A stretch of 64,000 nucleotides of DNA. It comes from Promethearchaeia archaeon (lineage in GTDB: Archaea > Asgardarchaeota > Lokiarchaeia > Sigyniarchaeales > SOKP01). This document shows, piece by piece, positions 1 through 64,000 of the stretch. A program made the translations under genes and the position numbers. Each line of letters opens with the position of its first letter. Position 1 is the first letter of the stretch. The stretch is from contig JAHQWG010000001.1 in NCBI GenBank assembly GCA_029856045.1, positions 1-64,000 on the forward strand, in the 5' to 3' direction. The notes beneath the pieces are model-generated. The model worked only from the letters and a program-made list of their open reading frames with translations. It was not told the origin of the DNA and did no database searches.

Positions 1-76
1 TGACTCATTCTGATATGCCCCCTGGGAGCACTTCTTTATATTTTTTAAAAACTTTTAATTAAGAAATTAACGCTTT

Positions 77-763
77 TTAAGATTCAAGTCTAGCTCTTAT
101 TTGGGCTAATAACCATTTTTTAATTTGAATAAAATTTTTTAACATACCTTTCCCTTGTTCAGTAGGAAACTCTTGCTCCTGTGGTAGGTTTTGGGTATAT
201 GTCATCCATTTATTTAGAGCGAGTTGTACCAGATTATATCCTTCAGCCTCCTTTATGATCGGAATTACGGCGGCAGTTTCTCTTGTGTCACCTACAGAGA
301 AGTATATCTTTCTTATAACATCTCCAATCATTATTCCATTAATTACTTCATCTATTTTCCTTAAGACAATAATAGATTTTAGTATTTGGCTTTTTACGGT
401 TTCTTCAAGGGCGCTAAACCCTTTCTTCCTATTTTCTATTATTTCTTTAATTTTTTCAGTTAATGATTCTATTTCTTCTTCGGTATTAGCAAAATAAGTT
501 ATATTTATTCCGTTATCTGTTGCTTGAACTTTGCAGAAATATTTTTTAGTTGAATTATACATAATTATTGTGCTTCCTTTTTCTTCTGCAGAAAGTTTAA
601 TCCAAATAGCACGGAGTTGGACGTCATTACAGCAATGATATGAAATTTCAAATAATTCTTTTTTTGATAAAGAATCATAGGGTATTGTAATAACTTTATT
701 TTTCCAGTTTTTCTCAACAATATTTTTATATTGTGATAAAATCTTGTTTTCGACCACGACCAT
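77..763 (-). CDS. hypothetical protein, 228 aa
   Basis: I do not recognise a family. The ATG at 763 follows GGTGTTAT, a plausible ribosome binding site. The first ~115 residues look mixed alpha/beta and carry an adjacent Cys-Cys pair near residue 44. A Glu/Lys-rich helical stretch follows at about 90-125, and the C-terminal half is mainly helical with a basic end. There is no signal peptide or membrane segment, so it should be cytosolic. It lies upstream of SepSecS reading away from window start, but nothing ties it to selenocysteine. The 76 bases beyond its stop contain no gene I can support. Confidence 0.6.
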   Translation of the reverse strand: MVVVENKILSQYKNIVEKNWKNKVITIPYDSLSKKELFEISYHCCNDVQLRAIWIKLSAEEKGSTIIMYNSTKKYFCKVQATDNGINITYFANTEEEIESLTEKIKEIIENRKKGFSALEETVKSQILKSIIVLRKIDEVINGIMIGDVIRKIYFSVGDTRETAAVIPIIKEAEGYNLVQLALNKWMTYTQNLPQEQEFPTEQGKGMLKNFIQIKKWLLAQIRARLES

Positions 764-854
764 ATAACACCCACAAAAAGTTAAGAAATTTCTTATAATA
801 ATTTATCTTTTGCTAACATATAAATATTTATTGTAGTTTTTAATTTTAGTTGGT

Positions 855-2225
855 TTATTGGTTTAAGGATTTACTGAATTGATCATAAGATTTTTGAAAT
901 CTTTCAACTATTAGATCGATATCTCTTTTTGTTGCACCTATTGCGGAATTCATAACGATATAAGCATGTGGATAATGATTACAACACATCCCAAATGTTG
1001 TTACGGTTGGATCATATACTCTTGGACCGGTAACTCGCAAATTATATAAGGCACCTCCTAACAATGATAAATTTTTTCCTTTCAAATTATTTAAAGTTAA
1101 TGCAATAGCTACAGGATTAAATACGTTGAGTATTTTTTCTCCAATTTTATCAGCAATTTTGTTTAATTCAACTTCTAAATATTTACGATTTTCCTTTTGT
1201 TGTTCTATAAGTATTTGATAACCTTTAATACCTAATGAGAGGACAGAAATTAAAAACTGAAAAATGGGTGAGGCATTAGCTCGTCCAGCGTATGTTCGGC
1301 TAATTTTTTCCATTGTATCTTTATGTGGTGTGCATATAATTGACCCACCAACTGGTGTTAGAAAGTTTTTATCAGTAGATTGAATTATTGCATCAACTCT
1401 TCCGGCGTCTATAGCTGATCTTATCATTTTCATCCATTCTTCACTTTGCACTCCATAAGCATTAACAACTATATGAGTAAGATCTCTCTCTTGGGCTAAT
1501 TTGGCAATTTCTTTAATATTATCTGCTTCACGAGGAGGAAAAAAGCTTGTAAATGATAAGATTGAGAATGTATCTTTATCAATTCCAGCAGATATCTTTT
1601 CTATTGGAACACGAACAGCATCTCCATATATTTCCCCTTCAATAATTTTAGGTTCAGCACCCATATATTTAATTCCTTTTATTATTGATGTATGATCTAA
1701 TCTAGGCACAACTACTTTTCTTTTGTGAAGAGTATCATTTTTCCATTCAGGTCGTAATCCAGCTAAACACAATGATAAGGACATTCCGGTCGCCATTGGA
1801 ACAACTAAGGCATCTTTAATGTTAGGTAATCCAAACTTAGTCATTGCATATTTTGCTAATTTATTACTTAAATCATACATGATTGACCCGCCCGGTGCCT
1901 TAGGTTGAGGGGCACTAATTTCTCCACTTCTACCAATCCCATGACAAAAACCAGCAGAGTAGAGATTTAATAATGGTGTTGAAATACGTGCTTCCCTTTC
2001 ACCCACTCTAGCGGCATCTAAATCTTTATCTGTATCCATTTGAGATAATAATTTTAGTAAAAATTTTATTTGCTCATCTTCCCAAGGCTCTTCCGGAACT
2101 CGTTTTTGTTCTAATAAATTTTTAATTGGCTTTAACCAATTATCAAGAACAATTTGTCCCCTATTAATCATATTTTCCGGAATTTTCGAACCTTCAATCA
2201 AATCTTTTATTTTTTTTTCAAACAT
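855..2225 (-). CDS. spcS: O-phosphoseryl-tRNA(Sec):selenocysteinyl-tRNA synthase (SepSecS)
   Basis: PLP enzyme that converts O-phosphoseryl-tRNA(Sec) to selenocysteinyl-tRNA(Sec) with selenophosphate, the last step of the archaeal and eukaryotic Sec route. The PLP lysine is K286 within the motif TDKNFLTPVGGSII; human SepSecS has the equivalent lysine at 284 in a nearly identical motif. The N-terminal GICHGxGRSG-like stretch (here CHGIGRSGEI) and the phosphate-binding RGxREARxxTP-type region are also present. The 456-aa length is normal for the family. The gene lies directly downstream of tRNA-Sec on the same strand (gap ~38 bp), and SelB is about 3.4 kb away. PSTK and selenophosphate synthetase are not in the window. 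Confidence 0.96.
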   Translation of the reverse strand: MFEKKIKDLIEGSKIPENMINRGQIVLDNWLKPIKNLLEQKRVPEEPWEDEQIKFLLKLLSQMDTDKDLDAARVGEREARISTPLLNLYSAGFCHGIGRSGEISAPQPKAPGGSIMYDLSNKLAKYAMTKFGLPNIKDALVVPMATGMSLSLCLAGLRPEWKNDTLHKRKVVVPRLDHTSIIKGIKYMGAEPKIIEGEIYGDAVRVPIEKISAGIDKDTFSILSFTSFFPPREADNIKEIAKLAQERDLTHIVVNAYGVQSEEWMKMIRSAIDAGRVDAIIQSTDKNFLTPVGGSIICTPHKDTMEKISRTYAGRANASPIFQFLISVLSLGIKGYQILIEQQKENRKYLEVELNKIADKIGEKILNVFNPVAIALTLNNLKGKNLSLLGGALYNLRVTGPRVYDPTVTTFGMCCNHYPHAYIVMNSAIGATKRDIDLIVERFQKSYDQFSKSLNQ

Positions 2226-2263
2226 ACTTATTCCTTCAATCTATATATGATAAATAAATAATA

Positions 2264-2356
2264 TGGCGGCCTCCGAGGGGAATCGAACCCCTACTCCTTC
2301 GCAGAGTAACTGGATTTGAAGTCCAGTGTCTAAGACCACTCAAACCGTCAGAGGCC
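2264..2356 (-). tRNA. selC: tRNA-Sec (anticodon TCA), CCA encoded
   Basis: On the minus strand the molecule starts GGCCTCTGA and ends TCGGAGGCC-G-CCA. These ends pair into a 9-bp acceptor stem. The T arm is 4 bp (GGGG/CCCC) around the loop TTCGATT, giving the 9+4 fold of archaeal and eukaryotic tRNA-Sec. The D arm is a 7-bp stem (GTTTGAG/CTTAGAC) closed by a 4-nt loop. The anticodon arm pairs ACTGGA with TCCAGT around CTTCAAA, so the anticodon is TCA, reading UGA. A long variable arm (TACTC/GAGTA) follows. Discriminator is G and the 3' CCA is in the DNA. Confidence 0.97.
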
Positions 2357-2461
2357 ATATGATATCGTTTTATTATTTTTTGTATTTGTGTTATTAGAAT
2401 TGATATTAAATAAAAAGAATTTTAAAATAAAAAATATGTTTTCGATATTTTTATTATTATC

Positions 2462-3286
2462 TTATTTTCCAATAAATTTCGGTTCTCTTTTTTCTTTTAA
2501 AGAATTTAAGGATTCATTAAAATCTTTACTTACTAGTGTTTTTATCCATCCTTTATTTTCTAAATCTAACTGTTTTTCTATTATATCTTTAAAATAAGCA
2601 TGTATCGTCTTTTTCATTAATTTAATTGATAAACTAGGACCCATTGGAGGAATTAATCGTAATGCTTGTTTCCTAACGTAAGGCATTAACTCTTTTTTTG
2701 GTAAAACTTTATTAATTCCAATATTTAATTCATAAGCCTGCTGAGCGGTAAGTTTCTCTCCAAAATAGAATAATTCTTTAGCTCTTTGAAATCCAATAAT
2801 AAGTGGTAGGAAAAAGGTCGTAGCAAAATCTGGCATAACCGCTCTTTTGATAAAAAAAAATGCAATCCATGCATCTTCTGAAATATAAACTAAATCAGAG
2901 CAAACTAAAGGCAATGTAAAGCCACCACCAACAGCAAGGCCATTAATTGCCGTAATTACTGGTTTTGAGAAATTCCAGAATTTTAAACATAATTTTTTTG
3001 AAGCCATATCTCTCAAATTAATTTCCTTAATATATTCAGAAGGAATTTCTTTAAACATATCCCTAGCAAAATAACCTCCTGAACAAAAAGCTTTAGCTTC
3101 TTCGCAACCTGTTAAAATTACTACTTTAATTTCTTTGTCTTTCTCCGCAACATCAATTGCATACCATAATTCCAAAAGAGATAGCAAAGAGAGTGCATTT
3201 TTTCGTTCTGGTCTGTTTAATGTAATAGTGGCTATTCCATTTTCTTCCTTTTCAAATAAAATATCCTTAAAATCTTTAATATCCAT
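2462..3286 (-). CDS. enoyl-CoA hydratase/isomerase family protein
   Basis: Crotonase-fold protein of 274 aa. The first oxyanion-hole segment is AFCSGG and the second is NGLAVGGG, so an acyl-CoA thioester is the likely substrate. The start matches the family pattern (GIATITLNRPERKNALS). At the catalytic positions of true hydratases, two glutamates are expected; here the segment reads FFFIKRAVMPDFAT, with no Glu and one Asp. That resembles isomerase-type members that use an aspartate. I would therefore call it a crotonase-family isomerase rather than a hydratase, substrate unknown. It is followed by a Nudix gene of the CoA diphosphatase type on the same strand. Confidence 0.88.
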   Translation of the reverse strand: MDIKDFKDILFEKEENGIATITLNRPERKNALSLLSLLELWYAIDVAEKDKEIKVVILTGCEEAKAFCSGGYFARDMFKEIPSEYIKEINLRDMASKKLCLKFWNFSKPVITAINGLAVGGGFTLPLVCSDLVYISEDAWIAFFFIKRAVMPDFATTFFLPLIIGFQRAKELFYFGEKLTAQQAYELNIGINKVLPKKELMPYVRKQALRLIPPMGPSLSIKLMKKTIHAYFKDIIEKQLDLENKGWIKTLVSKDFNESLNSLKEKREPKFIGK

Positions 3287-3380
3287 AATAAGTAGAATGG
3301 TAAAATAGAATAAAACTTTTCACTAGCAAACCGTTTAAACTGTTAGATGATATTTTTTTTATTTTTTTAATCCATTTATA

Positions 3381-4028
3381 CTATTTAGGAAGTTCGATTG
3401 CAGCTAGTTGTTCGACATTAAGGCGTTTTAATCCAGATTTGGATAAAGACACCCCATAAACTCTCTCTATAAATGATACAATTAAATGCGTAGTAGCGCC
3501 CCATACATTATATTTTGGATAACGGTAAACTGGAAATTTGTTTGAACCAATTTCAAAATAAGTTTCAGTAAAATTTTGTTGGTCTAAAAAGAAATCCATT
3601 GGAATTTGATAAATTTTCTCTACTTCAGTATCTTGTTTTTTCAATTGAGCTCCACTTTGGATTAAACCTACGAAAGGAGTTATAATATATCTTGTAGTGG
3701 TTGGTAGATCATCCAAACACCCGAATATTTTGATATAATCTTTAGAAACTCCAATTTCCTCTTCATTTTCTCTAAGAGCTGTATCTAGAAGTGAATTATC
3801 GAGATTAGGATCAAATTTTCCTCCTGGAAAAGACATTTCTTTACGGTGCCGTTTTCCTACATTTGTTCTTTTAATGAGAATTACGTTGAGAATCTTATCA
3901 ATCTCCATGAATGGAAACAGCACAGCAGAGTTTTTAAATAACTCATGCTCAATTTTTAATCTTTCAGGAGAATTAAAGTTTAATAATTTACTTTTAATAA
4001 TTTGTGTACTAATATTTCTGTGATTCAT
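3381..4028 (-). CDS. Nudix hydrolase, CoA diphosphatase type
   Basis: 215-aa Nudix protein. The Nudix box runs from SFPGGKFD to RENEEEIGV (about residues 66-93), including the REx2EExG core that binds the metal. The box is followed by LDDLPTTTRYIITPFVG, a segment typical of the CoA/acyl-CoA pyrophosphatase branch (NUDT7/NUDT8/YeaB type). The predicted reaction splits CoA or its derivatives into phosphopantetheine and 3',5'-ADP. No signal or membrane segment is visible. The neighbouring crotonase-like gene supports a CoA theme, but there is a 90-bp gap and no proof of an operon. Confidence 0.85.
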   Translation of the reverse strand: MNHRNISTQIIKSKLLNFNSPERLKIEHELFKNSAVLFPFMEIDKILNVILIKRTNVGKRHRKEMSFPGGKFDPNLDNSLLDTALRENEEEIGVSKDYIKIFGCLDDLPTTTRYIITPFVGLIQSGAQLKKQDTEVEKIYQIPMDFFLDQQNFTETYFEIGSNKFPVYRYPKYNVWGATTHLIVSFIERVYGVSLSKSGLKRLNVEQLAAIELPK

Positions 4029-4091
4029 GAATAATTAGTAAAATTTTATTTTTCTGTTTAATTTTATAATATAATTTTAAAGAAATAATTA

Positions 4092-4421
4092 ATGGTTTAT
4101 TTGAAATTACCTAAAGAATTACAGCAGAATAAAAAAGGATACGGACCCAGTAGAATAAATAGAAAATGCTCAGTTGAAGAGTGCGGAGAAATTGCGATCC
4201 GCTCCTTATCAAAGCAAAAATGGGAGCCATATGCTGAGAGAGCAAATCTAAAATTAAAGAAATCAAAAGGTAGGAATTTCTATTTATGTAGGGTGCATTA
4301 TAAAGATGTAAATAAATATCGCAAGTCAGCAGAAAAACTAACAAAGAAAAATGTATTTACTGAAAATTCACGATATGGTATAGCAAGCAAAAAGAAAGCG
4401 ATTAGTCCCTGGGATAAATAA
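4092..4421 (+). CDS. small basic zinc-binding hypothetical protein, 109 aa
   Basis: Lys/Arg-rich protein with four likely zinc ligands: CSVEEC at about residues 26-31 and LCRVH at about 66-70, separated by ~35 residues. The pattern is C-x4-C...C-x2-H, a single small zinc finger. It has no other recognisable domain. The high charge and the finger suggest nucleic acid binding, which is inference. It is transcribed away from the Nudix gene and converges with the small membrane protein gene at 4438. Confidence 0.7.
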   Translation: MVYLKLPKELQQNKKGYGPSRINRKCSVEECGEIAIRSLSKQKWEPYAERANLKLKKSKGRNFYLCRVHYKDVNKYRKSAEKLTKKNVFTENSRYGIASKKKAISPWDK

Positions 4422-4437
4422 GATAAAATAAAAAGGG

Positions 4438-4563
4438 TTAAGGAATATTTGCCATTTGGTTATAATATGGATTAATTAGGTCTATTTGGTTCATACTTAA
4501 GCCTATCGTTATGAGTGTTAAAGCTACAAGAAGGGCAATAACAGCAATTATTTTCATTCTCAT
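4438..4563 (-). CDS. 41-aa single-span membrane protein
   Basis: Short reading frame from ATG 4563 to TAA 4438. It begins MRMK and then has about 18 hydrophobic residues (IIAVIALLVALTLITIGL), followed by a short polar tail ending NIP. The charge pattern suggests an N-in single helix with a small external tail. There is no clear Shine-Dalgarno site. It converges with the zinc-finger gene. The open frame is short, so chance cannot be excluded, but composition is clearly membrane-like. Confidence 0.5.
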   Translation of the reverse strand: MRMKIIAVIALLVALTLITIGLSMNQIDLINPYYNQMANIP

Positions 4564-4630
4564 GTTATTTTAACTCATAACAAAATAATTATTATTTTTA
4601 AATAAAATTTGTTAATTCAATAATTTGAAC

Positions 4631-5530
4631 TTATTTTTCTTTATTTTTAGTATATTTTTTCAGAGTATCGACCATTAGATCCTTTTTTTTTATTTTGATT
4701 TCTAAATCTCTCTCTTTGGGTTTAAATTCATCTTCAGTTATTTCTTTTGTACTTAATCTACCTTTTAAGAATTTTAAATCTCTTTTTAAATCAGATTTCT
4801 CGGCTTCTATTCTTGCCAACCATAACTTAATACCAAGTTGCAAATTTTTAAGTTGTTGATTTACTTCTTCTAATTCTTTTTTATATTCCAACTTCAAATT
4901 TTCATAAATATCCTTATCCACTTTCCTGAGTTTGAAATTAGTATGTAATGTATTCAATTGGTCTTTTTTTTCAGCAATTATCTTTTCATATGTAAAATAT
5001 TCAAATTCGCCATCCATCTGACCTTTAATCTCTTGCTCTTTTACTTCTAAATCCGATTTTATTTTTTTTAACGCGTCAAGTTTAATCTTTACATCTTCCG
5101 TATATTCTGCGTCTATTTCGTACTGATCATCTTCAATTAATTTTTCCACAACCTCAAACTTTGCGGTAAGTCTTTTTTTCTTATTTTTAATGTCTCGGAG
5201 ATCAACCATTAATTCTAATCGCTTTTTAATCTCATCAGAGAGAGGTGGTATTTCTTTAAATTGTTCTTTAACTTTCTTTGATTTTTTATCCTTCTTTTGT
5301 TTCTCTTCATCTTTATCTCCTATCTCAATTTGCTCTTTCTCTTCTATTGGCTCATGATTTGATGGAGCCTCTTTTTCCTCTATTTTTAGATTCTCTTCAG
5401 TTTTAACAATTTTTGTCTTTTCCTCTGGTTCTGGCTTTTCAAGACCAGTTAAAAGTGGTTTTCCACAATAGATGCAGAATTTATCACTTGATTTCGATTT
5501 TTTACCGCAATATGGGCAAAAGTTTGTTAT
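4631..5530 (-). CDS. zinc-ribbon protein with long coiled coil, probable ATA start
   Basis: The frame is open without interruption from 5536 to 4631, but has no ATG, GTG or TTG before residue ~108. Reading from ATA at 5530 gives an N-terminus TNFCPYCGKK, then FCIYCGK, a classical two-knuckle zinc ribbon (C-x2-C, ~13 residues, C-x2-C). A charged Glu/Lys/Pro-rich linker of ~75 residues follows. The last ~190 residues are a highly charged heptad-rich coiled coil. A strong Shine-Dalgarno site (AGGTGA at 5536-5541) lies 6 bases before the ATA. Starting at the ATG at 5209 would remove the zinc ribbon. Function unknown; probably a cytosolic scaffold or adaptor. Confidence 0.65.
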   Translation of the reverse strand: MTNFCPYCGKKSKSSDKFCIYCGKPLLTGLEKPEPEEKTKIVKTEENLKIEEKEAPSNHEPIEEKEQIEIGDKDEEKQKKDKKSKKVKEQFKEIPPLSDEIKKRLELMVDLRDIKNKKKRLTAKFEVVEKLIEDDQYEIDAEYTEDVKIKLDALKKIKSDLEVKEQEIKGQMDGEFEYFTYEKIIAEKKDQLNTLHTNFKLRKVDKDIYENLKLEYKKELEEVNQQLKNLQLGIKLWLARIEAEKSDLKRDLKFLKGRLSTKEITEDEFKPKERDLEIKIKKKDLMVDTLKKYTKNKEK

Positions 5531-5646
5531 TTTAATTCACCTAATCTTCTTAATAGATTTCTTTTATAATTCTCAATATTGCAGAATTATTAATATATAT
5601 TATATATTATTATTTTGATTAAAGAACTAATTTTTAAATATTTAGT

Positions 5647-7131
5647 ATGCCAATAGTTAATACTCTTGATATCAAAGATAAAATCTCAGTTAATGTAGGG
5701 TTATTTGGACATATCGATAGCGGTAAAACAGCAATTGCCGAAGTTTTGAGCGAATTTGTATCGACTGCTGGAATAGATGCACATCCTCAAAGTAAAGAGA
5801 GAGGTATTACCATTGATATGGGTTTTACTTCGTTAATTTTAGAAAAATTTTTAGTAACATTGGTTGACTTACCAGGTCATGCAGATTTAATAAGGATTGT
5901 TGTAGCATCAATTGATATTATTGATTATGCTATTATCGTAATTGATGCAGTACATGGGCCACAAATACAAACTGGAGAACATTTGATAATATTGGAATCA
6001 CTTGGTATTAACCACATAATTGTAGCACTTAATAAAATCGACCTTATTTCAAAAGAACAATTAAATCTAATGATAAAAAAAGTTACATCCTTTCTTAAGA
6101 GTACCTCATTTGGCTCCGATGTTCCAATTTTTGCAGTTTCTGCAAAGAATAAAAAAGGTTTTGAAAAGTTAAAAAAAGGTTTATTAGATTTATTAAACAA
6201 AATAAAAGTGAAAAGAAATAAATCAGATGATTTAATAATTCCAATAGATCATCATTTTCCAATTAAAGGAATTGGAACCATAATTACTGGAACAATTCTT
6301 CAAGGAACAATTAAAGTAAATCAAAATTTAAATATTATTCCTATAAATAAATCTGGGCGAGTTAAATCACTCCAAATATTCAAACAAGATGTTGATAAAG
6401 CTGAAGCTGGTGATAGGATTGGTGTCGCAATTAAAGGGCTTGATTATAAGTCAATTTTTAGAGGTTGCTATGTTGTAAGTAATAAAGAAAATCTTATTTC
6501 GGGAAATTTTTTTAAATCTAAAATTTATATAAATAAGTATTATAAGGCAAGTCTCAAATTTGGCATACAAACACATATTACTTTAGGAATGAATACAATT
6601 CCTGCTTATATCTTTCCATTTAAAGAATTTAACAATAAATTTATCGCATTTAATCCAGACGAAAATGATGTTAATTTTAACGCAATAATATCTACAATTG
6701 AACCAGTTTTAATTAAAAATTTAGGATTATTAAAAAATAAGAAAAGCAAAAATTATGAAAAATTCCTTATCAGCCGTTTAGATCTACCTGCAACTACACT
6801 CAGAATTGTAGGAGTAGGAGAAATAATAGAGATATACGACCATCCTCCAAAATTACATAAATTTAAAATCAAAAAGGGTATAGTCAAAAATTCTAACCAT
6901 CCTCAAGGAATTATTGTTAATAATTTAGCAAAAAGCCTTGCTGGTGCTAAAAAAATAATAGGTAAAAAATTAGAACAACCTTTTGATAAAGTGTTTGACA
7001 TTTTTGGAACAAAAGGTGGTGTTGTAGTTAGCTTAAAAGAAAAAAAAACTGAAGTATCTAATGGAGATCAAGTAATATTAAAAGAATTGCGTAGTTTTAA
7101 CCTAAAACAAGGGCAGACCTATAATCTTTAA
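5647..7131 (+). CDS. selB: selenocysteine-specific elongation factor SelB/EFSec
   Basis: Translation GTPase that delivers Sec-tRNA(Sec) to UGA codons. The G domain shows GHIDSGKT (residues 21-28), the switch I region KERGITIDMGFT, DLPGH (G3) and NKID (G4). Switch I with ITIDMGF is characteristic of SelB/EEFSEC as opposed to EF-1A. Two beta-barrel domains follow, beginning near the segment IKGIGTIITGTILQG, and a short domain IV of the archaeal type closes the 494-aa protein. There is no bacterial-style winged-helix tail for SECIS binding. A TATA-like AT stretch (5595-5640) precedes the start. It pairs functionally with SepSecS and tRNA-Sec. Confidence 0.95.
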   Translation: MPIVNTLDIKDKISVNVGLFGHIDSGKTAIAEVLSEFVSTAGIDAHPQSKERGITIDMGFTSLILEKFLVTLVDLPGHADLIRIVVASIDIIDYAIIVIDAVHGPQIQTGEHLIILESLGINHIIVALNKIDLISKEQLNLMIKKVTSFLKSTSFGSDVPIFAVSAKNKKGFEKLKKGLLDLLNKIKVKRNKSDDLIIPIDHHFPIKGIGTIITGTILQGTIKVNQNLNIIPINKSGRVKSLQIFKQDVDKAEAGDRIGVAIKGLDYKSIFRGCYVVSNKENLISGNFFKSKIYINKYYKASLKFGIQTHITLGMNTIPAYIFPFKEFNNKFIAFNPDENDVNFNAIISTIEPVLIKNLGLLKNKKSKNYEKFLISRLDLPATTLRIVGVGEIIEIYDHPPKLHKFKIKKGIVKNSNHPQGIIVNNLAKSLAGAKKIIGKKLEQPFDKVFDIFGTKGGVVVSLKEKKTEVSNGDQVILKELRSFNLKQGQTYNL

Positions 7132-7228
7132 GAGAGTTAATCAAAAATTAATCAAAATTATTAAATATAAAATTTATTATAATATTATACTAGATTGATA
7201 TAAAAAAAATAAATTAATAATAATTAGC

Positions 7229-7657
7229 ATGTCTGTTGAAGAAGAGCTAGAAATTGCCAAAGGACTTCAAGTTGAATTAATGCGACAACTAGAAAATTTG
7301 GAAACTAAAACTGATCTTGAGGGGACTGCAATTATTTCTAAAACAGGAATTAGGATAGCTAGCTCAGATACTGCCTCTACTGTTGCGGATCTTTTCAGTG
7401 CAAGTCCAGCAACTTTAGTATCCTTAGGAATAAATATATCCAAAGGTTTAAACCAAGGAGAATTAAGAGATATTGTTGTTCGTGGGGTCGAAGGGTTCAC
7501 AATTATTACAACGAGTTCTCAGGAAAGTAATTTCATGTTGATAACTCATTCCAAAAAGGAGGCGTCTCTTGGATATTACTTTAATAAGATTAATAAATCT
7601 TACAGAGAAATTGAAAAATTATTAAAAGATGTAAAGATTAAATCTGCTTTTTATTAA
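7229..7657 (+). CDS. roadblock/LC7-domain protein
   Basis: 142-aa protein with one roadblock/LC7 (longin-like) domain. The pattern is a helix, then EGTAIISKTGIRIASSD, a central helix with Ala/Ser, and a strand FTIITTSS followed by FMLITHSKK. These are the alternating strands typical of LAMTOR2 and MglB-type proteins, which dimerise and regulate small GTPases. Asgard genomes carry many of these together with Ras-like GTPases. No GTPase gene is adjacent, so a partner cannot be named. The gap to SelB is about 100 bp with its own AT-rich upstream region. Confidence 0.87.
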   Translation: MSVEEELEIAKGLQVELMRQLENLETKTDLEGTAIISKTGIRIASSDTASTVADLFSASPATLVSLGINISKGLNQGELRDIVVRGVEGFTIITTSSQESNFMLITHSKKEASLGYYFNKINKSYREIEKLLKDVKIKSAFY

Positions 7658-7681
7658 ATTTATTTACATCTCCAATTAAAA

Positions 7682-8290
7682 CTACGAAATTTTAAATAAT
7701 TTTGAGCTAATTTGAATTATAGCTGGAAGCACAAATATGTATAATAATGTATTTGAAATAATATGCATAACTGAAAATGGGATGCCTGCAATAAAAATTG
7801 GAATCCAAACCTCAATACTTAACTCAACAAAAGGAAGATACCCCCCAATAGTAGCAATTATGTCATAAATGAATGTCCATGAAAAGCCAATTGCTGCGAA
7901 TAAAATTAAAACTCTTAATACGTATAGATCTTCAGCAGGCTTAAAATACTCTTTATTTTTCAAAAATTTAAATGACAAAAACCCTAAAAGACTCAAAATT
8001 GAATAGATTGATATCTGAGTAGCAAATAATAAAAGATGCGAGGGACCCATAGGATTCAAAAAACAAAAAATAGTAACACTAATGACACTTATGAATAACC
8101 CATTTTTTTTACCAAAAGAAAAACCACAAAAAAACAACATTAGACTAAAAAGTTCAAAGTTTGGGATCGCATACAAGAGATAGCCAACAAGCACCGTTAA
8201 TGCAGAAAATACACCGATAATTGCTACATTAAAAGAGTCACGGTCTAATAAATTAAATTTAGTATTTGATTTTAAGGTTTCCTTTTCCAT
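7682..8290 (-). CDS. membrane protein resembling an ECF transporter S component
   Basis: 202-aa hydrophobic protein with about five or six transmembrane helices. After a polar N-terminus the first helix contains GVFSALTVLVGYLL, similar to the Ala-rich first helix of ECF substrate-binding components. The pattern of Asn-Pro-rich central loops (FLNPMGPSHL) and a final helix ending in IIQISS fits that fold. No ATPase or T component lies nearby, so a shared energising module elsewhere would be needed. The ligand cannot be inferred. It could instead be another small membrane family. Confidence 0.55.
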   Translation of the reverse strand: MEKETLKSNTKFNLLDRDSFNVAIIGVFSALTVLVGYLLYAIPNFELFSLMLFFCGFSFGKKNGLFISVISVTIFCFLNPMGPSHLLLFATQISIYSILSLLGFLSFKFLKNKEYFKPAEDLYVLRVLILFAAIGFSWTFIYDIIATIGGYLPFVELSIEVWIPIFIAGIPFSVMHIISNTLLYIFVLPAIIQISSKLFKIS

Positions 8291-8440
8291 TTTCTTTATT
8301 TTATAATTTTATTTTATTATTGATAGCTATGCAATCTAGGAAAGTAGTACTATTATTAAAATTTTCGTTATTTTTTTTTTTTGCATAGGATATATAAGTA
8401 TAAATTAATGATTGTTTTTAGTCTAGGTTCTAAAATAATT

Positions 8441-8514
8441 TAAGGATATCACAAAAAATACGTTAAATTTTTGCAAAAATCATTTTTCAATAATTTTAAA
8501 AAGAGGGAAAAATT
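8441..8514 (+). repeat. dispersed repeat copy A
   Basis: Shares the blocks AATACGTTAAA, TTTTGCAAAA and CATTTTTCAATAATT in the same order and spacing with 10729-10799. The match covers about 70 bp with a few substitutions and a 2-base length difference. Both copies have the same orientation. This one ends about 30 bp before the methyltransferase start and overlaps its upstream region. Confidence 0.75.
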
Positions 8515-8544
8515 TGATAAAAATATTATTAATTGGTGATAAAA

Positions 8545-9294
8545 TTGGATATTTTTTTTGAAATTCATAAGGATTTACCGAGAGAAGGGCCAGGTAATAA
8601 TGAAGCAACAAAAAAAGCATTTTCTTTTTTAAAAGAATTACCTCCTAATCCACGCATTTTGGATATAGGATGTGGTCCGGGTATGCAAACTATACAATTA
8701 ACTAAAATGGCAGATTGTAAAATCATTGCTTTAGATACTCATCAGCCATTTCTGGACGAATTAAATCGACGTGCAAAAAGTGAAGGTGTTCAAGATAGAA
8801 TTGAAATTGTTAATAACTCAATGTTTTCTATGGATTTTGAAGATGATTTCTTTGATGTAATCTGGTCTGAAGGAGCAATTTACATATTTGGTTTTGAAAA
8901 GGGACTTAAAGAATGGCGCCGATTTTTAAAGAGAAGGGGATATTTTGTTGTATCTGAAGTTTCATGGTTAAAACAGAATCCGCCCGAAGAAATAAAAGGT
9001 TTCTGGGAAAAATATTATCCAAGTATTAAATTGATTGAAAAAAACATACGGATTATAAAGAATTTAGGTTATAATTTTCTACATAATTTTACTATTCCAG
9101 AATCAGGCTGGTGGGAAGAATACTATATACCTCTTGAAAAACGTATCGCTCTCTTACGAAAAAAGTATCATGGTAATATCGAAGCCAAAAAGGCTTTAGA
9201 TCAGGAACTAGAAGAAATTACCTTTTATAAGAAATATTCTGAGTATTATGGATATGTATTTTACATAATGCAAAAAAAAGATCCTGATAAATAA
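8545..9294 (+). CDS. class I SAM-dependent methyltransferase
   Basis: About 250 aa. SAM-binding motif I is ILDIGCGPGMQT, motif II ends IIALDTH, and the post-I segments DRIEIVNNSMFSMDF and FDVIWSEGAIY match ubiquinone/menaquinone-type small-molecule methyltransferases. The C-terminal third contains SGWWEEYYIPL and aromatic residues that probably shape the acceptor site. I chose TTG 8545 because GGTGA sits 5 bases before it; a TTG at 8533 would place that site inside the gene. The acceptor is unknown. The gene lies between the two repeat copies. Confidence 0.82.
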   Translation: MDIFFEIHKDLPREGPGNNEATKKAFSFLKELPPNPRILDIGCGPGMQTIQLTKMADCKIIALDTHQPFLDELNRRAKSEGVQDRIEIVNNSMFSMDFEDDFFDVIWSEGAIYIFGFEKGLKEWRRFLKRRGYFVVSEVSWLKQNPPEEIKGFWEKYYPSIKLIEKNIRIIKNLGYNFLHNFTIPESGWWEEYYIPLEKRIALLRKKYHGNIEAKKALDQELEEITFYKKYSEYYGYVFYIMQKKDPDK

Positions 9295-9354
9295 AGCTTA
9301 GAATTTTAAAAAAAAAATATAATTTTTTAATCTAAATTTTTTGAGAACTTCAAA

Positions 9355-10578
9355 CTATGAACTAGTAGTAAAATTACAGTATATTATTGAATTATTTTCT
9401 AGAGCATAGAGATTAGAGGCAATCCAGATATATTTATAATTTACCCAAAATTCCCAACCATGGGTTGCATCTTCTGTTATTCCATTAATTGATGCTACGT
9501 AAAAAGTGTCTTGGTTAGGACCATATTTTTTATATTCAATATTGTAATATTTATCCACAGCATCAAAAACAGAAGTTCTGTTATTATCAAGCGAAAAACC
9601 AATCCTAGAATCAACAGTTCCATTACCATAATTGACGTATAATGAAATATTAGAAACTGATGCTTTACAATTTATACAATAATTCAAACTGGTACTTGTA
9701 GGAGCAAAAATACCAAACTGAACAAGAACTAAACCCATAATAGAGCTTGCTCCAATAAGACCAATAAATAAAAACTTAAGAACTCGACTACTGATAACTT
9801 CTTTTTTCCTAAGAACTATTATTATAAAAACAATCGAAATTAATGATATTAAACTTATTATACTAATTAACTCAATTGAGATTCCAGAAGTTTGAGGAAA
9901 AGTATAACCTTTTAGAGCAAATTCTAAAATCGGATTACCGAACAAACATTCAGTTTTAGCATAAAGTAAAACCCCATTTTCCTTGTTATATATCAATATT
10001 GTTTTTTGATTACCATTATCTTGTAAAAAAGTCATTTTTATTTCAGAAGGGCTGCTTTCATCTATTGAAACTGAGCCTAATAGAAATTCAGATGAATTAA
10101 CAGCATTTTCAGCCATTAATTTCTCATTTGTCCAGTTGATAGATGTAATAAAGCCCGGATTATAATCATTATACCCCAATAAAAGTTCCGAACCGCATTC
10201 AGTTGTCGATGCATTTGAAATTGTAGTATTTAACTTGAGCTCTCCTTCCTCTAAATATTTAAAGGTAATGTTTAAATAAGGAACGGGATCTGGATTGGCT
10301 GGAATAAACCACGGATTAACTTTTTTATTTCCAAATCCTATTAGAGTAACAGTAATTTCACCTCCAGGATTGGAAAAATATGATTTAGATTTCGTATACC
10401 ATGTAGATGACTTTCCAAATTGAATTACATCGTATTCATATATATTTCCAATTTCCAATAATGAATGATAATGATCAGGTGGTGTTGTAAATGCCGATAT
10501 TCCATTGGATGTTTGAAATATAAAGCCAATTCCAAGAAAAACTAAGATTAGAATACTTATTTTTTTAAAATGCTTCAA
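9355..10578 (-). CDS. secreted/membrane protein with DUF4430-like C-terminal domain
   Basis: 407 aa. A signal peptide covers roughly residues 1-30 (MKHFKK followed by ILILVFLGIGFIF). The first ~230 residues are a beta-rich extracellular region with several N-x-S/T sites. Two membrane helices follow at about 230-255 and 265-290 with the basic loop LRKKEV between them. The final ~110 residues carry DAVDKYYNIEYKK and GWEFWVNYKYI, resembling the DUF4430 (transcobalamin-like) domain found in archaeal surface proteins. An external ligand-binding role is possible but not shown. It has no obvious operon partner. Confidence 0.6.
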   Translation of the reverse strand: MKHFKKISILILVFLGIGFIFQTSNGISAFTTPPDHYHSLLEIGNIYEYDVIQFGKSSTWYTKSKSYFSNPGGEITVTLIGFGNKKVNPWFIPANPDPVPYLNITFKYLEEGELKLNTTISNASTTECGSELLLGYNDYNPGFITSINWTNEKLMAENAVNSSEFLLGSVSIDESSPSEIKMTFLQDNGNQKTILIYNKENGVLLYAKTECLFGNPILEFALKGYTFPQTSGISIELISIISLISLISIVFIIIVLRKKEVISSRVLKFLFIGLIGASSIMGLVLVQFGIFAPTSTSLNYCINCKASVSNISLYVNYGNGTVDSRIGFSLDNNRTSVFDAVDKYYNIEYKKYGPNQDTFYVASINGITEDATHGWEFWVNYKYIWIASNLYALENNSIIYCNFTTSS

Positions 10579-10728
10579 TTTTTTATTAAACCTCTTTTAT
10601 TGAATCAAATTTCATTAGCGATATCTTTAGGAAACTTTGGCTATTAAAAAAGGTTTCGTTTAATTAAGTTATGTATAGAATAGAAAAATAAAGGTTCATA
10701 ATGATTTTTAGAAAAAATTTAAAAAATT

Positions 10729-10799
10729 TTTAAGAAAATCAAAAAAATACGTTAAAATTTTGCAAAAGCCATTTTTCAATAATTAAAAAGAGAGAAAAA
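10729..10799 (+). repeat. dispersed repeat copy B
   Basis: Second copy of the element at 8441-8514, same orientation, in the gap between the DUF4430-like gene and the end of the L15 gene. No gene starts downstream of this copy on the plus strand, so it is not simply a gene-specific promoter. The rest of the 250-bp gap (10579-10831) shows no coding potential. Confidence 0.75.
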
Positions 10800-10831
10800 T
10801 AAATATTGCATAAATTAAATACTTATATTAT

Positions 10832-11308
10832 TCATTTTTCTAATAAAACAACCTTTCCGCCAGCGGTTTCGATCTTTTTGACTGCTCTTTCACTTGCTTT
10901 TTTAACAGATATATTAACTTTCTTACTTATTTCTCCTTTACCAATCAATTTTTGAACGTTTATTTTTGACAAATCAATTGAATATATTTCTCCAGATTTC
11001 TCTGCAATATTATTCTCAATAAATTTATCCAATTTGAATTCTAAATCTTTAACATTAATGGCATTTACTTTTTCAATACGGTTAATCTTTTGAGGTCGTT
11101 TAAAGCCTTTTTTACCCATACGCCAATCAGGATCTGGAAATCCTAACTTTTTTTGTTTATAGTATAAAGATTTTTTACTTTTTTTCCATTGTGTTGTTTT
11201 TCCAGCACCAGCGCGTTGTCCTTTTTTTCTATGCTGACCGACCCTACCATATCCAACTGTTCGTGTTCCACGCTTTTTCCTTATTTTCTTTTTAAAATTC
11301 ATTGTCAT
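10832..11308 (-). CDS. rpl15: 50S ribosomal protein L15 (uL15)
   Basis: 158 aa, archaeal type. The Gly/Lys/Arg-rich N-terminus (KKRGTRTVGYGRVGQHRK) and the RAGAG motif match uL15, and the C-terminal VSVKKASERAVKKIETAGG segment matches the rRNA-binding end. A GGTGATTTAA site precedes ATG 11308. It is the last gene of the ribosomal cluster; the SecY gene that usually follows in archaea is absent. Confidence 0.95.
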   Translation of the reverse strand: MTMNFKKKIRKKRGTRTVGYGRVGQHRKKGQRAGAGKTTQWKKSKKSLYYKQKKLGFPDPDWRMGKKGFKRPQKINRIEKVNAINVKDLEFKLDKFIENNIAEKSGEIYSIDLSKINVQKLIGKGEISKKVNISVKKASERAVKKIETAGGKVVLLEK

Positions 11309-11327
11309 TTAAATCACCATTTAGGAA

Positions 11328-11852
11328 TTACAACATTTTAAATAGAAGCTTATTGATATATTCACCAACATAGCCAAGAGAACCACCAGCTTTATAAGTA
11401 CGTTTAATTGTACCCCGATATCCTCCTCGGGGAGGATGCATTCTAAATATTGGTTTTATTTTATAAATATCTTTATACTGAATTTCCCCTTTTAATAAAC
11501 CGTCTGCTAGAGCATTTAAAGTTTTATATTTAGTTTTAATTTTGATGTGAGATTCAGTTAAAGGTTCATTTCCTTCGACATAGGCTCTTTTTCGTAATAA
11601 TTTTAAGAGCATTTTTTTATTGATCTCACCATAACATACATAATCCTTGACTTTATTTAGCATTCCAGTATAATTTTTATTCGGAAACACCAAAACTGAA
11701 TGATTTACCTTATGGAGTCTGAACATTTTAAGAGTATCAAGGATTTTACGTCGCATCCCGGGGGCTCCCCGGATTCTTACAATAAATAACAGTTTAGGGG
11801 TTTCTTGTTCCACAATTGAATTTTTAATTTCGGACATGGTCATTTTTTCCAT
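11328..11852 (-). CDS. rpl30: 50S ribosomal protein L30 (uL30)
   Basis: 174 aa, the long archaeal/eukaryotic L7/L30 form. The strand IVRIRGAPGMRRKILDTLKM and the downstream FRLHKVNHSVLV are diagnostic. The C-terminal part (MHPPRGGYRGTIKR) is the archaeal extension. Three in-frame ATG codons occur in the first six residues, so the exact start may be M1, M4 or M6. Confidence 0.95.
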   Translation of the reverse strand: MEKMTMSEIKNSIVEQETPKLLFIVRIRGAPGMRRKILDTLKMFRLHKVNHSVLVFPNKNYTGMLNKVKDYVCYGEINKKMLLKLLRKRAYVEGNEPLTESHIKIKTKYKTLNALADGLLKGEIQYKDIYKIKPIFRMHPPRGGYRGTIKRTYKAGGSLGYVGEYINKLLFKML

Positions 11853-11868
11853 CTACAATTTATTATTT

Positions 11869-12501
11869 TTATTTCATTATCATTTTATGTGCATTTTTTA
11901 ATGCATCAATTGTGGCTTTCACTAAATTCTCTGACGTGCGTGTATCTCCTCGAGTTTTAGACCAGATATCTTCAATACCGACTAATTTTAATACACTTTT
12001 CACATGATCAGCACATGCTAAACCGATACCGGCAGGAGCAGGAATTAAAGTTATACGAATACTTCCACATTTTCCTGATACTTTGAAAGGAATTGAATGA
12101 AACCCACCACAATCGCATTCCCATGAACCACACCCTTTCATTACGGGAACTATATTCATTTTTGCCTTAGTTATTGCTTTTCTTATTGCTGGACCCACTT
12201 CAGGGCTTTTTGAAGAAGAAAATCCAATATATCCTTCACATCCGACGATGACTACTGCTTTAAATCTAGACTTCTGACCTGATCTTGTCATTTGCTGGAC
12301 CATTTTTATGGTAATGACGTCCTCTTCAAGATTTGGCAAAAGCATCTCAAAAATTTCCTTTTCTCGAACAACCAAATTTTCATTAAAAATTTGATCGATT
12401 GTAATTTCACCTTTTTGAACCATTTCGCCTAACTTAGTTTGAGGTACCCATTCTTTTTCCACTTTTCTTGGTTGTCGTTTATCTCTCCTTGCATCTGACA
12501 T
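11869..12501 (-). CDS. rps5: 30S ribosomal protein S5 (uS5)
   Basis: 210 aa. The double-stranded RNA-binding-like domain shows MTRSGQKSRFKAVVIVG and the SSSKSPEVGPAIRKAI stretch. The C-terminal domain has PAPAGIGLACADHVKSVL. Cysteines in MKGCGSWECDCGG are typical of the archaeal/eukaryotic form. The basic N-terminal extension RRDKRQPRKVEKEWVP also matches S2e-type proteins. Confidence 0.96.
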   Translation of the reverse strand: MSDARRDKRQPRKVEKEWVPQTKLGEMVQKGEITIDQIFNENLVVREKEIFEMLLPNLEEDVITIKMVQQMTRSGQKSRFKAVVIVGCEGYIGFSSSKSPEVGPAIRKAITKAKMNIVPVMKGCGSWECDCGGFHSIPFKVSGKCGSIRITLIPAPAGIGLACADHVKSVLKLVGIEDIWSKTRGDTRTSENLVKATIDALKNAHKMIMK

Positions 12502-12534
12502 TATTTTAAAATACCCATAATCTTTTTTTAATTT

Positions 12535-13119
12535 TTATACTGTTCTTTTAATTTCATTTAAGGTTTTATCAATGATACTGGTTATTTTTAGTGGATTAAT
12601 TAATTTTAGATAATTTGAAAACTTTAATTTATATAGCTCATCATCAACCGCCAGTAGTTTTGCATAATTTTGAATATGATTACCATTAATTCTTTCTTCA
12701 AACCCTTCAGGGAAGATAAGTTCTTTATGAGGAATTTCTATTCCTGCATCTAAAACACCTTTAAAGGCAGCCAGTAGTCTATGAAAATGACTCATTAATC
12801 CTAAATCTAAAATTGAATCATTAATATTTTCCTTTTTAGCCCTTATACCAGCAATATACCCCGTTAAATAAGCGGCAGGTAAGTTTCCGGTATTTAATTG
12901 CCACCCATAACTTTTTACAAGTTCTTTTGAAAATGCAGAGGCTAATACAGAATCTCCTCCAAATTTGGATTTTATAAACTGAACAATAATATTTTTATTC
13001 GAAGCACGTATTATCAATCTATTTTTTCTAGACATTAATAATTTCTTTCTACTGTGATAATTAGTTTTTCCTTCTCTTCTACGTCGAGGAGGTAATTTAT
13101 AAGTAGGTCCTTTAGCCAT
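12535..13119 (-). CDS. rpl18: 50S ribosomal protein L18 (uL18)
   Basis: 194 aa, archaeal/eukaryotic L5-type 5S rRNA-binding protein. RRRREGKTNYHSRKKLL at the start and the TGYIAGIRAKKENI segment are characteristic. Its ATG follows immediately after the L19e stop codon, so the two are probably translated in tandem. FKGVLDAGIEIPH matches the family C-terminal half. Confidence 0.95.
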   Translation of the reverse strand: MAKGPTYKLPPRRRREGKTNYHSRKKLLMSRKNRLIIRASNKNIIVQFIKSKFGGDSVLASAFSKELVKSYGWQLNTGNLPAAYLTGYIAGIRAKKENINDSILDLGLMSHFHRLLAAFKGVLDAGIEIPHKELIFPEGFEERINGNHIQNYAKLLAVDDELYKLKFSNYLKLINPLKITSIIDKTLNEIKRTV

Positions 13120-13575
13120 TTATCTACCCCTCCTAGTTAAATTTTCTTCTTTAATATACCTCTCAAGATGTGCCACATTATGAAACATATTACCCTTTGC
13201 TTCTCGGTATAGTTTGCGATAAGTTGATGGTGTTATAATTTTTCTATCTCTTAAAGTTTTTAGCTTTCTTCTAATTGGACGGATTTTTAAAATCCATTTT
13301 TGTTTTTTTGGTGTTCTTGCTCCTTTTTTTCCTTTTCGAGATCCATAACCTCGTCCTCTTCCTTTTTTTTTCCTTTCATGAAGTTTTTTCTTTCGAAATT
13401 TACTTATTCCAATTATATATTTCTTCTTTATTATTCCTTCTTTAATTAGACTCCTTACATCTTCGCGCGTAATTGCCATTTTGATATCTTCAATAAAATA
13501 TTGATCAAGATAAACTCGGTTCTCACCGCATTTTAATATTTCAGCCGCCATTCTTTTTTGTGCGCCTAGATTCAT
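13120..13575 (-). CDS. rpl19e: 50S ribosomal protein L19e
   Basis: 151 aa, with no bacterial counterpart. It opens with LGAQKRMAAEILKCG, the usual start of L19e. The strongly basic middle (RGRGYGSRKGKKGARTPKK) threads into rRNA, and TYRKLYREAKGNMF is the conserved C-terminal motif. GGTGAT lies upstream of ATG 13575. Confidence 0.96.
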   Translation of the reverse strand: MNLGAQKRMAAEILKCGENRVYLDQYFIEDIKMAITREDVRSLIKEGIIKKKYIIGISKFRKKKLHERKKKGRGRGYGSRKGKKGARTPKKQKWILKIRPIRRKLKTLRDRKIITPSTYRKLYREAKGNMFHNVAHLERYIKEENLTRRGR

Positions 13576-13592
13576 AATATCATCACCTTTTC

Positions 13593-14159
13593 TTATTTCT
13601 TCTTATCTCTTTTTTTTGTTTTTGAAGCTAATTCTCTTAATTCAGCTAGTTCCTCGTCTTCTTCTTCCTCAACTTCTTCTTCTTCTTCCTCTAACTCTTC
13701 TTCTTCTTCAAGAATTACACCCCTATCAGCGATTTCCTCTAATGCTTCAAGTTCTTTTTGAGCTGCACCCATATTAAGAATTCTAAATCCTTTTTCTTCA
13801 ATGAGTTCAAGAAGTTTTATTCTTTTCTTCGCACCAAGCCTACTACTAATTCTCAATGCATGAATTTTTGGATTTAGTCCTTCGAGGTCTTTTGGGGTTA
13901 TAATATAAGCTTCAGTAAACCCAGAAGGATGAAGATTTCTTACTGCTTTCGGTGTCCTATAGCCAATGTTGGGAGATTTTACACCAGCTTTCCATTTTCT
14001 GCGGGTTTTTGAATCAATACCTCGCGATTTGCGCCAAGAATCTTTAACTCTGACATATCGCCAAGATTCAACTCTCCTAAAAGACGGTCGAACTTTCTGT
14101 AAATGTGTTCTATAACTCATCAATCTTTTTTTATCTTTATGCATTTTCATAGACACCAT
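13593..14159 (-). CDS. rpl32e: 50S ribosomal protein L32e with acidic C-terminal tail
   Basis: The core RGIDSKTRRKWK, SPNIGYRTPKAVRNLHPSGF and the GAKKRIKLLELIEEKG region are L32e. The frame is open to an ATG at 14201, but that start would overlap L6 by 37 bases. Starts at 14159, 14150 or 14144 fit better, since family members begin only a few residues before the RLMSYRTHL segment. After the normal end comes a tail of roughly 50 residues containing near-continuous Glu and ending in KKRDKKK. That tail is not part of the typical archaeal protein. Confidence 0.93.
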   Translation of the reverse strand: MVSMKMHKDKKRLMSYRTHLQKVRPSFRRVESWRYVRVKDSWRKSRGIDSKTRRKWKAGVKSPNIGYRTPKAVRNLHPSGFTEAYIITPKDLEGLNPKIHALRISSRLGAKKRIKLLELIEEKGFRILNMGAAQKELEALEEIADRGVILEEEEELEEEEEEVEEEEDEELAELRELASKTKKRDKKK

Positions 14160-14164
14160 TTTTT

Positions 14165-14743
14165 TTATTTTATTTGCCAGAGTAGATGCTCTCCTAACCA
14201 TTTTTGATATACATAAATTCCATCTTGAAAGACTCGTTTATCTTTCTTTCTTAACCTACAAGCTCTTTGGAGATTAGCTGCCATTTGTCCGACAACTTGG
14301 TTTTCTATCCCATTGATTATTACATCATCACCCTCAATTAATATATCTACGCCATCTATAATATTTTCAATTCTATCGGCACGCTCTCCATTAAAGTTTT
14401 TTATGTGAATTTTTTTCCCTCGAATTTCGACAGTAATCGGAAAATGTGAATAACATATCTTAGATTTATAAGTATAACCTTCTTGAACTCCTAAAATTAA
14501 ATTTTTTATTAAATTTTTTACAGTTTTTACTAGAGCAACTGTATTTCCTCTAGGGAAATTTGATGTAAATTTTAATTTAGATTTTCCTTCTAATTCAATT
14601 TTGATTTTTCGTGCGTGAGAAAAATCTTTTACAATTGGTCCCCCCATAGGTCCCTTTATCGTAATAATATTTGGATCTTTTAAAGATATCTCCACTTTTT
14701 CAGGAATGTCCAATGATTCTTCCATAAAGGCAATTTTCACCAT
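14165..14743 (-). CDS. rpl6: 50S ribosomal protein L6 (uL6)
   Basis: 192 aa, archaeal L9e-type. Two L6 repeats are visible: KVEISLKDPNIITIKGPMG near the start and ITVEIRGKKIHIKNFNG near residue 105. The 3' rRNA-binding end is GQMAANLQRACRLRKKDKR. Normal length; the following L32e gene begins at or just before its stop. Confidence 0.95.
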   Translation of the reverse strand: MVKIAFMEESLDIPEKVEISLKDPNIITIKGPMGGPIVKDFSHARKIKIELEGKSKLKFTSNFPRGNTVALVKTVKNLIKNLILGVQEGYTYKSKICYSHFPITVEIRGKKIHIKNFNGERADRIENIIDGVDILIEGDDVIINGIENQVVGQMAANLQRACRLRKKDKRVFQDGIYVYQKWLGEHLLWQIK

Positions 14744-14770
14744 CTTATTTTATTCACTTTCTTTTAATTA

Positions 14771-15157
14771 TCAATAAATATATGCTAATAACATTCCTCC
14801 TAAATTCTTTGATTTTGCTTCATTATGAGTTAGAACTCCCTCATTGGTAGAAATTATAATCAATCCAAAATTTTTTGCGGGTAAGAATCGTTTTTCAAAA
14901 TATTCATATTGAGAAACTTTAATATTCAAGCGCGGAATAATTGCTTTACACTCATTTATTTTTCCAAGAAGGTTAACTTTAAATTTATTTTGACGACCAT
15001 CTTCATAGCGTTCAAATTCACCTATGTATGCGTGGGCTTGGAAGATCCTCAAGATTTTTTGAAGTAAATCTGGAGCTGGAGTTATTATTAAACTTTTCTT
15101 CCTTGCCATCTCGGCATTTTTTATCTGAATACAAGCATCTCCTAATGTTTTAGGCAT
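14771..15157 (-). CDS. rps8: 30S ribosomal protein S8 (uS8)
   Basis: 128 aa. The N-terminal LGDACIQIKNAEMARKK and C-terminal ISTNEGVLTHNEAKSKNLGG match archaeal S8, which binds helix 21 of 16S rRNA. The gene sits between S14 and L6 as in other archaeal spc clusters. Confidence 0.95.
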   Translation of the reverse strand: MPKTLGDACIQIKNAEMARKKSLIITPAPDLLQKILRIFQAHAYIGEFERYEDGRQNKFKVNLLGKINECKAIIPRLNIKVSQYEYFEKRFLPAKNFGLIIISTNEGVLTHNEAKSKNLGGMLLAYIY

Positions 15158-15181
15158 TAAATATTTACCTCTATTTTTTTC

Positions 15182-15331
15182 TTATTCAAATCTTTTGAAC
15201 CCAATATCCTTAGCAATTTCTCGAAAACAACGACGACAGATAAATAATCCATAACGTCTTATGATTGCTCTATGTGTACCACACCTACGACAAAACCGTT
15301 GTCCTTTTCCATATTTCTTGTTGCTAGGCAA
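15182..15331 (-). CDS. rps14: 30S ribosomal protein S14, zinc-binding type (uS14), TTG start
   Basis: 49-codon gene. From TTG 15331 the protein reads [13 protein letters not shown] and ends GFKRFE. It has the zinc motif CRRC (C14, C17) and CRRC (C32, C35), the form of S14 used by all archaea. No ATG or GTG exists in this frame before an upstream stop, so TTG is the only usual start codon available. It lies in the expected place between L5 and S8. Confidence 0.93.
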
Positions 15332-15365
15332 ATTTGATTCACTTTTAACTTTTTAATTCATATTA

Positions 15366-15977
15366 TTAATATTCTATTTCCAATCTTCTAACAATTCGAG
15401 CTTTGAAAAACTTTTTAAGAAAATATCGTGCTTCCTCTCTTGAAACATATTGAGACTTTTTAATTTTTGTCCGTTTTTTACGTCTAATTCTAACACGCAT
15501 TCCTTTTCTCACTATTCGCCCTGAGATATTCAATCCCCATATTCCTATTGTGTTATCATATTCTACACCAGGAATTGAAATATGCTCATCAATACCAAAA
15601 GAAAAGTTTCCGTAGTCATCAAAACTCCTGCGTAAAATTCTGTTATTATATACAATTAATAATCTTTTCAATAATTTTATTGCGTTATCACCTCTCACAG
15701 TGACCATCACCCCGATCGGAGTTCCTTTTCGGATTCCCCATTCTTTTACGGATTTACTTGCAGGTCTTCTCACCGGCTTTTGTTTAGCAATATCTTCCAA
15801 AACTTTTCCAGCGCGTTCAAGCTCTTCTCCACCCGTGCCAACACCGATATTTAACACAACTTTCTCTAGATAGGGGAGTCTCATTGAATTTTTCCAATCT
15901 TCTTCAAAATTTTGTTCCATTTTTTTAATTTTTGCAGCTTTTACTTTTTTCGAATCCGCAGACACTTCACTTTTCAC
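15366..15977 (-). CDS. rpl5: 50S ribosomal protein L5 (uL5), N-terminally extended
   Basis: 203 aa. LEKVVLNIGVGTGG, KPVRRPASKSVKEWGIRKG and the FSFGIDEHISIPGVEYD segment are the conserved L5 blocks that contact 5S rRNA and the P-site tRNA. About 25 extra Lys/Ala-rich residues precede the usual start (EVSADSKKVKAAKIKKMEQ). An internal ATG near residue 20 is a possible alternative. Confidence 0.95.
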   Translation of the reverse strand: MKSEVSADSKKVKAAKIKKMEQNFEEDWKNSMRLPYLEKVVLNIGVGTGGEELERAGKVLEDIAKQKPVRRPASKSVKEWGIRKGTPIGVMVTVRGDNAIKLLKRLLIVYNNRILRRSFDDYGNFSFGIDEHISIPGVEYDNTIGIWGLNISGRIVRKGMRVRIRRKKRTKIKKSQYVSREEARYFLKKFFKARIVRRLEIEY

Positions 15978-15989
15978 ATCCTTTTATCT

Positions 15990-16742
15990 TTAAATTTTTG
16001 GTAATTTTATTTCAGACTCCTTATTTCCCAGCATTAGAACGTAATCAAATAATGTTTCGACCGGAGTACCATCTTTCTGAATAATTTCAACGGTACTCGC
16101 ATTAGGGCCAAATCGCCTGATTATTTTATTTATTGTTCCAACTTTAGCAACATTTTTTCCTGCTACAATAATTGCTAATGAATTTTCTTTAAACTTGATA
16201 TGAGATAAAATTTCTTGAGTTGGGATTGATAATTTTAAAACATCCATTCTTTTATACACATCTTCCACTGGTTTTGTAGGATCTTTTACTTCAATTTTTA
16301 TATTTCTCCCATCATGAAGATTAAGTTGAACATGTCCCCCTTTCAAGGTTGTTTTGCTATTAATCCTACATAATTTAAAATCAGATTCTTTTTTTGGAAT
16401 TTTAAATAATATTAATTCATGATGTGAATCGGGCATAATTCGATAATATTCTTTTTTCTTTTCAATGGATAGAACATCCATAAATCCTAATGGAAATCCT
16501 AAATCTCTTATGATTCGACCATCAATTTTAAAATAACCTTGACCAATTAATTTTTTTGCATCCCTATAATATGGAACGATTTCTAATAAATCTCTCACAA
16601 TATGAAGTAAGGGAAGGCAAAATCTTCTAGGATGTGGGCCTGGAGACGGATTTACAAAAAATTCTCCATGTTTTCTTTTAATTTGTAAATGTCCTGGCGT
16701 TGCTAGCCTTTTTGTATGTCTTTTATTTCCATGTGATGCCAT
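15990..16742 (-). CDS. rps4e: 30S ribosomal protein S4e
   Basis: 250 aa, archaeal/eukaryotic only. Starts HGNKRHTKRLATPGHLQIKR and continues with the S4-like RNA-binding segment (YYRDAKKLIGQGYFKIDG) and a KOW-like C-terminal part (GKNVAKVGTINKIIRRFG). Normal length and position between L24 and L5. Confidence 0.96.
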   Translation of the reverse strand: MASHGNKRHTKRLATPGHLQIKRKHGEFFVNPSPGPHPRRFCLPLLHIVRDLLEIVPYYRDAKKLIGQGYFKIDGRIIRDLGFPLGFMDVLSIEKKKEYYRIMPDSHHELILFKIPKKESDFKLCRINSKTTLKGGHVQLNLHDGRNIKIEVKDPTKPVEDVYKRMDVLKLSIPTQEILSHIKFKENSLAIIVAGKNVAKVGTINKIIRRFGPNASTVEIIQKDGTPVETLFDYVLMLGNKESEIKLPKI

Positions 16743-16755
16743 TTTTTTTCACTCC

Positions 16756-17172
16756 TTATTTTTTAATTGGTGCTTTTAATTCTTCCTCGATAAATTCATG
16801 CCCTAACTTCCGTTCAATTATTTGCCTTCTTAAAGGATCCATTTTTTTCCCCTCTCCCTTTAACTTAGTGATGATTAATTTAGAAACATGAATTGGAACA
16901 TAATAAGTTGTACCGTCGACTTTTTCGAGCTTGCATTCTTTAATAATAAGTTTCAAATTTTTCTTAATTTCTAAAATTTCACCTTCGATATCCACAAAAT
17001 CCCCACGGACAACTCTCACTGAATCACCCGTTCTTACCGGAAGCCGTTTTATTCCATATTCTTCTTGCAAGAAATCAGCTACTCTACATGAAAGCAATTT
17101 AGACCTTTGATGTGGCTTATAATTTGCTAATGCCTTGTGCTGTTTGCGTGGTTTCTTACTTTTTGTTTTCAT
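16756..17172 (-). CDS. rpl24: 50S ribosomal protein L24 (uL24)
   Basis: 138 aa from ATG 17172. The KOW motif is VRTGDSVRVVRGDFVDIEG, and SKKPRKQHKALANYKPHQR is the archaeal N-terminus. A GTG 12 bases upstream is in frame, but it is part of the Shine-Dalgarno site (AGGTGATAAAAATC before the ATG), so I take the ATG. The C-terminal ~30 residues after GEGKKMDPLRR are a charged extension. Confidence 0.95.
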   Translation of the reverse strand: MKTKSKKPRKQHKALANYKPHQRSKLLSCRVADFLQEEYGIKRLPVRTGDSVRVVRGDFVDIEGEILEIKKNLKLIIKECKLEKVDGTTYYVPIHVSKLIITKLKGEGKKMDPLRRQIIERKLGHEFIEEELKAPIKK

Positions 17173-17196
17173 GATTTTTATCACCTTTTACATTAA

Positions 17197-17622
17197 TTAA
17201 ACAATTAAAGATGCTATAGATGCTAAACGTGGATATAATTCAGCGACTTCACGTGCGATCGGACCACGAATTTCTGTACCTTTCGGGTCTCCTTCTTTAG
17301 AAATCAATACTGCTGCATTATCTTCAAAACATAACCGTGTTCCATCGATTCTTTTATAAAGTTTCCTTTGTCGAACAATAACCGCCTTCATGATTTGACC
17401 TCTTAATTCAGGTTTTCCCTTCTTAACTGTGCACGATACAACATTGCCAATTGCAGCTGCTGGAATGCGATTGAGTCGAGTATGTAATCCGTCAACATTA
17501 ATTATCTCTATAATTTTTGCTCCTGAATTATCAGCAATTTTTAATCTTGAACCATTAAGCAAACCCCTTGAAATCTTATGTCTTGAAGCAATTTTTTTTC
17601 CAATTTTTCTTCGAGTACCCAC
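17197..17622 (-). CDS. rpl14: 50S ribosomal protein L14 (uL14), GTG start
   Basis: The conserved blocks LKIADNSGAKIIEIINV, AAAIGNVVSCTVKKGKPE and AVIVRQRK identify uL14. The frame extends to an ATG at 17661 inside S17. I prefer GTG 17622, which overlaps the S17 stop as TAGTG and has the purine-rich site AGGAAGGGGGAAAG just before it. That gives 141 aa, closer to the family length. Coupled termination and restart from S17 is likely. Confidence 0.94.
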   Translation of the reverse strand: MGTRRKIGKKIASRHKISRGLLNGSRLKIADNSGAKIIEIINVDGLHTRLNRIPAAAIGNVVSCTVKKGKPELRGQIMKAVIVRQRKLYKRIDGTRLCFEDNAAVLISKEGDPKGTEIRGPIAREVAELYPRLASIASLIV

Positions 17623-17972
17623 TAACTTTCCCCCTTCCTTTCGAGTTTTTGAATAACACAAAAAGCCTTAGTCTTCGAGATTGGCCGAGTTTCTCCAATT
17701 TTTACGAGATCACCAATATTAATATCGTTTTTTAAACATGGCGGTAAATGAGCAGCAATTCTGGAATTTCTGCGTTCATAACGCTGATATTTTCTAATAA
17801 ATTGTACAAAATCTCTTCTAATTATAACAGAATTCTTCATATTTTTTTTTGCCACGACTCCTTGAAGAATTCTACCCCTGATTCTTAAAGTTCCATGAAA
17901 AGGACAATTTATATCATCACATATTTCCTTTGGGGCATCCACACCTGGTATTCCAATATTTCTAACGCTCAT
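17622..17972 (-). CDS. rps17: 30S ribosomal protein S17 (uS17)
   Basis: 116 aa. The OB fold shows CPFHGTLRIRGRILQGVV and the segment YQRYERRNSRIAAHLP. Its start overlaps the Rpp29 stop by 4 bases (ATGA) and its stop overlaps the L14 start, so three genes are chained by overlap. The archaeal-type N-terminus contains DINCPFHG. Confidence 0.95.
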   Translation of the reverse strand: MSVRNIGIPGVDAPKEICDDINCPFHGTLRIRGRILQGVVAKKNMKNSVIIRRDFVQFIRKYQRYERRNSRIAAHLPPCLKNDINIGDLVKIGETRPISKTKAFCVIQKLERKGES

Positions 17973-18304
17973 TTTTTAAGCCATCTTCTTTTTTTTATAT
18001 CTTTTATTCGATTCTCAGGGCGTCCAACGATTTTATGGCCTTCTACTTCAAGAATAATTGGTTCTTCACCATCATTCTGTGGAAGCATGAACCGAAACTT
18101 ATGATTTTTTTTTATATACATTTTTTTTTTATTATTAATATTTAATGTAATTAGCATATTTTTTGTCTCATCAATTACTGTTCCAATATTTCTCCATTCC
18201 TTTCCTCTCTTTTCTTCATCATTCCTTAATGCTAATACATTTTCTAGTCCAATTAAATCGTGATATATTAAATATTTAGGATTCAATTTCATTTTTCTTT
18301 TCAT
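17969..18304 (-). CDS. rnp1: RNase P protein component 1 (Rpp29/Pop4)
   Basis: 111-aa protein of the archaeal RNase P holoenzyme. It binds with Rpp21 near the specificity domain of the RNA in tRNA 5' maturation. The Sm-like core shows YHDLIGLENVLAL near the start, GTVIDETKNMLITL, and FRFMLPQ...VEGHKIVGRPENR near the end. It sits between L29 and S17 as in many archaea; the translation factor SUI1, often found next to it, is missing. The start may be M1 (overlapping L29) or M5 at 18292. Confidence 0.92.
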   Translation of the reverse strand: MKRKMKLNPKYLIYHDLIGLENVLALRNDEEKRGKEWRNIGTVIDETKNMLITLNINNKKKMYIKKNHKFRFMLPQNDGEEPIILEVEGHKIVGRPENRIKDIKKRRWLKK

Positions 18305-18491
18305 TCATAACTGTTAAAATTCGTGCAATTGCATGCCTAAGTTGTTTGGGTTTGGCCGGATTATCTCTTACTCCCCCACCTGTATGAATTGATCTTAATG
18401 TCAATAGTTCATGTCTGAGATCAGTCAATCTTTTCTTTCTCTCGGCATCTGACCAAGTTCTTATTTCTTCGGCTTTTATTTGTTTGGGCAT
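18276..18491 (-). CDS. rpl29: 50S ribosomal protein L29 (uL29)
   Basis: 71 aa, two-helix protein at the peptide exit tunnel. KAEEIRTWSDAERKKRL and the LRHELLTLRSIHTGGGVRDN segment match archaeal L29. The end overlaps the start of Rpp29. Confidence 0.94.
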   Translation of the reverse strand: MPKQIKAEEIRTWSDAERKKRLTDLRHELLTLRSIHTGGGVRDNPAKPKQLRHAIARILTVMNEKKNEIES

Positions 18492-18530
18492 ATTATTTCA
18501 CTATAAATTAATTTGTCTTTTGAAAAAATT

Positions 18531-19367
18531 TTATTTTATATCTTTTTCCTCTGTTTCTTCTTCCTTAGAAACTTCTCCAGTTTCTTCTTCGGTTTCAATT
18601 TTAGTTTTTTCATCAGGTGTAGTGAGCGAGATTTCTTTAGTTTCCTCCTCATTTATTTGGTCAATTAATTCTAGTTCTTCTGCAGTTGGCTCCCTTTCTA
18701 TTTCTTCAACTTCAAGTTCCCCCACTTTAACCAACTTTCTTATTTCTAAATCTTTATTATCCTTCTCAATAAGTTCTTTATTTAGAAAAAAACCATCACC
18801 TGTTTTATATTCAGCCGGCATTATTTTAATAGTTATTCCCAACACGCCCGACTTTTGAATACATTGGGTTAATCCCTTATCGACAGATTCCAAAGCTGGT
18901 TGACCACACTTAGACATGGTACCTGCTCGAAATATTTGAGTTCTAGATCTTTGAGATGTAACTTTCCCAGAAATTTTAATTTCTACTCCCTTCGCACCAG
19001 CTGCCATTATTTTTCTCAGGATATAATAGGATGCACGTCTATATTGACGCCCCCTATCAAGACTGAATGCTAGCCTCTCAGCCATTATCTGTGCATTCAA
19101 TTCCGGATTCGTAATTTCCTCCACCTCGATTTGTGGAAGATTTAGATCAAATCTTTGTTGCAACTCATCGGTCAACTCTCTTATTCGCTTACCGCTTTTT
19201 CCAATAACGAGCCCTGGTCTGCTTGTTTTCAATGTGATGCGAACACCTAAGGGTGTTTTTTGAATATCAACTCCACTAAATCCAGATCTATTTAATTCTT
19301 TACGAAGATATTCATTAATTTGCATCTGCTTTATTCCCCTTTCTATAAAATGTCTATTTAACGGCAT
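18531..19367 (-). CDS. rps3: 30S ribosomal protein S3 (uS3) with long acidic C-terminal tail
   Basis: 278 aa. The KH domain contains RPGLVIGKSGKRIREL (GxxG loop), and the C-terminal domain has RGRQYRRASYYILRKIM and GVLGITIKIMPAEYK. The last ~65 residues after LVKVGELEVEE form a Glu/Thr-rich acidic tail ending TEEKDIK. Archaeal S3 tails are often variable, but this one is long. It may be involved in protein contacts at the mRNA entry side (inference). Confidence 0.95.
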   Translation of the reverse strand: MPLNRHFIERGIKQMQINEYLRKELNRSGFSGVDIQKTPLGVRITLKTSRPGLVIGKSGKRIRELTDELQQRFDLNLPQIEVEEITNPELNAQIMAERLAFSLDRGRQYRRASYYILRKIMAAGAKGVEIKISGKVTSQRSRTQIFRAGTMSKCGQPALESVDKGLTQCIQKSGVLGITIKIMPAEYKTGDGFFLNKELIEKDNKDLEIRKLVKVGELEVEEIEREPTAEELELIDQINEEETKEISLTTPDEKTKIETEEETGEVSKEEETEEKDIK

Positions 19368-19381
19368 ATTTTATCCTCTAT

Positions 19382-19855
19382 TTATTCTTCAAACACAACA
19401 ATTTCTATATGACTTAAATTTTTAAATCTCGGGGTAGAGCGTCCATGAGCACGTTCTATATATCGCTTTATTTTGCGAGCACGATGAGTAGCAGCATGCA
19501 CAATTCTACACACCTCAACATCTAAACCTTTAAATTCCGCATTAGATTCCACGCTCGTAATAATATCATAAATCATACTAGCTGCTTTTATTGGATATCT
19601 ACCTGCATACCACTTCCACCGTTTAAGATTATTTCTATGAGCCTGCTTTTTTTTATGTTTTTTAAAAGGAACCGCTTGTTTTAATAGAATCACTTCTTCA
19701 AGGAATTTCTTTGCTTGTTCAATTCTCATACCCTTAATTGCATTACAGACTTCTAGACACATTTTGGGGGATACTCTAAGATCCCTTCCACTTGCTTTCG
19801 CAATACGGTCTTTATCTAGATTTAACGCTTCTGCAGAATATCCAAATACCGGCAT
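19382..19855 (-). CDS. rpl22: 50S ribosomal protein L22 (uL22)
   Basis: 157 aa. The start AEALNLDKDRIAKASGRDLRV, the block NLKRWKWYAGRYPIKAAS and the C-terminal HRARKIKRYIERAHGRS hairpin that lines the exit tunnel are all present. Normal archaeal length and position. Confidence 0.96.
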   Translation of the reverse strand: MPVFGYSAEALNLDKDRIAKASGRDLRVSPKMCLEVCNAIKGMRIEQAKKFLEEVILLKQAVPFKKHKKKQAHRNNLKRWKWYAGRYPIKAASMIYDIITSVESNAEFKGLDVEVCRIVHAATHRARKIKRYIERAHGRSTPRFKNLSHIEIVVFEE

Positions 19856-19920
19856 TCATTTAACCCTTTTCATTAATCCTTTATTTTTTATATATTTTTT
19901 AATTCAATCTCTTAGGAAAT

Positions 19921-20469
19921 TCATTTTAATGGAACATATTTTGAAGAGCGAGTTGCTCCTATGCCCGGGCTTCCATGTGATACGTGTATTGTAGGAATTG
20001 AGAATTCTCCTAAAAAGCACCCAATCATATCCGGAAAAATTTTATATGTGACAAACTCATGTCCATTATAAACCCCCACAGTAAGTCCCACCATCTCAGG
20101 AAAGATTATCATATCTCTGCAGTGGGTTCTTATTATTAATTCTTTTCCTTTCTTTTTTGCTCTATATGATCTTCTCAATCGTTCGAGAAGTTTTTTATGT
20201 CTATTGGGAAGACCTCTTTTAAGACTTCGACGCTGTCTTGCTGGTAAGAGTTGAATAAATTCATCCATGTTCATCCTTTTCAGCTCATCAATTGTTTTAC
20301 CTCTGTAAAGAAATTGTCTTTTTGCCAATTCCTCTTCTTCATCTAGTTCTTCTTCAATCTCTGGCTTATCCTCTTCAATAATACTTTCCTTTTCAGCAAT
20401 TTTTTCATTTTTTTCTTTAGATTCCTCTTGATCATCTATATTCTTCTCTTGATTTTCCGGTGGAGGCAT
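19921..20469 (-). CDS. rps19: 30S ribosomal protein S19 (uS19) with acidic N-terminal extension
   Basis: The uS19 core runs from QFLYRGKTIDELKRM to GIGATRSSKYVPLK, with MIGCFLGEFSIPT and HVSHGSPGIGATR as the conserved 3' end. About 50 residues precede it, almost entirely Glu, Asp, Lys and Gln, rich in acidic runs. This extension is unusual. The gene is first in the cluster, with a TATA-like promoter about 140 bp upstream. L3, L4, L23 and L2, which normally precede S19, are absent here. Confidence 0.95.
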   Translation of the reverse strand: MPPPENQEKNIDDQEESKEKNEKIAEKESIIEEDKPEIEEELDEEEELAKRQFLYRGKTIDELKRMNMDEFIQLLPARQRRSLKRGLPNRHKKLLERLRRSYRAKKKGKELIIRTHCRDMIIFPEMVGLTVGVYNGHEFVTYKIFPDMIGCFLGEFSIPTIHVSHGSPGIGATRSSKYVPLK

Positions 20470-20604
20470 TATTTCTTCAAACCTTTTTATTTTTATTTCT
20501 TATTCCAATATTTTCCTTTTTTCAGATATTGAATTCAAGCAAACATAATTAAAAAATTTTTTTCAAAAATAAGCAAAATTTGTAATTAAAACTTCTTTCA
20601 ATCA

Positions 20605-20625
20605 TAGTTTATAAAATTTTCGATT
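20605..20625 (-). promoter_or_regulatory. probable TATA box of the ribosomal cluster
   Basis: On the minus strand the sequence reads CGAAAATTTTATAAACTATG, a purine-rich BRE followed by a TATA element. A start about 25 bases downstream would give a leader of ~110 bases before uS19. No other promoter-like sequence in the 220-bp gap is as clear. The position is inferred by eye. Confidence 0.4.
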
Positions 20626-20689
20626 CGCGGATTTCCCTAAAAAGAAGAGATAATAATTTTTATCGGTGATATTTTTCCATTAATTAAAT

Positions 20690-21382
20690 TTAAAAATATT
20701 GATTTGGATTAAATATCCTTTTGATATCCATCTCATCAAAATCTCCATTCCAATTTTCTCTTATTATTACCCACTCATCCTTATTTTTATTTGGATTAAT
20801 TACAGAATGTATAGTACCTATTGGAATTTCAAATTTTTTATGTTCCTTTACAAAATAATGGATTTTATTTTTATTAATAATAATTGGGTTACCTCCTAAA
20901 ATCTCCCAGAATTCGTTTCGTTTTTTATGTAGTTGCCATGATATGCCCATATTGGGTTTGATAAAAATCAGATTATATTTTTCATATGTAAACTTGAAAC
21001 TATACCATTTTGGAAGAGTATCGATATATTCATCCGGGATATCATAAAATTTTTTAATTTCCTCCAGATCGATATTAACTTTATCAGAATGTACGTATTT
21101 ATATGGATCATAAATTATTTCGTCAAGAGATGGATCATGGGAGTAAGCTACAGCCAAATCTGAATTAGATATATTATAGATCATGTAGTAAGTTTTAGGG
21201 TTAATTGTCATAGTAAAATATAAAACATCTTTTTCTTCAAATTTCAATAGATCTTCTCCATTTATCACATAACAATTAACTCCTTTTTTTTGCATTATAT
21301 CCATTTGGAGTGTTTCAGGACCATTCTTCCTTAAAATTGAACTGCATCCTCTGGAAATAGTTTCACTAAAGTTCATTTTCAT
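20690..21382 (-). CDS. cupin-domain protein resembling the mannose-6-phosphate isomerase type II domain
   Basis: The last ~80 residues (from ISWQLHKKRNEFWEILGG through FEIPIGTIHSVINPNK to MDIKRIF) match the cupin domain at the C-terminus of bifunctional PMI/GMP enzymes. In those the QLHxHRxEHW motif binds metal. Here the first histidine is kept but the second is Lys and the EHW triad reads EFW, so metal binding may be weakened. The first ~140 residues are not recognised and are not the GDP-mannose pyrophosphorylase domain. TTG at 21400 is in frame; I prefer ATG 21382. Substrate unknown. Confidence 0.6.
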   Translation of the reverse strand: MKMNFSETISRGCSSILRKNGPETLQMDIMQKKGVNCYVINGEDLLKFEEKDVLYFTMTINPKTYYMIYNISNSDLAVAYSHDPSLDEIIYDPYKYVHSDKVNIDLEEIKKFYDIPDEYIDTLPKWYSFKFTYEKYNLIFIKPNMGISWQLHKKRNEFWEILGGNPIIINKNKIHYFVKEHKKFEIPIGTIHSVINPNKNKDEWVIIRENWNGDFDEMDIKRIFNPNQYF

Positions 21383-21421
21383 AAATTCAATCAATAACAA
21401 TTTAATTTTTAATAGTTATTC

Positions 21422-22372
21422 TTAATTCTTTATCTTTTTCATTATTTCTTCATAATAAGGCATTGATTTTTGTGCTCCCTTTCTTGTTACGGCAATTGAA
21501 GCGGCTGCTGTTGCAAACTTGGCTGCTTCTGATATGGTTTTTCCTTTAGAGAGAGCACTTGCTAAACATCCGTTGAAGCAATCGCCAGCTCCAACCGTAT
21601 CAACTGCTTGCACTTTAAATACTGGTATAATTTCAAATTTATCTTTATCCTCATAATAAATTAGAGCACCTTTCTTTCCTAAGGTTGTTATTATTGTTTT
21701 AACACCTAATTTGGTTAAATTTTTAGACGCTTGCTTAATTTTTTCTTCATTAGAGCCAGAAAGTTCTTTTTGAATTGAGAAGGAATGCAATCTTAACAAT
21801 TCTCCTTCATTGGGGATGATAATATCAACTTTCTTCAGTATATCTAATGGAATCGGCTTTAAAGGTGCTGGATTTAATATTTTAATAGCAGTTCCTTGTG
21901 AAGCAATTCTGAATATTGTATCAATAGTCTCAATTGAAATTTCCATTTGAACAATAATTACTCTAGCATTTTTAATTAGGTTAGATTTAATCTTTACCTC
22001 ATTAGGAGTTAATCTAAAGTTAGCTCCAGGAGCAACCCCAATTATATTTTCACCATTAGAATCTATCATAATTAACGCAACTCCACTTGCTTCATTGGAA
22101 TCTCTAAAAATATGACTGGTGTCTATACCTTCCGCTTTCAGACGAGAGAGCATTTGATCTCCAAACGTATCTTTACCAATCTTTCCGATAAAAACAGTCT
22201 TTGCACCAGAGCGAACTGACGCAACCGCTTGATTTGCTCCCTTTCCACCTAAGAATTGCTTATAAACACCCCCAGTTATGGTTTCTCCTGGTTTAGGTAA
22301 ACTTTCTAAATAGACATTTAAGTCCATGTTAGATGAGCCAATAATAAGAACATAATTATTATTCTCCAACAT
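21422..22372 (-). CDS. rbsK: PfkB-family sugar kinase, ribokinase-like
   Basis: 316 aa. The PfkB signature 1 region is GGKGANQAVASVRSG (about residues 42-56) and signature 2 is VDTVGAGDCFNG with the catalytic Asp. SSNMDLNVYLESLPKPGET at the start and the Asn-rich GSNEEK loop fit ribokinase. It likely phosphorylates ribose or a related pentose using ATP. An ATG start at 22372 follows an AT-rich stretch. No sugar transporter is adjacent. Confidence 0.85.
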   Translation of the reverse strand: MLENNNYVLIIGSSNMDLNVYLESLPKPGETITGGVYKQFLGGKGANQAVASVRSGAKTVFIGKIGKDTFGDQMLSRLKAEGIDTSHIFRDSNEASGVALIMIDSNGENIIGVAPGANFRLTPNEVKIKSNLIKNARVIIVQMEISIETIDTIFRIASQGTAIKILNPAPLKPIPLDILKKVDIIIPNEGELLRLHSFSIQKELSGSNEEKIKQASKNLTKLGVKTIITTLGKKGALIYYEDKDKFEIIPVFKVQAVDTVGAGDCFNGCLASALSKGKTISEAAKFATAAASIAVTRKGAQKSMPYYEEIMKKIKN

Positions 22373-22576
22373 AAATTCAACAAGGTTTTAATATGATTTA
22401 TTCAGATAATATTATCTTCATACTTATCGATGATCTATATTCTTTTTTATTCTTTATTAAAAATTATGGAATAAAATATTTTTTATAAAATTGTATAATT
22501 TTTTTAAATAAAGAGACAATATTATTTTATTGTATTTAGATTCACGTGGATTTAATACTAATTTTTAAATGGAAAA

Positions 22577-23656
22577 ATGAGACGAATAAAAAGTATAGAT
22601 GTATTTCGTGGTTTATGTATTTTTTATATGATAATTGGTCATGCAGTTGTTTGGTGGACAAAGGAATCTCACAAGGAGGCAGTTCTAATATTGAGAAGGA
22701 TAACCGAAATTCTTGGAGCAACAGGATTTCTATTTGTCTCGGGAATTAGTGTGGTTTTAGCATTAAGAACAAAAATGGAAAAGGTAAAAACTGATCTGAA
22801 ATATACCATGCAAGACCTCATTAAGGAACATTATGCACGTTCGTTTTTATTTTTAGTATTGGCTTTAATATATAATGCAATTACTCTTATCTGGTTTTCG
22901 GGGCTATGGGGTATATGGAGTTGGTATATACTTTTTACAATAACAATTTGCTTATTGATTGCATATCCTTTACTAAAGCTACAAAAGATTACTCGCATTT
23001 TTTTAGCGTTTTTTATAATTTTTATTACTTATCCTTTATTTGGAGGGCTTGAAAGCTTAATAGCAAGAGTTCCTGAAAGCGGTTGGACAATTTTATACTA
23101 TATATTATTTAATCCTGTTCAAGAGTACCCAATCTTACCTTATCTTGCTTTTTTTTCTATAGGAACCGTTGTTGGTGAGATTTTCTATGAGATTTATTCA
23201 ATTAAACAAGATGATATAAAAGATATCTCAGTTAAAAAGAAAATTATTAGAAATTTTATAATCTATGGAGCGTTATTAATCACAACTGCAGTATTATGCT
23301 CGATTTTTATATTTGATGATCTAATTTCATTTATCATCAGAACTTCATTTACATGGATGCTCTATGGAATTGGTTTGGACTTAATTCTTATTGGATTTTT
23401 AACATATTTACATGAATTTATACTGACACCAGAATGGAGATATCGTTTTTTATTTTATTTTTCCTACTATTCGCTAACATTATATCTCGGACATAATGTA
23501 ATAGCTTTAATTTTTTGGGAACAATTAGATATAATAACGTGTATTACAATAGCGATTCTAGTAGCAATAGGATTCTGGTATCTTTCAAGATTATTATATA
23601 TCAAGACCGGTCCAAAATATTCAGTAAAATACATTATATCGAAAAGAGTTTCTTAA
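22577..23656 (+). CDS. DUF1624/heparan-acetyltransferase-like membrane protein, paralogue 1
   Basis: 359 aa with about ten membrane helices. It begins RRIKSIDVFRGLCIFYMIIGH, the conserved start of the DUF1624 and YeiB/HGSNAT-like families of membrane acyltransferases. A second conserved block is ATGFLFVSGIS, followed by the cytoplasmic loop RTKMEKVK. A C-terminal histidine occurs in TLYLGHNVIALIFW. A paralogue of matching length and order lies at 52275-53384. Transfer of acyl groups to surface glycans or lipids is the family-level guess. Confidence 0.7.
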   Translation: MRRIKSIDVFRGLCIFYMIIGHAVVWWTKESHKEAVLILRRITEILGATGFLFVSGISVVLALRTKMEKVKTDLKYTMQDLIKEHYARSFLFLVLALIYNAITLIWFSGLWGIWSWYILFTITICLLIAYPLLKLQKITRIFLAFFIIFITYPLFGGLESLIARVPESGWTILYYILFNPVQEYPILPYLAFFSIGTVVGEIFYEIYSIKQDDIKDISVKKKIIRNFIIYGALLITTAVLCSIFIFDDLISFIIRTSFTWMLYGIGLDLILIGFLTYLHEFILTPEWRYRFLFYFSYYSLTLYLGHNVIALIFWEQLDIITCITIAILVAIGFWYLSRLLYIKTGPKYSVKYIISKRVS

Positions 23657-23882
23657 TGTCTTTTTTTTGATACATAAATATTTAAATAGATTTCATTTAA
23701 AAACATGAAAAAAAGCAGTTCTAAGATTAAATTTTGACTTTTTTATATAATTTATCTATTGTAGAAAAAATCATGCCTAATACAAAATTAAATGGAAAAT
23801 AGAATGGTTTTTATTTTAAAATAAAATTATCAATATATTAACCATTAAAAAAAAATATTAAAACTCAAAACGTGAAAAGAGA

Positions 23883-24212
23883 ATGGCGAAAGATAAAATT
23901 ATTGGCCTTATTATAATGGTTGTTGGTGTTCTATTAGCCATCGTTTACACTTTGGGTTCAGTAGTCGATCTATATTTGCAATCCAGTATTGGTGGAAATA
24001 ATCCTGATGGTTTCATCATTCCTATTCCAGGTTTGATAGACCTTTTCGATTGGAGATTGTTCGTTGTTCTACCGCTCTGGTTGATAATAATGCTCGTATC
24101 TATCATTGCGATTTGGATTGGCTGGTCAATGTTAACCACTCCAGCTCCAGTTCCCTTAGAGGAACTGGAAGAAGAGCTTGAAGCCGAAGAAGCTGAAGCC
24201 GAAGAAGAGTAA
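23883..24212 (+). CDS. small two-helix membrane protein with acidic tail, 109 aa
   Basis: Two hydrophobic segments at about residues 6-28 (IIGLIIMVVGVLLAIVY) and 57-82 (VVLPLWLIIMLVSIIAIWIG). The loop between them contains PDGFIIPIPGLIDLF. The C-terminal 25 residues are mainly Glu and Ala and face the cytoplasm by the positive-inside rule. The family is unknown to me, although similar short proteins are common in archaeal genomes. The 226-bp gap before it and the 210-bp gap after it hold nothing else that I can support. Confidence 0.6.
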   Translation: MAKDKIIGLIIMVVGVLLAIVYTLGSVVDLYLQSSIGGNNPDGFIIPIPGLIDLFDWRLFVVLPLWLIIMLVSIIAIWIGWSMLTTPAPVPLEELEEELEAEEAEAEEE

Positions 24213-24422
24213 TAGAAAACTAAAGTATTATTAAAAAAAATTTCTTTTTTTCTTTTTTATCTTTCATTAGATTTATGAAATCTGGTATTCAGAAGCGTTC
24301 TTTTAAGAAATCTATAATTAAAATGGGAATATTGTAAGTATGAATATCTCCTGAAACTGAAAAAATAAAAATTGAAAGATTTTGAAAAATTTAATGTCGA
24401 GGAAATAAATCTATTTAATAGG

Positions 24423-25985
24423 TTAAGCTTTAAAACGAGCATTACCATTCATTATTTTTCGATTAATTATCATATCATTTACCTGCATACCCCCAAGTAA
24501 GCAACCGAATACTCCATGCACAAATTTCGGCTGGAATAATCCCTTTATAGGGGTTCTCATTTTCAAACGAGTTCTACCAAAATTGTCAGTGTATGGTGCC
24601 ATATCAAAAAGTGACCCTGTTGGTGAGCCAGAAAAACGTGCATAAGTAGCAGGTGTGGAAATATCTGTTACCAGAACGTTTTTTCTTAGATCTGGTATAA
24701 GATATTTTTCGACTTTATCTATAAAAAAATCTGCCCATTTCTGTTTCATCTCGTTGTATTTTTCTGGGTCGCTTTTCCGCATTTTCTTCCATTCACCTAA
24801 TGCCATTGGTGTCATATGGATTGTTATATTTGGTTTACTGCCAGTTGTAAGTGAGGGGCATATAACCGCAATATGAAATAGATTGTCAGAAAATCCGATT
24901 TCTCCTGCTTCATAAGCATCAAACAATCGATCGTAAGTGTTTCCTCCCGTAGTGATAATGTTAAATCCACAATCTAATCCTAATCCAGCGAGATCAACAT
25001 TTTCACTTAATCCTAGATTAATATTAAATGCGGAAGTGGACATTTTGACATCATCTATTTTTTGAGCATATTTTTTATCTAACTTTCGAATAACATCCAA
25101 ACCGACCAATTTTTTCATTGAAACCTTAGGGTCGATTGTTGTTACAACATAATCTGCATAGATTTTTTTCCCTCCAGCAATTTCAACTCCCCTTACTTGA
25201 TCATTCTCTACTATTATTTTTTCAACTTTAGTGTTGAGTAATAATTTACCACCCAGATTTAAATATCGTTCCTCCAATTTTTTAGGAAAATCTATAAAAG
25301 GCTCTTTAGTTCGAAATGCACCATCTAAAAGTGAATTCAATGCGGATATAGGAACGAGAGCAGAAACATATTTTGGAGGAAGAGCACTAAAATCAGCAAA
25401 AACATCAAAAATCTCTTTTACTTCAGGTTCAGTTATTCCGAATTGATCAAAATATTCTTTAAAGGTTTTTGAGGCATTTCTAATGATTTTTGGGCATGTA
25501 AACAATAATTTTAGGATTTCTATAAAGGTTGGTTCAATTTTTAACTTGAACAACTCCAAATACATCGCCCTTGAATAATCTAAAAATTTTCTAATTTGCT
25601 TTGCATTTTGTGGGTACTTCTTCATTAACATATTTTTAAAAACCTCTGTTCCGGAAGGGAGTTCAATAACTTTAACTTCATCTGTTTCAGGATTAACCAA
25701 AAAAATACGCATATAATAACCTTTAAAAGCTTTAAACTCTAATTCTAATCCGAAATAATCCACTAATTCAGAAATGTTCGGAAGCATCTGACATGTATCA
25801 AATATAAATCCCTCCCGTTCATATGAAGTGACATAACCACCTGTTTTTGGTTCTTTTTCGATCAGAAGAACAGGTTCTTTCTTAATATTATGATTAAGTG
25901 CCCAAGTGAGAGCGGTGCTTAAACCAGTGATCCCTCCACCAATTACAATTAAAGTTTTTTTATTTTTTTCTGCTTCTTGACTCAT
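24423..25985 (-). CDS. phytoene-desaturase-like FAD-dependent oxidoreductase
   Basis: 520 aa. The dinucleotide-binding motif VIGGGITGLSTALTWA is at residues 14-29, followed by an acidic strand end LIEKEPKTGGYVTSYE. These match the CrtI/carotenoid isomerase/retinol saturase family. The mid-region EERYLNLGGKLLLNTKVEKI and the C-terminal FAD motif (GLFQPKFVHGVFGCLLGGM) also fit. Substrate is probably an isoprenoid or another lipid, for example geranylgeranyl chains of archaeal lipids, but this is not shown. No other carotenoid gene is next to it. The 265-bp gap upstream has no supported gene. Confidence 0.75.
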   Translation of the reverse strand: MSQEAEKNKKTLIVIGGGITGLSTALTWALNHNIKKEPVLLIEKEPKTGGYVTSYEREGFIFDTCQMLPNISELVDYFGLELEFKAFKGYYMRIFLVNPETDEVKVIELPSGTEVFKNMLMKKYPQNAKQIRKFLDYSRAMYLELFKLKIEPTFIEILKLLFTCPKIIRNASKTFKEYFDQFGITEPEVKEIFDVFADFSALPPKYVSALVPISALNSLLDGAFRTKEPFIDFPKKLEERYLNLGGKLLLNTKVEKIIVENDQVRGVEIAGGKKIYADYVVTTIDPKVSMKKLVGLDVIRKLDKKYAQKIDDVKMSTSAFNINLGLSENVDLAGLGLDCGFNIITTGGNTYDRLFDAYEAGEIGFSDNLFHIAVICPSLTTGSKPNITIHMTPMALGEWKKMRKSDPEKYNEMKQKWADFFIDKVEKYLIPDLRKNVLVTDISTPATYARFSGSPTGSLFDMAPYTDNFGRTRLKMRTPIKGLFQPKFVHGVFGCLLGGMQVNDMIINRKIMNGNARFKA

Positions 25986-26250
25986 TTTATTCGCTATTCA
26001 TTTAGAATAAAGTATGATAAAAATGTATTTAAAAATATCCATAAAACTATAAAATTAAAAAACACAAAAAAATAGTGTATTTTAATTTTGATAGATAGAA
26101 CCGAATTACATATAATAAGTTTAAAATACAATGTATTTAGTAATAAATTTATGAAGATTGTAGTTGTAGATATTGGAGTATTGGGAATTTTGTGGGCTCA
26201 AAACATCCAAAATCTTAAAATATAAAAAAAAATAGGAGTTATTTGTTAAA

Positions 26251-27558
26251 ATGAATGATCTTAGAAGTAAATTGAAAATTTCTGAGGAGGCATTAAAAGC
26301 TCTAAATGATTTTCTTCTAGATAAGGATAATCTTGTTATTAACGACCTTTTTAAAATTATAGACAAGTATGGTGGGGTTGAAGAGATTAACAAAAAGGCG
26401 GAGGAAACGGGAAAGTTAGAAAATTTAATTCAAAAGTTAGAAAAGAAAAATCCATCATATGTAAAAGATCTCGATTGGTTAATTGAGCAGCGTGATAAAC
26501 AAGCTTTTATTAGTATTCCCGAGTATAGACGGAAGATTCTTGGTGATAAAGCTGAAAAGATGGACTTTGATAATACTTTTGCTGTTACTTTAGAGTTATC
26601 TGCATGTCAGTATTTTCCATTTTTAATTGATATTGCAAAACGAGCTATTGAACATAATTTATTAATGCCTCGCCGGATAATTCGTGTTAGAAAAATGAAA
26701 GAGCAGGAGGAAGATGGAGACCTTTTGGCTATGGCTGCTGCTATGCAAATTATTGGTGCGTCATATGTAGAGACACTTGATACTAAGGGTACAGCTCCAG
26801 GTCCTGATGGATTTCCTGTAAATGTTCATCTTGGTGGCCCTGAAACCATTACCGGTTATTTCGGAGGCGTTGGTCAACCAAATGACTTTGCCTTGAAATG
26901 GGTTGATGAGTATCTCTACTATTATACAAATTATGGAATCAAACAAGTTCTCAACGTAAATCCTGGTACAGTGCTTCTTGGTTATTTTCTTTACAAACTG
27001 GGAATTAATAATGAATTCAAAATTTCAGTCTATATGGGGAACGACAATCCTTATGCTTGTCTTTGGACCTTGATGACAGCAAAGTTATTTGCTCGAGAAG
27101 ATGGTACAAGTCCGTTGATCGGTTTCAATCTTGCAAACTCTGTTAATAACCAAACAATTGAAATGGCGGCATATATTAGGAAACCTTTTGGGTTTGAAGA
27201 TATTGTTCGTTTAGAGCATCACATAGTTGAGACATGGAAAAGCATTGTGAGACAACCATATGATCGTCGAGATGAATTAATTGAACTTGCCAAAAAAGTA
27301 AAGAATGTGAGCGCCAAGCATGAGGGGGGTAATGTCGATGTTGAACAGAAACGAGAGCATCCTTCGGACATTCTTGAATATTTCATGAGCAAAGAGGAGA
27401 TTATGGAAGCAAATTTGTGGGAATCTATGCGAATTAACCATCTTGACCGTAATGATGCAGTAAATGCAACTGCCAGGGCTCTTACTGAGAATGGACTTAC
27501 ATTTCTTGCTGCAAAGAATCTTCATCAACTTAAAAAAATTAGAGGGAAAAATAGATGA
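26251..27558 (+). CDS. unrecognised 435-aa protein coupled to DapA-Fae
   Basis: I do not recognise the family. The first ~85 residues are helical and charged. The central part (residues ~100-330) is globular, alternating strands and helices, with motifs such as LHLGGPET, GYFGGVGQPND and VNPGTVLLGYFLYKLG that could line an active site, and MGNDNPYACLW. The C-terminus has LTFLAAKNLHQLKK. No signal or membrane segment. Its stop overlaps the DapA-Fae start by 4 bases (ATGA), indicating co-translation and probably a shared pathway. A clear GGAG-type site precedes ATG 26251. Enzyme activity is likely but unassigned. Confidence 0.7.
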   Translation: MNDLRSKLKISEEALKALNDFLLDKDNLVINDLFKIIDKYGGVEEINKKAEETGKLENLIQKLEKKNPSYVKDLDWLIEQRDKQAFISIPEYRRKILGDKAEKMDFDNTFAVTLELSACQYFPFLIDIAKRAIEHNLLMPRRIIRVRKMKEQEEDGDLLAMAAAMQIIGASYVETLDTKGTAPGPDGFPVNVHLGGPETITGYFGGVGQPNDFALKWVDEYLYYYTNYGIKQVLNVNPGTVLLGYFLYKLGINNEFKISVYMGNDNPYACLWTLMTAKLFAREDGTSPLIGFNLANSVNNQTIEMAAYIRKPFGFEDIVRLEHHIVETWKSIVRQPYDRRDELIELAKKVKNVSAKHEGGNVDVEQKREHPSDILEYFMSKEEIMEANLWESMRINHLDRNDAVNATARALTENGLTFLAAKNLHQLKKIRGKNR

Positions 27559-29057
27559 GTAAAAATAAGGGAAAATTTGATTTCCGTCCTTCTGGGGTAA
27601 TTCCTGCGCTAGTTACACCATTCAATAAGGAGGATGAATCGATTAATGAAGAGAATTTACGCAATCTAGTAGATCATCTGATTGAACAAGGAGTAACAGG
27701 TCTCGTTCCATGTGGCACAACCGGTGAATTCGTGAATATGACGTTTGAAGAGCGACTGAAAGTAATCGAGATTGTTGTGGATGAGGCGAATGGGAGAGTC
27801 CCAGTTATTGCAGGAACAGGAGAATCGGGAACTAAACTCGTCATCGATGCTACTAGGGCAGCTACTGATATTGGTGCAGATGCAGCTATCATAGTTACAC
27901 CTTATTATCTTAAGCCTAAAGCAAAGGGTTTATATGATCATTATTTCACGATAACTGAAAAGACAGATATTCCTCTTGTGTTGTATAATATTCCTCCTTG
28001 CACAGGGGTTAATTTACCTTGGACAGTGGTAGAGGATCTTGCCGATATTGACAATATTGTAGCTATTAAAGATTCAAGTGGTGATTACAAATATTTTTCC
28101 GCATTATTGGAAAAAGTAAGTGATCGAATCTCAGTCATTATTGGATGGGATGAGAATGTCTTGGCAGCGCTGGCTGGTGGAGCTGCAGGGATGATTCTTG
28201 CCTCAGCTAATGTAATTCCAAAGATTTGGCTCGAACTTTATAATCATGTGAAAAACAACCGTCTTGAGGAAGCTCAGGTTCTTCAGAAAAAGATTCAAAA
28301 ATTTACTCGAATGATAGTAAGTTCTGGTGCATTAGGACCTAAAGAGTGTTTGAATATGATGAATATTCCTGTTGGTGTTACTCGACAGCCGGTAATAATG
28401 GGTGATACACTTTCCTATGAGCTTTGGGATGAATTTAGAATAGAATTGGAGAAGTTAGGTTTGCTCAAAAAGAAGGAAATTAAAATTGAAGTTGCCGAGA
28501 AAGAACTTACGAGTCGTTTTTATTCTATTGATATTACTCCTCAAATAATTTCAGACTTTAGTTTAAGGGTTGGTGAATCACTCGTAGGAAATAGAGCCGA
28601 ACTTGCTCATGTAGACCTTCTTATTGGTGATAAGAAAGGTCCTGTTGGTGAAGCATATGCTCGTTCCCTAACACATCCTGCGAAAGGACGGGAAGGTCTT
28701 CAAGTGATTCTTGAACCTAACATGCAAGTCAAACCGGCAACAGTAATGATTCCTACAGTTAAGGTCCAGTCGCTACGTCAAGCAAGTCTCGTTTATGGAC
28801 CTGCACAAGCAGCCGTAGGGAAAGCGGTAATGAAATGTGTGGAAGATGGTATTCTTCCTAAAGATGCTTCAGAAGATTTAGTGATTATTGCAAATGTTTT
28901 TGTGCATCCTAGTGCAAGTAGTCGCAAAAGAATTTTTATTAACAACTATAAAGCAACCCGAAACGCTATTCGAAAGGCGATGGAAGGTTTACCAACAGCA
29001 GATGATGGTATAAAGAATGCAGAGAGTGCTCGACACCCATTTAGAAATGATCCATAA
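27555..29057 (+). CDS. fusion of a DapA-family aldolase and formaldehyde-activating enzyme (Fae)
   Basis: 500 aa in two complete domains. Residues ~10-305 are a DapA/NAL-type class I aldolase: CGTTGEF phosphate/carboxylate loop, VTPYY (Y118) and Schiff-base lysine K172 in VAIKDSSGD. The Arg that true dihydrodipicolinate synthase uses for aspartate semialdehyde (PSRTG) is replaced: here the loop is YNIPPCTG. So the substrate probably differs. Residues ~335-500 are Fae: [19 protein letters not shown] with the catalytic-type histidine H352, and [12 protein letters not shown]. Fae condenses formaldehyde with tetrahydromethanopterin. The fusion suggests formaldehyde made by retro-aldol cleavage is passed to Fae (inference). 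Confidence 0.88.
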
Positions 29058-29139
29058 GGAAATGAATTAATTATATTATAAATGAATAAAAAAAAGGGAT
29101 AAATTATAATCGATCAATAATCGATATAACTAACCAAAA

Positions 29140-32100
29140 TTAATTTATTATTTTTTTTCTTTTCTTCCGAATTCTTATTACAACAATAGATATAACGACT
29201 CCACTAGTAATTCCTCCAGCAATCAGTACGATAAATAGCATCGGAAAATCTCCTTCTCCGTGTGAACTAGCACCTACATATGCCTGAAAACAAGGATCAT
29301 TATATACCTCGTAACCATCCCATTTTGAAAATCCAACACTCATAAAATAAAGTTCTGCATCGAAATTGAAAGATGTACATGATTGTTCACTGTCGCTCAT
29401 AAAAGCACCTGAAAAGGTACTTATAGGTGTCGTAAAAACTGCCACTTTTAGATTTTTTGATGTATTAAAACTCCACGTATAGGGTGATCCTAATTCTGCT
29501 TTAGCAAAAGTATTTTCAGTATCGTTTAATACCATAGAAAATGATTCTGACATTGTCTGATTATCATTATTTATTGTTTGATTATTGTCATCAATTATTT
29601 GCGTTTCTTCGCCATTATCGTATTTATCTTCATAATACATACTAGCTTTTCCACTAAACACATAATAAGTTAAACTAAGTGAGTAGTTCTCAAGATTATT
29701 CATGCCCCCGGGACAATGAGGAGTCCAATCTCCAACCCATTGGTCAATTTTAAACTCTGTGTTATAATATAAGCCATTAACAGTATCATTTCCTTTGAAA
29801 TGTACCATAAAATCTAATTTATCAATCGTAACTTCTACTGGTTTATCTGCAAATCCCTTGAAATCTGATCCATCGACAACACCGTCATACCAATCCCACA
29901 TTGACCTAAAATTCTGATTATTGAAGGGATAAGTTGTCCCATTAATAGTAGAGAATTTTACTCCCCAATCAATATTAGCAGCACCTATGAAAGTATAAAC
30001 ATCAACTGATTTAGTTATGGGTTCATCGTATATCCAATATTCTCTTGTTTCTTGATAATGATCGGTAGCATTGGAAATATCAGGTGTAATGAATGAAACG
30101 TTATCCACATTTGATGGGACAAAGAAATGTGTTATTTCAGAATCCAATCCAATATCCATGAATCCATCATTATCACCATCTTTATAGAGCATCATACCAG
30201 CGTATTCATATCGGTTTGTAACATAAGCTGATTTAATTTCTTGCTTACTGCTATCCGCATAGAAATCCGCCCAGTAATTTTGGTCTAGGTTAAATTCTAT
30301 CCATGTCCATTCATGACTATTATCATTTACCCAATCCCAGTTGTATTTCTCCGCTTCAGCAATAACATCTTCCCAAGTACGGTTCTTTACCATACGGTCA
30401 AGTTCCCAATAACCTGGACGTCCAAAGCCGTTCTCATCAAGAACCGTGTTAATTATTCCATCCATTTCAGCGGAAGTCAACGTCGAGTATGTACCATCTG
30501 CTTTAAGCCAAGTATACTCTTCTGACCATTCATAGGTCCAATTCATATTATTGATACCCATTGAAGAATGTATTTGCATTTCATTACCAAAAACAGATGT
30601 TATTGGATTATATTCGATTTCTAACTCTAAAACATTTCTTGTATGTGAAAATGTATCTTTAGATTCATATGTTCGATATATATAATACTGATCATCTGTA
30701 GTGGACAAATCTCCATCAAGATCAAGGGCACCTTCATCTGTAGTTGTAAACATTCTATATCCCCACATGTTATTTGTTGGAGTCCCAAAAATTAAATTAT
30801 AAGTATCCTTAATTTGTAAGATATCTTGTCTTTGTAAAAACAAACCATATTGATGACCCCAAATTGTTTGATATAACTGTATAAAGCTGTTCTCCATTTG
30901 AACAAGATAATTTTCTGAATCAATCGTAATATTGTATATATTTTTCCAGCTATAAGCTTCCTTTGTCGTCCAATCATAATTAGGGTTCTTGATCACTTTC
31001 CAAGTTCCAGGTACGATTTCAGCTTCAAGAATTGCCATATAATTATTACGCATGAAATTTTCTATGCCCCCCCATTCGTTATAAAATGTAAAATTATTGT
31101 AGAAATAAGTATCGCTTCTAAATGTAAAATTTATTGTGTTTTGACCATCAACTGACCAAAAATCTGGCTCGCTCCAGTTAATTGGGTGGGAGTAATACAT
31201 TCCACTCGTTTCATTATAAAGATTCAAATAATATTCTGTGTTTTGAGGTATATATTCTAAAATAGCTTGATATTCATCAACCAATTCGATAAAAGCATTA
31301 TCCGGGATCTCTAGAAAACTACCATTTAATAAAAGTAGGATTTTCTTTGAATGGTTCCAATATTCCCAACAATTAATTGACAGGATATCCTTCATCCAGA
31401 TTTCGTCATATCCAGTAACATGATTATAAGTTTTTACTGTTAAATTGAAAATTGGAATATAATAGCTTACAACGACATTGATTTGAGTACCGTTTATCAG
31501 TGTTAAGAAAAAGCTTCCGTTTTCAGCATAAAAGTTATCAATTCCAAAATGTTCTAAATCATATTTCTGAGTTACAAGTATTTGCTCTGATAAAACTTCT
31601 ATAGCACCTTCCTTTTTGAATGAGTTATAAGAATGAACACCATAAGGTATAGATTCACCGATAACAGTAAGGTTAAAATTCGGTGTTCCATTAATCATTG
31701 TAACCAAACCTTTATGAATTTCTAAATCTTTAATGATTTCGCTACCTATAACGATATCTCCATTAATTGGTTCTTGATTGCTAAATGTTAAATTCTCCAT
31801 CAAGTATAACTCACCATTAATATTTACAAAATATAAAACAGGAATGACACCATAATGCACCCAATCTCCTTCAGATAAACCGCTAACTGTCGCTTCCATT
31901 TCATAGCGTTCATTTACATTAGCGTTTGGATAAGGTAAAATATACTCTTGATTATCTTTAATCGTATAATAATATGGTCTGATAATATTATCCCAGTTAT
32001 GATGATATCCATTGTATCTGAGAGGTATTAAAATCTCTGATTCATTATAATTTACTCTATATGCTTCCATATAATCCGAGAGATAATGCTCTACTCCATC

Positions 32101-35100
32101 AATAATAACCTTGTTGTTGGTTCCATATTGTTCATTCCAATCACTTGTAACCACAGTATATTTGGTGCCGTCAGTAGCAATTATATACTGTTCTCCATTA
32201 AACCATTGAATCCCTTGTGAAGATATTTCCAATCGAGTAATTCCATCTAAAACAACAAAATATACGCGGTTCTCCCAAGCTCGAGCTTCTTCTGAAAGAG
32301 TTAATTGATCAACATTTTCAATTGTTCTAAGATGGGTGTTTTCAGCAAGCCAATAATTATTAGGATCTCCATAACTATGTATAATATCTCCTCCAGTTTC
32401 ATTCCATTCGGTATATTCCGATATATAATGAAGAGTTCCTTCAATATCAACAAAATAATAAACCGAATCATACACTGCATCATCCCAGTATTGACTTGGT
32501 TTATTCATAAATGTTTGGAATGTGTCAATCGTACTACTATCATTTAAGGTCACTGTATAAATATTAACTTTCTCCCCTTCATAAAATATAATCCTCTCAT
32601 CGGTTGTGGCATCTTTATAATAGAAAAATTCCTGGTTAGTTTGCCAATCCCAATCGTAGTACATTATTAACTCATGAATTTTATTATCCCCATCGGTATA
32701 CTGACTGACATCTAAGGGTCTGGTTTCACCATCAATTTCCACATATGGCATTTCATACATTATATATGAAGAACCATTGATTACTACAAAATTTCCCAAC
32801 TTTGGATCCTCAATATAATTTTTTTCTCCACCATTTTCATAGTAAAAGATATCTTTATTGATCCACTGGAGTGATTTGTACTCACCCCAAGGCTTATCAT
32901 AATCATATCCCCATGCTTCTTTAAGAAATTCAACATCCCAATTATAAGAAGCTTCTGGTGCTCCTTCTAGGATGGTGATATTTAAATCTATAAATGTCCC
33001 CTGAGATGATGTATAATTTGATACATCATTAATTACTAGAAACTCTATTTCTGAAGAAATTTCAGTTTCTTTACCTCTCCAAGGAAGCCAACCTTTTACC
33101 CATTCGCCTTCTTCTTGATTGAATTGATATTCCTGCCAATGCCAATCTGTCACTTCACACCATTCCCAAGAATCATAAGTTCCATTAACCCATATATCGA
33201 TCCCAAGAGTTTCATCATATTCCCAATGCCATCCTTCCTTCTCTACTTTAACCCAGTCTTGGTAAGTGGAATTCTCCCAAACTTGTTTATTAGTACGATT
33301 ATAAGCTTCAAATGTAGTTTCCTTTGACTTAAGATTATAGGTGACATAAATTTCTATCTCTGACCACATATCTATTTCAGTAGTCCATTTTGATTCCCAA
33401 CAATTAAGTCGAAAGCCCAATCCATCAATCGAATTGAAAAAATCACTTGAACCTTCTAATTTATTGCGAATTACGAATGGTTCACCTGGTTTCATGTTAT
33501 AGAATGGTTTATCCCATTTAACATTGGAATTATCTACAATCCATGTATTAACTTGAGGCTGATTGACCCCAATCTGACCACTTGTCATATCGCTATTCCA
33601 ATGTTCGTTTCCATCAACATCAATTAATCCAGTGTCATACCAAATTTGAGTTTCTGATGCTAACAGAATATCCGTGAAATATCCTGTAAATTCAACAATA
33701 GTACGTTGTTCTGTATCTAAATATTTATTAGTACTATATAATTTGAAGAAATTTTCAATTTTATTGCTTATATTCAAATTATTTAAATTAAACACTCTTG
33801 CCCCTCCCATATATGGATCATTTGGATTTTCAGCCCAATATTCAAAACCGACTTTTAAGGAAAACTCATCGGTATTTTCATTGTAAATCAAAAAGAATTG
33901 ATTACTCACCCATTCTTGCCATAAATTTTCAACCCAAACAGGACTTCCACTACTCCAATCCCATCCAGATCTATTTATCATCTGAGAACTTTGCTGCCAA
34001 CAATCTATCCATGTTTTTACTTCATAAAATCCATAAACTTGTTGAGTTGTTGTGAGATTTACGGTAGAATCATAGAGATATGTTCCAGAACTTTCATTGT
34101 AAACCCATCCTCCCATATGAGTCACTTTCTCTTCATGCCATCCTTCAACAATGGAAGTGTTTGTATATCCATTAGGAATGTTAAGTTTTACAAAAATAAA
34201 TCCTGGTGAAATGCTCTTAGATATATTAAAACGAAAAGTCAATAGTTCTTCGATACCTACAGTGTTTGTTTCCTTACCAGCTGAGTCTATCGTTTTTACT
34301 CCCCATTTGCCACCAAAACCCCACCAAGGATCAAATTCTGTAGGCTCTCCAACACCAATCCATTTTTCGGGGCTATCATTTGATTCAAAATCCCATGAAG
34401 AAAAGCCCCACATGTTAATTCTTTCACCTCTATTTGAATATACGCCCATTTCCACCCTATAAGTTCCTAAATAGACCCGTTCGTTGAATTTTCCGTTCCA
34501 TTTAACTTCCCAAGTTTTAGTGAAGTTATTATAAATAGCTTCACATTGATTCCAATTAATGGTATAAAAACTTTCAGGTTCTTCCCATTTCTGAGCAGAA
34601 TTTGGTTCTTCGGCTGACATTTTTAATCTTATTGGCAAAGATTCATATTCATTAGTTTCACTACTAGAAAGTGTACCCTCAAAACCCTCACCCATAGTAT
34701 TATTCTGTTGCCATGAATGAACTTCCCATTGCCAACCTTCCTCATATACAATTTCTTCTGAAGAGCTATAATACCAATCCCAAATTATGCTTGGATGGAC
34801 AACATAAAACATTAGGTTTAAATCTGCCGTAAGAAGTGCATCTCCAAAAAAATTCGGATTATTATTTGTTTCATCATTATATTTATCCATATGCCAGTGA
34901 ATTTCAACAGCTCCTAGACTCCTATTGAATTTACCTTTAAAAATTGCTTCAGGTATAAATCCACGTACTATAAATTCTTCATTAATATTTACGTACTCAG
35001 CGTTTTGATTGATTTCTGTTCCATTTAAATGTTCTATTCGAAATTGTGCTTTGGGTCCAAATTCCCAAGATGAGTCGTCCCAAGTCCAATTATTAGTATA

Positions 35101-35238
35101 TGTTTCATCTATAATATCCCAATTCAACTTAGACTCCGTAATTCCAGGACTTTGAGCAAGAGAAAAACTAGGTAGAAAGTAACTTATTAAAAGCACTGTG
35201 CAAAAAATACTTCCCTTTGTGTATTTATTTAATTTCAT
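29140..35238 (-). CDS. giant tryptophan-rich cell-surface protein, 2032 aa
   Basis: Signal peptide at the N-terminus (GSIFCTVLLISYFLPSFSLAQ). The ectodomain of ~1970 residues is beta-rich, unusually high in Trp, Tyr and Asn, and carries many N-x-S/T glycosylation sites. Segments with a Trp followed by a short turn and further aromatic residues recur (for example GWHWEYDE, GWQWEVHSW, DWHWQEYQF), suggesting diverged repeats. One membrane helix near the end (MLFIVLIAGGITSGVVISIV) is followed by the basic tail RIRKKRKKIIN. It is therefore an anchored extracellular protein, perhaps an S-layer or adhesin-like component. No catalytic motif found. It lies between dapA-fae and a fae remnant. Confidence 0.8.
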   Translation of the reverse strand: MKLNKYTKGSIFCTVLLISYFLPSFSLAQSPGITESKLNWDIIDETYTNNWTWDDSSWEFGPKAQFRIEHLNGTEINQNAEYVNINEEFIVRGFIPEAIFKGKFNRSLGAVEIHWHMDKYNDETNNNPNFFGDALLTADLNLMFYVVHPSIIWDWYYSSSEEIVYEEGWQWEVHSWQQNNTMGEGFEGTLSSSETNEYESLPIRLKMSAEEPNSAQKWEEPESFYTINWNQCEAIYNNFTKTWEVKWNGKFNERVYLGTYRVEMGVYSNRGERINMWGFSSWDFESNDSPEKWIGVGEPTEFDPWWGFGGKWGVKTIDSAGKETNTVGIEELLTFRFNISKSISPGFIFVKLNIPNGYTNTSIVEGWHEEKVTHMGGWVYNESSGTYLYDSTVNLTTTQQVYGFYEVKTWIDCWQQSSQMINRSGWDWSSGSPVWVENLWQEWVSNQFFLIYNENTDEFSLKVGFEYWAENPNDPYMGGARVFNLNNLNISNKIENFFKLYSTNKYLDTEQRTIVEFTGYFTDILLASETQIWYDTGLIDVDGNEHWNSDMTSGQIGVNQPQVNTWIVDNSNVKWDKPFYNMKPGEPFVIRNKLEGSSDFFNSIDGLGFRLNCWESKWTTEIDMWSEIEIYVTYNLKSKETTFEAYNRTNKQVWENSTYQDWVKVEKEGWHWEYDETLGIDIWVNGTYDSWEWCEVTDWHWQEYQFNQEEGEWVKGWLPWRGKETEISSEIEFLVINDVSNYTSSQGTFIDLNITILEGAPEASYNWDVEFLKEAWGYDYDKPWGEYKSLQWINKDIFYYENGGEKNYIEDPKLGNFVVINGSSYIMYEMPYVEIDGETRPLDVSQYTDGDNKIHELIMYYDWDWQTNQEFFYYKDATTDERIIFYEGEKVNIYTVTLNDSSTIDTFQTFMNKPSQYWDDAVYDSVYYFVDIEGTLHYISEYTEWNETGGDIIHSYGDPNNYWLAENTHLRTIENVDQLTLSEEARAWENRVYFVVLDGITRLEISSQGIQWFNGEQYIIATDGTKYTVVTSDWNEQYGTNNKVIIDGVEHYLSDYMEAYRVNYNESEILIPLRYNGYHHNWDNIIRPYYYTIKDNQEYILPYPNANVNERYEMEATVSGLSEGDWVHYGVIPVLYFVNINGELYLMENLTFSNQEPINGDIVIGSEIIKDLEIHKGLVTMINGTPNFNLTVIGESIPYGVHSYNSFKKEGAIEVLSEQILVTQKYDLEHFGIDNFYAENGSFFLTLINGTQINVVVSYYIPIFNLTVKTYNHVTGYDEIWMKDILSINCWEYWNHSKKILLLLNGSFLEIPDNAFIELVDEYQAILEYIPQNTEYYLNLYNETSGMYYSHPINWSEPDFWSVDGQNTINFTFRSDTYFYNNFTFYNEWGGIENFMRNNYMAILEAEIVPGTWKVIKNPNYDWTTKEAYSWKNIYNITIDSENYLVQMENSFIQLYQTIWGHQYGLFLQRQDILQIKDTYNLIFGTPTNNMWGYRMFTTTDEGALDLDGDLSTTDDQYYIYRTYESKDTFSHTRNVLELEIEYNPITSVFGNEMQIHSSMGINNMNWTYEWSEEYTWLKADGTYSTLTSAEMDGIINTVLDENGFGRPGYWELDRMVKNRTWEDVIAEAEKYNWDWVNDNSHEWTWIEFNLDQNYWADFYADSSKQEIKSAYVTNRYEYAGMMLYKDGDNDGFMDIGLDSEITHFFVPSNVDNVSFITPDISNATDHYQETREYWIYDEPITKSVDVYTFIGAANIDWGVKFSTINGTTYPFNNQNFRSMWDWYDGVVDGSDFKGFADKPVEVTIDKLDFMVHFKGNDTVNGLYYNTEFKIDQWVGDWTPHCPGGMNNLENYSLSLTYYVFSGKASMYYEDKYDNGEETQIIDDNNQTINNDNQTMSESFSMVLNDTENTFAKAELGSPYTWSFNTSKNLKVAVFTTPISTFSGAFMSDSEQSCTSFNFDAELYFMSVGFSKWDGYEVYNDPCFQAYVGASSHGEGDFPMLFIVLIAGGITSGVVISIVVIRIRKKRKKIIN

Positions 35239-35321
35239 TTTTTTTTGCCTTTTGTAATATTATTTTTTATGTAAATTTTTTAGAAAAAAAAGTTTTTTCT
35301 GTACATTATTGTGAATAGAAA

Positions 35322-35345
35322 ATATTTATATATATCTTTTTTACA
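35322..35345 (-). promoter_or_regulatory. probable TATA box of the giant surface protein gene
   Basis: On the minus strand the sequence reads AAAGATATATATAAATATTT. It is about 85-100 bases before ATG 35238 and would give a leader of some 60 bases. Promoter assignment is by eye. Confidence 0.35.
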
Positions 35346-35449
35346 CAAATACTTTCTATTATTGTTTTTTGTTATAAAAAAACATAAAAGTCGATCACAA
35401 TCGCTTTGAAGTTATTGATAAAAATCCTTTTACGATTGATTGCATTCCT

Positions 35450-35553
35450 GAAACGCAATTCGAAAAGCAATGGAAGGTTTATCAACTATACAAGATGTTA
35501 TAAAGAATGTAAAGAGTACTCAACACCTATTTAGAAATAATCTATGAGGAAAT
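35450..35553 (+). pseudogene. decayed 3' end of a fae gene (remnant copy of 28960-29063)
   Basis: Ungapped 104-base match to the last codons, stop and first bases after the stop of dapA-fae; by my count 86 of 104 positions agree. The reading frame is still recognisable: [10 protein letters not shown] and then QHLFRNNL before a TGA where the source has TAA. Just before the match, the arginine codon CGA of the source is TGA. Upstream similarity fades quickly. It is in the same orientation as dapA-fae and 6.4 kb away. The remaining bases of the 35239-35601 gap hold the promoter of the surface gene and no other gene. Confidence 0.85.
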
Positions 35554-35601
35554 ATGGTGATTTTTCTATACTGACAAATTTAAATGCATAATATGATGAA
35601 A

Positions 35602-37038
35602 TTATTCTTTTAATATTGGATTTCGGGCTGCTAGGACTGCGTCAAGACGTTTTACTGGAGTGTTGAGAGGAGCATTTTTAAGAAGCTCGGGATTTGTTTT
35701 TGCCTCATTATATATATTATTCATCACATCAATGAAATTATCCAATGAAGCTTTTGACTCAGTTTCGGTCGGTTCAATCATCATAGCACCTTTTACTATT
35801 AATGGAAAATAAATTGTTGGGGCGTATAATCCATAATCAAGAATACGTTTTGCAATATCTTCAGTAGTTACATTATTTTCTATTCCCCGGTCTGAAAGTA
35901 CAAATTCATGTTGACAGATTCGATCGTATGGAAGGTGGTATTTTTCTTTTAAAAAAACTCGCAAATAATTTGCGTTTAGAACAGAAATTTGACCCACGCG
36001 TTTTAGACCTTCGGCACCTAAGGCGAGAATATATGCATAAGCTCGTATAATAACTCCAAAATTACCCCAAAAGCACTTAATACGACCAATAGAATTGTTG
36101 GTTTTTTCTCGACATACAAATCCCTGTTCTGTGGCGATAATGGAGGGGTCAGGGAGATATGAAATGAGTTCTTTAGTAACTCCCACAGGTCCAGAACCGG
36201 GTCCGCCCCCACCATGTGGGGTTGAAAAAGTTTTATGTAAATTCAGATGGACGATATCAAATCCCATATCCTTCGGACGGCAGATACCTAACATGGGATT
36301 CAAATTAGCGCCATCATAGTAGCATAAACCTCCATATTTATGTATGATATTCGTGATATCCTTAATTTGACGGTCAAATATACCCAAAGTATTGGGATTA
36401 GTTAACATTATACCCGCTACATCGCCCTGCTGCATTGCAAATTCAATATGATCAAGTGGAACTTCTCCCATATCATTTGAGCGTACTTCGATTATTGAAA
36501 AACCTGCCATTTTTGCAGATGATGGGTTAGTTCCATGGGCGGAATCTGGTACCAAAATTTTATTTTTTTTAAGATTTTTATTCTCGAAATATTTTTTCAT
36601 TATTAAAATTCCGGTTAATTCTCCATGAGCTCCCGCAGCAGGTTGAAAGGTAAATCCATCCATACCGGTAATTTCTCTGAGCATCTCTGAGAGATGGTGC
36701 ATTAGTTCAAGAGCTCCTTGATTTTCTTCTTGAAGAGGATGTATTTGGGAAAAAGCTGGAAGTCGAGCGATCACCTCATTAATCTTTGGATTATATTTCA
36801 TAGTGCACGAACCAAGCGGATAAATTCCTGAATCTATCCCATAATTTCTCCTACTCAACTCGGTATAATGGCGGACAATTTCTACCTCTGGAATATCGGG
36901 TAAGGGTAAATCTTCTCGTTGAAAAAATGAGGGTATTATTTCGAGTAAATCAACTTTATCTATATCCATTTCAGGAATGAAATTATGTTGAGAGCGTTTA
37001 GTACCTTTGTTAAAAATCAAAGTCAGGTTTGAAGTCAT
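35602..37038 (-). CDS. gcvPB: glycine dehydrogenase (decarboxylating) subunit 2
   Basis: 478 aa, the C-terminal half of the split P protein. It carries the PLP lysine in LNLHKTFSTPHGGGGPGSG. PLGSCTMKYNPKINE near the start and HGTNPSSAKMAGF are characteristic. Together with subunit 1 it decarboxylates glycine and passes the aminomethyl group to lipoyl-GcvH. It starts 3 bases after the gcvPA stop, so the two are co-translated. It is the last gene of the operon. Confidence 0.96.
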   Translation of the reverse strand: MTSNLTLIFNKGTKRSQHNFIPEMDIDKVDLLEIIPSFFQREDLPLPDIPEVEIVRHYTELSRRNYGIDSGIYPLGSCTMKYNPKINEVIARLPAFSQIHPLQEENQGALELMHHLSEMLREITGMDGFTFQPAAGAHGELTGILIMKKYFENKNLKKNKILVPDSAHGTNPSSAKMAGFSIIEVRSNDMGEVPLDHIEFAMQQGDVAGIMLTNPNTLGIFDRQIKDITNIIHKYGGLCYYDGANLNPMLGICRPKDMGFDIVHLNLHKTFSTPHGGGGPGSGPVGVTKELISYLPDPSIIATEQGFVCREKTNNSIGRIKCFWGNFGVIIRAYAYILALGAEGLKRVGQISVLNANYLRVFLKEKYHLPYDRICQHEFVLSDRGIENNVTTEDIAKRILDYGLYAPTIYFPLIVKGAMMIEPTETESKASLDNFIDVMNNIYNEAKTNPELLKNAPLNTPVKRLDAVLAARNPILKE

Positions 37039-37041
37039 TGT

Positions 37042-38382
37042 TTAATTCCCTCCTATGTTTTTGTTAGAAGCTTTTTCAGCTGCATGAATGAATTTTTCTA
37101 TATCCTCCCGAGAATTGCTCTCAGTCACACATACAAGTATAATATCTTTCATATCAGGAAAATACTTCGATATCATTAGAGGTGGAAGCAGATTTTCCTG
37201 TTTGCATTGTTCAATTAGTTCATGAACATTTGGACATTTAACTAAAAATTCATTATATGTTGGTTTCTTATTTAATATTTGATAGCCTGGAATGGTTGCT
37301 AATTTTTGCTTAACATAATGAGATTTTTGAAAATTTTGAAGAGCAATCTCTTGAAGACCTGTTTTTCCTAATGAAACGAGATAAATTAACGAGGCTAAAG
37401 CACACAGTGCTTGGTTCGTACAAATATTTGAAGTGGCTTTCTCACGACGTATATGTTGTTCGCGGGTTTGTAAAGTTAATATGAATCCCTCCCGTTCTCC
37501 ATTGATTTCATTAGTTTTACCAATCAACCGACCCGGCATTTTACGCAAATATTTTTGCTTAGATGCAAAAATTCCTAACCCTGGACCACCAAATGATGGT
37601 GAAATACCAAAAGATTGTCCTTCAGCAACAAAAATATCAATATCGGATTTTCCTGGAGGTTTTAACACGCCTAGGCAAGTAGGATCGGTCATTACTTGAA
37701 TAATTAAACATTTGGGAGCTTTATCTCTAATTTTTTGAACTAATTCTGTGATATTTTCGATGCCACCAAAAAAATTTGGACTCTGGAATAGAACAGCTGC
37801 AACACTTTCATCTAATTTTGAGATGAGTGCATCCTCCATAACAACTTCAAAATGGATGTCTTGCCCCCAGCAATAGGTCTTAACAACTTCTACATATTCC
37901 GGATGAATTCCTTCAAGTAAAATAATTTTTTTTTTCTTTGCTGCTACAGTTGCCATAATTGCAGCTTCAGCTAGAGCAGTGGAGCCGTCATACATACTCG
38001 CATTAGCAACATCCATCTGGGTAAGCCGTGTAATTGCTGTTTGATACTCATAAATGGCTTGTAAATACCCTTGACTGGCTTCTGCTTGGTAGGGGGTATA
38101 GGCAGTATAAAATCCCGAAAGGTTGATTACGAAGTCCACCAATGAAGGAATATAATGGTAATAGCAACCGGCTCCTAGAAAAGAACTTGAATAAATTTTA
38201 TTTTTACGTGAAAGTTCTTCTAATCGCCGTAAAAGATCTGGTTCAGACAAACCATGAGGTAGGTTTAATTTTTTTAATAATAAATCGGCTGGAATATCTT
38301 GAAATAACTCCTCTAAGGAATTAATACCGATGGAAGTTAACATCTCGGTAATTGTTTCTTTATCATGAAGTATAAAATCCAT
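37042..38382 (-). CDS. gcvPA: glycine dehydrogenase (decarboxylating) subunit 1
   Basis: 446 aa, the N-terminal half of the P protein. FLGAGCYYHYIPSLVDF, YTPYQAEASQGYLQAIYEY and NASMYDGSTALAEA are the conserved blocks. There is no Schiff-base lysine, as expected of this subunit. The C-terminal domain ends with helix EKFIHAAEKAS. The operon order is gcvT, gcvH, gcvPA, gcvPB. Confidence 0.96.
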   Translation of the reverse strand: MDFILHDKETITEMLTSIGINSLEELFQDIPADLLLKKLNLPHGLSEPDLLRRLEELSRKNKIYSSSFLGAGCYYHYIPSLVDFVINLSGFYTAYTPYQAEASQGYLQAIYEYQTAITRLTQMDVANASMYDGSTALAEAAIMATVAAKKKKIILLEGIHPEYVEVVKTYCWGQDIHFEVVMEDALISKLDESVAAVLFQSPNFFGGIENITELVQKIRDKAPKCLIIQVMTDPTCLGVLKPPGKSDIDIFVAEGQSFGISPSFGGPGLGIFASKQKYLRKMPGRLIGKTNEINGEREGFILTLQTREQHIRREKATSNICTNQALCALASLIYLVSLGKTGLQEIALQNFQKSHYVKQKLATIPGYQILNKKPTYNEFLVKCPNVHELIEQCKQENLLPPLMISKYFPDMKDIILVCVTESNSREDIEKFIHAAEKASNKNIGGN

Positions 38383-38442
38383 TCTATCGATCTCATTTAG
38401 ATGGTAATAGTTGGATTAATCTAATAAATAAAAAAAATACTA

Positions 38443-38838
38443 TTAATCTTCCTCTTTTTCGATCATTTCTTGATATATTTCAACCGAGAGAAGATTTTTT
38501 ATTTCATCTGGGTTTGATATTTTAATTTTCATTATCCAGCCCTCCCCGTACGGTGAAGAATTCACAAATGCTGGATTATCGGCGATGTTTTCATTTATCT
38601 CAATAACTTCTCCCGTTAATGGGAAAAATAATTCACTTACCGCTTTAACGGACTCAATTTCACCAGCAACACTGCCTTTTTCTAACACTACTCCTATTGC
38701 AGGAAGTTCAACATATACAATATCTCCAAGTTTATGTTGTGCGTAGTCAGAAATTCCAACAGTTGCCATATCTCCATCCATTCTAACCCACTCGTGAGTT
38801 GGTGCATATTTTAAATCTGCAGGAAATTTAAGATCCAT
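38443..38838 (-). CDS. gcvH: glycine cleavage system H protein
   Basis: 131 aa. The lipoylation site is the lysine in IESVKAVSELFFP. YAPTHEWVRMDGDMATVGISD at the start and SPYGEGWIMKIK near the end match canonical GcvH. It carries the aminomethyl intermediate from P protein to T protein. There is a second, divergent GcvH at 44697-45128. No lipoate ligase or lipoyl synthase is in the window. Confidence 0.96.
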   Translation of the reverse strand: MDLKFPADLKYAPTHEWVRMDGDMATVGISDYAQHKLGDIVYVELPAIGVVLEKGSVAGEIESVKAVSELFFPLTGEVIEINENIADNPAFVNSSPYGEGWIMKIKISNPDEIKNLLSVEIYQEMIEKEED

Positions 38839-38876
38839 CCTTATTCACATTAATCTTGATTTTTATTCAAATTTTA

Positions 38877-39983
38877 TTATATATTACGATAAAATGGTGT
38901 GGGAACTACTTTTGCTTTAAGAAGTTTATTCCGAATTTCAACGTCAAATTCCGTCCCGATGGAGCTATATTGTATTTCAACGAGAGCTAAGCCAATTGTC
39001 TTTTTAAGCGTTGGTGAGAATCCCCCAGAAGTTACATATCCGATTTCTACCCCATTCTTAAATAATTTATAGTTTTCTCTAATGATTCCCCTATCCAAGA
39101 GATTTAATCCAACAAGAATTCGTGATGTCCCCTCTTTTTTTTGGCGAATAAGAACTTCCTTACCTATAAAATCAATTCCTTCTTTTGGTTTTACAAGCCA
39201 GTTAAGCCCCGCTTCAATCGGGGTTATTGAATTAGTAAGTTCATGACCATACAAGCAGTAACAAGCTTCTAAACGCAAAGAATCACGCGCCCCTAAACCT
39301 GCAGCACCAGCTCCTGTTTTTATAAAAGCATTCCAAATTGTTTCAGCGTATTTATTTTCAAAAGAAATTTCAAAACCTCTTTCACCAGTGTAACCAGTTC
39401 GGGCTATGAATGCAGGAATATCACATAAATTACAAAAAACAAAATAAAACCGATTCAAAGTGGATAAATCTGTATCAACGAGTGGCGCAATTAAGTCATC
39501 AGATTTCGGCCCTTGAAATGCTAATCGACATCTTTCTTTCGAGACATCCTTAACTTTTACTCGAAAGTTTCCTATATGCTTATTAATCCATTGAAAATCT
39601 TTCTCTACATTACTTGCGTTGACAATCATCCGAAATCGTTCCGGACTCTCCTCATAGTAAACTAAATCGTCTACTACAGTCCCATTTTCATAACACATGC
39701 AAGAATATTGTCCTTTTGACTTTTCTAATAATTTTAAATCATTCACCATCAAATATTGAAGGAATGGTATCACATCTGGACCTTCAAAAATAAATTCTCC
39801 CATATGAGAAATATCAAAAACACCTGCGAGCGTTCGAACGGTTTCATGTTCTTTTAAAATGCTTTCATATTGGACGGGCATCAACCATCCAGCAAAATTC
39901 ACCATTCGCGCCCCTAATTTTACATGAGTTTCATATAAGGGGGTTTTTATTTCATTTAGGTCTTCTTTAGTAATAAATTCCAC
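38877..39983 (-). CDS. gcvT: aminomethyltransferase (glycine cleavage T protein)
   Basis: 368 aa. [17 protein letters not shown]-like start (here [15 protein letters not shown]), [26 protein letters not shown] and [13 protein letters not shown] are the T-protein signature blocks. It transfers the one-carbon unit from aminomethyl-lipoyl GcvH to a tetrahydropterin, releasing ammonia. In this organism the acceptor may be tetrahydromethanopterin or folate; MptE and Fae in the window favour a methanopterin-type carrier (inference). First gene of the operon. Confidence 0.95.
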
Positions 39984-40103
39984 ACCTATTAACGCGTAAT
40001 ATTAATACTGGGTAATAGAATAGTTAGACTTATTTAAATTTTTAGGCAAAATACGAGAGTTATTTTCTTGCACTCTAAATCACTTAATTATACTCTTGGA
40101 ACA

Positions 40104-41201
40104 TTAATCTTGAAGTTTTATTATAATTAGTTTTCCATCTCTAGTTACACAATAAAGACATTTATTCCAAAACGTAAGTCTATTAATTGAAGAGCTAAGA
40201 GTGATCTCTTCTACAATAGTGCCATTATTTTCATCAAGTATAATAAGTTTTCCTTTAGTCGTTCCCAGAAAAATATATTGTAAATTGGTTTGAATTATTT
40301 TGAGATCCTCAATATTAAATCCTGCTTGCTCCCAATCTATCTCAAGGTTATCATTAAGGCAAAGGAGTTTTGATTTGAATTTTAATTTATTTTTAATAAA
40401 ATTATCCTCAAGGAAATCGAAAGAATATGAATAAACTAATGCTTTAGATCGTTTATCTTTATTTAAATAGGATATACTTCCCCAGACATATTCTTCCATC
40501 GGAAGCGATTTAATTATATCTCCATTAACTCCATTAAGAAAATATATTTTTTTATCATCCCCACCACACAAAACAATCTGTTTATTCGAAAAACAGCATA
40601 AACATCTAATATTTCGAGGAAATTTCTTGAACCATTTTATGGAGCCATCTTTTCCATTAAAGATTCTTATTGTCCCATCATTTCCACCTCCAATAAGTTC
40701 GATTTGTCCATCTCCATCACAATCATAAGCTTTAACAATTCCAATTCCACTTTCAAATAATTGACCCCAGATTAAATTACCATTCCCCAGGTTTAAAACT
40801 CTTAATGAGTTATCAAGTCCATAAGCAATTAATTCAAATTGTACGTCATTATTTATATCAGCAATGAAAAAACCAGATACCGAACTTTGGAACTGTTGAG
40901 ACCATAAAAGCTCAACTTCAGAATTTTTTAAATAAAAAACATTTAACAATCCATCCATACCACCTGATATTATTTCAAACTTCCCATTTTTGGTTATATC
41001 GTAAAGCTCGATATCCCAGATTGGCTTATCCTCGGAGATGAATAATTCATGAATAATTTCCCCCTCATTTGAAAGAATTAAAACTCTCCCATCTTCTGAA
41101 CAAACTACTATTTCAAAATTTCCATCTCCGTTAAAATCCCCTAGCTTAACATCAAATAATTGACTTTTAAGATCTTTTTCCAAGATTTTTTCTGTTTTCA
41201 A
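40104..41201 (-). CDS. cytosolic beta-propeller protein (FG-GAP/PQQ-like repeats)
   Basis: 365 aa with about seven repeats of ~45 residues. Several carry a D-x-[ND]-x-D-G calcium-like loop (GDFNGDGNFEIVV, CDGDGQIELIGGG) followed by a strand such as GTIRIFNG or GRVLILSN. No signal peptide or membrane segment is present, which is unusual for FG-GAP proteins, so it should act in the cytoplasm as a protein-interaction scaffold. The start is TTG at 41201. The family link is by repeat pattern only; the partner is unknown. It lies upstream of gcvT's region but reads on the same strand with a 120-bp gap. Confidence 0.65.
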   Translation of the reverse strand: MKTEKILEKDLKSQLFDVKLGDFNGDGNFEIVVCSEDGRVLILSNEGEIIHELFISEDKPIWDIELYDITKNGKFEIISGGMDGLLNVFYLKNSEVELLWSQQFQSSVSGFFIADINNDVQFELIAYGLDNSLRVLNLGNGNLIWGQLFESGIGIVKAYDCDGDGQIELIGGGNDGTIRIFNGKDGSIKWFKKFPRNIRCLCCFSNKQIVLCGGDDKKIYFLNGVNGDIIKSLPMEEYVWGSISYLNKDKRSKALVYSYSFDFLEDNFIKNKLKFKSKLLCLNDNLEIDWEQAGFNIEDLKIIQTNLQYIFLGTTKGKLIILDENNGTIVEEITLSSSINRLTFWNKCLYCVTRDGKLIIIKLQD

Positions 41202-41343
41202 TTATAAATTCCTACCAAAATTTTGTTTTCTGATATATAAGATATTAATTAATTTTATTATAATTTTAAATTAAATGGTAAATTTACTAATTTAAATTAT
41301 TTTCATATAATTTATTGTTAAAATGGAAATGGTGTATTAAAAA

Positions 41344-41541
41344 ATGTCTTTCTCAATAGATATTGATATGGATAAATGCACAGGCTGTGGTACCTGCTAT
41401 GAGGTCTGTCCTAGTGGTTGTTTTGACGAGCCCGAGGATGGAAAAGTAAATGTTCTTGAAGATATGAGAGACGAGTGCGTAGGCTGTAGGGCTTGTGAGA
41501 CGCAATGCCCCGAAGAGGCAATTGTTATAACAGAAGATTAA
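41344..41541 (+). CDS. 2[4Fe-4S] ferredoxin
   Basis: 65-aa electron carrier. Two cluster motifs are visible: CTGCGTCYEVCP and CVGCRACETQCP, each C-x2-C-x2-C-x3-C-P. The remainder is acidic, typical of small clostridial-type ferredoxins. It stands alone with its own upstream AT-rich region. Partner enzymes are not in the window. Confidence 0.95.
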   Translation: MSFSIDIDMDKCTGCGTCYEVCPSGCFDEPEDGKVNVLEDMRDECVGCRACETQCPEEAIVITED

Positions 41542-41621
41542 GTTATATTACTGAATGTAATTTCAATTTTCAATTTTATTATTTATTTTTTTTATTGATA
41601 TTTTTATTTTCTTTTTTATTT

Positions 41622-42746
41622 TTACCATAATAGGATTCGACCACAAATCTTACAAACTCCTTCGTTAATTTGGATATTTAAACATTGTTCATGATATGGT
41701 ACGCTACACTCTTTGCAAATATAAATCTTTCCCGTATAATTCTCAAAGTTTGAATCACAAAAAGCACAATTTTGACTTGGGGGAAAATTATTTGGGACTT
41801 CTACAATTTTTGAGGTTCCCGTTAAATCCAATCCGGTTGCATTAGAAGTTTCAGTAGCAGAGGGTGGCATTGGGGTTGTAGGGATATTTGTATAATTAGT
41901 TCCACTTTGTATTTGAGAGGGAGCTTGATATGTTTGAGCAAAGTCTTGATATTGAGCCCCAGTAGAAATACCTTTTTTTAATCCAACTTTGTGAGATACT
42001 TTTTCATCAAGGATGTTAGTTAAAATCATTGCAGAGGCGAATTTTCCTTTTGCCTTACCTTTTTGTAAATGTGTATGGGAGATCAAATGAATTACACGCC
42101 CTCCTGATTTCCCATAATCAAAATAGACTAAAACGGGCGCTTCACCCCATTTCTTTTGTAATATTAAAGAAGAAATCAATATTTTAACTGCAGTATAATT
42201 TAAAATGGTTATCGGGAAACTTTTATCTTCTAACCACCAGCGGAAGGATTCCTCAGATTTTTTTTTACCACCCCACTTAGCTGTCTGGAGCTCAATTTCC
42301 AGACCCTCTAAAAATGGATGGTCTGGTTCTAGAATTTGACAAGGTACAACTGTATCGCCAGTTTTTGCGCCGTTCCATTTAATAAATCCAGGAAATATAA
42401 TTTCTACAATACTTCGAATTGCCCAATCTGTTGTTATTAACCAACCACCATTTTCAGCAACATATTTATAAATTCTTGTATGAGCAGCATTAGGGATCTC
42501 GTTGCCCGGACAACCTATCAAAACTACGTCATAATGATTCAGGTCAATTTTCATCACATCTTTTGGTTTAATAACTTTCTTTTCAGATGCATACATATGT
42601 GGAATTATTTTTTCAGGTTTTTCATATCTACCGCTAACAGCAAGAATTTTTCCATGTTTTTCGACAGCTTCTACTACACCTTTCTTATTTAAAGTTTCCA
42701 TTTTGCGTTTTTTTACCTCAGAATAGAGATCTTTCCAGCTACTCAT
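41622..42746 (-). CDS. GATase/ThuA-like domain protein with C-terminal PHD/RING-like zinc finger
   Basis: 374 aa. Residues ~45-250 look like a class-I glutamine amidotransferase-like (ThuA/GldG-IFT52 type) fold: LNHYDVVLIGCPGNE, IYKYVAENGGWLITTD and a late segment GRVIHLISHTH. A Ser/Thr/Pro/Gln-rich linker (~260-320) follows. The last 48 residues form a C4HC3 zinc finger: C327, C330, C344, C347, H352, C355, C365, C368. The order fits PHD or related treble-clef RING folds. The architecture resembles eukaryotic signalling or ubiquitin-related proteins. Function unknown. Confidence 0.65.
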   Translation of the reverse strand: MSSWKDLYSEVKKRKMETLNKKGVVEAVEKHGKILAVSGRYEKPEKIIPHMYASEKKVIKPKDVMKIDLNHYDVVLIGCPGNEIPNAAHTRIYKYVAENGGWLITTDWAIRSIVEIIFPGFIKWNGAKTGDTVVPCQILEPDHPFLEGLEIELQTAKWGGKKKSEESFRWWLEDKSFPITILNYTAVKILISSLILQKKWGEAPVLVYFDYGKSGGRVIHLISHTHLQKGKAKGKFASAMILTNILDEKVSHKVGLKKGISTGAQYQDFAQTYQAPSQIQSGTNYTNIPTTPMPPSATETSNATGLDLTGTSKIVEVPNNFPPSQNCAFCDSNFENYTGKIYICKECSVPYHEQCLNIQINEGVCKICGRILLW

Positions 42747-42889
42747 ACAATCACTTTAAATTTTTAAAATAAGAGAATATTTTGAAATTGAATTTGATGA
42801 TAATAATAAAGAAAAAATTAAATTAAATAAATTTATTGACAAATAATGGTTTTTCTTCAATTTAATAAAGAATTTACACTATATGGATA

Positions 42890-43972
42890 TTAAAAACAAA
42901 ATTTACCCTCATCCATAAATGCTATTTCTTCAATTAGAATTGTGGGTTTATTTATAATAAAATCGAGATGAATATCGGACAGGACATTTCCTCCAAAAAA
43001 TTTATTTGTTCCAATGGCGATATGACAAGTTCCTTTTATTTTTTCTCCTTCAAGTACTGACTCGTAGTGTGTTGCTTTTGGGTTCGTACCAATTCCTAAT
43101 TCCGCAACATTTCTTCTTGTCTTAATCAAATTAGGATCTTTTTCTGATTTCTTTTTAGCATTTAAATCGACTAAATTTAAGAATTCATCATTAGCACCCG
43201 TTAAAGAAATTAAAAGTCCATCTTTAAATTCGAATATCATATCCTCTCCTTCTTTCGCTCTAACTGACCATCCTTTTTCAATCAACATGGTTCCATTTGC
43301 TGTTCCTTCCATGGGTGCTGTAAATATTTCTCCCGCGGGAAGGTTTCCAAATGACCCTCGTTCAGTATAGAGTCCGTTATCATCCTTTAATTCTCTTCCG
43401 CCCTCCATAATCTTGAAAGTTAACTCCGTTCCTCGTTTGGATGTGATATGCACATTCTTAATTTTATTTGGGTTTATTTCAGAAATAAAGGATATGCCTT
43501 TTTTTATTTCTTTATCGATTTTATTATAATCTGCGGTCATCGAGCCATTTATATCAAACATAAAGGGCTCAAATTCCGGTAATGTTGCTCCACGTGCGCC
43601 AGCATTTGTCGCTTGCATCCTTGTATTTGTATGAGACAATGAATAACTTGTAGGTATAAAAAAGATATCACATGTTTTCAACTCTTCAGTGACAAAATCT
43701 GGAGCGTCAAGTCCTGATTGTAAAACTGAGGGAAATTCACATAATTTCACAAATTTTTCACCATATAATTCTTTAGTAAGATTGAATAACTTTTTTGTAT
43801 ATAGATTTCTATCTTGTATTTGTTTAAATTTCGCTTGTGTAATAGTTTTAAGCATATAATCTTCGGTAAAATCTGATACAAACATTATAGATTCATCCGA
43901 TTTTCGTCTAAAATTGATCTTAAACACTTGGTCTAAACTATTTTTCAAGTGGGTTGAATTATTTGATGCCAT
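42890..43972 (-). CDS. M29-family aminopeptidase (AmpS/thermophilic type)
   Basis: About 360 aa. The C-terminal half carries the metal-ligand pattern of M29 enzymes: ERGSFGNLPAGEIFTAP, then GIGTNPKA, THYESVLEGEKIKGTCHIAIG, and NVLSDIHLDFII. The conserved Glu, His and Asp residues bind two metals. The enzyme removes N-terminal residues from peptides in the cytoplasm. An in-frame TTG at 43984 precedes ATG 43972; I prefer the ATG. A neighbouring divergent gene starts about 95 bases away, so promoters share the gap. Confidence 0.85.
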   Translation of the reverse strand: MASNNSTHLKNSLDQVFKINFRRKSDESIMFVSDFTEDYMLKTITQAKFKQIQDRNLYTKKLFNLTKELYGEKFVKLCEFPSVLQSGLDAPDFVTEELKTCDIFFIPTSYSLSHTNTRMQATNAGARGATLPEFEPFMFDINGSMTADYNKIDKEIKKGISFISEINPNKIKNVHITSKRGTELTFKIMEGGRELKDDNGLYTERGSFGNLPAGEIFTAPMEGTANGTMLIEKGWSVRAKEGEDMIFEFKDGLLISLTGANDEFLNLVDLNAKKKSEKDPNLIKTRRNVAELGIGTNPKATHYESVLEGEKIKGTCHIAIGTNKFFGGNVLSDIHLDFIINKPTILIEEIAFMDEGKFCF

Positions 43973-44068
43973 TTTTTTCCACAAATAAAAATATTTTTTA
44001 AATTGGAAATATATTTAATTTTAGGATTTTATATTTATAAATCTATTAAGTTTGGATTAAAAGAAAAT

Positions 44069-44581
44069 ATGTCAAAATCAATTCAATCTGGCTCTGAGAC
44101 AATTAAGGAAAAAATTGCTAAGAAAGTTCCATGGATATGTGGAAATAAAATACGCAAACCTAAAGTTCGTTTTCCTAAAATAAAGATAGTCAAAAGATTT
44201 TCTCTTCCTACACCCTCAAAGAATTTAGGTTTAATGGGAATTTACGTATTTCTTTTTATTTTACAGCTTGGAGTTATTTATATCATTTACAGAGAGCCAA
44301 TACCGTTAGGAGCCGATCCAAGTACTGGAGACCCTATGTTTATTTATCCTGATATGCACGATGCTTTTATTATTGAATCGATTGTGGGTTCTATTTTAAT
44401 ATTCATAAGTTCCTCAGGATTTATAGCAATATATCAAGCAACTAAATACACTTACGATAGATCTTTTGCGTGGAGGTTGCTTTTAATTGGAGTTGTTTTA
44501 GCATTAATAGGGTTTATAAGTCTGCAATATATTATTGCTGTTAAGCAAGGAGATATATTGCAAGGAACTAGAACTAGTTAA
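44069..44581 (+). CDS. OSTC/Ost3-like three-span membrane protein
   Basis: 170 aa from ATG 44069 (a TTG at 44003 is in frame but less likely). A basic N-terminus of ~50 residues ends with SLPTPSKN. The three helices lie at 54-74, 101-124 and 134-157. The order and spacing match eukaryotic OSTC and the membrane part of Ost3/Ost6: after helix 1 comes REPIPLG where OSTC has a VEPPSVG-like turn; helix 2 begins FIIESIVGSIL with a conserved Glu; helix 3 follows a short basic loop. These proteins link oligosaccharyltransferase to the translocon. Homology is judged by eye. Confidence 0.6.
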   Translation: MSKSIQSGSETIKEKIAKKVPWICGNKIRKPKVRFPKIKIVKRFSLPTPSKNLGLMGIYVFLFILQLGVIYIIYREPIPLGADPSTGDPMFIYPDMHDAFIIESIVGSILIFISSSGFIAIYQATKYTYDRSFAWRLLLIGVVLALIGFISLQYIIAVKQGDILQGTRTS

Positions 44582-44696
44582 AGAAAGTGCGAAGATTTAA
44601 TTACTAAGGTTAAAACTCAGATTCTAATTCAATTATATTAAATGAAAATAAAAAGTAAAAAAAAAATAGTTTTTTCGATTGTATTAATTTGATTTA

Positions 44697-45128
44697 TTAT
44701 TTAACGGATGCAACATAATCTGCGGCTGATATTAAATTTCCTTTCTCTGCATCAAGATTTGACGCTTCAACCTTAAATAACCAAGCTGCTCCATACGGAT
44801 CTTCATTTACCTTTTCAGGTTCATCCATTAAGTCAGGATTTACTTCAACTACCTTACCTGATACTGGAGAAAATATATCTCCAACACCCTTCTGACTTTC
44901 AACTGTACAATCCACAGGATCACCGGATCCATCAACATCTTGAGAAACATCTGCTCCGTCTATACCTTCTACGTCAACAAAAGTAATTTCTCCTAATTGG
45001 TCAGCAGCAAAGGCAGTTATTCCAACAGTTACAATATTTCCTTCAATTTTCAACCATTGATGGGCTTTAGAGTATAATAAATTATCTGGAAAATCTAATT
45101 CTTTATCATTAATTGTGGCTTTTACCAT
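44697..45128 (-). CDS. second, divergent GcvH-like lipoyl-carrier protein
   Basis: 143 aa. The lipoyl lysine is in TVESQKGVGDIFSP. LLYSKAHQWLKIEGNIVTVGIT and DPYGAAWLFKVE match GcvH. Compared with the 131-aa operon copy it has an acidic insert of about 11 residues (SQDVDGSGDPV) before the lipoyl hairpin. It is not beside other glycine cleavage genes. Possible roles are a second carrier for the same enzymes or a scaffold for lipoate assembly, as known for some GcvH-like proteins; neither is shown here. Confidence 0.88.
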   Translation of the reverse strand: MVKATINDKELDFPDNLLYSKAHQWLKIEGNIVTVGITAFAADQLGEITFVDVEGIDGADVSQDVDGSGDPVDCTVESQKGVGDIFSPVSGKVVEVNPDLMDEPEKVNEDPYGAAWLFKVEASNLDAEKGNLISAADYVASVK

Positions 45129-45217
45129 TTTCTTTCATCTCATTTTGTATTTATTTTTTGTTTTTTTTTATTAGGATGGTTAAAAATAATTTCAGTATTC
45201 ATTTATAATTTTTTTTT

Positions 45218-46024
45218 TTATATGAAGATTTCATCTAAGGTAATTTTTTCTAATCTTATTATTCTCAGAGTTAATTTTTTTATTTTATTAAAAAGTAATT
45301 CATATATGATTGTTAGTGGCATAAAATAACCGATTAAGGCGATTGGAAAGAAAAAGATTACTATTTGTAGAAGAGGCTCTGTTTCAGTAAATATTTTCGC
45401 GAAAGTAAGGTAATAAAAAATTGGAGTGGTTATTCCAGCGTATCCTCTTAAGAGATATTTATAAAATTGACCAACTGAATTTACTTCGGGAGAGAGTCTG
45501 AAGTCTTTCCTTAACCTTTTTATTTCAATGATTCCACAATCGTGAAAAAGCCAAATTGGAATAATTAAAATGGAGCAAAGTGGTGTAGTCAATAATGCAG
45601 CAAACAGAATTGTTGTTGTAGGATCATATCCGATAATTCTTACATTTATTAACCAATAAAAATTCATAATAACTAAACCAATAGAGAGGGATAAAAAACT
45701 AGGTAATAATGTTCGAGTAAAAGTAGGAAAGCCTTTAATTTTTTCACCTTCAAGTATGGTTATTTTAAAATCGTAGTTTCTTTTCAATATTTTAGAGATT
45801 AAGAAATATACTCTAATAAATAAGATTCCAAAAGGAATAGCGATTAAATTGAAGATAAATGGCATAAAGATAAGTAGTATAGCATCGGATAATCCCGCAC
45901 CATAATAAAATTTAGTAAGATCTAAAGTTGGTGGGATGTTTCGAGTAATATAAATAGCAAAAAATAAAGTAACTAATGTAAAAAATAGGGGTAATATATA
46001 TTGTTTTTTTTCTATTATTTTCAA
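45218..46024 (-). CDS. hypothetical membrane protein, 268 aa
   Basis: Six or seven hydrophobic segments are visible, including YILPLFFTLVTLFFAIYI near the start, AILLIFMPFIFNLIAIPFGIL, FLSLSIGLVIMNFYW and a final pair FFFPIALIGYFMPLTIIY. The loop KRNYDFKITILEGEKIKG and the C-terminal KIKKLTLRII are cytoplasmic and basic. No family recognised. Start is TTG 46024. It is divergent from MptE with ~100 bp between. Confidence 0.6.
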   Translation of the reverse strand: MKIIEKKQYILPLFFTLVTLFFAIYITRNIPPTLDLTKFYYGAGLSDAILLIFMPFIFNLIAIPFGILFIRVYFLISKILKRNYDFKITILEGEKIKGFPTFTRTLLPSFLSLSIGLVIMNFYWLINVRIIGYDPTTTILFAALLTTPLCSILIIPIWLFHDCGIIEIKRLRKDFRLSPEVNSVGQFYKYLLRGYAGITTPIFYYLTFAKIFTETEPLLQIVIFFFPIALIGYFMPLTIIYELLFNKIKKLTLRIIRLEKITLDEIFI

Positions 46025-46124
46025 CTCAAAATTAAAATATTATTTTTGTAATAATTCCAAGATAGTTTTATAATTTTTTGTTAATTAAATAAATTTTTAT
46101 AATTCTTATTATGGAAGTATATTT

Positions 46125-46988
46125 ATGAGAGAGAATTTTAAGCCAAATATTATTAAAAGCATCAATTTTTTTTCTGAATTTAAAGAATGGTATTATAAAA
46201 TAATTACAGATTTTAACTTTGATGAACAGAATGATAAGCTTGGCAGAGATTTATTATTAAATATTTTACTTGATAGTGAAAATTATGAAAATTTTCATCA
46301 AAATTTGGAGAATATAAAAAAATTAATCCAAAAAAATAAATTTATAACCATATTTGGATGCGGTCCTTCTTTAGAAAAAACTTTTGATAAAATCTCTCAA
46401 AGTGGTAAAAGTAAGTTTCCAATAAATCAATTAATTATTGCTATAGATGGTGCTGCCGTATTTCTTGATGAAAAAGGAATAAAACCAAACCTTATTTTTA
46501 CTGATCTTGATGGATTTTTACCAGAAAAATTTTCTTATTTTAGAAAACTTTCAAATTATATAGTTATACACGCCCATGGAGATAATGTAGATATTTTAAA
46601 AAGAATATCAAATGAGGTAAAAATGGCGAATAATATTATTGGAACAACGCAAGTTGAGCCAAGATCTATCATTTTGAATCCAGGTGGATTTACAGACGGA
46701 GATAGAGTTCTCTATTTTCTTAAAAATTTCATTCGACCTAATCAAAAAATTTTTTTTATTGGTATGGATTTTGGAGAAGTTGTTGGTCGTTATTCTAAAC
46801 CAGAGTACTCAGAAAATCAAAAAGCAAAACCAAATAAATTAAAAAAACTTCAATATGCTGAAAAATTATCAGAGTGGATCATTAAAAAAATAAAAAATGA
46901 GTTTTATTTCATTAATTCAAAAATTTCATCAAATTATGTTCAGATTATTTCAATTAAGCAATATTTAAACTTCTTTAATATTTTATAA
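46125..46988 (+). CDS. mptE: 6-hydroxymethyl-7,8-dihydropterin pyrophosphokinase MptE-like (DUF115)
   Basis: 287 aa. The DUF115 motifs are FGCGPSLEKTF, AIDGAA, FTDLDGF, HAHGDN, GTTQVEP and GGFTDGDR, in order. In methanogens MptE makes the pyrophosphate ester of 6-hydroxymethyl-dihydropterin during tetrahydromethanopterin (or tetrahydrofolate) synthesis. It supplies the cofactor on which Fae and the glycine cleavage T protein may depend. The ATG at 46125 follows GTATATTT. It converges with the RadA-like gene (gap 2 bp). Confidence 0.88.
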   Translation: MRENFKPNIIKSINFFSEFKEWYYKIITDFNFDEQNDKLGRDLLLNILLDSENYENFHQNLENIKKLIQKNKFITIFGCGPSLEKTFDKISQSGKSKFPINQLIIAIDGAAVFLDEKGIKPNLIFTDLDGFLPEKFSYFRKLSNYIVIHAHGDNVDILKRISNEVKMANNIIGTTQVEPRSIILNPGGFTDGDRVLYFLKNFIRPNQKIFFIGMDFGEVVGRYSKPEYSENQKAKPNKLKKLQYAEKLSEWIIKKIKNEFYFINSKISSNYVQIISIKQYLNFFNIL

Positions 46989-46990
46989 TT

Positions 46991-47929
46991 TTAATTTTTT
47001 GATATGAGGCGATAATCTCTAATACCTTTCTCAGTGATCATAAAAATCGTCTTTCTTTCGGGTAAAAATTCTGAATTAATAATGTGTGCTGATCTTTTGT
47101 TTTCTGCAATATAACTAAATAAAATAAATTCTGAAAAATAATGATTAAGCAATCGAGCTGCGAAGGGCTTAACTGGGAAGAACGACTCTTTCGAGAAGTT
47201 TGGTGAAACTTGACCAATTAAAATTGATATTAAATTATATTTTTTTGTTAATTCGTTTATTTTTTTAAGGATTTTTAAAAATTTTTTTGTTTGAGTTATT
47301 TGATTCATACTATCAATATTTTGATCAGCTCGAAAATGATTTGTTAGGGAATCGATAATAACCAACTTATAATCATAAGTTATTATTAAATCTTCTATCT
47401 TCTCGAAAGTAACATTTAATGCAGTACTTCCAAGAATATTAAGGACATTTATACTCTTTAAAACTCTTTCTGGTTCTAGATTTAAACTTGTTGATAATTG
47501 GTTGATTCTTTCTGGTTTGAAATTGTTTTCGGTATCTAAGAATAATGTTAAATATTGATTTTTCTTGATTAGTTGTTCATTAAATTTTTGAGCAATATTT
47601 GTAGCCAATTGGAGGCATAATTGAGTTTTTCCAGTAGTAAATTCACCAAAAATAAAATAAACAACACCTGGAAAAAAACCACCATTTAATATAGTATCTA
47701 TATTTGTGCTTCCGGAACTTAATGGGTTTGATTTTTTTGAAATTTTTTCTATATCATCTTTTAACCATAATATGTATTTTCCGGTTGATATTTCTTTTTT
47801 TAATTGTATTGTTGATTCGGGTGTTAAATCTAAAATTTTTTGGATTTCTGCATCATTAAGATGATATAAAGTGCTAATATTACTTAGACTGGTGTTTTTC
47901 ACTTTTTTTTTAAGGGTTTTATTTATCAT
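46991..47929 (-). CDS. RadA/RadB-like recombinase
   Basis: 312 aa RecA-superfamily ATPase. The N-terminal ~70 residues look like a short helix-hairpin region; the core begins LSSGSTNIDTILNGGFFPGV, as in Rad51/RadA. Walker A is GEFTTGKT and Walker B is KLVIIDSL, with the switch ILIGQVSP. The length is between RadA (~320-350) and RadB (~220), so it may be a RadA-related paralogue. It binds DNA and promotes strand exchange or regulates RadA. The nearby RecA-like gene at 50613 is a shorter relative. Confidence 0.8.
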   Translation of the reverse strand: MINKTLKKKVKNTSLSNISTLYHLNDAEIQKILDLTPESTIQLKKEISTGKYILWLKDDIEKISKKSNPLSSGSTNIDTILNGGFFPGVVYFIFGEFTTGKTQLCLQLATNIAQKFNEQLIKKNQYLTLFLDTENNFKPERINQLSTSLNLEPERVLKSINVLNILGSTALNVTFEKIEDLIITYDYKLVIIDSLTNHFRADQNIDSMNQITQTKKFLKILKKINELTKKYNLISILIGQVSPNFSKESFFPVKPFAARLLNHYFSEFILFSYIAENKRSAHIINSEFLPERKTIFMITEKGIRDYRLISKN

Positions 47930-48071
47930 TAATCCAAAATAGTAAAGTTAAAATTTAATTTTTAATAATTTATAAAAAAATCAGTTTATTAATTTATTCC
48001 ATTTTTATTTTCTATTAAAAATCTGGCTTATAATTTTTTGAGTAAGAAGAACCTAATCGAGATGAGGAAAC

Positions 48072-48689
48072 ATAAGTAAAAAGCGCAAAGAATTGTGTCC
48101 ATATTGTAATCAAGAATTTATATACCTCTCCAGGCACAAGTGTAAAGTTAAGCAACGACTAGAGAGTGAAGATGAGGAAACGGAACAAGATCGAAGACAA
48201 ACAAGATTAGAATTTTTAAGAAAAGAAATAGGTAGAAAATTAAAAAAAGATGAATCTGCAATTCTCGAAATAATTAGACAAGAAGGCGAGTTGTTCATAG
48301 AAGAATTAAAAGAGAAGGGAAATATTTCCAGCGACAGGATTGAAAGTATTTTAGAAACTTTAGAATTAAAATCAAAGATAATGGTTCAGAGAGAGTTAAA
48401 CGCTGCGAATTGGACGAAACGTATTTCATATATCGAGGATTTAAGAAAAGAAACTGTTAAAAAGTCAGAAAAACTTGATAAACGAAAGGAGGATTTTGTT
48501 TGGGACATGGTTTGGCGTGTACCTTGTTTTATTTGTCCTTTCATAGACAGATGTGACAATGCTCAAGTAAAATTTAATCCTATGTTTTGTACCTGGTTTA
48601 CTGATTGGATCTGGCATTGTTTTGAAAAAAAAAATTTTCTAAATCCCTTTGAAGGAATGGGAGACAATTTTTTTGATGATGATATTTAA
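48072..48689 (+). CDS. TFE-beta/RPC34-like transcription factor with N-terminal zinc finger, probable ATA start
   Basis: 205 aa from ATA 48072. N-terminal CPYC...HKC finger (C9, C12, H22, C24), charged helix, a winged-helix segment (~55-105: ILEIIRQEGELFIEELKE) and a C-terminal Cys motif: C152, C155, C161 and C173, in CFICPFIDRC...PMFCTWFTDW. That motif closely resembles the [4Fe-4S] region of human RPC39 and archaeal TFE-beta. It should act with TFE-alpha at promoter opening. The only conventional start (TTG 48093) lacks a Shine-Dalgarno site; ATA has GATGAGG 4 bases before it. Confidence 0.72.
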   Translation: MSKKRKELCPYCNQEFIYLSRHKCKVKQRLESEDEETEQDRRQTRLEFLRKEIGRKLKKDESAILEIIRQEGELFIEELKEKGNISSDRIESILETLELKSKIMVQRELNAANWTKRISYIEDLRKETVKKSEKLDKRKEDFVWDMVWRVPCFICPFIDRCDNAQVKFNPMFCTWFTDWIWHCFEKKNFLNPFEGMGDNFFDDDI

Positions 48690-48705
48690 AGTATTGAATT
48701 AAATA

Positions 48706-49338
48706 TTAATGTATTATTGACTGACAAACTAAAAATACTTCATTACTTCTAGAACGCGTTGCCTCTGGTATAAATATTCTAACTTTATGAAATTTTTCTT
48801 TTACTGATTTTAAGAATTTAGGTAGTTCTGATCCTTCAAAACATTTAAAAATGAGAAACCTATCTTTTTTAAGCAAACCAATCGCAATCTCCAGTATTCG
48901 ATCACAAATTTTGATCTGGCTTACTTGGTCAAGAGTTTTATTACCAGTTTTTTTTATTGAACAATCGGATATTATGAGATCAATTTTTATATTGTCAAAA
49001 AACTCATTTAGCTTCTCTTCTAATATTTCATCATGAATATCCATTTTCAAAAAATCAATATCTTCAATTGATGTAATTTTTTTTAAATCTACTCCAATTA
49101 TTTTGGGTTTAATTTTTTTTTTAGAATTTTTTAAATTGATTTCAATAAATTCTTTTGATACTTGCAACCATGAGCCAGGAGCGCAACCTAAATCTAATAA
49201 AGAAAACACATTTTTAAAAATCTTAAATTTTTTATTTATTTGTATTAATTTAAACGCAGATCTAGCTCTATAACCTTCTTTTTTCGCAAATCTATAATAA
49301 TGCTCTTTTTTGTATTCCTTTATCCAATTTTTTCCCAT
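48706..49338 (-). CDS. FtsJ/RlmE-family 2'-O-ribose methyltransferase
   Basis: 210 aa. SAM motif LLDLGCAPGSWLQ, the first catalytic Lys in YRARSAFKLIQI, the Asp in IISDCSI, the second Lys in LIFKCFEGSE and the Glu in SRSNEVFLVC give the K-D-K-E tetrad. The substrate is probably rRNA or tRNA ribose; archaeal FtsJ proteins modify 23S rRNA or tRNA anticodon loops. The motif after the catalytic Asp is CSIK instead of the usual MAP. It overlaps no gene; the trm1 stop lies ~18 bases upstream. Confidence 0.88.
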   Translation of the reverse strand: MGKNWIKEYKKEHYYRFAKKEGYRARSAFKLIQINKKFKIFKNVFSLLDLGCAPGSWLQVSKEFIEINLKNSKKKIKPKIIGVDLKKITSIEDIDFLKMDIHDEILEEKLNEFFDNIKIDLIISDCSIKKTGNKTLDQVSQIKICDRILEIAIGLLKKDRFLIFKCFEGSELPKFLKSVKEKFHKVRIFIPEATRSRSNEVFLVCQSIIH

Positions 49339-49356
49339 ATAAAATCAACTAAATTT

Positions 49357-50586
49357 TTAGAGCGATAAGAGAAGTTTTTTAAGAGCTTTTATATTCATAC
49401 TAGTCTTTATTGATAAAAAATCAAAATGCGTTCTTGAAGCCTTATAATTTTTTTTTTTTTTAATTTCATTAATAATTTTTTCAATTTTAGGAATGTTTGA
49501 AAGTCTTAATTCCTTAGAAAGTCTATGTAAATTATAGTAAGTAATAGGCATATCATTTTCCTCAACAATTAAATTCAAAATTTTCTTAATTCTATTCTTG
49601 TTATTATAATTACAATCTTCATTTAAGTTAATAAGTTCTTCAATAAAATTAGTTCTATGCATATTTCCGAGCCAGAGTGGGCCTGCAGAAACAATTTTTT
49701 GGCTTTTATTACACAACGGACATTTTCCAAGGATCTTTAAAATATCATCTGTAAAACTCATGCGATGACCACAATGACTGCAATGGATAATATAACCGAA
49801 TTTATTTATATTTTCAAAAATTCTTTCCTTATTTTTGTATGTAAGTGCAAAAAATCTAATAAAATGATTGGAATAAAAAGTTAAGAGGGGTGAAATTCCC
49901 AAATTATTAATGTTGGCGATTCTTGAGATAAAATAGATTAAAATCCTTGCGCCAATTTCCTTACAATATTCTGTATGGAGTGGCATTGACATATATTTTC
50001 TTAGACAAGCTTTCTTTCTAATTCCAAATAAAACAGGAGTATCTGTAGCTGTTATGCAGATTAAACTATTTTTTTTCTTAATTGCTTTAAAAGCAGAATC
50101 AATGTATAAGTTTGGCGTTCCAAATGGATCTATTGAAATTATATCAGGTTTTTCATCTTGTTTCATTAAAGCGAGTTCTGAAAATAATAAATTTGCACTC
50201 TTTTTTGAAATTTTAATTAGTGATTCTATGTCTTTTAAATTGTTTATTTGAATATTTTTCTTAATTAAGTCTATAGCCATAGGATTGATGTCATTAATAT
50301 ATATTTTTTTTATATTTTTACATTCTTTTAACATTCTAATTGAGCCAATTCCAGAAGCCGCCATAGAATCTACAATAACAAGTTTATTTTGATTAAATAA
50401 TTTATTATAAGCTATTATAGCTAAATTAGTAATGTCTCGATTGATTTCCATTTTTTTATTATAAAAAACAACCATAGATTTCGAAGGAATATTATTCTTA
50501 TCAACCGAATGTAAGAAAAAATTAGCCAACCCTTCTTTTTCTACAATAAATTTGTCATTCTTAAATTTTTGATTGTTTTCATTCAT
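49357..50586 (-). CDS. trm1: tRNA (guanine-26-N2) dimethyltransferase Trm1
   Basis: 409 aa. The N-terminus has VVFYNKKMEINRDIT, SAM site DSMAASGIGSIRML, catalytic-loop region DIISIDPFGTP, and TATDTPVLFG, as in Trm1. The C-terminal domain carries a zinc site (CSHCGHRM and CPLC) and AGPLWLGNMH, also diagnostic. It methylates G26 of tRNA. It lies between the FtsJ gene and a RecA-like gene on the same strand. Confidence 0.93.
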   Translation of the reverse strand: MNENNQKFKNDKFIVEKEGLANFFLHSVDKNNIPSKSMVVFYNKKMEINRDITNLAIIAYNKLFNQNKLVIVDSMAASGIGSIRMLKECKNIKKIYINDINPMAIDLIKKNIQINNLKDIESLIKISKKSANLLFSELALMKQDEKPDIISIDPFGTPNLYIDSAFKAIKKKNSLICITATDTPVLFGIRKKACLRKYMSMPLHTEYCKEIGARILIYFISRIANINNLGISPLLTFYSNHFIRFFALTYKNKERIFENINKFGYIIHCSHCGHRMSFTDDILKILGKCPLCNKSQKIVSAGPLWLGNMHRTNFIEELINLNEDCNYNNKNRIKKILNLIVEENDMPITYYNLHRLSKELRLSNIPKIEKIINEIKKKKNYKASRTHFDFLSIKTSMNIKALKKLLLSL

Positions 50587-50612
50587 CTTTAAAGAATAAT
50601 CTCTAAAAAATT

Positions 50613-51344
50613 TTATTTAATCTCATTAAATCCAGAATCATCAAGTTTTACATTAATTTCATATATTATTGATTGTGGTCGATTTTTTAATAATAGAATT
50701 CTTTCTGACATATTCTCGGTTCTTAGAATTTGAATGGTATTAGGTACCCAATATTCTGTTACCTTTCCACCCTTTTCTTTTATTAAATAATTTTCATTTT
50801 CTTTAATTGTTGCTTCATAGTCAGTAATTATTACATTTATTCCAAATTTTTGATTTAAATGAGTTAAAGTTGCTAATATCTGATTTAATTTATGATTTAA
50901 TTCGACGTTTTTCTTCTTCTTTGTCTTATCTGTTTTTAACGAATAAAGATCAAATAGGGAATCAATTAAAATTAATTGAATTTGGGAAATATTTTTATTT
51001 TCAACTCTCTTTAGATCTAATAATATAAATTCCAAATTAAGAACGTATTCTAATAAATCATCAAAATCCTCTATTTTAATGGAAATTATATTATTTGATT
51101 TTTCCTTATTCATTTTACTCTTTAGATTTTCAAATTTCAGTGAAGGAAATTCATCCTTTGTGTAGATAAAAATTACTTTTTCATTTTGTTGTGAAAAATT
51201 TAAAGCAATCTGAAGTGCTAATATTGTTTTCCCTACCCCAATATCGCACCAAATTGAGAGAATTCCTTCAGAAAAATCAATATTTTTAAATAATTGAGTT
51301 AAAAAAGAATTTTCATTCGGTATTAGCATGTTTTTTTCAAACAA
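50613..51344 (-). CDS. RecA/RadB-like ATPase
   Basis: 243 aa. A P-loop-like segment reads CDIGVGKTILALQIAL (the first Gly of the usual GxxxxGKT is replaced by Cys-Asp). Walker B is IQLILIDSLFDL. The order fits the RadB-like branch of the RecA superfamily. A Lys/Glu-rich insert (KTKKKKNVELNHK) follows Walker B. It could help recombination with the neighbouring YqgF/RuvC-like protein, which is divergent from it by 12 bases (inference). Confidence 0.6.
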   Translation of the reverse strand: MFEKNMLIPNENSFLTQLFKNIDFSEGILSIWCDIGVGKTILALQIALNFSQQNEKVIFIYTKDEFPSLKFENLKSKMNKEKSNNIISIKIEDFDDLLEYVLNLEFILLDLKRVENKNISQIQLILIDSLFDLYSLKTDKTKKKKNVELNHKLNQILATLTHLNQKFGINVIITDYEATIKENENYLIKEKGGKVTEYWVPNTIQILRTENMSERILLLKNRPQSIIYEINVKLDDSGFNEIK

Positions 51345-51356
51345 TAATTAGGAAAA

Positions 51357-52190
51357 TTGATATATAAATTTATTATTTATAAAATTAGATTGAGAATAAA
51401 ATTATATATTTACACTAAAAATCCTCGTTTTTTTTATAAAATTAATAATAGTTTAAATAAACTTAGAATCCCCTTTTATGTTTTAAATTATGGTGTAAAA
51501 TTAAGAAATATCAATGGAATTATTCTTACAACCGAAAAAGAATATAATAATGCAATATCTCCTGAGAATCAAACAGATCGATTTTTAGTTTATTCAAATA
51601 CCCAAGATTTTGAAGAATATTTAATGCACGTTCTTGCAACTCATAAATTTGGTTTTAAAAAGCAATATTTAAAATTAATATTTTCAATTGATCCAGGCAA
51701 AAATAAAAGTGGGATGGCAATTTTTTTAGATGAGTATTTTTTGATTTCTAAAATCTTATATAACCAAAAAGATTTTGTAGATAATATTGGAAAATTCATC
51801 TCTTATTTTAATTCTGATAAGTTAAAGCCAATTATGATAAAGATTTTCTTTGGAATAGGAGTTCCGAGTTTAGTTGAGTCTTTATTGGAAGTTTTATCTC
51901 GCAAATTTAAAGAATTTATTCCAATCTTTTATCTTGTTGATGAAAGAAATACTTCTAAAATGAAATATAATAAACACATATTTAAAATTTCAAAACATGA
52001 AATTTCGGCAATTTGGATAGCTATTCGCGGAATTAAGGCAATAAAATCTATGAAAATTTTAGAAAGCAATGAAGAAAATACTACAAGTGAGCTCCCAAAA
52101 AATTTGAATAGCGAGATCAAATTTGATGAAAATTTTGCTAAAAATATTTATTTTGGAAATTTGTCAATTTCCGATGCTTTAAATTTTTAA
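51357..52190 (+). CDS. YqgF/RuvC-like RNase H-fold protein
   Basis: 277 aa. The central part has the first acidic strand FSIDPGKNKSGMAIF, then strand FYLVDERNTSKM (compare the DERxTS motif of YqgF) and a final HEISAIWIAIRG where RuvC has its last acidic residues. These are the three conserved positions of the RNase H nuclease fold. The first ~90 residues and the last ~50 are unassigned. The start is TTG 51357, or TTG 51390. A Holliday junction resolvase or RNA nuclease role is possible. Confidence 0.5.
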   Translation: MIYKFIIYKIRLRIKLYIYTKNPRFFYKINNSLNKLRIPFYVLNYGVKLRNINGIILTTEKEYNNAISPENQTDRFLVYSNTQDFEEYLMHVLATHKFGFKKQYLKLIFSIDPGKNKSGMAIFLDEYFLISKILYNQKDFVDNIGKFISYFNSDKLKPIMIKIFFGIGVPSLVESLLEVLSRKFKEFIPIFYLVDERNTSKMKYNKHIFKISKHEISAIWIAIRGIKAIKSMKILESNEENTTSELPKNLNSEIKFDENFAKNIYFGNLSISDALNF

Positions 52191-52274
52191 ATAAAAGAAA
52201 TAAATTTTTTATTTATTATTTAATTCATTATTTTAAATTTTTTTAAAAATCAGAATAAGGGCTGAAATGATATT

Positions 52275-53384
52275 ATGCGCCGTATAAAATCTATTGATGC
52301 TTTCAGAGGTTTGTGCATGTTATATATGATTTTTATGCACTTTTTTGAATGGTGGATAATACCTGCAGATATTTGGGTGCACACAGCTGGCAGAATGATG
52401 ATAGAGTTTATAGGAGCATCTGCTTTTCTCTTTATTTCTGGAATAAGTACTACATTATCGATAAGGTTAAGAAAGGAAAAAGTAAATTCTGATCCAAACT
52501 ATTCAAATTCAGTATTAATAAAAGAGTATTATTATCGTGATTTATTATTTTTATCTATAGGTTTAATCTATAATGCGTTTACAGTTGTTGGAATTTGGGG
52601 ATTGAGGGGACTATGGAGTTGGTATATCCTATTAACAATTCCTGTTTGTCTTGCCATTGGTTACCCTCTAATAAAGTTACCTAAAATCGTCCGTATAGTT
52701 TTAACATTTTTTATAATTTTTATTACTTATCCACTGTTTGCTGTACTAGAAAGTTTAAGGTATACTGATGGAGTTTCGGAGATATTATATCATTTATTGT
52801 TTAATCCATATTGGGAAGACCCAATTTTACCAATGTTTGCTTATTTCTGTTTTGGTACAGTAATAGGTGAGATTTTCTATGAAATTTATTCAATTAAAGA
52901 TGAAAATTTAAAAAATACACTTGTAAAAAAGAGAATTATAAGAAATTTTTTAATTTATGGGATAATCATAATCTTGATTTCAATAGTAGGTGCAATATTT
53001 GTATTTAACGACCCGATTTCAGTATTAATTAGAGGTTCATTTTCATGGATAATATATGCACTTGGTTGGAATTTGATTATAATGGGGATTTTGACATATT
53101 TACATGAATTTAAATTTTCATCTGAATGGAAACATCGTTTTTTGTATTATTTCTCATTTTATTCATTAACAATTTATTTAATACATAATATCGTTGCTTT
53201 ATTTTTTTGGCATTTTTTTAATAAGTATAGTGTCTGGATACCACTCATTCTTATTATAATTCTATTATGGTTTATGTTAAAAACGATATATAAGAAAATT
53301 GGACCAAAATTTTCATTAAAATATGCAATTTCAAAGGTAGCTGTTTATTTATCAAAAAAAAAAAGAGTTAAACTTATGGTCTGA
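52275..53384 (+). CDS. DUF1624/heparan-acetyltransferase-like membrane protein, paralogue 2
   Basis: 369 aa with about ten membrane helices; start RRIKSIDAFRGLCMLYMIF, GASAFLFISGIST, and LFWHFFNKYS near the end. Each motif aligns with the protein at 22577-23656, including the segments IFYEIYSIK and FIIFITYPLF that are identical or nearly so. The two are clear paralogues 30 kb apart. It ends in a basic tail (KKKRVKLMV). The substrate is unknown; family members modify lipids or glycans with acyl groups. Confidence 0.7.
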   Translation: MRRIKSIDAFRGLCMLYMIFMHFFEWWIIPADIWVHTAGRMMIEFIGASAFLFISGISTTLSIRLRKEKVNSDPNYSNSVLIKEYYYRDLLFLSIGLIYNAFTVVGIWGLRGLWSWYILLTIPVCLAIGYPLIKLPKIVRIVLTFFIIFITYPLFAVLESLRYTDGVSEILYHLLFNPYWEDPILPMFAYFCFGTVIGEIFYEIYSIKDENLKNTLVKKRIIRNFLIYGIIIILISIVGAIFVFNDPISVLIRGSFSWIIYALGWNLIIMGILTYLHEFKFSSEWKHRFLYYFSFYSLTIYLIHNIVALFFWHFFNKYSVWIPLILIIILLWFMLKTIYKKIGPKFSLKYAISKVAVYLSKKKRVKLMV

Positions 53385-53429
53385 ATATAAAAAGACATTT
53401 TTTATTAAAGAACTAATCTTAAATTTATT

Positions 53430-54584
53430 ATGGATAGCAAAATATATGTAGTTAAGACTTCACCGAAGACGGTATTAGATGATTATAAGAAATTATTGCA
53501 TATTGCGAAATATCAAGATTATTATAAAAAAAATGAAAAAATAATCATTAAATTAAATCTTTCATGGAGTAAATTTTTTCCTGCATGCAGTTCTCCGCCA
53601 TGGCAAGTAGATGGTACGCTTAAAACCATGATTGATGATGGATATAATCCAAAGAATCTTTTTCCTTGCGAGAACAGAACCGTTGTCACAAATATTGAGC
53701 TCGGTCTTAAAGGTAATAAATGGGACAAAATAATAGAGAGATATAATACATGGTTTGTTCCATTAACGAGAGTAAAATTTGTTCTCTATGAATCTCTAAG
53801 ACCTAAATTTATTAATTTAAAAAATAAAAAATTACATGTATTAGATTCAAAAATTTTTCCAGAAGGTTTTAGAATCCCTAAATTTTATGTTGGCAAGTCA
53901 ATTATTCATTTACCTACTATGAAAACTCACGGACACACTGGACAAAGAGGAGGGTCTTTAAAGCATACTATGGGTACTTTAAAGCATGGAGGAATAACTT
54001 GTGCTATGAAAAATGCCTTTGGAGGCTTACTTACAAAAAGAAGACATTTTAGTCATCAATATTTGTCTGAAGTTCTTGTAGATTTACTAATAATTCAAAA
54101 ACAAATTCATCCTAACATACTTGCTGTTGTAGATGGAACAGTATGCGGTGATGGAGCTGGACCGAGAACAATGATACCTCGAATAAAGAATTATTTGCTT
54201 GCAGGATATGATCAAGTAGCAGTCGATGCCGTAGTATCTCATATGTTGGGATTTGAACCACTTTCCCTGCCAGCAATTAAAATGGCTCATGATGAAGGGT
54301 TAGGTTGTGGTGATTTCGATCAGATTGATATTGTGGGAGAAGACGTTTCTAAAATTAACTGGAATTTTCATGTAAAAAGAAGCTTGGTCATATGGGGTGA
54401 TCAAATGACCCGGAAGGGTTTTTTAAGATTCTTGGAGCCCCTTCTTCATAATGAATTATTTTTTATGGGGCCGATAATGGCTTCTAAGCTATTCCACGAC
54501 TTGTTTTGGTATAATTGGACAGGGAGGAATAGAATTAATAAATTTTTGAAGTCAGATTGGGGAAAATTATTTCTTTCTTATTAG
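53430..54584 (+). CDS. DUF362-domain protein
   Basis: 384 aa. LKLNLSW near the start, the segment HLPTMKTHGHTG, CAMKNAFGGLL and ILAVVDGTVCGDGAGPR are the conserved blocks of DUF362, a fold found alone or next to ferredoxin domains. No iron-sulphur motif is attached here. It is probably a cytosolic enzyme, activity unknown. It follows the DUF1624 paralogue by 45 bp and may be co-transcribed. Confidence 0.8.
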   Translation: MDSKIYVVKTSPKTVLDDYKKLLHIAKYQDYYKKNEKIIIKLNLSWSKFFPACSSPPWQVDGTLKTMIDDGYNPKNLFPCENRTVVTNIELGLKGNKWDKIIERYNTWFVPLTRVKFVLYESLRPKFINLKNKKLHVLDSKIFPEGFRIPKFYVGKSIIHLPTMKTHGHTGQRGGSLKHTMGTLKHGGITCAMKNAFGGLLTKRRHFSHQYLSEVLVDLLIIQKQIHPNILAVVDGTVCGDGAGPRTMIPRIKNYLLAGYDQVAVDAVVSHMLGFEPLSLPAIKMAHDEGLGCGDFDQIDIVGEDVSKINWNFHVKRSLVIWGDQMTRKGFLRFLEPLLHNELFFMGPIMASKLFHDLFWYNWTGRNRINKFLKSDWGKLFLSY

Positions 54585-54690
54585 AGAGAGAGAAATTAAA
54601 TACTATTAAATTCAAGAATCTAATGATAAAATTTAATATATTAAGAAAATAAAAATAGAATTATCTAAATTCAAGAAGAGTGTGAATTTA

Positions 54691-55998
54691 ATGTCTCAAA
54701 AAAGAAAGATTATTGGCTCAGAAAGTCAAAAAGATATAGTAAAAATGTATTCCACTTATGTAAACAAATATAAAGCATCTTTTTTTAAAAAATTGGGTTT
54801 TGGAATCGTTCAAGGTGAGAGAGATCGCTTTCACGTGAAGATGCTAGAAGGAACAAGGAAGGGGCAACCTCCATTAGATTTAATCGATTGCAGAACGACT
54901 GGAGGAGTTTTTAACTTAGGGCATAGACATCCAGAAATAATAAAGGCATTAAAAGATGGTATTGATGCAGGTCTAGATATAGGAGATCATCATTTAATAA
55001 GTGAGCAAAGATCTTTACTCGCAAAAAGATTGGCGGAACTTCTTCCCGGAGATATTTCCAAAACTCAGTACTGTGTTGGAGGTGGGGAAGCAATAGATTT
55101 AGCCTTAAAATTAGCCAGAGCAATTACACAAAGGAAAAAGATTATTTCTGCAAATAGAGCTTATCATGGAGTAACAGGGTTTGCTTTAGGGGCCTGTGCT
55201 TCAAATTTTAAAGACATTTTTCTATGGGGACCATCTGATTTTGTACAAGTTCCTTTTGGGGATATTGATGCAATAACTAAAGTAATAGATGAAGATACTG
55301 CCGCAGTGATTTTTGAAACCATTCCGGCTACTGGAGGAATTTTAATTGCTCCCGAAGGATATTTTGCTAGAGTAAGAGAGTTATGTGATGATAAGGGAGT
55401 CATAATGATTTCTGATGAAGTTCAAACAGGTTTAGGTCGAACGGGAGAGCTCTGGGCAATTTTTGGGGGATTATATGAACATGAAAAAGTTGTTCCTGAT
55501 ATAATTGTACTTGCAAAAGGAATGAGCGCTGGTTATTATCCCATAGCCACTTGTAGTTATAAACCTTTTATTGAAGAAGTATTTAAAGATGATCCTTTCC
55601 TACATATAAGCTCTACTGGGGGTTCAGAGCTTGGTTGTTATGTTTGTAGGAGGATGCTTGATATAATTTCTCAACCTAAATTTTTAGAACATGTTAGAAA
55701 GATGGGAAGGGAATTTAGAGATGGTTTGAACGAGCTTAAAGAAAAATATTCTAATATCATTGTAGATGTACGAGGAAGGGGGCTGATGTGGGGGATTGAG
55801 TTTATTAATGAGGTTTATGGGCAAGTATTTACGGTTTATATGATTAAGAATGGTATATTTGCAGATTACTGTGGGAATAATAAAGCAACAAATAAGTTAA
55901 TGCCCTCATTAATTATTGAATCTGAAGATATTGATGAAGTTTTAAAACGTTTAGATATTGCGTTAAGTGAATATCCTAAAAAAAAACAAGAGGTGTAA
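54691..55998 (+). CDS. class-III PLP aminotransferase family protein
   Basis: 435 aa from ATG 54691; a GTG 9 bases upstream is part of the Shine-Dalgarno-like GTGTGA. The fold-type I pattern includes GGVFNLGHRHPEII, CVGGGEAIDLALKLA, ISDEVQTGLGRTG and the Schiff-base lysine in VLAKGMSAGYYP. Class-III members act on omega-amino groups or, in the AGXT2L branch, on phosphorylated amino alcohols as phospho-lyases. The downstream kinase-like gene (gap 6 bp) makes the second option worth testing. Confidence 0.9.
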   Translation: MSQKRKIIGSESQKDIVKMYSTYVNKYKASFFKKLGFGIVQGERDRFHVKMLEGTRKGQPPLDLIDCRTTGGVFNLGHRHPEIIKALKDGIDAGLDIGDHHLISEQRSLLAKRLAELLPGDISKTQYCVGGGEAIDLALKLARAITQRKKIISANRAYHGVTGFALGACASNFKDIFLWGPSDFVQVPFGDIDAITKVIDEDTAAVIFETIPATGGILIAPEGYFARVRELCDDKGVIMISDEVQTGLGRTGELWAIFGGLYEHEKVVPDIIVLAKGMSAGYYPIATCSYKPFIEEVFKDDPFLHISSTGGSELGCYVCRRMLDIISQPKFLEHVRKMGREFRDGLNELKEKYSNIIVDVRGRGLMWGIEFINEVYGQVFTVYMIKNGIFADYCGNNKATNKLMPSLIIESEDIDEVLKRLDIALSEYPKKKQEV

Positions 55999-56004
55999 AT
56001 ATAA

Positions 56005-56967
56005 ATGAAAATAAATACAGATCTAATTGTGAAATTAGAGGAGACGATTGATACTATACATCCAGAACGAGGGGAGATTCCAATAAAAATCCTTGGTTTT
56101 GGAGAAATAAGTTTGGTATTTGAACTCGTGGATGATCCTGAAAAAGTTGCTTATAAAAGGCTTCCAATCTTTGACAATGAGAAACAAGTAAAAAGACATA
56201 TTAATGCATATAATGAGTATAATAGAATCTTAAAAGAAGATATTGGTTTAAATGTTCCAGATTATGGTGCTTTATGGTTAAAAGGTCCAACAGGAGGGAT
56301 TGTATTATATTGTGCTCAAGAAAAAATTCCTCCCGAATCAATTGGAAATAGAATTATTCACGAACTCAATAATAATGACGTAAAAAAACTAGTTCTGTTA
56401 GTTATGAGAGAATTAAAAAAAGTTTGGGCGTTTAATAAAGATAATGTGAATATTAATGTTGGTCTCGATGGACAAATCTCCAATTTTTCACTTTTGGGAT
56501 ATGATCCTTCTAATCCAAAAATATCTGAAAATGCAAAATTGCTTTATGTAGATACAAGCACGCCTATGTATAGAATAAATGAAGTTGAAGCAATGGAAGC
56601 TATTCTATTCCTAAAAAGTGCCCCGTCGTTTATAAGATGGCTTCTTAAAGCCTTATTTCTTCAAGAAGTGATGGATCGTTACTATGATTGGCGTCTAGTA
56701 ACAATTGATTTAATTGCAAACTTTTTCAAGGAGCAGAAGCCCGAAATAATACCAGGATTATTAAAAGTAGTTAATAAATTCTTTGCTGATGAGGCTAATG
56801 AATTCAATATTGAGCCAATTACTTTTGAGGAGGTTTATTCTTATTATAAAAATGATAAAATGATCTGGGTAGTATTTCAAGCTTTTCGGAAGTTTGACCG
56901 ATTTCTCAAGACAAAATTATTTCGAAAGAAATATGATTTTTACCTTCCTGAAAAAATTGAACGTTAA
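56005..56967 (+). CDS. protein-kinase-like fold protein, 320 aa
   Basis: Starts 6 bases after the aminotransferase. Residues ~26-60 resemble the kinase N-lobe: ILGFGEISLVFEL as a Gly-rich loop, then VAYKRLPIF with a candidate ATP-binding Lys. A hinge-like segment ALWLKGPTGGIVLYCAQE follows. Later LLYVDTSTPMYRINEVEAM provides an Asp in a metal-binding-like position. It lacks the HRD/HxD motif of protein kinases, so it may be a small-molecule kinase of a diverged aminoglycoside-phosphotransferase type, or inactive. Co-transcription with the aminotransferase suggests a shared amine or amino-alcohol pathway. Confidence 0.55.
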   Translation: MKINTDLIVKLEETIDTIHPERGEIPIKILGFGEISLVFELVDDPEKVAYKRLPIFDNEKQVKRHINAYNEYNRILKEDIGLNVPDYGALWLKGPTGGIVLYCAQEKIPPESIGNRIIHELNNNDVKKLVLLVMRELKKVWAFNKDNVNINVGLDGQISNFSLLGYDPSNPKISENAKLLYVDTSTPMYRINEVEAMEAILFLKSAPSFIRWLLKALFLQEVMDRYYDWRLVTIDLIANFFKEQKPEIIPGLLKVVNKFFADEANEFNIEPITFEEVYSYYKNDKMIWVVFQAFRKFDRFLKTKLFRKKYDFYLPEKIER

Positions 56968-56970
56968 ATT

Positions 56971-57711
56971 CTATTTATTTAAATATTTTTTAATTGGTTC
57001 AATTTCTAATAATTTTTTAATATTTTTTATTATAAATGTTGGATTTTCGCTTTCTAAATCTTTTTTTAATCCATGTCCCGATAGAATAGCAATACTATTT
57101 ACCCCCGCATTTTTTGCACATAGAATATCTGTCGGTAAATCACCTATGAAATAAACTCTATTTTTTTCAATTTTTGGGAAACTAAATATGTTTTTAATAG
57201 ATTTCAATGCTATTAAAATAGGAACAGGATGTGGTTTCCTTATAGGAGCATCGCTTCGAGACATTAAAACATCAAAATATTGATTTAAATTAAACTTCTC
57301 AGTAAAATAAGATAATCGTTTCTTTTGAGTATTTGAGACAATTCCAGTGGGAATATTATTATCTTTTAAGATTTTCAAAATATTTTCTAAATTTGGTTTG
57401 AGTGTTTCATAGTTTTTCTCTAATTTAGGGAAGCTAAATCTAAATCGAAGAAAGAATATTATTATTTTTAAATAATTAGGAATAATGCTCTTATAATTTC
57501 TGAGAAGGTTTCTATAAGCCTTAACTTTATTCTTAGAATCAGATTGCTCGAGGATTCGAACATAATCTATAGGTCTCATATTTTCGATATTTTGCCACTT
57601 ATACCACTTATTTTTAACTTGTCTTAAGGCAGCAAGTTCTAAACTTGTGTGTGTTATAACTACACCATCAAAATCAAATAAAATAATGGGTGGGTGGGAT
57701 ATATACATCAT
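56971..57711 (-). CDS. HAD-superfamily phosphatase
   Basis: 246 aa. Motif I is LFDFDGVVITHTS (nucleophile Asp), motif II the Ser/Thr in GIVSNTQKKR, motif III the Lys in IRKPHPVPI, and motif IV GDLPTDILCAKNAG. A helical cap lies after motif I. It resembles phosphoglycolate phosphatase-type enzymes. It begins directly after the UbiA stop (no gap), so it probably works on the prenyl or sugar-phosphate product of that enzyme, by context only. Confidence 0.88.
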   Translation of the reverse strand: MMYISHPPIILFDFDGVVITHTSLELAALRQVKNKWYKWQNIENMRPIDYVRILEQSDSKNKVKAYRNLLRNYKSIIPNYLKIIIFFLRFRFSFPKLEKNYETLKPNLENILKILKDNNIPTGIVSNTQKKRLSYFTEKFNLNQYFDVLMSRSDAPIRKPHPVPILIALKSIKNIFSFPKIEKNRVYFIGDLPTDILCAKNAGVNSIAILSGHGLKKDLESENPTFIIKNIKKLLEIEPIKKYLNK

Positions 57712-58650
57712 TTAATTTAGTCCAAAAATTTCTAATACAGTGTCCCAATAAAAGGCAATAAACATAAAAATAAAAATAAATACTCCTGAAATTATTATTC
57801 CTTTATCAATAAAAGCCCTTGAAGGATTTCTAGCGATTTTTGGATTTGCTCTTAATAAATACATATATTTCAATATTAAATATAATGCAACTGGAATAGT
57901 AAAAACCGAAAAATATTGATGTAATTTAATATTTTCTACATTTAGTAAATTAAATGGCCCTAAAATTATATATAATGAGTATGTCATAAATAATGAACTT
58001 GCAACCAAAATATGAAACTGTTCTAATAGCTTTATTGAGTATTGATCGTATACATTTTTGTGTTTAGATGCTTCTTCCTCTCCCATTAATATTAAATCGG
58101 CATTTCTTTTGCAAATAACTAAAAATAATGCTACTAGAAAAATCGCTAGAAATAACCATGGAGATATGAAAATTTCAATTAAAAAACATCCTGCAATAGC
58201 TCGAATAATGTAAAGAATAGATAGGGAGATAATATCAACGAAAGCATATTTTTTAAAAATAAAATTATACAATTGCCCTACAATTAAAATTGATAATAAC
58301 GCTAACCCAAAAAATAAATTTGGAATTAAAAAAATAAGGCATAAAATAACGAAAAATATTAAAATTAACAATAGAAAGAATGCAAAATCTTTTGATATAT
58401 CACCCGATGCAAGGGGGCGTTTCTTAATTTTTTCTGGATGCGATTTATCTTTTTCAATATCAATAATGTCATTCGCAATATAATTTATAGATGACGTGCA
58501 ACATGCCAGAATAAATCCCAATAATAAAATAAACCATAAAGAAGCATTCAAAATCATTTCTCCAAAAAATGCGGCTATGAATATTAAAAGATTTTTATAA
58601 TATTGCTTTACACGTAATAATCTTAAAATAGAAATTAACTTTCTTGCCAT
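57712..58650 (-). CDS. UbiA-family prenyltransferase, DPPR-synthase-like
   Basis: About 312 aa with nine helices. The first Asp-rich motif is NDIIDIEKDKSHPEKIKKRPLASG (split: NDIIDIEKD binds diphosphate via Mg). The start LRLLRVKQYYKNLLIF and the HPxKxxRPLASG segment resemble decaprenyl-phosphate phosphoribosyltransferases. It likely transfers a polyprenyl group to a polar acceptor in the membrane. An in-frame TTG at 58659 lies upstream of ATG 58650. Confidence 0.8.
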   Translation of the reverse strand: MARKLISILRLLRVKQYYKNLLIFIAAFFGEMILNASLWFILLLGFILACCTSSINYIANDIIDIEKDKSHPEKIKKRPLASGDISKDFAFFLLLILIFFVILCLIFLIPNLFFGLALLSILIVGQLYNFIFKKYAFVDIISLSILYIIRAIAGCFLIEIFISPWLFLAIFLVALFLVICKRNADLILMGEEEASKHKNVYDQYSIKLLEQFHILVASSLFMTYSLYIILGPFNLLNVENIKLHQYFSVFTIPVALYLILKYMYLLRANPKIARNPSRAFIDKGIIISGVFIFIFMFIAFYWDTVLEIFGLN

Positions 58651-58887
58651 TAATATCAATTTTTTTAGAATAAAATATTGGTGATAGAATAATCACTTCT
58701 TTTTTTGTTTTTCTGTTTTAATTTTGAATTTTACTTCTATAAACGAATAAAAAATTGTAAATATTAAAATTTTATAAATATTTAAGGCATATTCTTGAAT
58801 ATCTATTAAATTGTTATTCGAAAATAATTAATCATAATTCAATAAATTATCAAATATTAAAGTATATAGTAAGAAATTATTTAGTTA

Positions 58888-59538
58888 TTATTTTATCTCA
58901 ATGCGTTCGCCAGTAATCATATAGTGAATTTTTTCAGCCATTTTACATGTATGATCTCCGCATCTTTCAAGATAACGTGCAATCATTATGTAAGCTATAC
59001 ATATAGAAATATTTACTGGAGATTCCATCATATATGTAAGACACTCTCTGAAAATTGATAATCTTAATTCATCTACTTCATCATCTCGTTCTTCAAAATC
59101 CTTTATTGATGATATATCTGATTTCTCAAACGCATTCAATGCATCTATTATCATCTTTTCTACAATGGACATCATTTGGGGTATGCTGACAATTTTTTTA
59201 ATGTGAATCTTTCCCTTTAATTCCTTTGTAATAATATTGGTAATATCTTTCCCATAACGACCTATTCGCGTCAAGTATGTAATCATTTTAAGAATACATG
59301 CAATTGTTCGTAAATCACTTGCCATAGGTTGATAGAGAGTTATTAATTGTAATCCTTTTTTTTCAATACAATCATCATATTCCATCAATTTCTCTTTTCT
59401 TGAATAAATTTCTTCTGAAAGACTCATATCCAAGTTTTTTAACGCGTCTATTGAATTATTGAGCATATTCAATGCATAAAAGCCCATATCAATGACATCT
59501 TTTTTTAGATTTTCTAATTCATTATGAAATTTTTCCAT
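58888..59538 (-). CDS. phoU: phosphate uptake regulator PhoU
   Basis: 216 aa of two PhoU three-helix repeats. Motifs: FHNELENLKKDVIDMG at the start, ASDLRTIACILKM in repeat 1 and IMIARYLERCGDHTCKMAE in repeat 2, where acidic/Arg residues bind metals. AGAGGTAAAAAAA precedes the ATG. It is co-transcribed with pst genes and dampens phosphate uptake through the Pst transporter. The 228-bp gap upstream of the cluster end holds no gene. Confidence 0.93.
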   Translation of the reverse strand: MEKFHNELENLKKDVIDMGFYALNMLNNSIDALKNLDMSLSEEIYSRKEKLMEYDDCIEKKGLQLITLYQPMASDLRTIACILKMITYLTRIGRYGKDITNIITKELKGKIHIKKIVSIPQMMSIVEKMIIDALNAFEKSDISSIKDFEERDDEVDELRLSIFRECLTYMMESPVNISICIAYIMIARYLERCGDHTCKMAEKIHYMITGERIEIK

Positions 59539-59550
59539 TTTTTTTACCTC

Positions 59551-60381
59551 TTAACCAAATCTTCCAGTAATGTAATTTTCGGTTAATTTTTTATTTGGTC
59601 TTTCAAAAATTTGCTCCGTTTCACCAAATTCAATTAATTCTCCAAGATACATAAAACCTGTATAATCGCTTATTCTTGCTGCTTGTTGCATATTATGGGT
59701 TACAATTATAACAGTATATTTTTGTTTTAATTCATGGATTAAATCTTCAATTTTACCTGTTGCTATAGGATCAAGAGAAGATGTGGGTTCATCCATTAAA
59801 ATTACTTCAGGTTCCACAGCTAAAGCTCTTGCGATACATAACCTTTGCTGTTGACCTCCAGATAACCCCATAGCAGAATCTTTTAATCTATCACAGACTT
59901 CATCCCAAAGTACAGCTTTTTTAAGACTTTTTTCAACAATCTTGTCTAATTTATCAATATCATTTATTTTATGAATTCTTGGACCATATGCTACATTATC
60001 ATAAACTGACATTGGAAATGGATTAGGTTTTTGAAAAATCATACCTATCCTCTTCCTATATTCCATAACGTTATTGTTTGATGCGTAAATATTTTCTCCA
60101 TGAAATCTAACTTCGCCTTTAATCTTACAACATTCAATAACATCGTTCATTCGGTTAAAAGATCTTATTAAGGTACTCTTTCCACAACCAGATGGACCGA
60201 TAATTGCAGTTACTTTGTATTTTTTGACCTTCATATTAATATTTTTTAATGCACAATTATTCTCATACCAAAGGTTCAAATTTTTACATTTGATTATTAT
60301 ATTATTTTCATTTAAATCACTATTTGTTTCAAAATCACTACTGGTTAATCTTTTATTCTTTATTGAAAATTTTATATTCAT
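59551..60381 (-). CDS. pstB: phosphate ABC transporter ATP-binding protein PstB
   Basis: 276 aa. Walker [10 protein letters not shown]-loop [15 protein letters not shown], signature [15 protein letters not shown], Walker [13 protein letters not shown] and switch His in IVTHNMQQA are all intact. GGTGATTTGA before ATG 60381 is a strong ribosome site that also spans the pstCA stop. An N-terminal extension of ~30 residues precedes the usual start. Confidence 0.97.
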
Positions 60382-60386
60382 TCAAA

Positions 60387-62396
60387 TCACCATGTTTTTT
60401 TCTTTTTATAACGATTTCTTATTATAAAGGCAAAACTATATAAAATGGAAACCAAGATTAATAATACAAGAGCAGTTCCAGCGGCTTGTAGATCAGCGTT
60501 TGGTACATCTGTAGAGAGAATAAATAAATGAAAGGTTAAAGCCATTACCGGTTCGAGAGGTGAATTAGGTAATTTTCTTTGAGAGAAAATTACAGCAGTG
60601 AATAATATTGGAGCTGTTTCTCCAGCTGCTCTTCCCATTCCGAGAACTATTCCCGTGACTATTCCAGGTATAGCTGCAGGTAAGACAATTTTACTTATAC
60701 TTTGCCATTTAGTTGAACCTAATGCCAAACTTCCCTCTCTAAAAGATTGAGGAATACTTTTAACAGCTTCTTCTGTTGTTTTAATAATTGTTGGAAGAAT
60801 CATTAATCCTAAACTCAATCCACCTGCAAGCATTGAAATGCCAAAATCACAAAACACGACGAAAAATGCAAAACCAAACAAGCCAAATACAATAGATGGT
60901 GTACCATTTAAATTATCTATGCCTGCTCGTACAATTTTTGATATTTTACTATTTTTAGAAGAATATTCTGATAGGTAAATACCTGCCATTATACCTATGG
61001 GAACTGCAAATAATACAGAAATTCCCACAAGATAAAGCGTTCCTAATATTGCCGGCAAAATACCCCCCTCTCTTCCCAAATTACTTGGAAAACCAATAAC
61101 AAATTCTAATGTTATAGCGGGAAGACCTTTAATTATTACATAATAAATAATAAGACCAACAAAAAATAATACTATTAACGAAGCAATGGTTATTAAACAG
61201 TACCAAACTTTTTGTTTATTTTTTGCTGAGATAGAATTCATTGTGATTATTATACAAACAAAAACAAGGCAAAATAAAGTTGCATTTAGCCATCCCACTA
61301 AAGTACTTAATATAAAAGTAATTATTATTAAGGCTAAAGAATACACTAATAATCTTTTATTTTTTTTTAATTTGTGTTTTAATTTCAAATAAAAATTATT
61401 TTCATTTAGTTTTTGAGCAAATGCTAAATTTTTAAAAATTTTTCTCTTAGGAATACCTTGAAATTTCTTATTTATTCTTGACAAAATTATGTTTGCAATA
61501 GTATTTACTGCCAAAGTCATAAGAAATAATATAATTGCTAATGCAAATAATGATTCCCGATGAATACTTCCAGCTGGAGTTTCTCCCATTTCCAGTCCAA
61601 TACTAGCAGTTATAGTTCTAATACATGAAAAGATGTTTGTTATTGGATCAGGTATAATTGCACAATTACCGCATACCATTAAAACTGCCATAGTTTCACC
61701 CAATGCTCTGCCAATTCCCAAAATAATTCCCGCAGTAATACCAGAAAGACCAGAAGGTAAAACAACTTTACTTATTGTTTGCCATTTTGTTGCACCTACA
61801 GCAAGTGAGGCTTCTTTATAATAATTAGGCACTGCACTAATCGCATCTTCAGATACACTTACGATTGTTGGTAATGTCATAATTGCTAATATTATAGAAC
61901 CTGAAAACCAAGTATTACCAGAAGGAATATCAAAGGAAATCCTTATAAATTGATTCAAAACAATTATTCCAAAAAATCCGTAAACAACAGAAGGTATCCC
62001 TGAGAGAATCTCTACAGCTCCTTTAAGAAATCTACTAATTTTTGGGGGAGCAATCTCAGCAATAAAAATTGCAGTGCCAAGACCTAAGGGAATAGCAATG
62101 ACCATTGCTCCAATTGTTACTAATAAAGTTCCCAATATTAATGGAGCAGCTCCAAAATAATTCCGGCTAGGTAGCCATTTTGTTCCAGATAGGAAGTCAA
62201 ATAAGGAAACTTTTTGAAAAAAACCCCCTCCTAAGGCAAACAAAAATATAATTATAAAAAATATAAAAATTGTTGCTATAGAAGCAAATATGAAAAGAGA
62301 TGATTTTATTAAACAATCTCTAGAAAATGCTTTTTTTGAAAATCTTTTTATAACTGTTTCTAACCCTTCTTCTTGATAAGATAATGATATAGACAT
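60387..62396 (-). CDS. pstCA: fused PstC-PstA phosphate permease
   Basis: Two complete permease domains in one 669-aa chain. The first (~25-330) has PstC-type motifs (VEILSGIPSVVYGFFGI, EASLAVGATKWQTI and the EAA loop). The second (~385-669) repeats the EAA region as EGSLALGSTKWQSISKIV and ends with the PstA-like FILSTDVPNADLQAAG. The frame extends to a GTG at 62441; I prefer ATG 62396, giving the N-terminus MSISLSYQEEG. Separate pstC and pstA genes are usual, so the fusion fixes 1:1 stoichiometry. Confidence 0.93.
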   Translation of the reverse strand: MSISLSYQEEGLETVIKRFSKKAFSRDCLIKSSLFIFASIATIFIFFIIIFLFALGGGFFQKVSLFDFLSGTKWLPSRNYFGAAPLILGTLLVTIGAMVIAIPLGLGTAIFIAEIAPPKISRFLKGAVEILSGIPSVVYGFFGIIVLNQFIRISFDIPSGNTWFSGSIILAIMTLPTIVSVSEDAISAVPNYYKEASLAVGATKWQTISKVVLPSGLSGITAGIILGIGRALGETMAVLMVCGNCAIIPDPITNIFSCIRTITASIGLEMGETPAGSIHRESLFALAIILFLMTLAVNTIANIILSRINKKFQGIPKRKIFKNLAFAQKLNENNFYLKLKHKLKKNKRLLVYSLALIIITFILSTLVGWLNATLFCLVFVCIIITMNSISAKNKQKVWYCLITIASLIVLFFVGLIIYYVIIKGLPAITLEFVIGFPSNLGREGGILPAILGTLYLVGISVLFAVPIGIMAGIYLSEYSSKNSKISKIVRAGIDNLNGTPSIVFGLFGFAFFVVFCDFGISMLAGGLSLGLMILPTIIKTTEEAVKSIPQSFREGSLALGSTKWQSISKIVLPAAIPGIVTGIVLGMGRAAGETAPILFTAVIFSQRKLPNSPLEPVMALTFHLFILSTDVPNADLQAAGTALVLLILVSILYSFAFIIRNRYKKKKTW

Positions 62397-62552
62397 TATA
62401 AATTCATAGTTCTTCTTTATTAGAAATAGTTTAATAACCACATTGTTTAAAGAGCCAAAGTTGCATACGAAATTCTTTCCTATTCTAGTATATTTTAATC
62501 TATTTAGGTAAGAAAAATTATGATTAAATAAAATTTATATCGCCATATTCTC

Positions 62553-62580
62553 TATATATGAATGTATTTTATATAGAAAT
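62553..62580. promoter_or_regulatory. candidate pho operator upstream of pstCA
   Basis: Two AT-rich copies, TATATATGAAT and TTATATAGAAAT, lie 16 bases apart in the 286-bp pstS-pstCA gap. They resemble the repeats at 63833-63867. No gene is visible in this gap. Such AT-rich motifs could simply be TATA boxes. Confidence 0.3.
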
Positions 62581-62727
62581 TTCATAATATTATAGGAATG
62601 AGAATTTGGGTGATTTTTAATCAAAAATAATTATATAAATTATTATTTCAAACAAAAAAGATATTGAGTAAGTATTAAAACAATTGAAAAAAAATTTTTA
62701 AAAAATAATCTAAAATTTATTTCTAAA

Positions 62728-63600
62728 TTAACTCCATAAACGTACGAAACCTTCATCTTCGACGATTTGTTGTCCGAAAGGTCCAAAAATAAAGCTTATA
62801 AATGCTTTTGATGCTGCATTAGGTTCCCCGTTAGTTATTAAGTGTAAATATCGTGATATTCCATAAGACCCATCCTTTACATTAGCAATGGTTGGGGCTA
62901 TACCATCTATTTCTACACCAATTACATTATTATCAAGATAACCTAATCCAACAAATCCAATTGCATTTGGATTATTGGAAACTTCTGTTCTCATTACACC
63001 ATTAGACTGTGCTTTTTGGTGGTTAGCAACATAATTTTCATAATCTAAATCTTCATCTAATTGTGTGAGTTCTTCAAAACTTGATCTTGTTCCCGAACCT
63101 TCAACTCTATTCCAAATTACAATTAATGCTGTTGAAGTTATGCTACCAACTTCATCCCAGCTATCGTATGTTCCATTATAAATTCCTACTAGTTGTTCCC
63201 TTGTAAGATCAGTTAAACCATGAGTATTATCAGCATCAAAAATAACTGCTATTCCATCTAAAGCAAATGAATAATCTCTTAAAGAACCAGTTACATTTTC
63301 ATCTGGGGGTGATTTCACTGGACGTGAAGCCATACCAATATCTGTAATTCCATCAGTCACATGAGCTACTCCTGTACCCGAACCACCAGCACCAACTGTA
63401 ATAACATAGTCAGGATAGAGTCCCATAAATTCCTCTGCCGCTTTATCTATAATTGGAAAACAAGTCGTTGATCCATCAATATTTATCGTGTATGATTGTG
63501 TTCCATCCGCATTATAATAGAGAGCTGTGATTCCCCATGTTGCAAAAAAAGTAGTAATTATTGCAATTATAGCTAAATATGCTATTCCTTTTTTTTCCAT
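62728..63600 (-). CDS. pstS: phosphate ABC transporter substrate-binding protein PstS
   Basis: 290 aa. A membrane anchor at the N-terminus (GIAYLAIIAIITTFFATWGI) is followed by the phosphate-binding segment IDGSTTCFPIIDKAAEEF, GAGGSGTGVAHV and GIADIGMASR-like IGMASRPVK; the second lobe has RVEGSGTRSSFEEL. These Ser, Thr, Arg and Asp residues ligand phosphate in PstS. It is tethered on the outer face of the cell membrane. Divergent from the regulator gene. Confidence 0.96.
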   Translation of the reverse strand: MEKKGIAYLAIIAIITTFFATWGITALYYNADGTQSYTINIDGSTTCFPIIDKAAEEFMGLYPDYVITVGAGGSGTGVAHVTDGITDIGMASRPVKSPPDENVTGSLRDYSFALDGIAVIFDADNTHGLTDLTREQLVGIYNGTYDSWDEVGSITSTALIVIWNRVEGSGTRSSFEELTQLDEDLDYENYVANHQKAQSNGVMRTEVSNNPNAIGFVGLGYLDNNVIGVEIDGIAPTIANVKDGSYGISRYLHLITNGEPNAASKAFISFIFGPFGQQIVEDEGFVRLWS

Positions 63601-63832
63601 TTTTGTATTCCTTATTTCTTATTTAAATATTTTTTATTAAATCTTGAAAGTAGGAATTTTTTATGATATTTATTCGGTTTCGACATAAAATATGGATTTT
63701 AAAAGAGAATATTGATGGCAATATATAATATATAGTTGAAGTTAATAATGGATACCAAATCCAATTATTTTATTTTTCTGATAGAAAATCTTAATTTTAA
63801 ATTTCTTAAATAAATATATAATTTCTTGATTT

Positions 63833-63867
63833 TATATATAGAATATGTAATCTATATATAGAAATAT
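63833..63867. promoter_or_regulatory. paired AT-rich repeats in the pstS-regulator intergenic region
   Basis: TATATATAGAATAT (63833) and TATATATAGAAATAT (63853) have starts 20 bases apart, about two helical turns. They lie in the 343-bp divergent gap (63601-63943), which contains no gene. This spacing suits a dimeric regulator or a promoter pair. Role is inferred. Confidence 0.35.
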
Positions 63868-63943
63868 ATAAAAGATATTTTTAATTTATATATATAAATT
63901 ATATTGAAAAAGAATAGAATAAGTCTAAAGTAAAGTAATTAAT

Positions 63944-64000
63944 ATGGAAATGCGAAAAGTTCAAATCACAGGAGGGTCATCATTTACGATAACTCTTCCA
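63944..64000 (+). CDS. AbrB/PhoU-type transcriptional regulator, partial
   Basis: Only the first 19 codons are in the window. The N-terminus (MRKVQITGGSSFTITLP) matches the AbrB-like start of archaeal regulators that carry a C-terminal PhoU domain, usually near pst genes. The gene runs off the right edge. Its position, divergent from pstS, suggests it controls phosphate uptake. Confidence 0.7.
   Translation, partial: MEMRKVQITGGSSFTITLP

Follow-up and report, generated by a model that had tools for sequence, protein, structure and literature searches.

A recurrent DapA-Fae gene fusion in Asgard archaea and Bathyarchaeota as a candidate formaldehyde-pyruvate aldolase

The tethering of Fae to a formaldehyde aldolase is already known as a principle from Fae-Hps, in which the fusion of Fae to Hps has been proposed to recover released formaldehyde directly (PMC5241800). 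The enzymatic conversion of pyruvate and formaldehyde to 4-hydroxy-2-oxobutanoate (HOB), and from there to homoserine by aminotransferases, has also been described (PMC8879981, PMC7918591). Here, we report a gene that joins Fae to an aldolase of the dihydrodipicolinate synthase (DHDPS/DapA) type, and relate its distribution, conservation and gene neighbours to a possible role in C1 metabolism. The first-pass annotation of this DNA knew of no described DapA fusion, and we found none in open-access papers; no single paper among these dealt with both Fae and dihydrodipicolinate synthase (subscription papers and preprints were outside the scope). We found no description of this type of aldolase or domain order in a Fae fusion, nor of the partner genes or the split tandem form.

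The window, that is the whole stretch of DNA analysed, comprises positions 1 to 64,000 of contig JAHQWG010000001.1 (GCA_029856045.1) from a Promethearchaeia archaeon (Lokiarchaeia; Sigyniarchaeales; SOKP01). The fusion is encoded on the plus strand at 27555-29057 as a single open reading frame of 500 aa without interruption, delimited by the ORF list, Pfam and the recurring architecture. Its DHDPS/DapA-type class I aldolase domain (aa 12-281, 27588-28397), placed by Pfam, alignment and AlphaFold/Foldseek, is followed by a linker predicted to be disordered (aa 308-335, 28476-28559, AlphaFold pLDDT < 50) and a complete Fae domain (aa 339-496, 28569-29042), placed by Pfam and by alignment to M. 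extorquens Fae. An AlphaFold model built with 20 homologues has a mean pLDDT of 82, with both domains confident. It had been noted earlier that the two domains are full length and that K172, Y118 and H352 are intact, and both points hold: the Pfam DHDPS match spans aa 12-281, the Fae match covers profile positions 1-158 of 159, and the three residues lie in AIKDSSGD, TPYY and the Fae half, respectively. A search for the same architecture elsewhere, which the first-pass annotation had advised, recovered full-length fusions from several phyla, in tens of assemblies besides this one. This recurrence, at 42-97% identity, rules out a sequencing or assembly artefact joining two genes and supports the prediction of a real two-domain enzyme.

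The surroundings of the fusion hold other features. A glycine cleavage operon, gcvPB-gcvPA-gcvH-gcvT, lies at 35602-39983 on the minus strand, with a second gcvH-like gene at 44697-45128. G097 is a relative with a fusion of 97% identity, and there gcvPB directly adjoins the fusion tail to tail. A Trp-rich protein of 2032 aa with a signal-like N-terminus and a C-terminal membrane helix is encoded at 29140-35238 (minus strand) and is missing at the same place in G097. Membrane proteins that are paralogues of each other, 359 and 369 aa long (MRRIKSIDxFRGLC...), are encoded 29 kb apart on the plus strand, at 22577-23656 and 52275-53384.

The aldolase half matches Pfam DHDPS (PF00701) with E=1e-74 and contains, beside K172 and Y118, also Y144 (YNIPPCTG) and T55/T56. 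Its model resembles M. jannaschii DapA (2yxg; Foldseek target-normalised TM 0.95, rmsd 1.8), and the TIM barrel, the Schiff-base lysine and the YNxP tyrosine of the DHDPS/DapA superfamily are all found. Of 123 fusion copies, 121 retain the Schiff-base lysine and all retain Y144. At position 149, where DHDPS has its arginine, the protein has Cys, and not one of the 123 copies has arginine there, the position being taken by C, V, L, T, A, M or F. The arginine of the DHDPS (G/S)RTG motif holds the carboxylate of the second substrate, aspartate semialdehyde; its loss would be expected if the aldehyde were formaldehyde, which carries no carboxylate. Four unfused relatives in Bathyarchaeota-type genomes (41-45% identity to the aldolase half) have kept the residue in NPGRTG, NPDRTG and NPPRSG motifs, so that arginine loss accompanies fusion. 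The genome of the window also encodes a second DHDPS with a normal GRT motif, beside a dapB gene named from its sequence rather than by family search. Given this separate canonical dapA, the fusion is very unlikely to be the DHDPS of the lysine pathway, in agreement with the earlier remark that the replaced arginine (PPCTG) makes lysine synthesis unlikely.

The Fae half is equally well recognized, with 192 bits against Pfam PF08714 (E=6.5e-57, cut-off 27) and 194.5 bits against NCBIfam TIGR03126 (cut-off 118). It aligns without gaps over 161 residues to the M. extorquens Fae structure 1Y5Y, with H352 as the catalytic His, and H352 and D354 correspond to the H and D of that enzyme. H352 is present in all 35 complete single fusions, and H352 together with D354 in every B copy of the tandem form described below. 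Among the residues which we presume to contact tetrahydromethanopterin (H4MPT), H, D and Q are retained and one Lys is changed to Thr; this Lys, which M. extorquens Fae shares with the separate Fae-Hps of the window's genome, is Thr in most fusions (position 401). Mch, an enzyme of the H4MPT pathway, was found in the window's genome and in three other Asgards, three Bathyarchaeota and two Chloroflexota. It was not found in three of five Chloroflexota, two of two Thermoplasmatota and the one planctomycete; these genomes, which may be incomplete, all carry tandem copies. H4MPT is therefore perhaps not the cofactor everywhere.

Among 228 Asgard genomes, the full fusion occurs in most members of a few Lokiarchaeia genera, in smaller Asgard families and in nearly every member of one large family, identified by named records as Thorarchaeia. 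A scan of named genomes revealed it in Heimdall-, Njord-, Baldr- and Borrarchaeota, in many Bathyarchaeota (up to 64% identity), in Thermoplasmatota including Methanomassiliicoccales, in Chloroflexota (Anaerolineae and relatives) and in one Brocadiia planctomycete. Of 300 genomes sampled evenly across the phylum to which one Bathyarchaeal carrier belongs, 12 harboured the full fusion. The aldolase-domain tree places the window copy and its Loki relatives next to the Bathyarchaeal single fusions with 100/98 support, a grouping which suggests that the gene may have been transferred between the two phyla. Fragments of the Fae half alone are found in single-contig Loki genomes (G122:C1:697593-698048 and G121:C1:362621-362968) and may reflect a frameshift or decay of the gene.

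The fusion exists in two forms. A single gene is found in Loki, Heimdall, Njord, Borr and most Bathy genomes, and two tandem genes, A then B, in Thor, Baldr, Thermoplasmatota, Chloroflexota and one Bathyarchaeote. In the aldolase tree the B copies form one group, the sister of which is the single fusions, and the A copies fall outside both; the exception is the single copy of L147, which is probably half of a pair. Both A and B retain the aldolase machinery and differ beside the lost arginine (CTL vs VTG). Their Fae halves have degenerated in a complementary manner: of the 46 Fae positions that single fusions conserve, A has lost 19 and B 10, with only one lost in both (hypergeometric P=0.024), and retention in A and B is negatively correlated (rank correlation -0.51, P=3e-4), both statistics treating positions as independent, which they are not. 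B copies keep E341, A351, H352, D354, F449, H451, N464 and H494, A copies keep E380, N389, G415, P416 and Q418, and the pattern is common to Thor and non-Thor pairs. The Fae active site presumably lies at a subunit interface. The complementary loss points to composite active sites, and A and B would then form a mixed oligomer with Fae sites shared between subunits. The tandem pair of Thorarchaeia is directly preceded by two conserved genes, of about 860 and 815 aa (L072:1570-6592 and equivalents), neither of which belongs to a Pfam or NCBIfam family.

Directly upstream of the fusion in the window, at 26251-27558 on the plus strand, lies a gene for a protein of 435 aa, here termed UP435, which was delimited by the ORF list, family searches and linkage. 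Its stop overlaps the ATG of the fusion by 4 bp (ATGA). No family in Pfam or NCBIfam matched it; its model (pLDDT 85) is a predicted beta/alpha TIM barrel with an N-terminal helical domain, and Foldseek matches to the PDB are weak (query TM below 0.4). UP435 is better conserved than the fusion itself, with 62-95% identity to the window copy across distant Asgards. The two genes are adjacent in all 48 Loki/Heimdall-type genomes in which both are complete, a count that omits three genomes with fragments only. In the Bathyarchaeal sample of 300 genomes, 10 had both genes, 2 and 1 had one of them alone and 287 had neither (P=5e-16), and the two are as a rule neighbours. UP435 is thus the genomic partner of the fusion. 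Where it is missing from that place, the neighbouring position is occupied by the gene of a seemingly unrelated protein of 315 aa, d7, with a mean identity of 73% within its family. Neither UP435 nor d7 could be firmly identified through Pfam, NCBIfam, Foldseek or a sequence search of the PDB, and homology between the two is not claimed, the hhalign match being weak (probability 15%, P=0.0017). HOB is the same compound as 2-keto-3-deoxytetronate. A role of UP435 as threonate/erythronate dehydratase would be chemically attractive but was not retained; the tetronate papers found describe other routes.

The distribution of UP435 outside fusion-bearing genomes indicates which chemistry may be involved. 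In Asgards that have UP435 and lack the fusion, it lies beside an aspartate-type aminotransferase, a homoserine dehydrogenase (scoring above the cut-off of NCBIfam PRK06270) and an aldehyde:ferredoxin oxidoreductase (AOR), as seen at six loci from two genome families. In a third fusion-free family UP435 adjoins a divergent stand-alone DHDPS-type aldolase with the KDSSG motif and without the arginine at one locus (L097), and the aminotransferase alone at another (L219). These neighbours are a putative HOB/homoserine-handling set. HOB is the simplest compound that would join aminotransferase, homoserine dehydrogenase, DHDPS-type aldolase and Fae, since its transamination yields homoserine and its cleavage by a pyruvate aldolase yields pyruvate and formaldehyde. 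The homoserine link is drawn from fusion-free lineages, and no aminotransferase is located beside the fusion itself. AOR adjoins the fusion at four Bathyarchaeal loci and in one Chloroflexote. Thorarchaeia have UP435 at a distance from the fusion; in several of their genomes a threonine synthase is close to it.

We consider it about an even chance (probability roughly 0.5) that the fusion is a bifunctional HOB aldolase which, like Fae-Hps, passes formaldehyde to or from H4MPT, while UP435 or d7 supplies or uses HOB or homoserine. In the class I aldolase half, pyruvate would be bound to K172 as a Schiff base, and HOB would be split reversibly to give pyruvate and formaldehyde. The tethered Fae would couple the formaldehyde to tetrahydromethanopterin, giving methylene-H4MPT, or deliver formaldehyde in reverse, and UP435 or d7 would probably produce or use HOB or homoserine. 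We infer HOB as substrate, the direction, the formaldehyde handover and the role of UP435; the handover fits the precedent of Fae-Hps. The first-pass annotation had put forward the cleavage of a hydroxy-2-oxo acid, HOB for example, with formaldehyde channelled to Fae, or the reverse; the operon of the UP435 homologue with aminotransferase, homoserine dehydrogenase and AOR lends the choice of HOB indirect support. That annotation had not noted the overlapping partner gene, the spread over several phyla or the tandem A/B form.

Another substrate, such as a 3-methyl- or 3-hydroxy-substituted 4-hydroxy-2-oxo acid that would be cleaved to a 2-oxo acid and formaldehyde, is unlikely. The broad substrate range of the DHDPS superfamily and the CTL/VTG difference between A and B would allow for it, but class I aldolases of the DHDPS type normally take pyruvate as nucleophile and the homoserine-type neighbours favour an unbranched C4 acid.

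With HOB as the substrate, the direction could be anabolic, pyruvate and methylene-H4MPT being converted to HOB and this by transamination to homoserine, in substitution for homoserine dehydrogenase in threonine or methionine synthesis. Homoserine dehydrogenase was not found in the window's genome, which is 100% complete, and most Thorarchaeia, several of them with threonine synthase near UP435, are also without it. In the Loki family, at >=90% completeness, the dehydrogenase is present in 12 of 13 genomes without the fusion and in 9 of 29 with it (Fisher P=5e-4, from related and hence not independent genomes). However, some genomes carry both the fusion and the dehydrogenase, and in most Lokis devoid of the latter, threonine synthase over the family cut-off vanishes along with it. 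Among the GHMP homoserine kinase matches listed above the cut-off, none came from a fusion-bearing genome, and the combined absence of synthase and kinase suits auxotrophy better. The anabolic direction is for these reasons given a low probability, and a catabolic HOB aldolase, with HOB or homoserine as the source of carbon and C1 units, is likelier. Homoserine dehydrogenase matches in three genomes of one Asgard family fall in open frames of 835-868 aa, which suggest aspartokinase-homoserine dehydrogenase fusions.

It is improbable that the aldolase half is instead a formaldehyde-independent KDG-like aldolase or dehydratase, with Fae as a mere scavenger or sensor. Recurring AOR neighbours are what glyceraldehyde or glycolaldehyde routes would lead one to expect, and some Fae copies have lost catalytic residues, but no single fusion or B copy shows a change in these residues, and the complementary A/B loss implies that Fae function is under selection. 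A true dihydrodipicolinate synthase for lysine with an incidental Fae is rejected as very improbable, despite 231.7 bits against NCBIfam TIGR00674 (206-bit equivalog cut-off), given an arginine that all copies lack and unfused kin possess, and the genome's own dapA-dapB. That score would nevertheless lead automatic pipelines to name the gene dapA, and caution is needed with current models.

More widely, we tentatively propose, at less than even odds, a natural module dedicated to formaldehyde-pyruvate aldol chemistry (UP435 or d7 with DapA-Fae) in Asgard archaea, Bathyarchaeota, Thermoplasmatota and Chloroflexota, which would connect C1 units on H4MPT with a C4 oxo acid, the tandem Fae halves acting as a hetero-oligomer with sites shared by A and B. 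If so, it would be a second natural coupling of an aldolase to H4MPT-bound C1 units besides Fae-Hps, in the archaea nearest to eukaryotes as well as in abundant lineages of sediments, for which genomes are the sole source of inference on C1 and amino-acid metabolism. Two uncharacterised partner families, UP435 and d7, gain a testable role. Synthetic C1 pathways, now dependent on promiscuous enzymes, would gain a class I formaldehyde-pyruvate aldolase, and the key step of the synthetic homoserine cycle would occur in nature.

Compared with known systems, the fusion is closest in principle to Fae-Hps (NF009833), which also tethers Fae to a formaldehyde-releasing or -consuming aldolase in an archaeal H4MPT context. 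The Hps partner is a ribulose-5-phosphate-based TIM barrel, whereas a class I (lysine) aldolase of the DHDPS type takes its place in the fusion, with Fae N-terminal in Fae-Hps and C-terminal here; the fusion matches only positions 2-161 of 392 in the NF009833 profile and has no C-terminal Hps. DapA (PF00701, TIGR00674) shares the fold and the Schiff-base machinery of the aldolase half, which differs in lacking the substrate arginine and in its appended Fae. An aldolase described as class II would catalyse the same reaction of pyruvate and formaldehyde promiscuously (PMC8879981, PMC7918591), but with unrelated catalytic machinery and without Fae. Stand-alone Fae of M. extorquens (1Y5Y/1Y60) aligns over its full length without gaps and shares the catalytic His and Asp, while in the fusion Fae is tethered, has Thr for Lys at position 401 and, in the tandem form, has its conserved residues divided between A and B.
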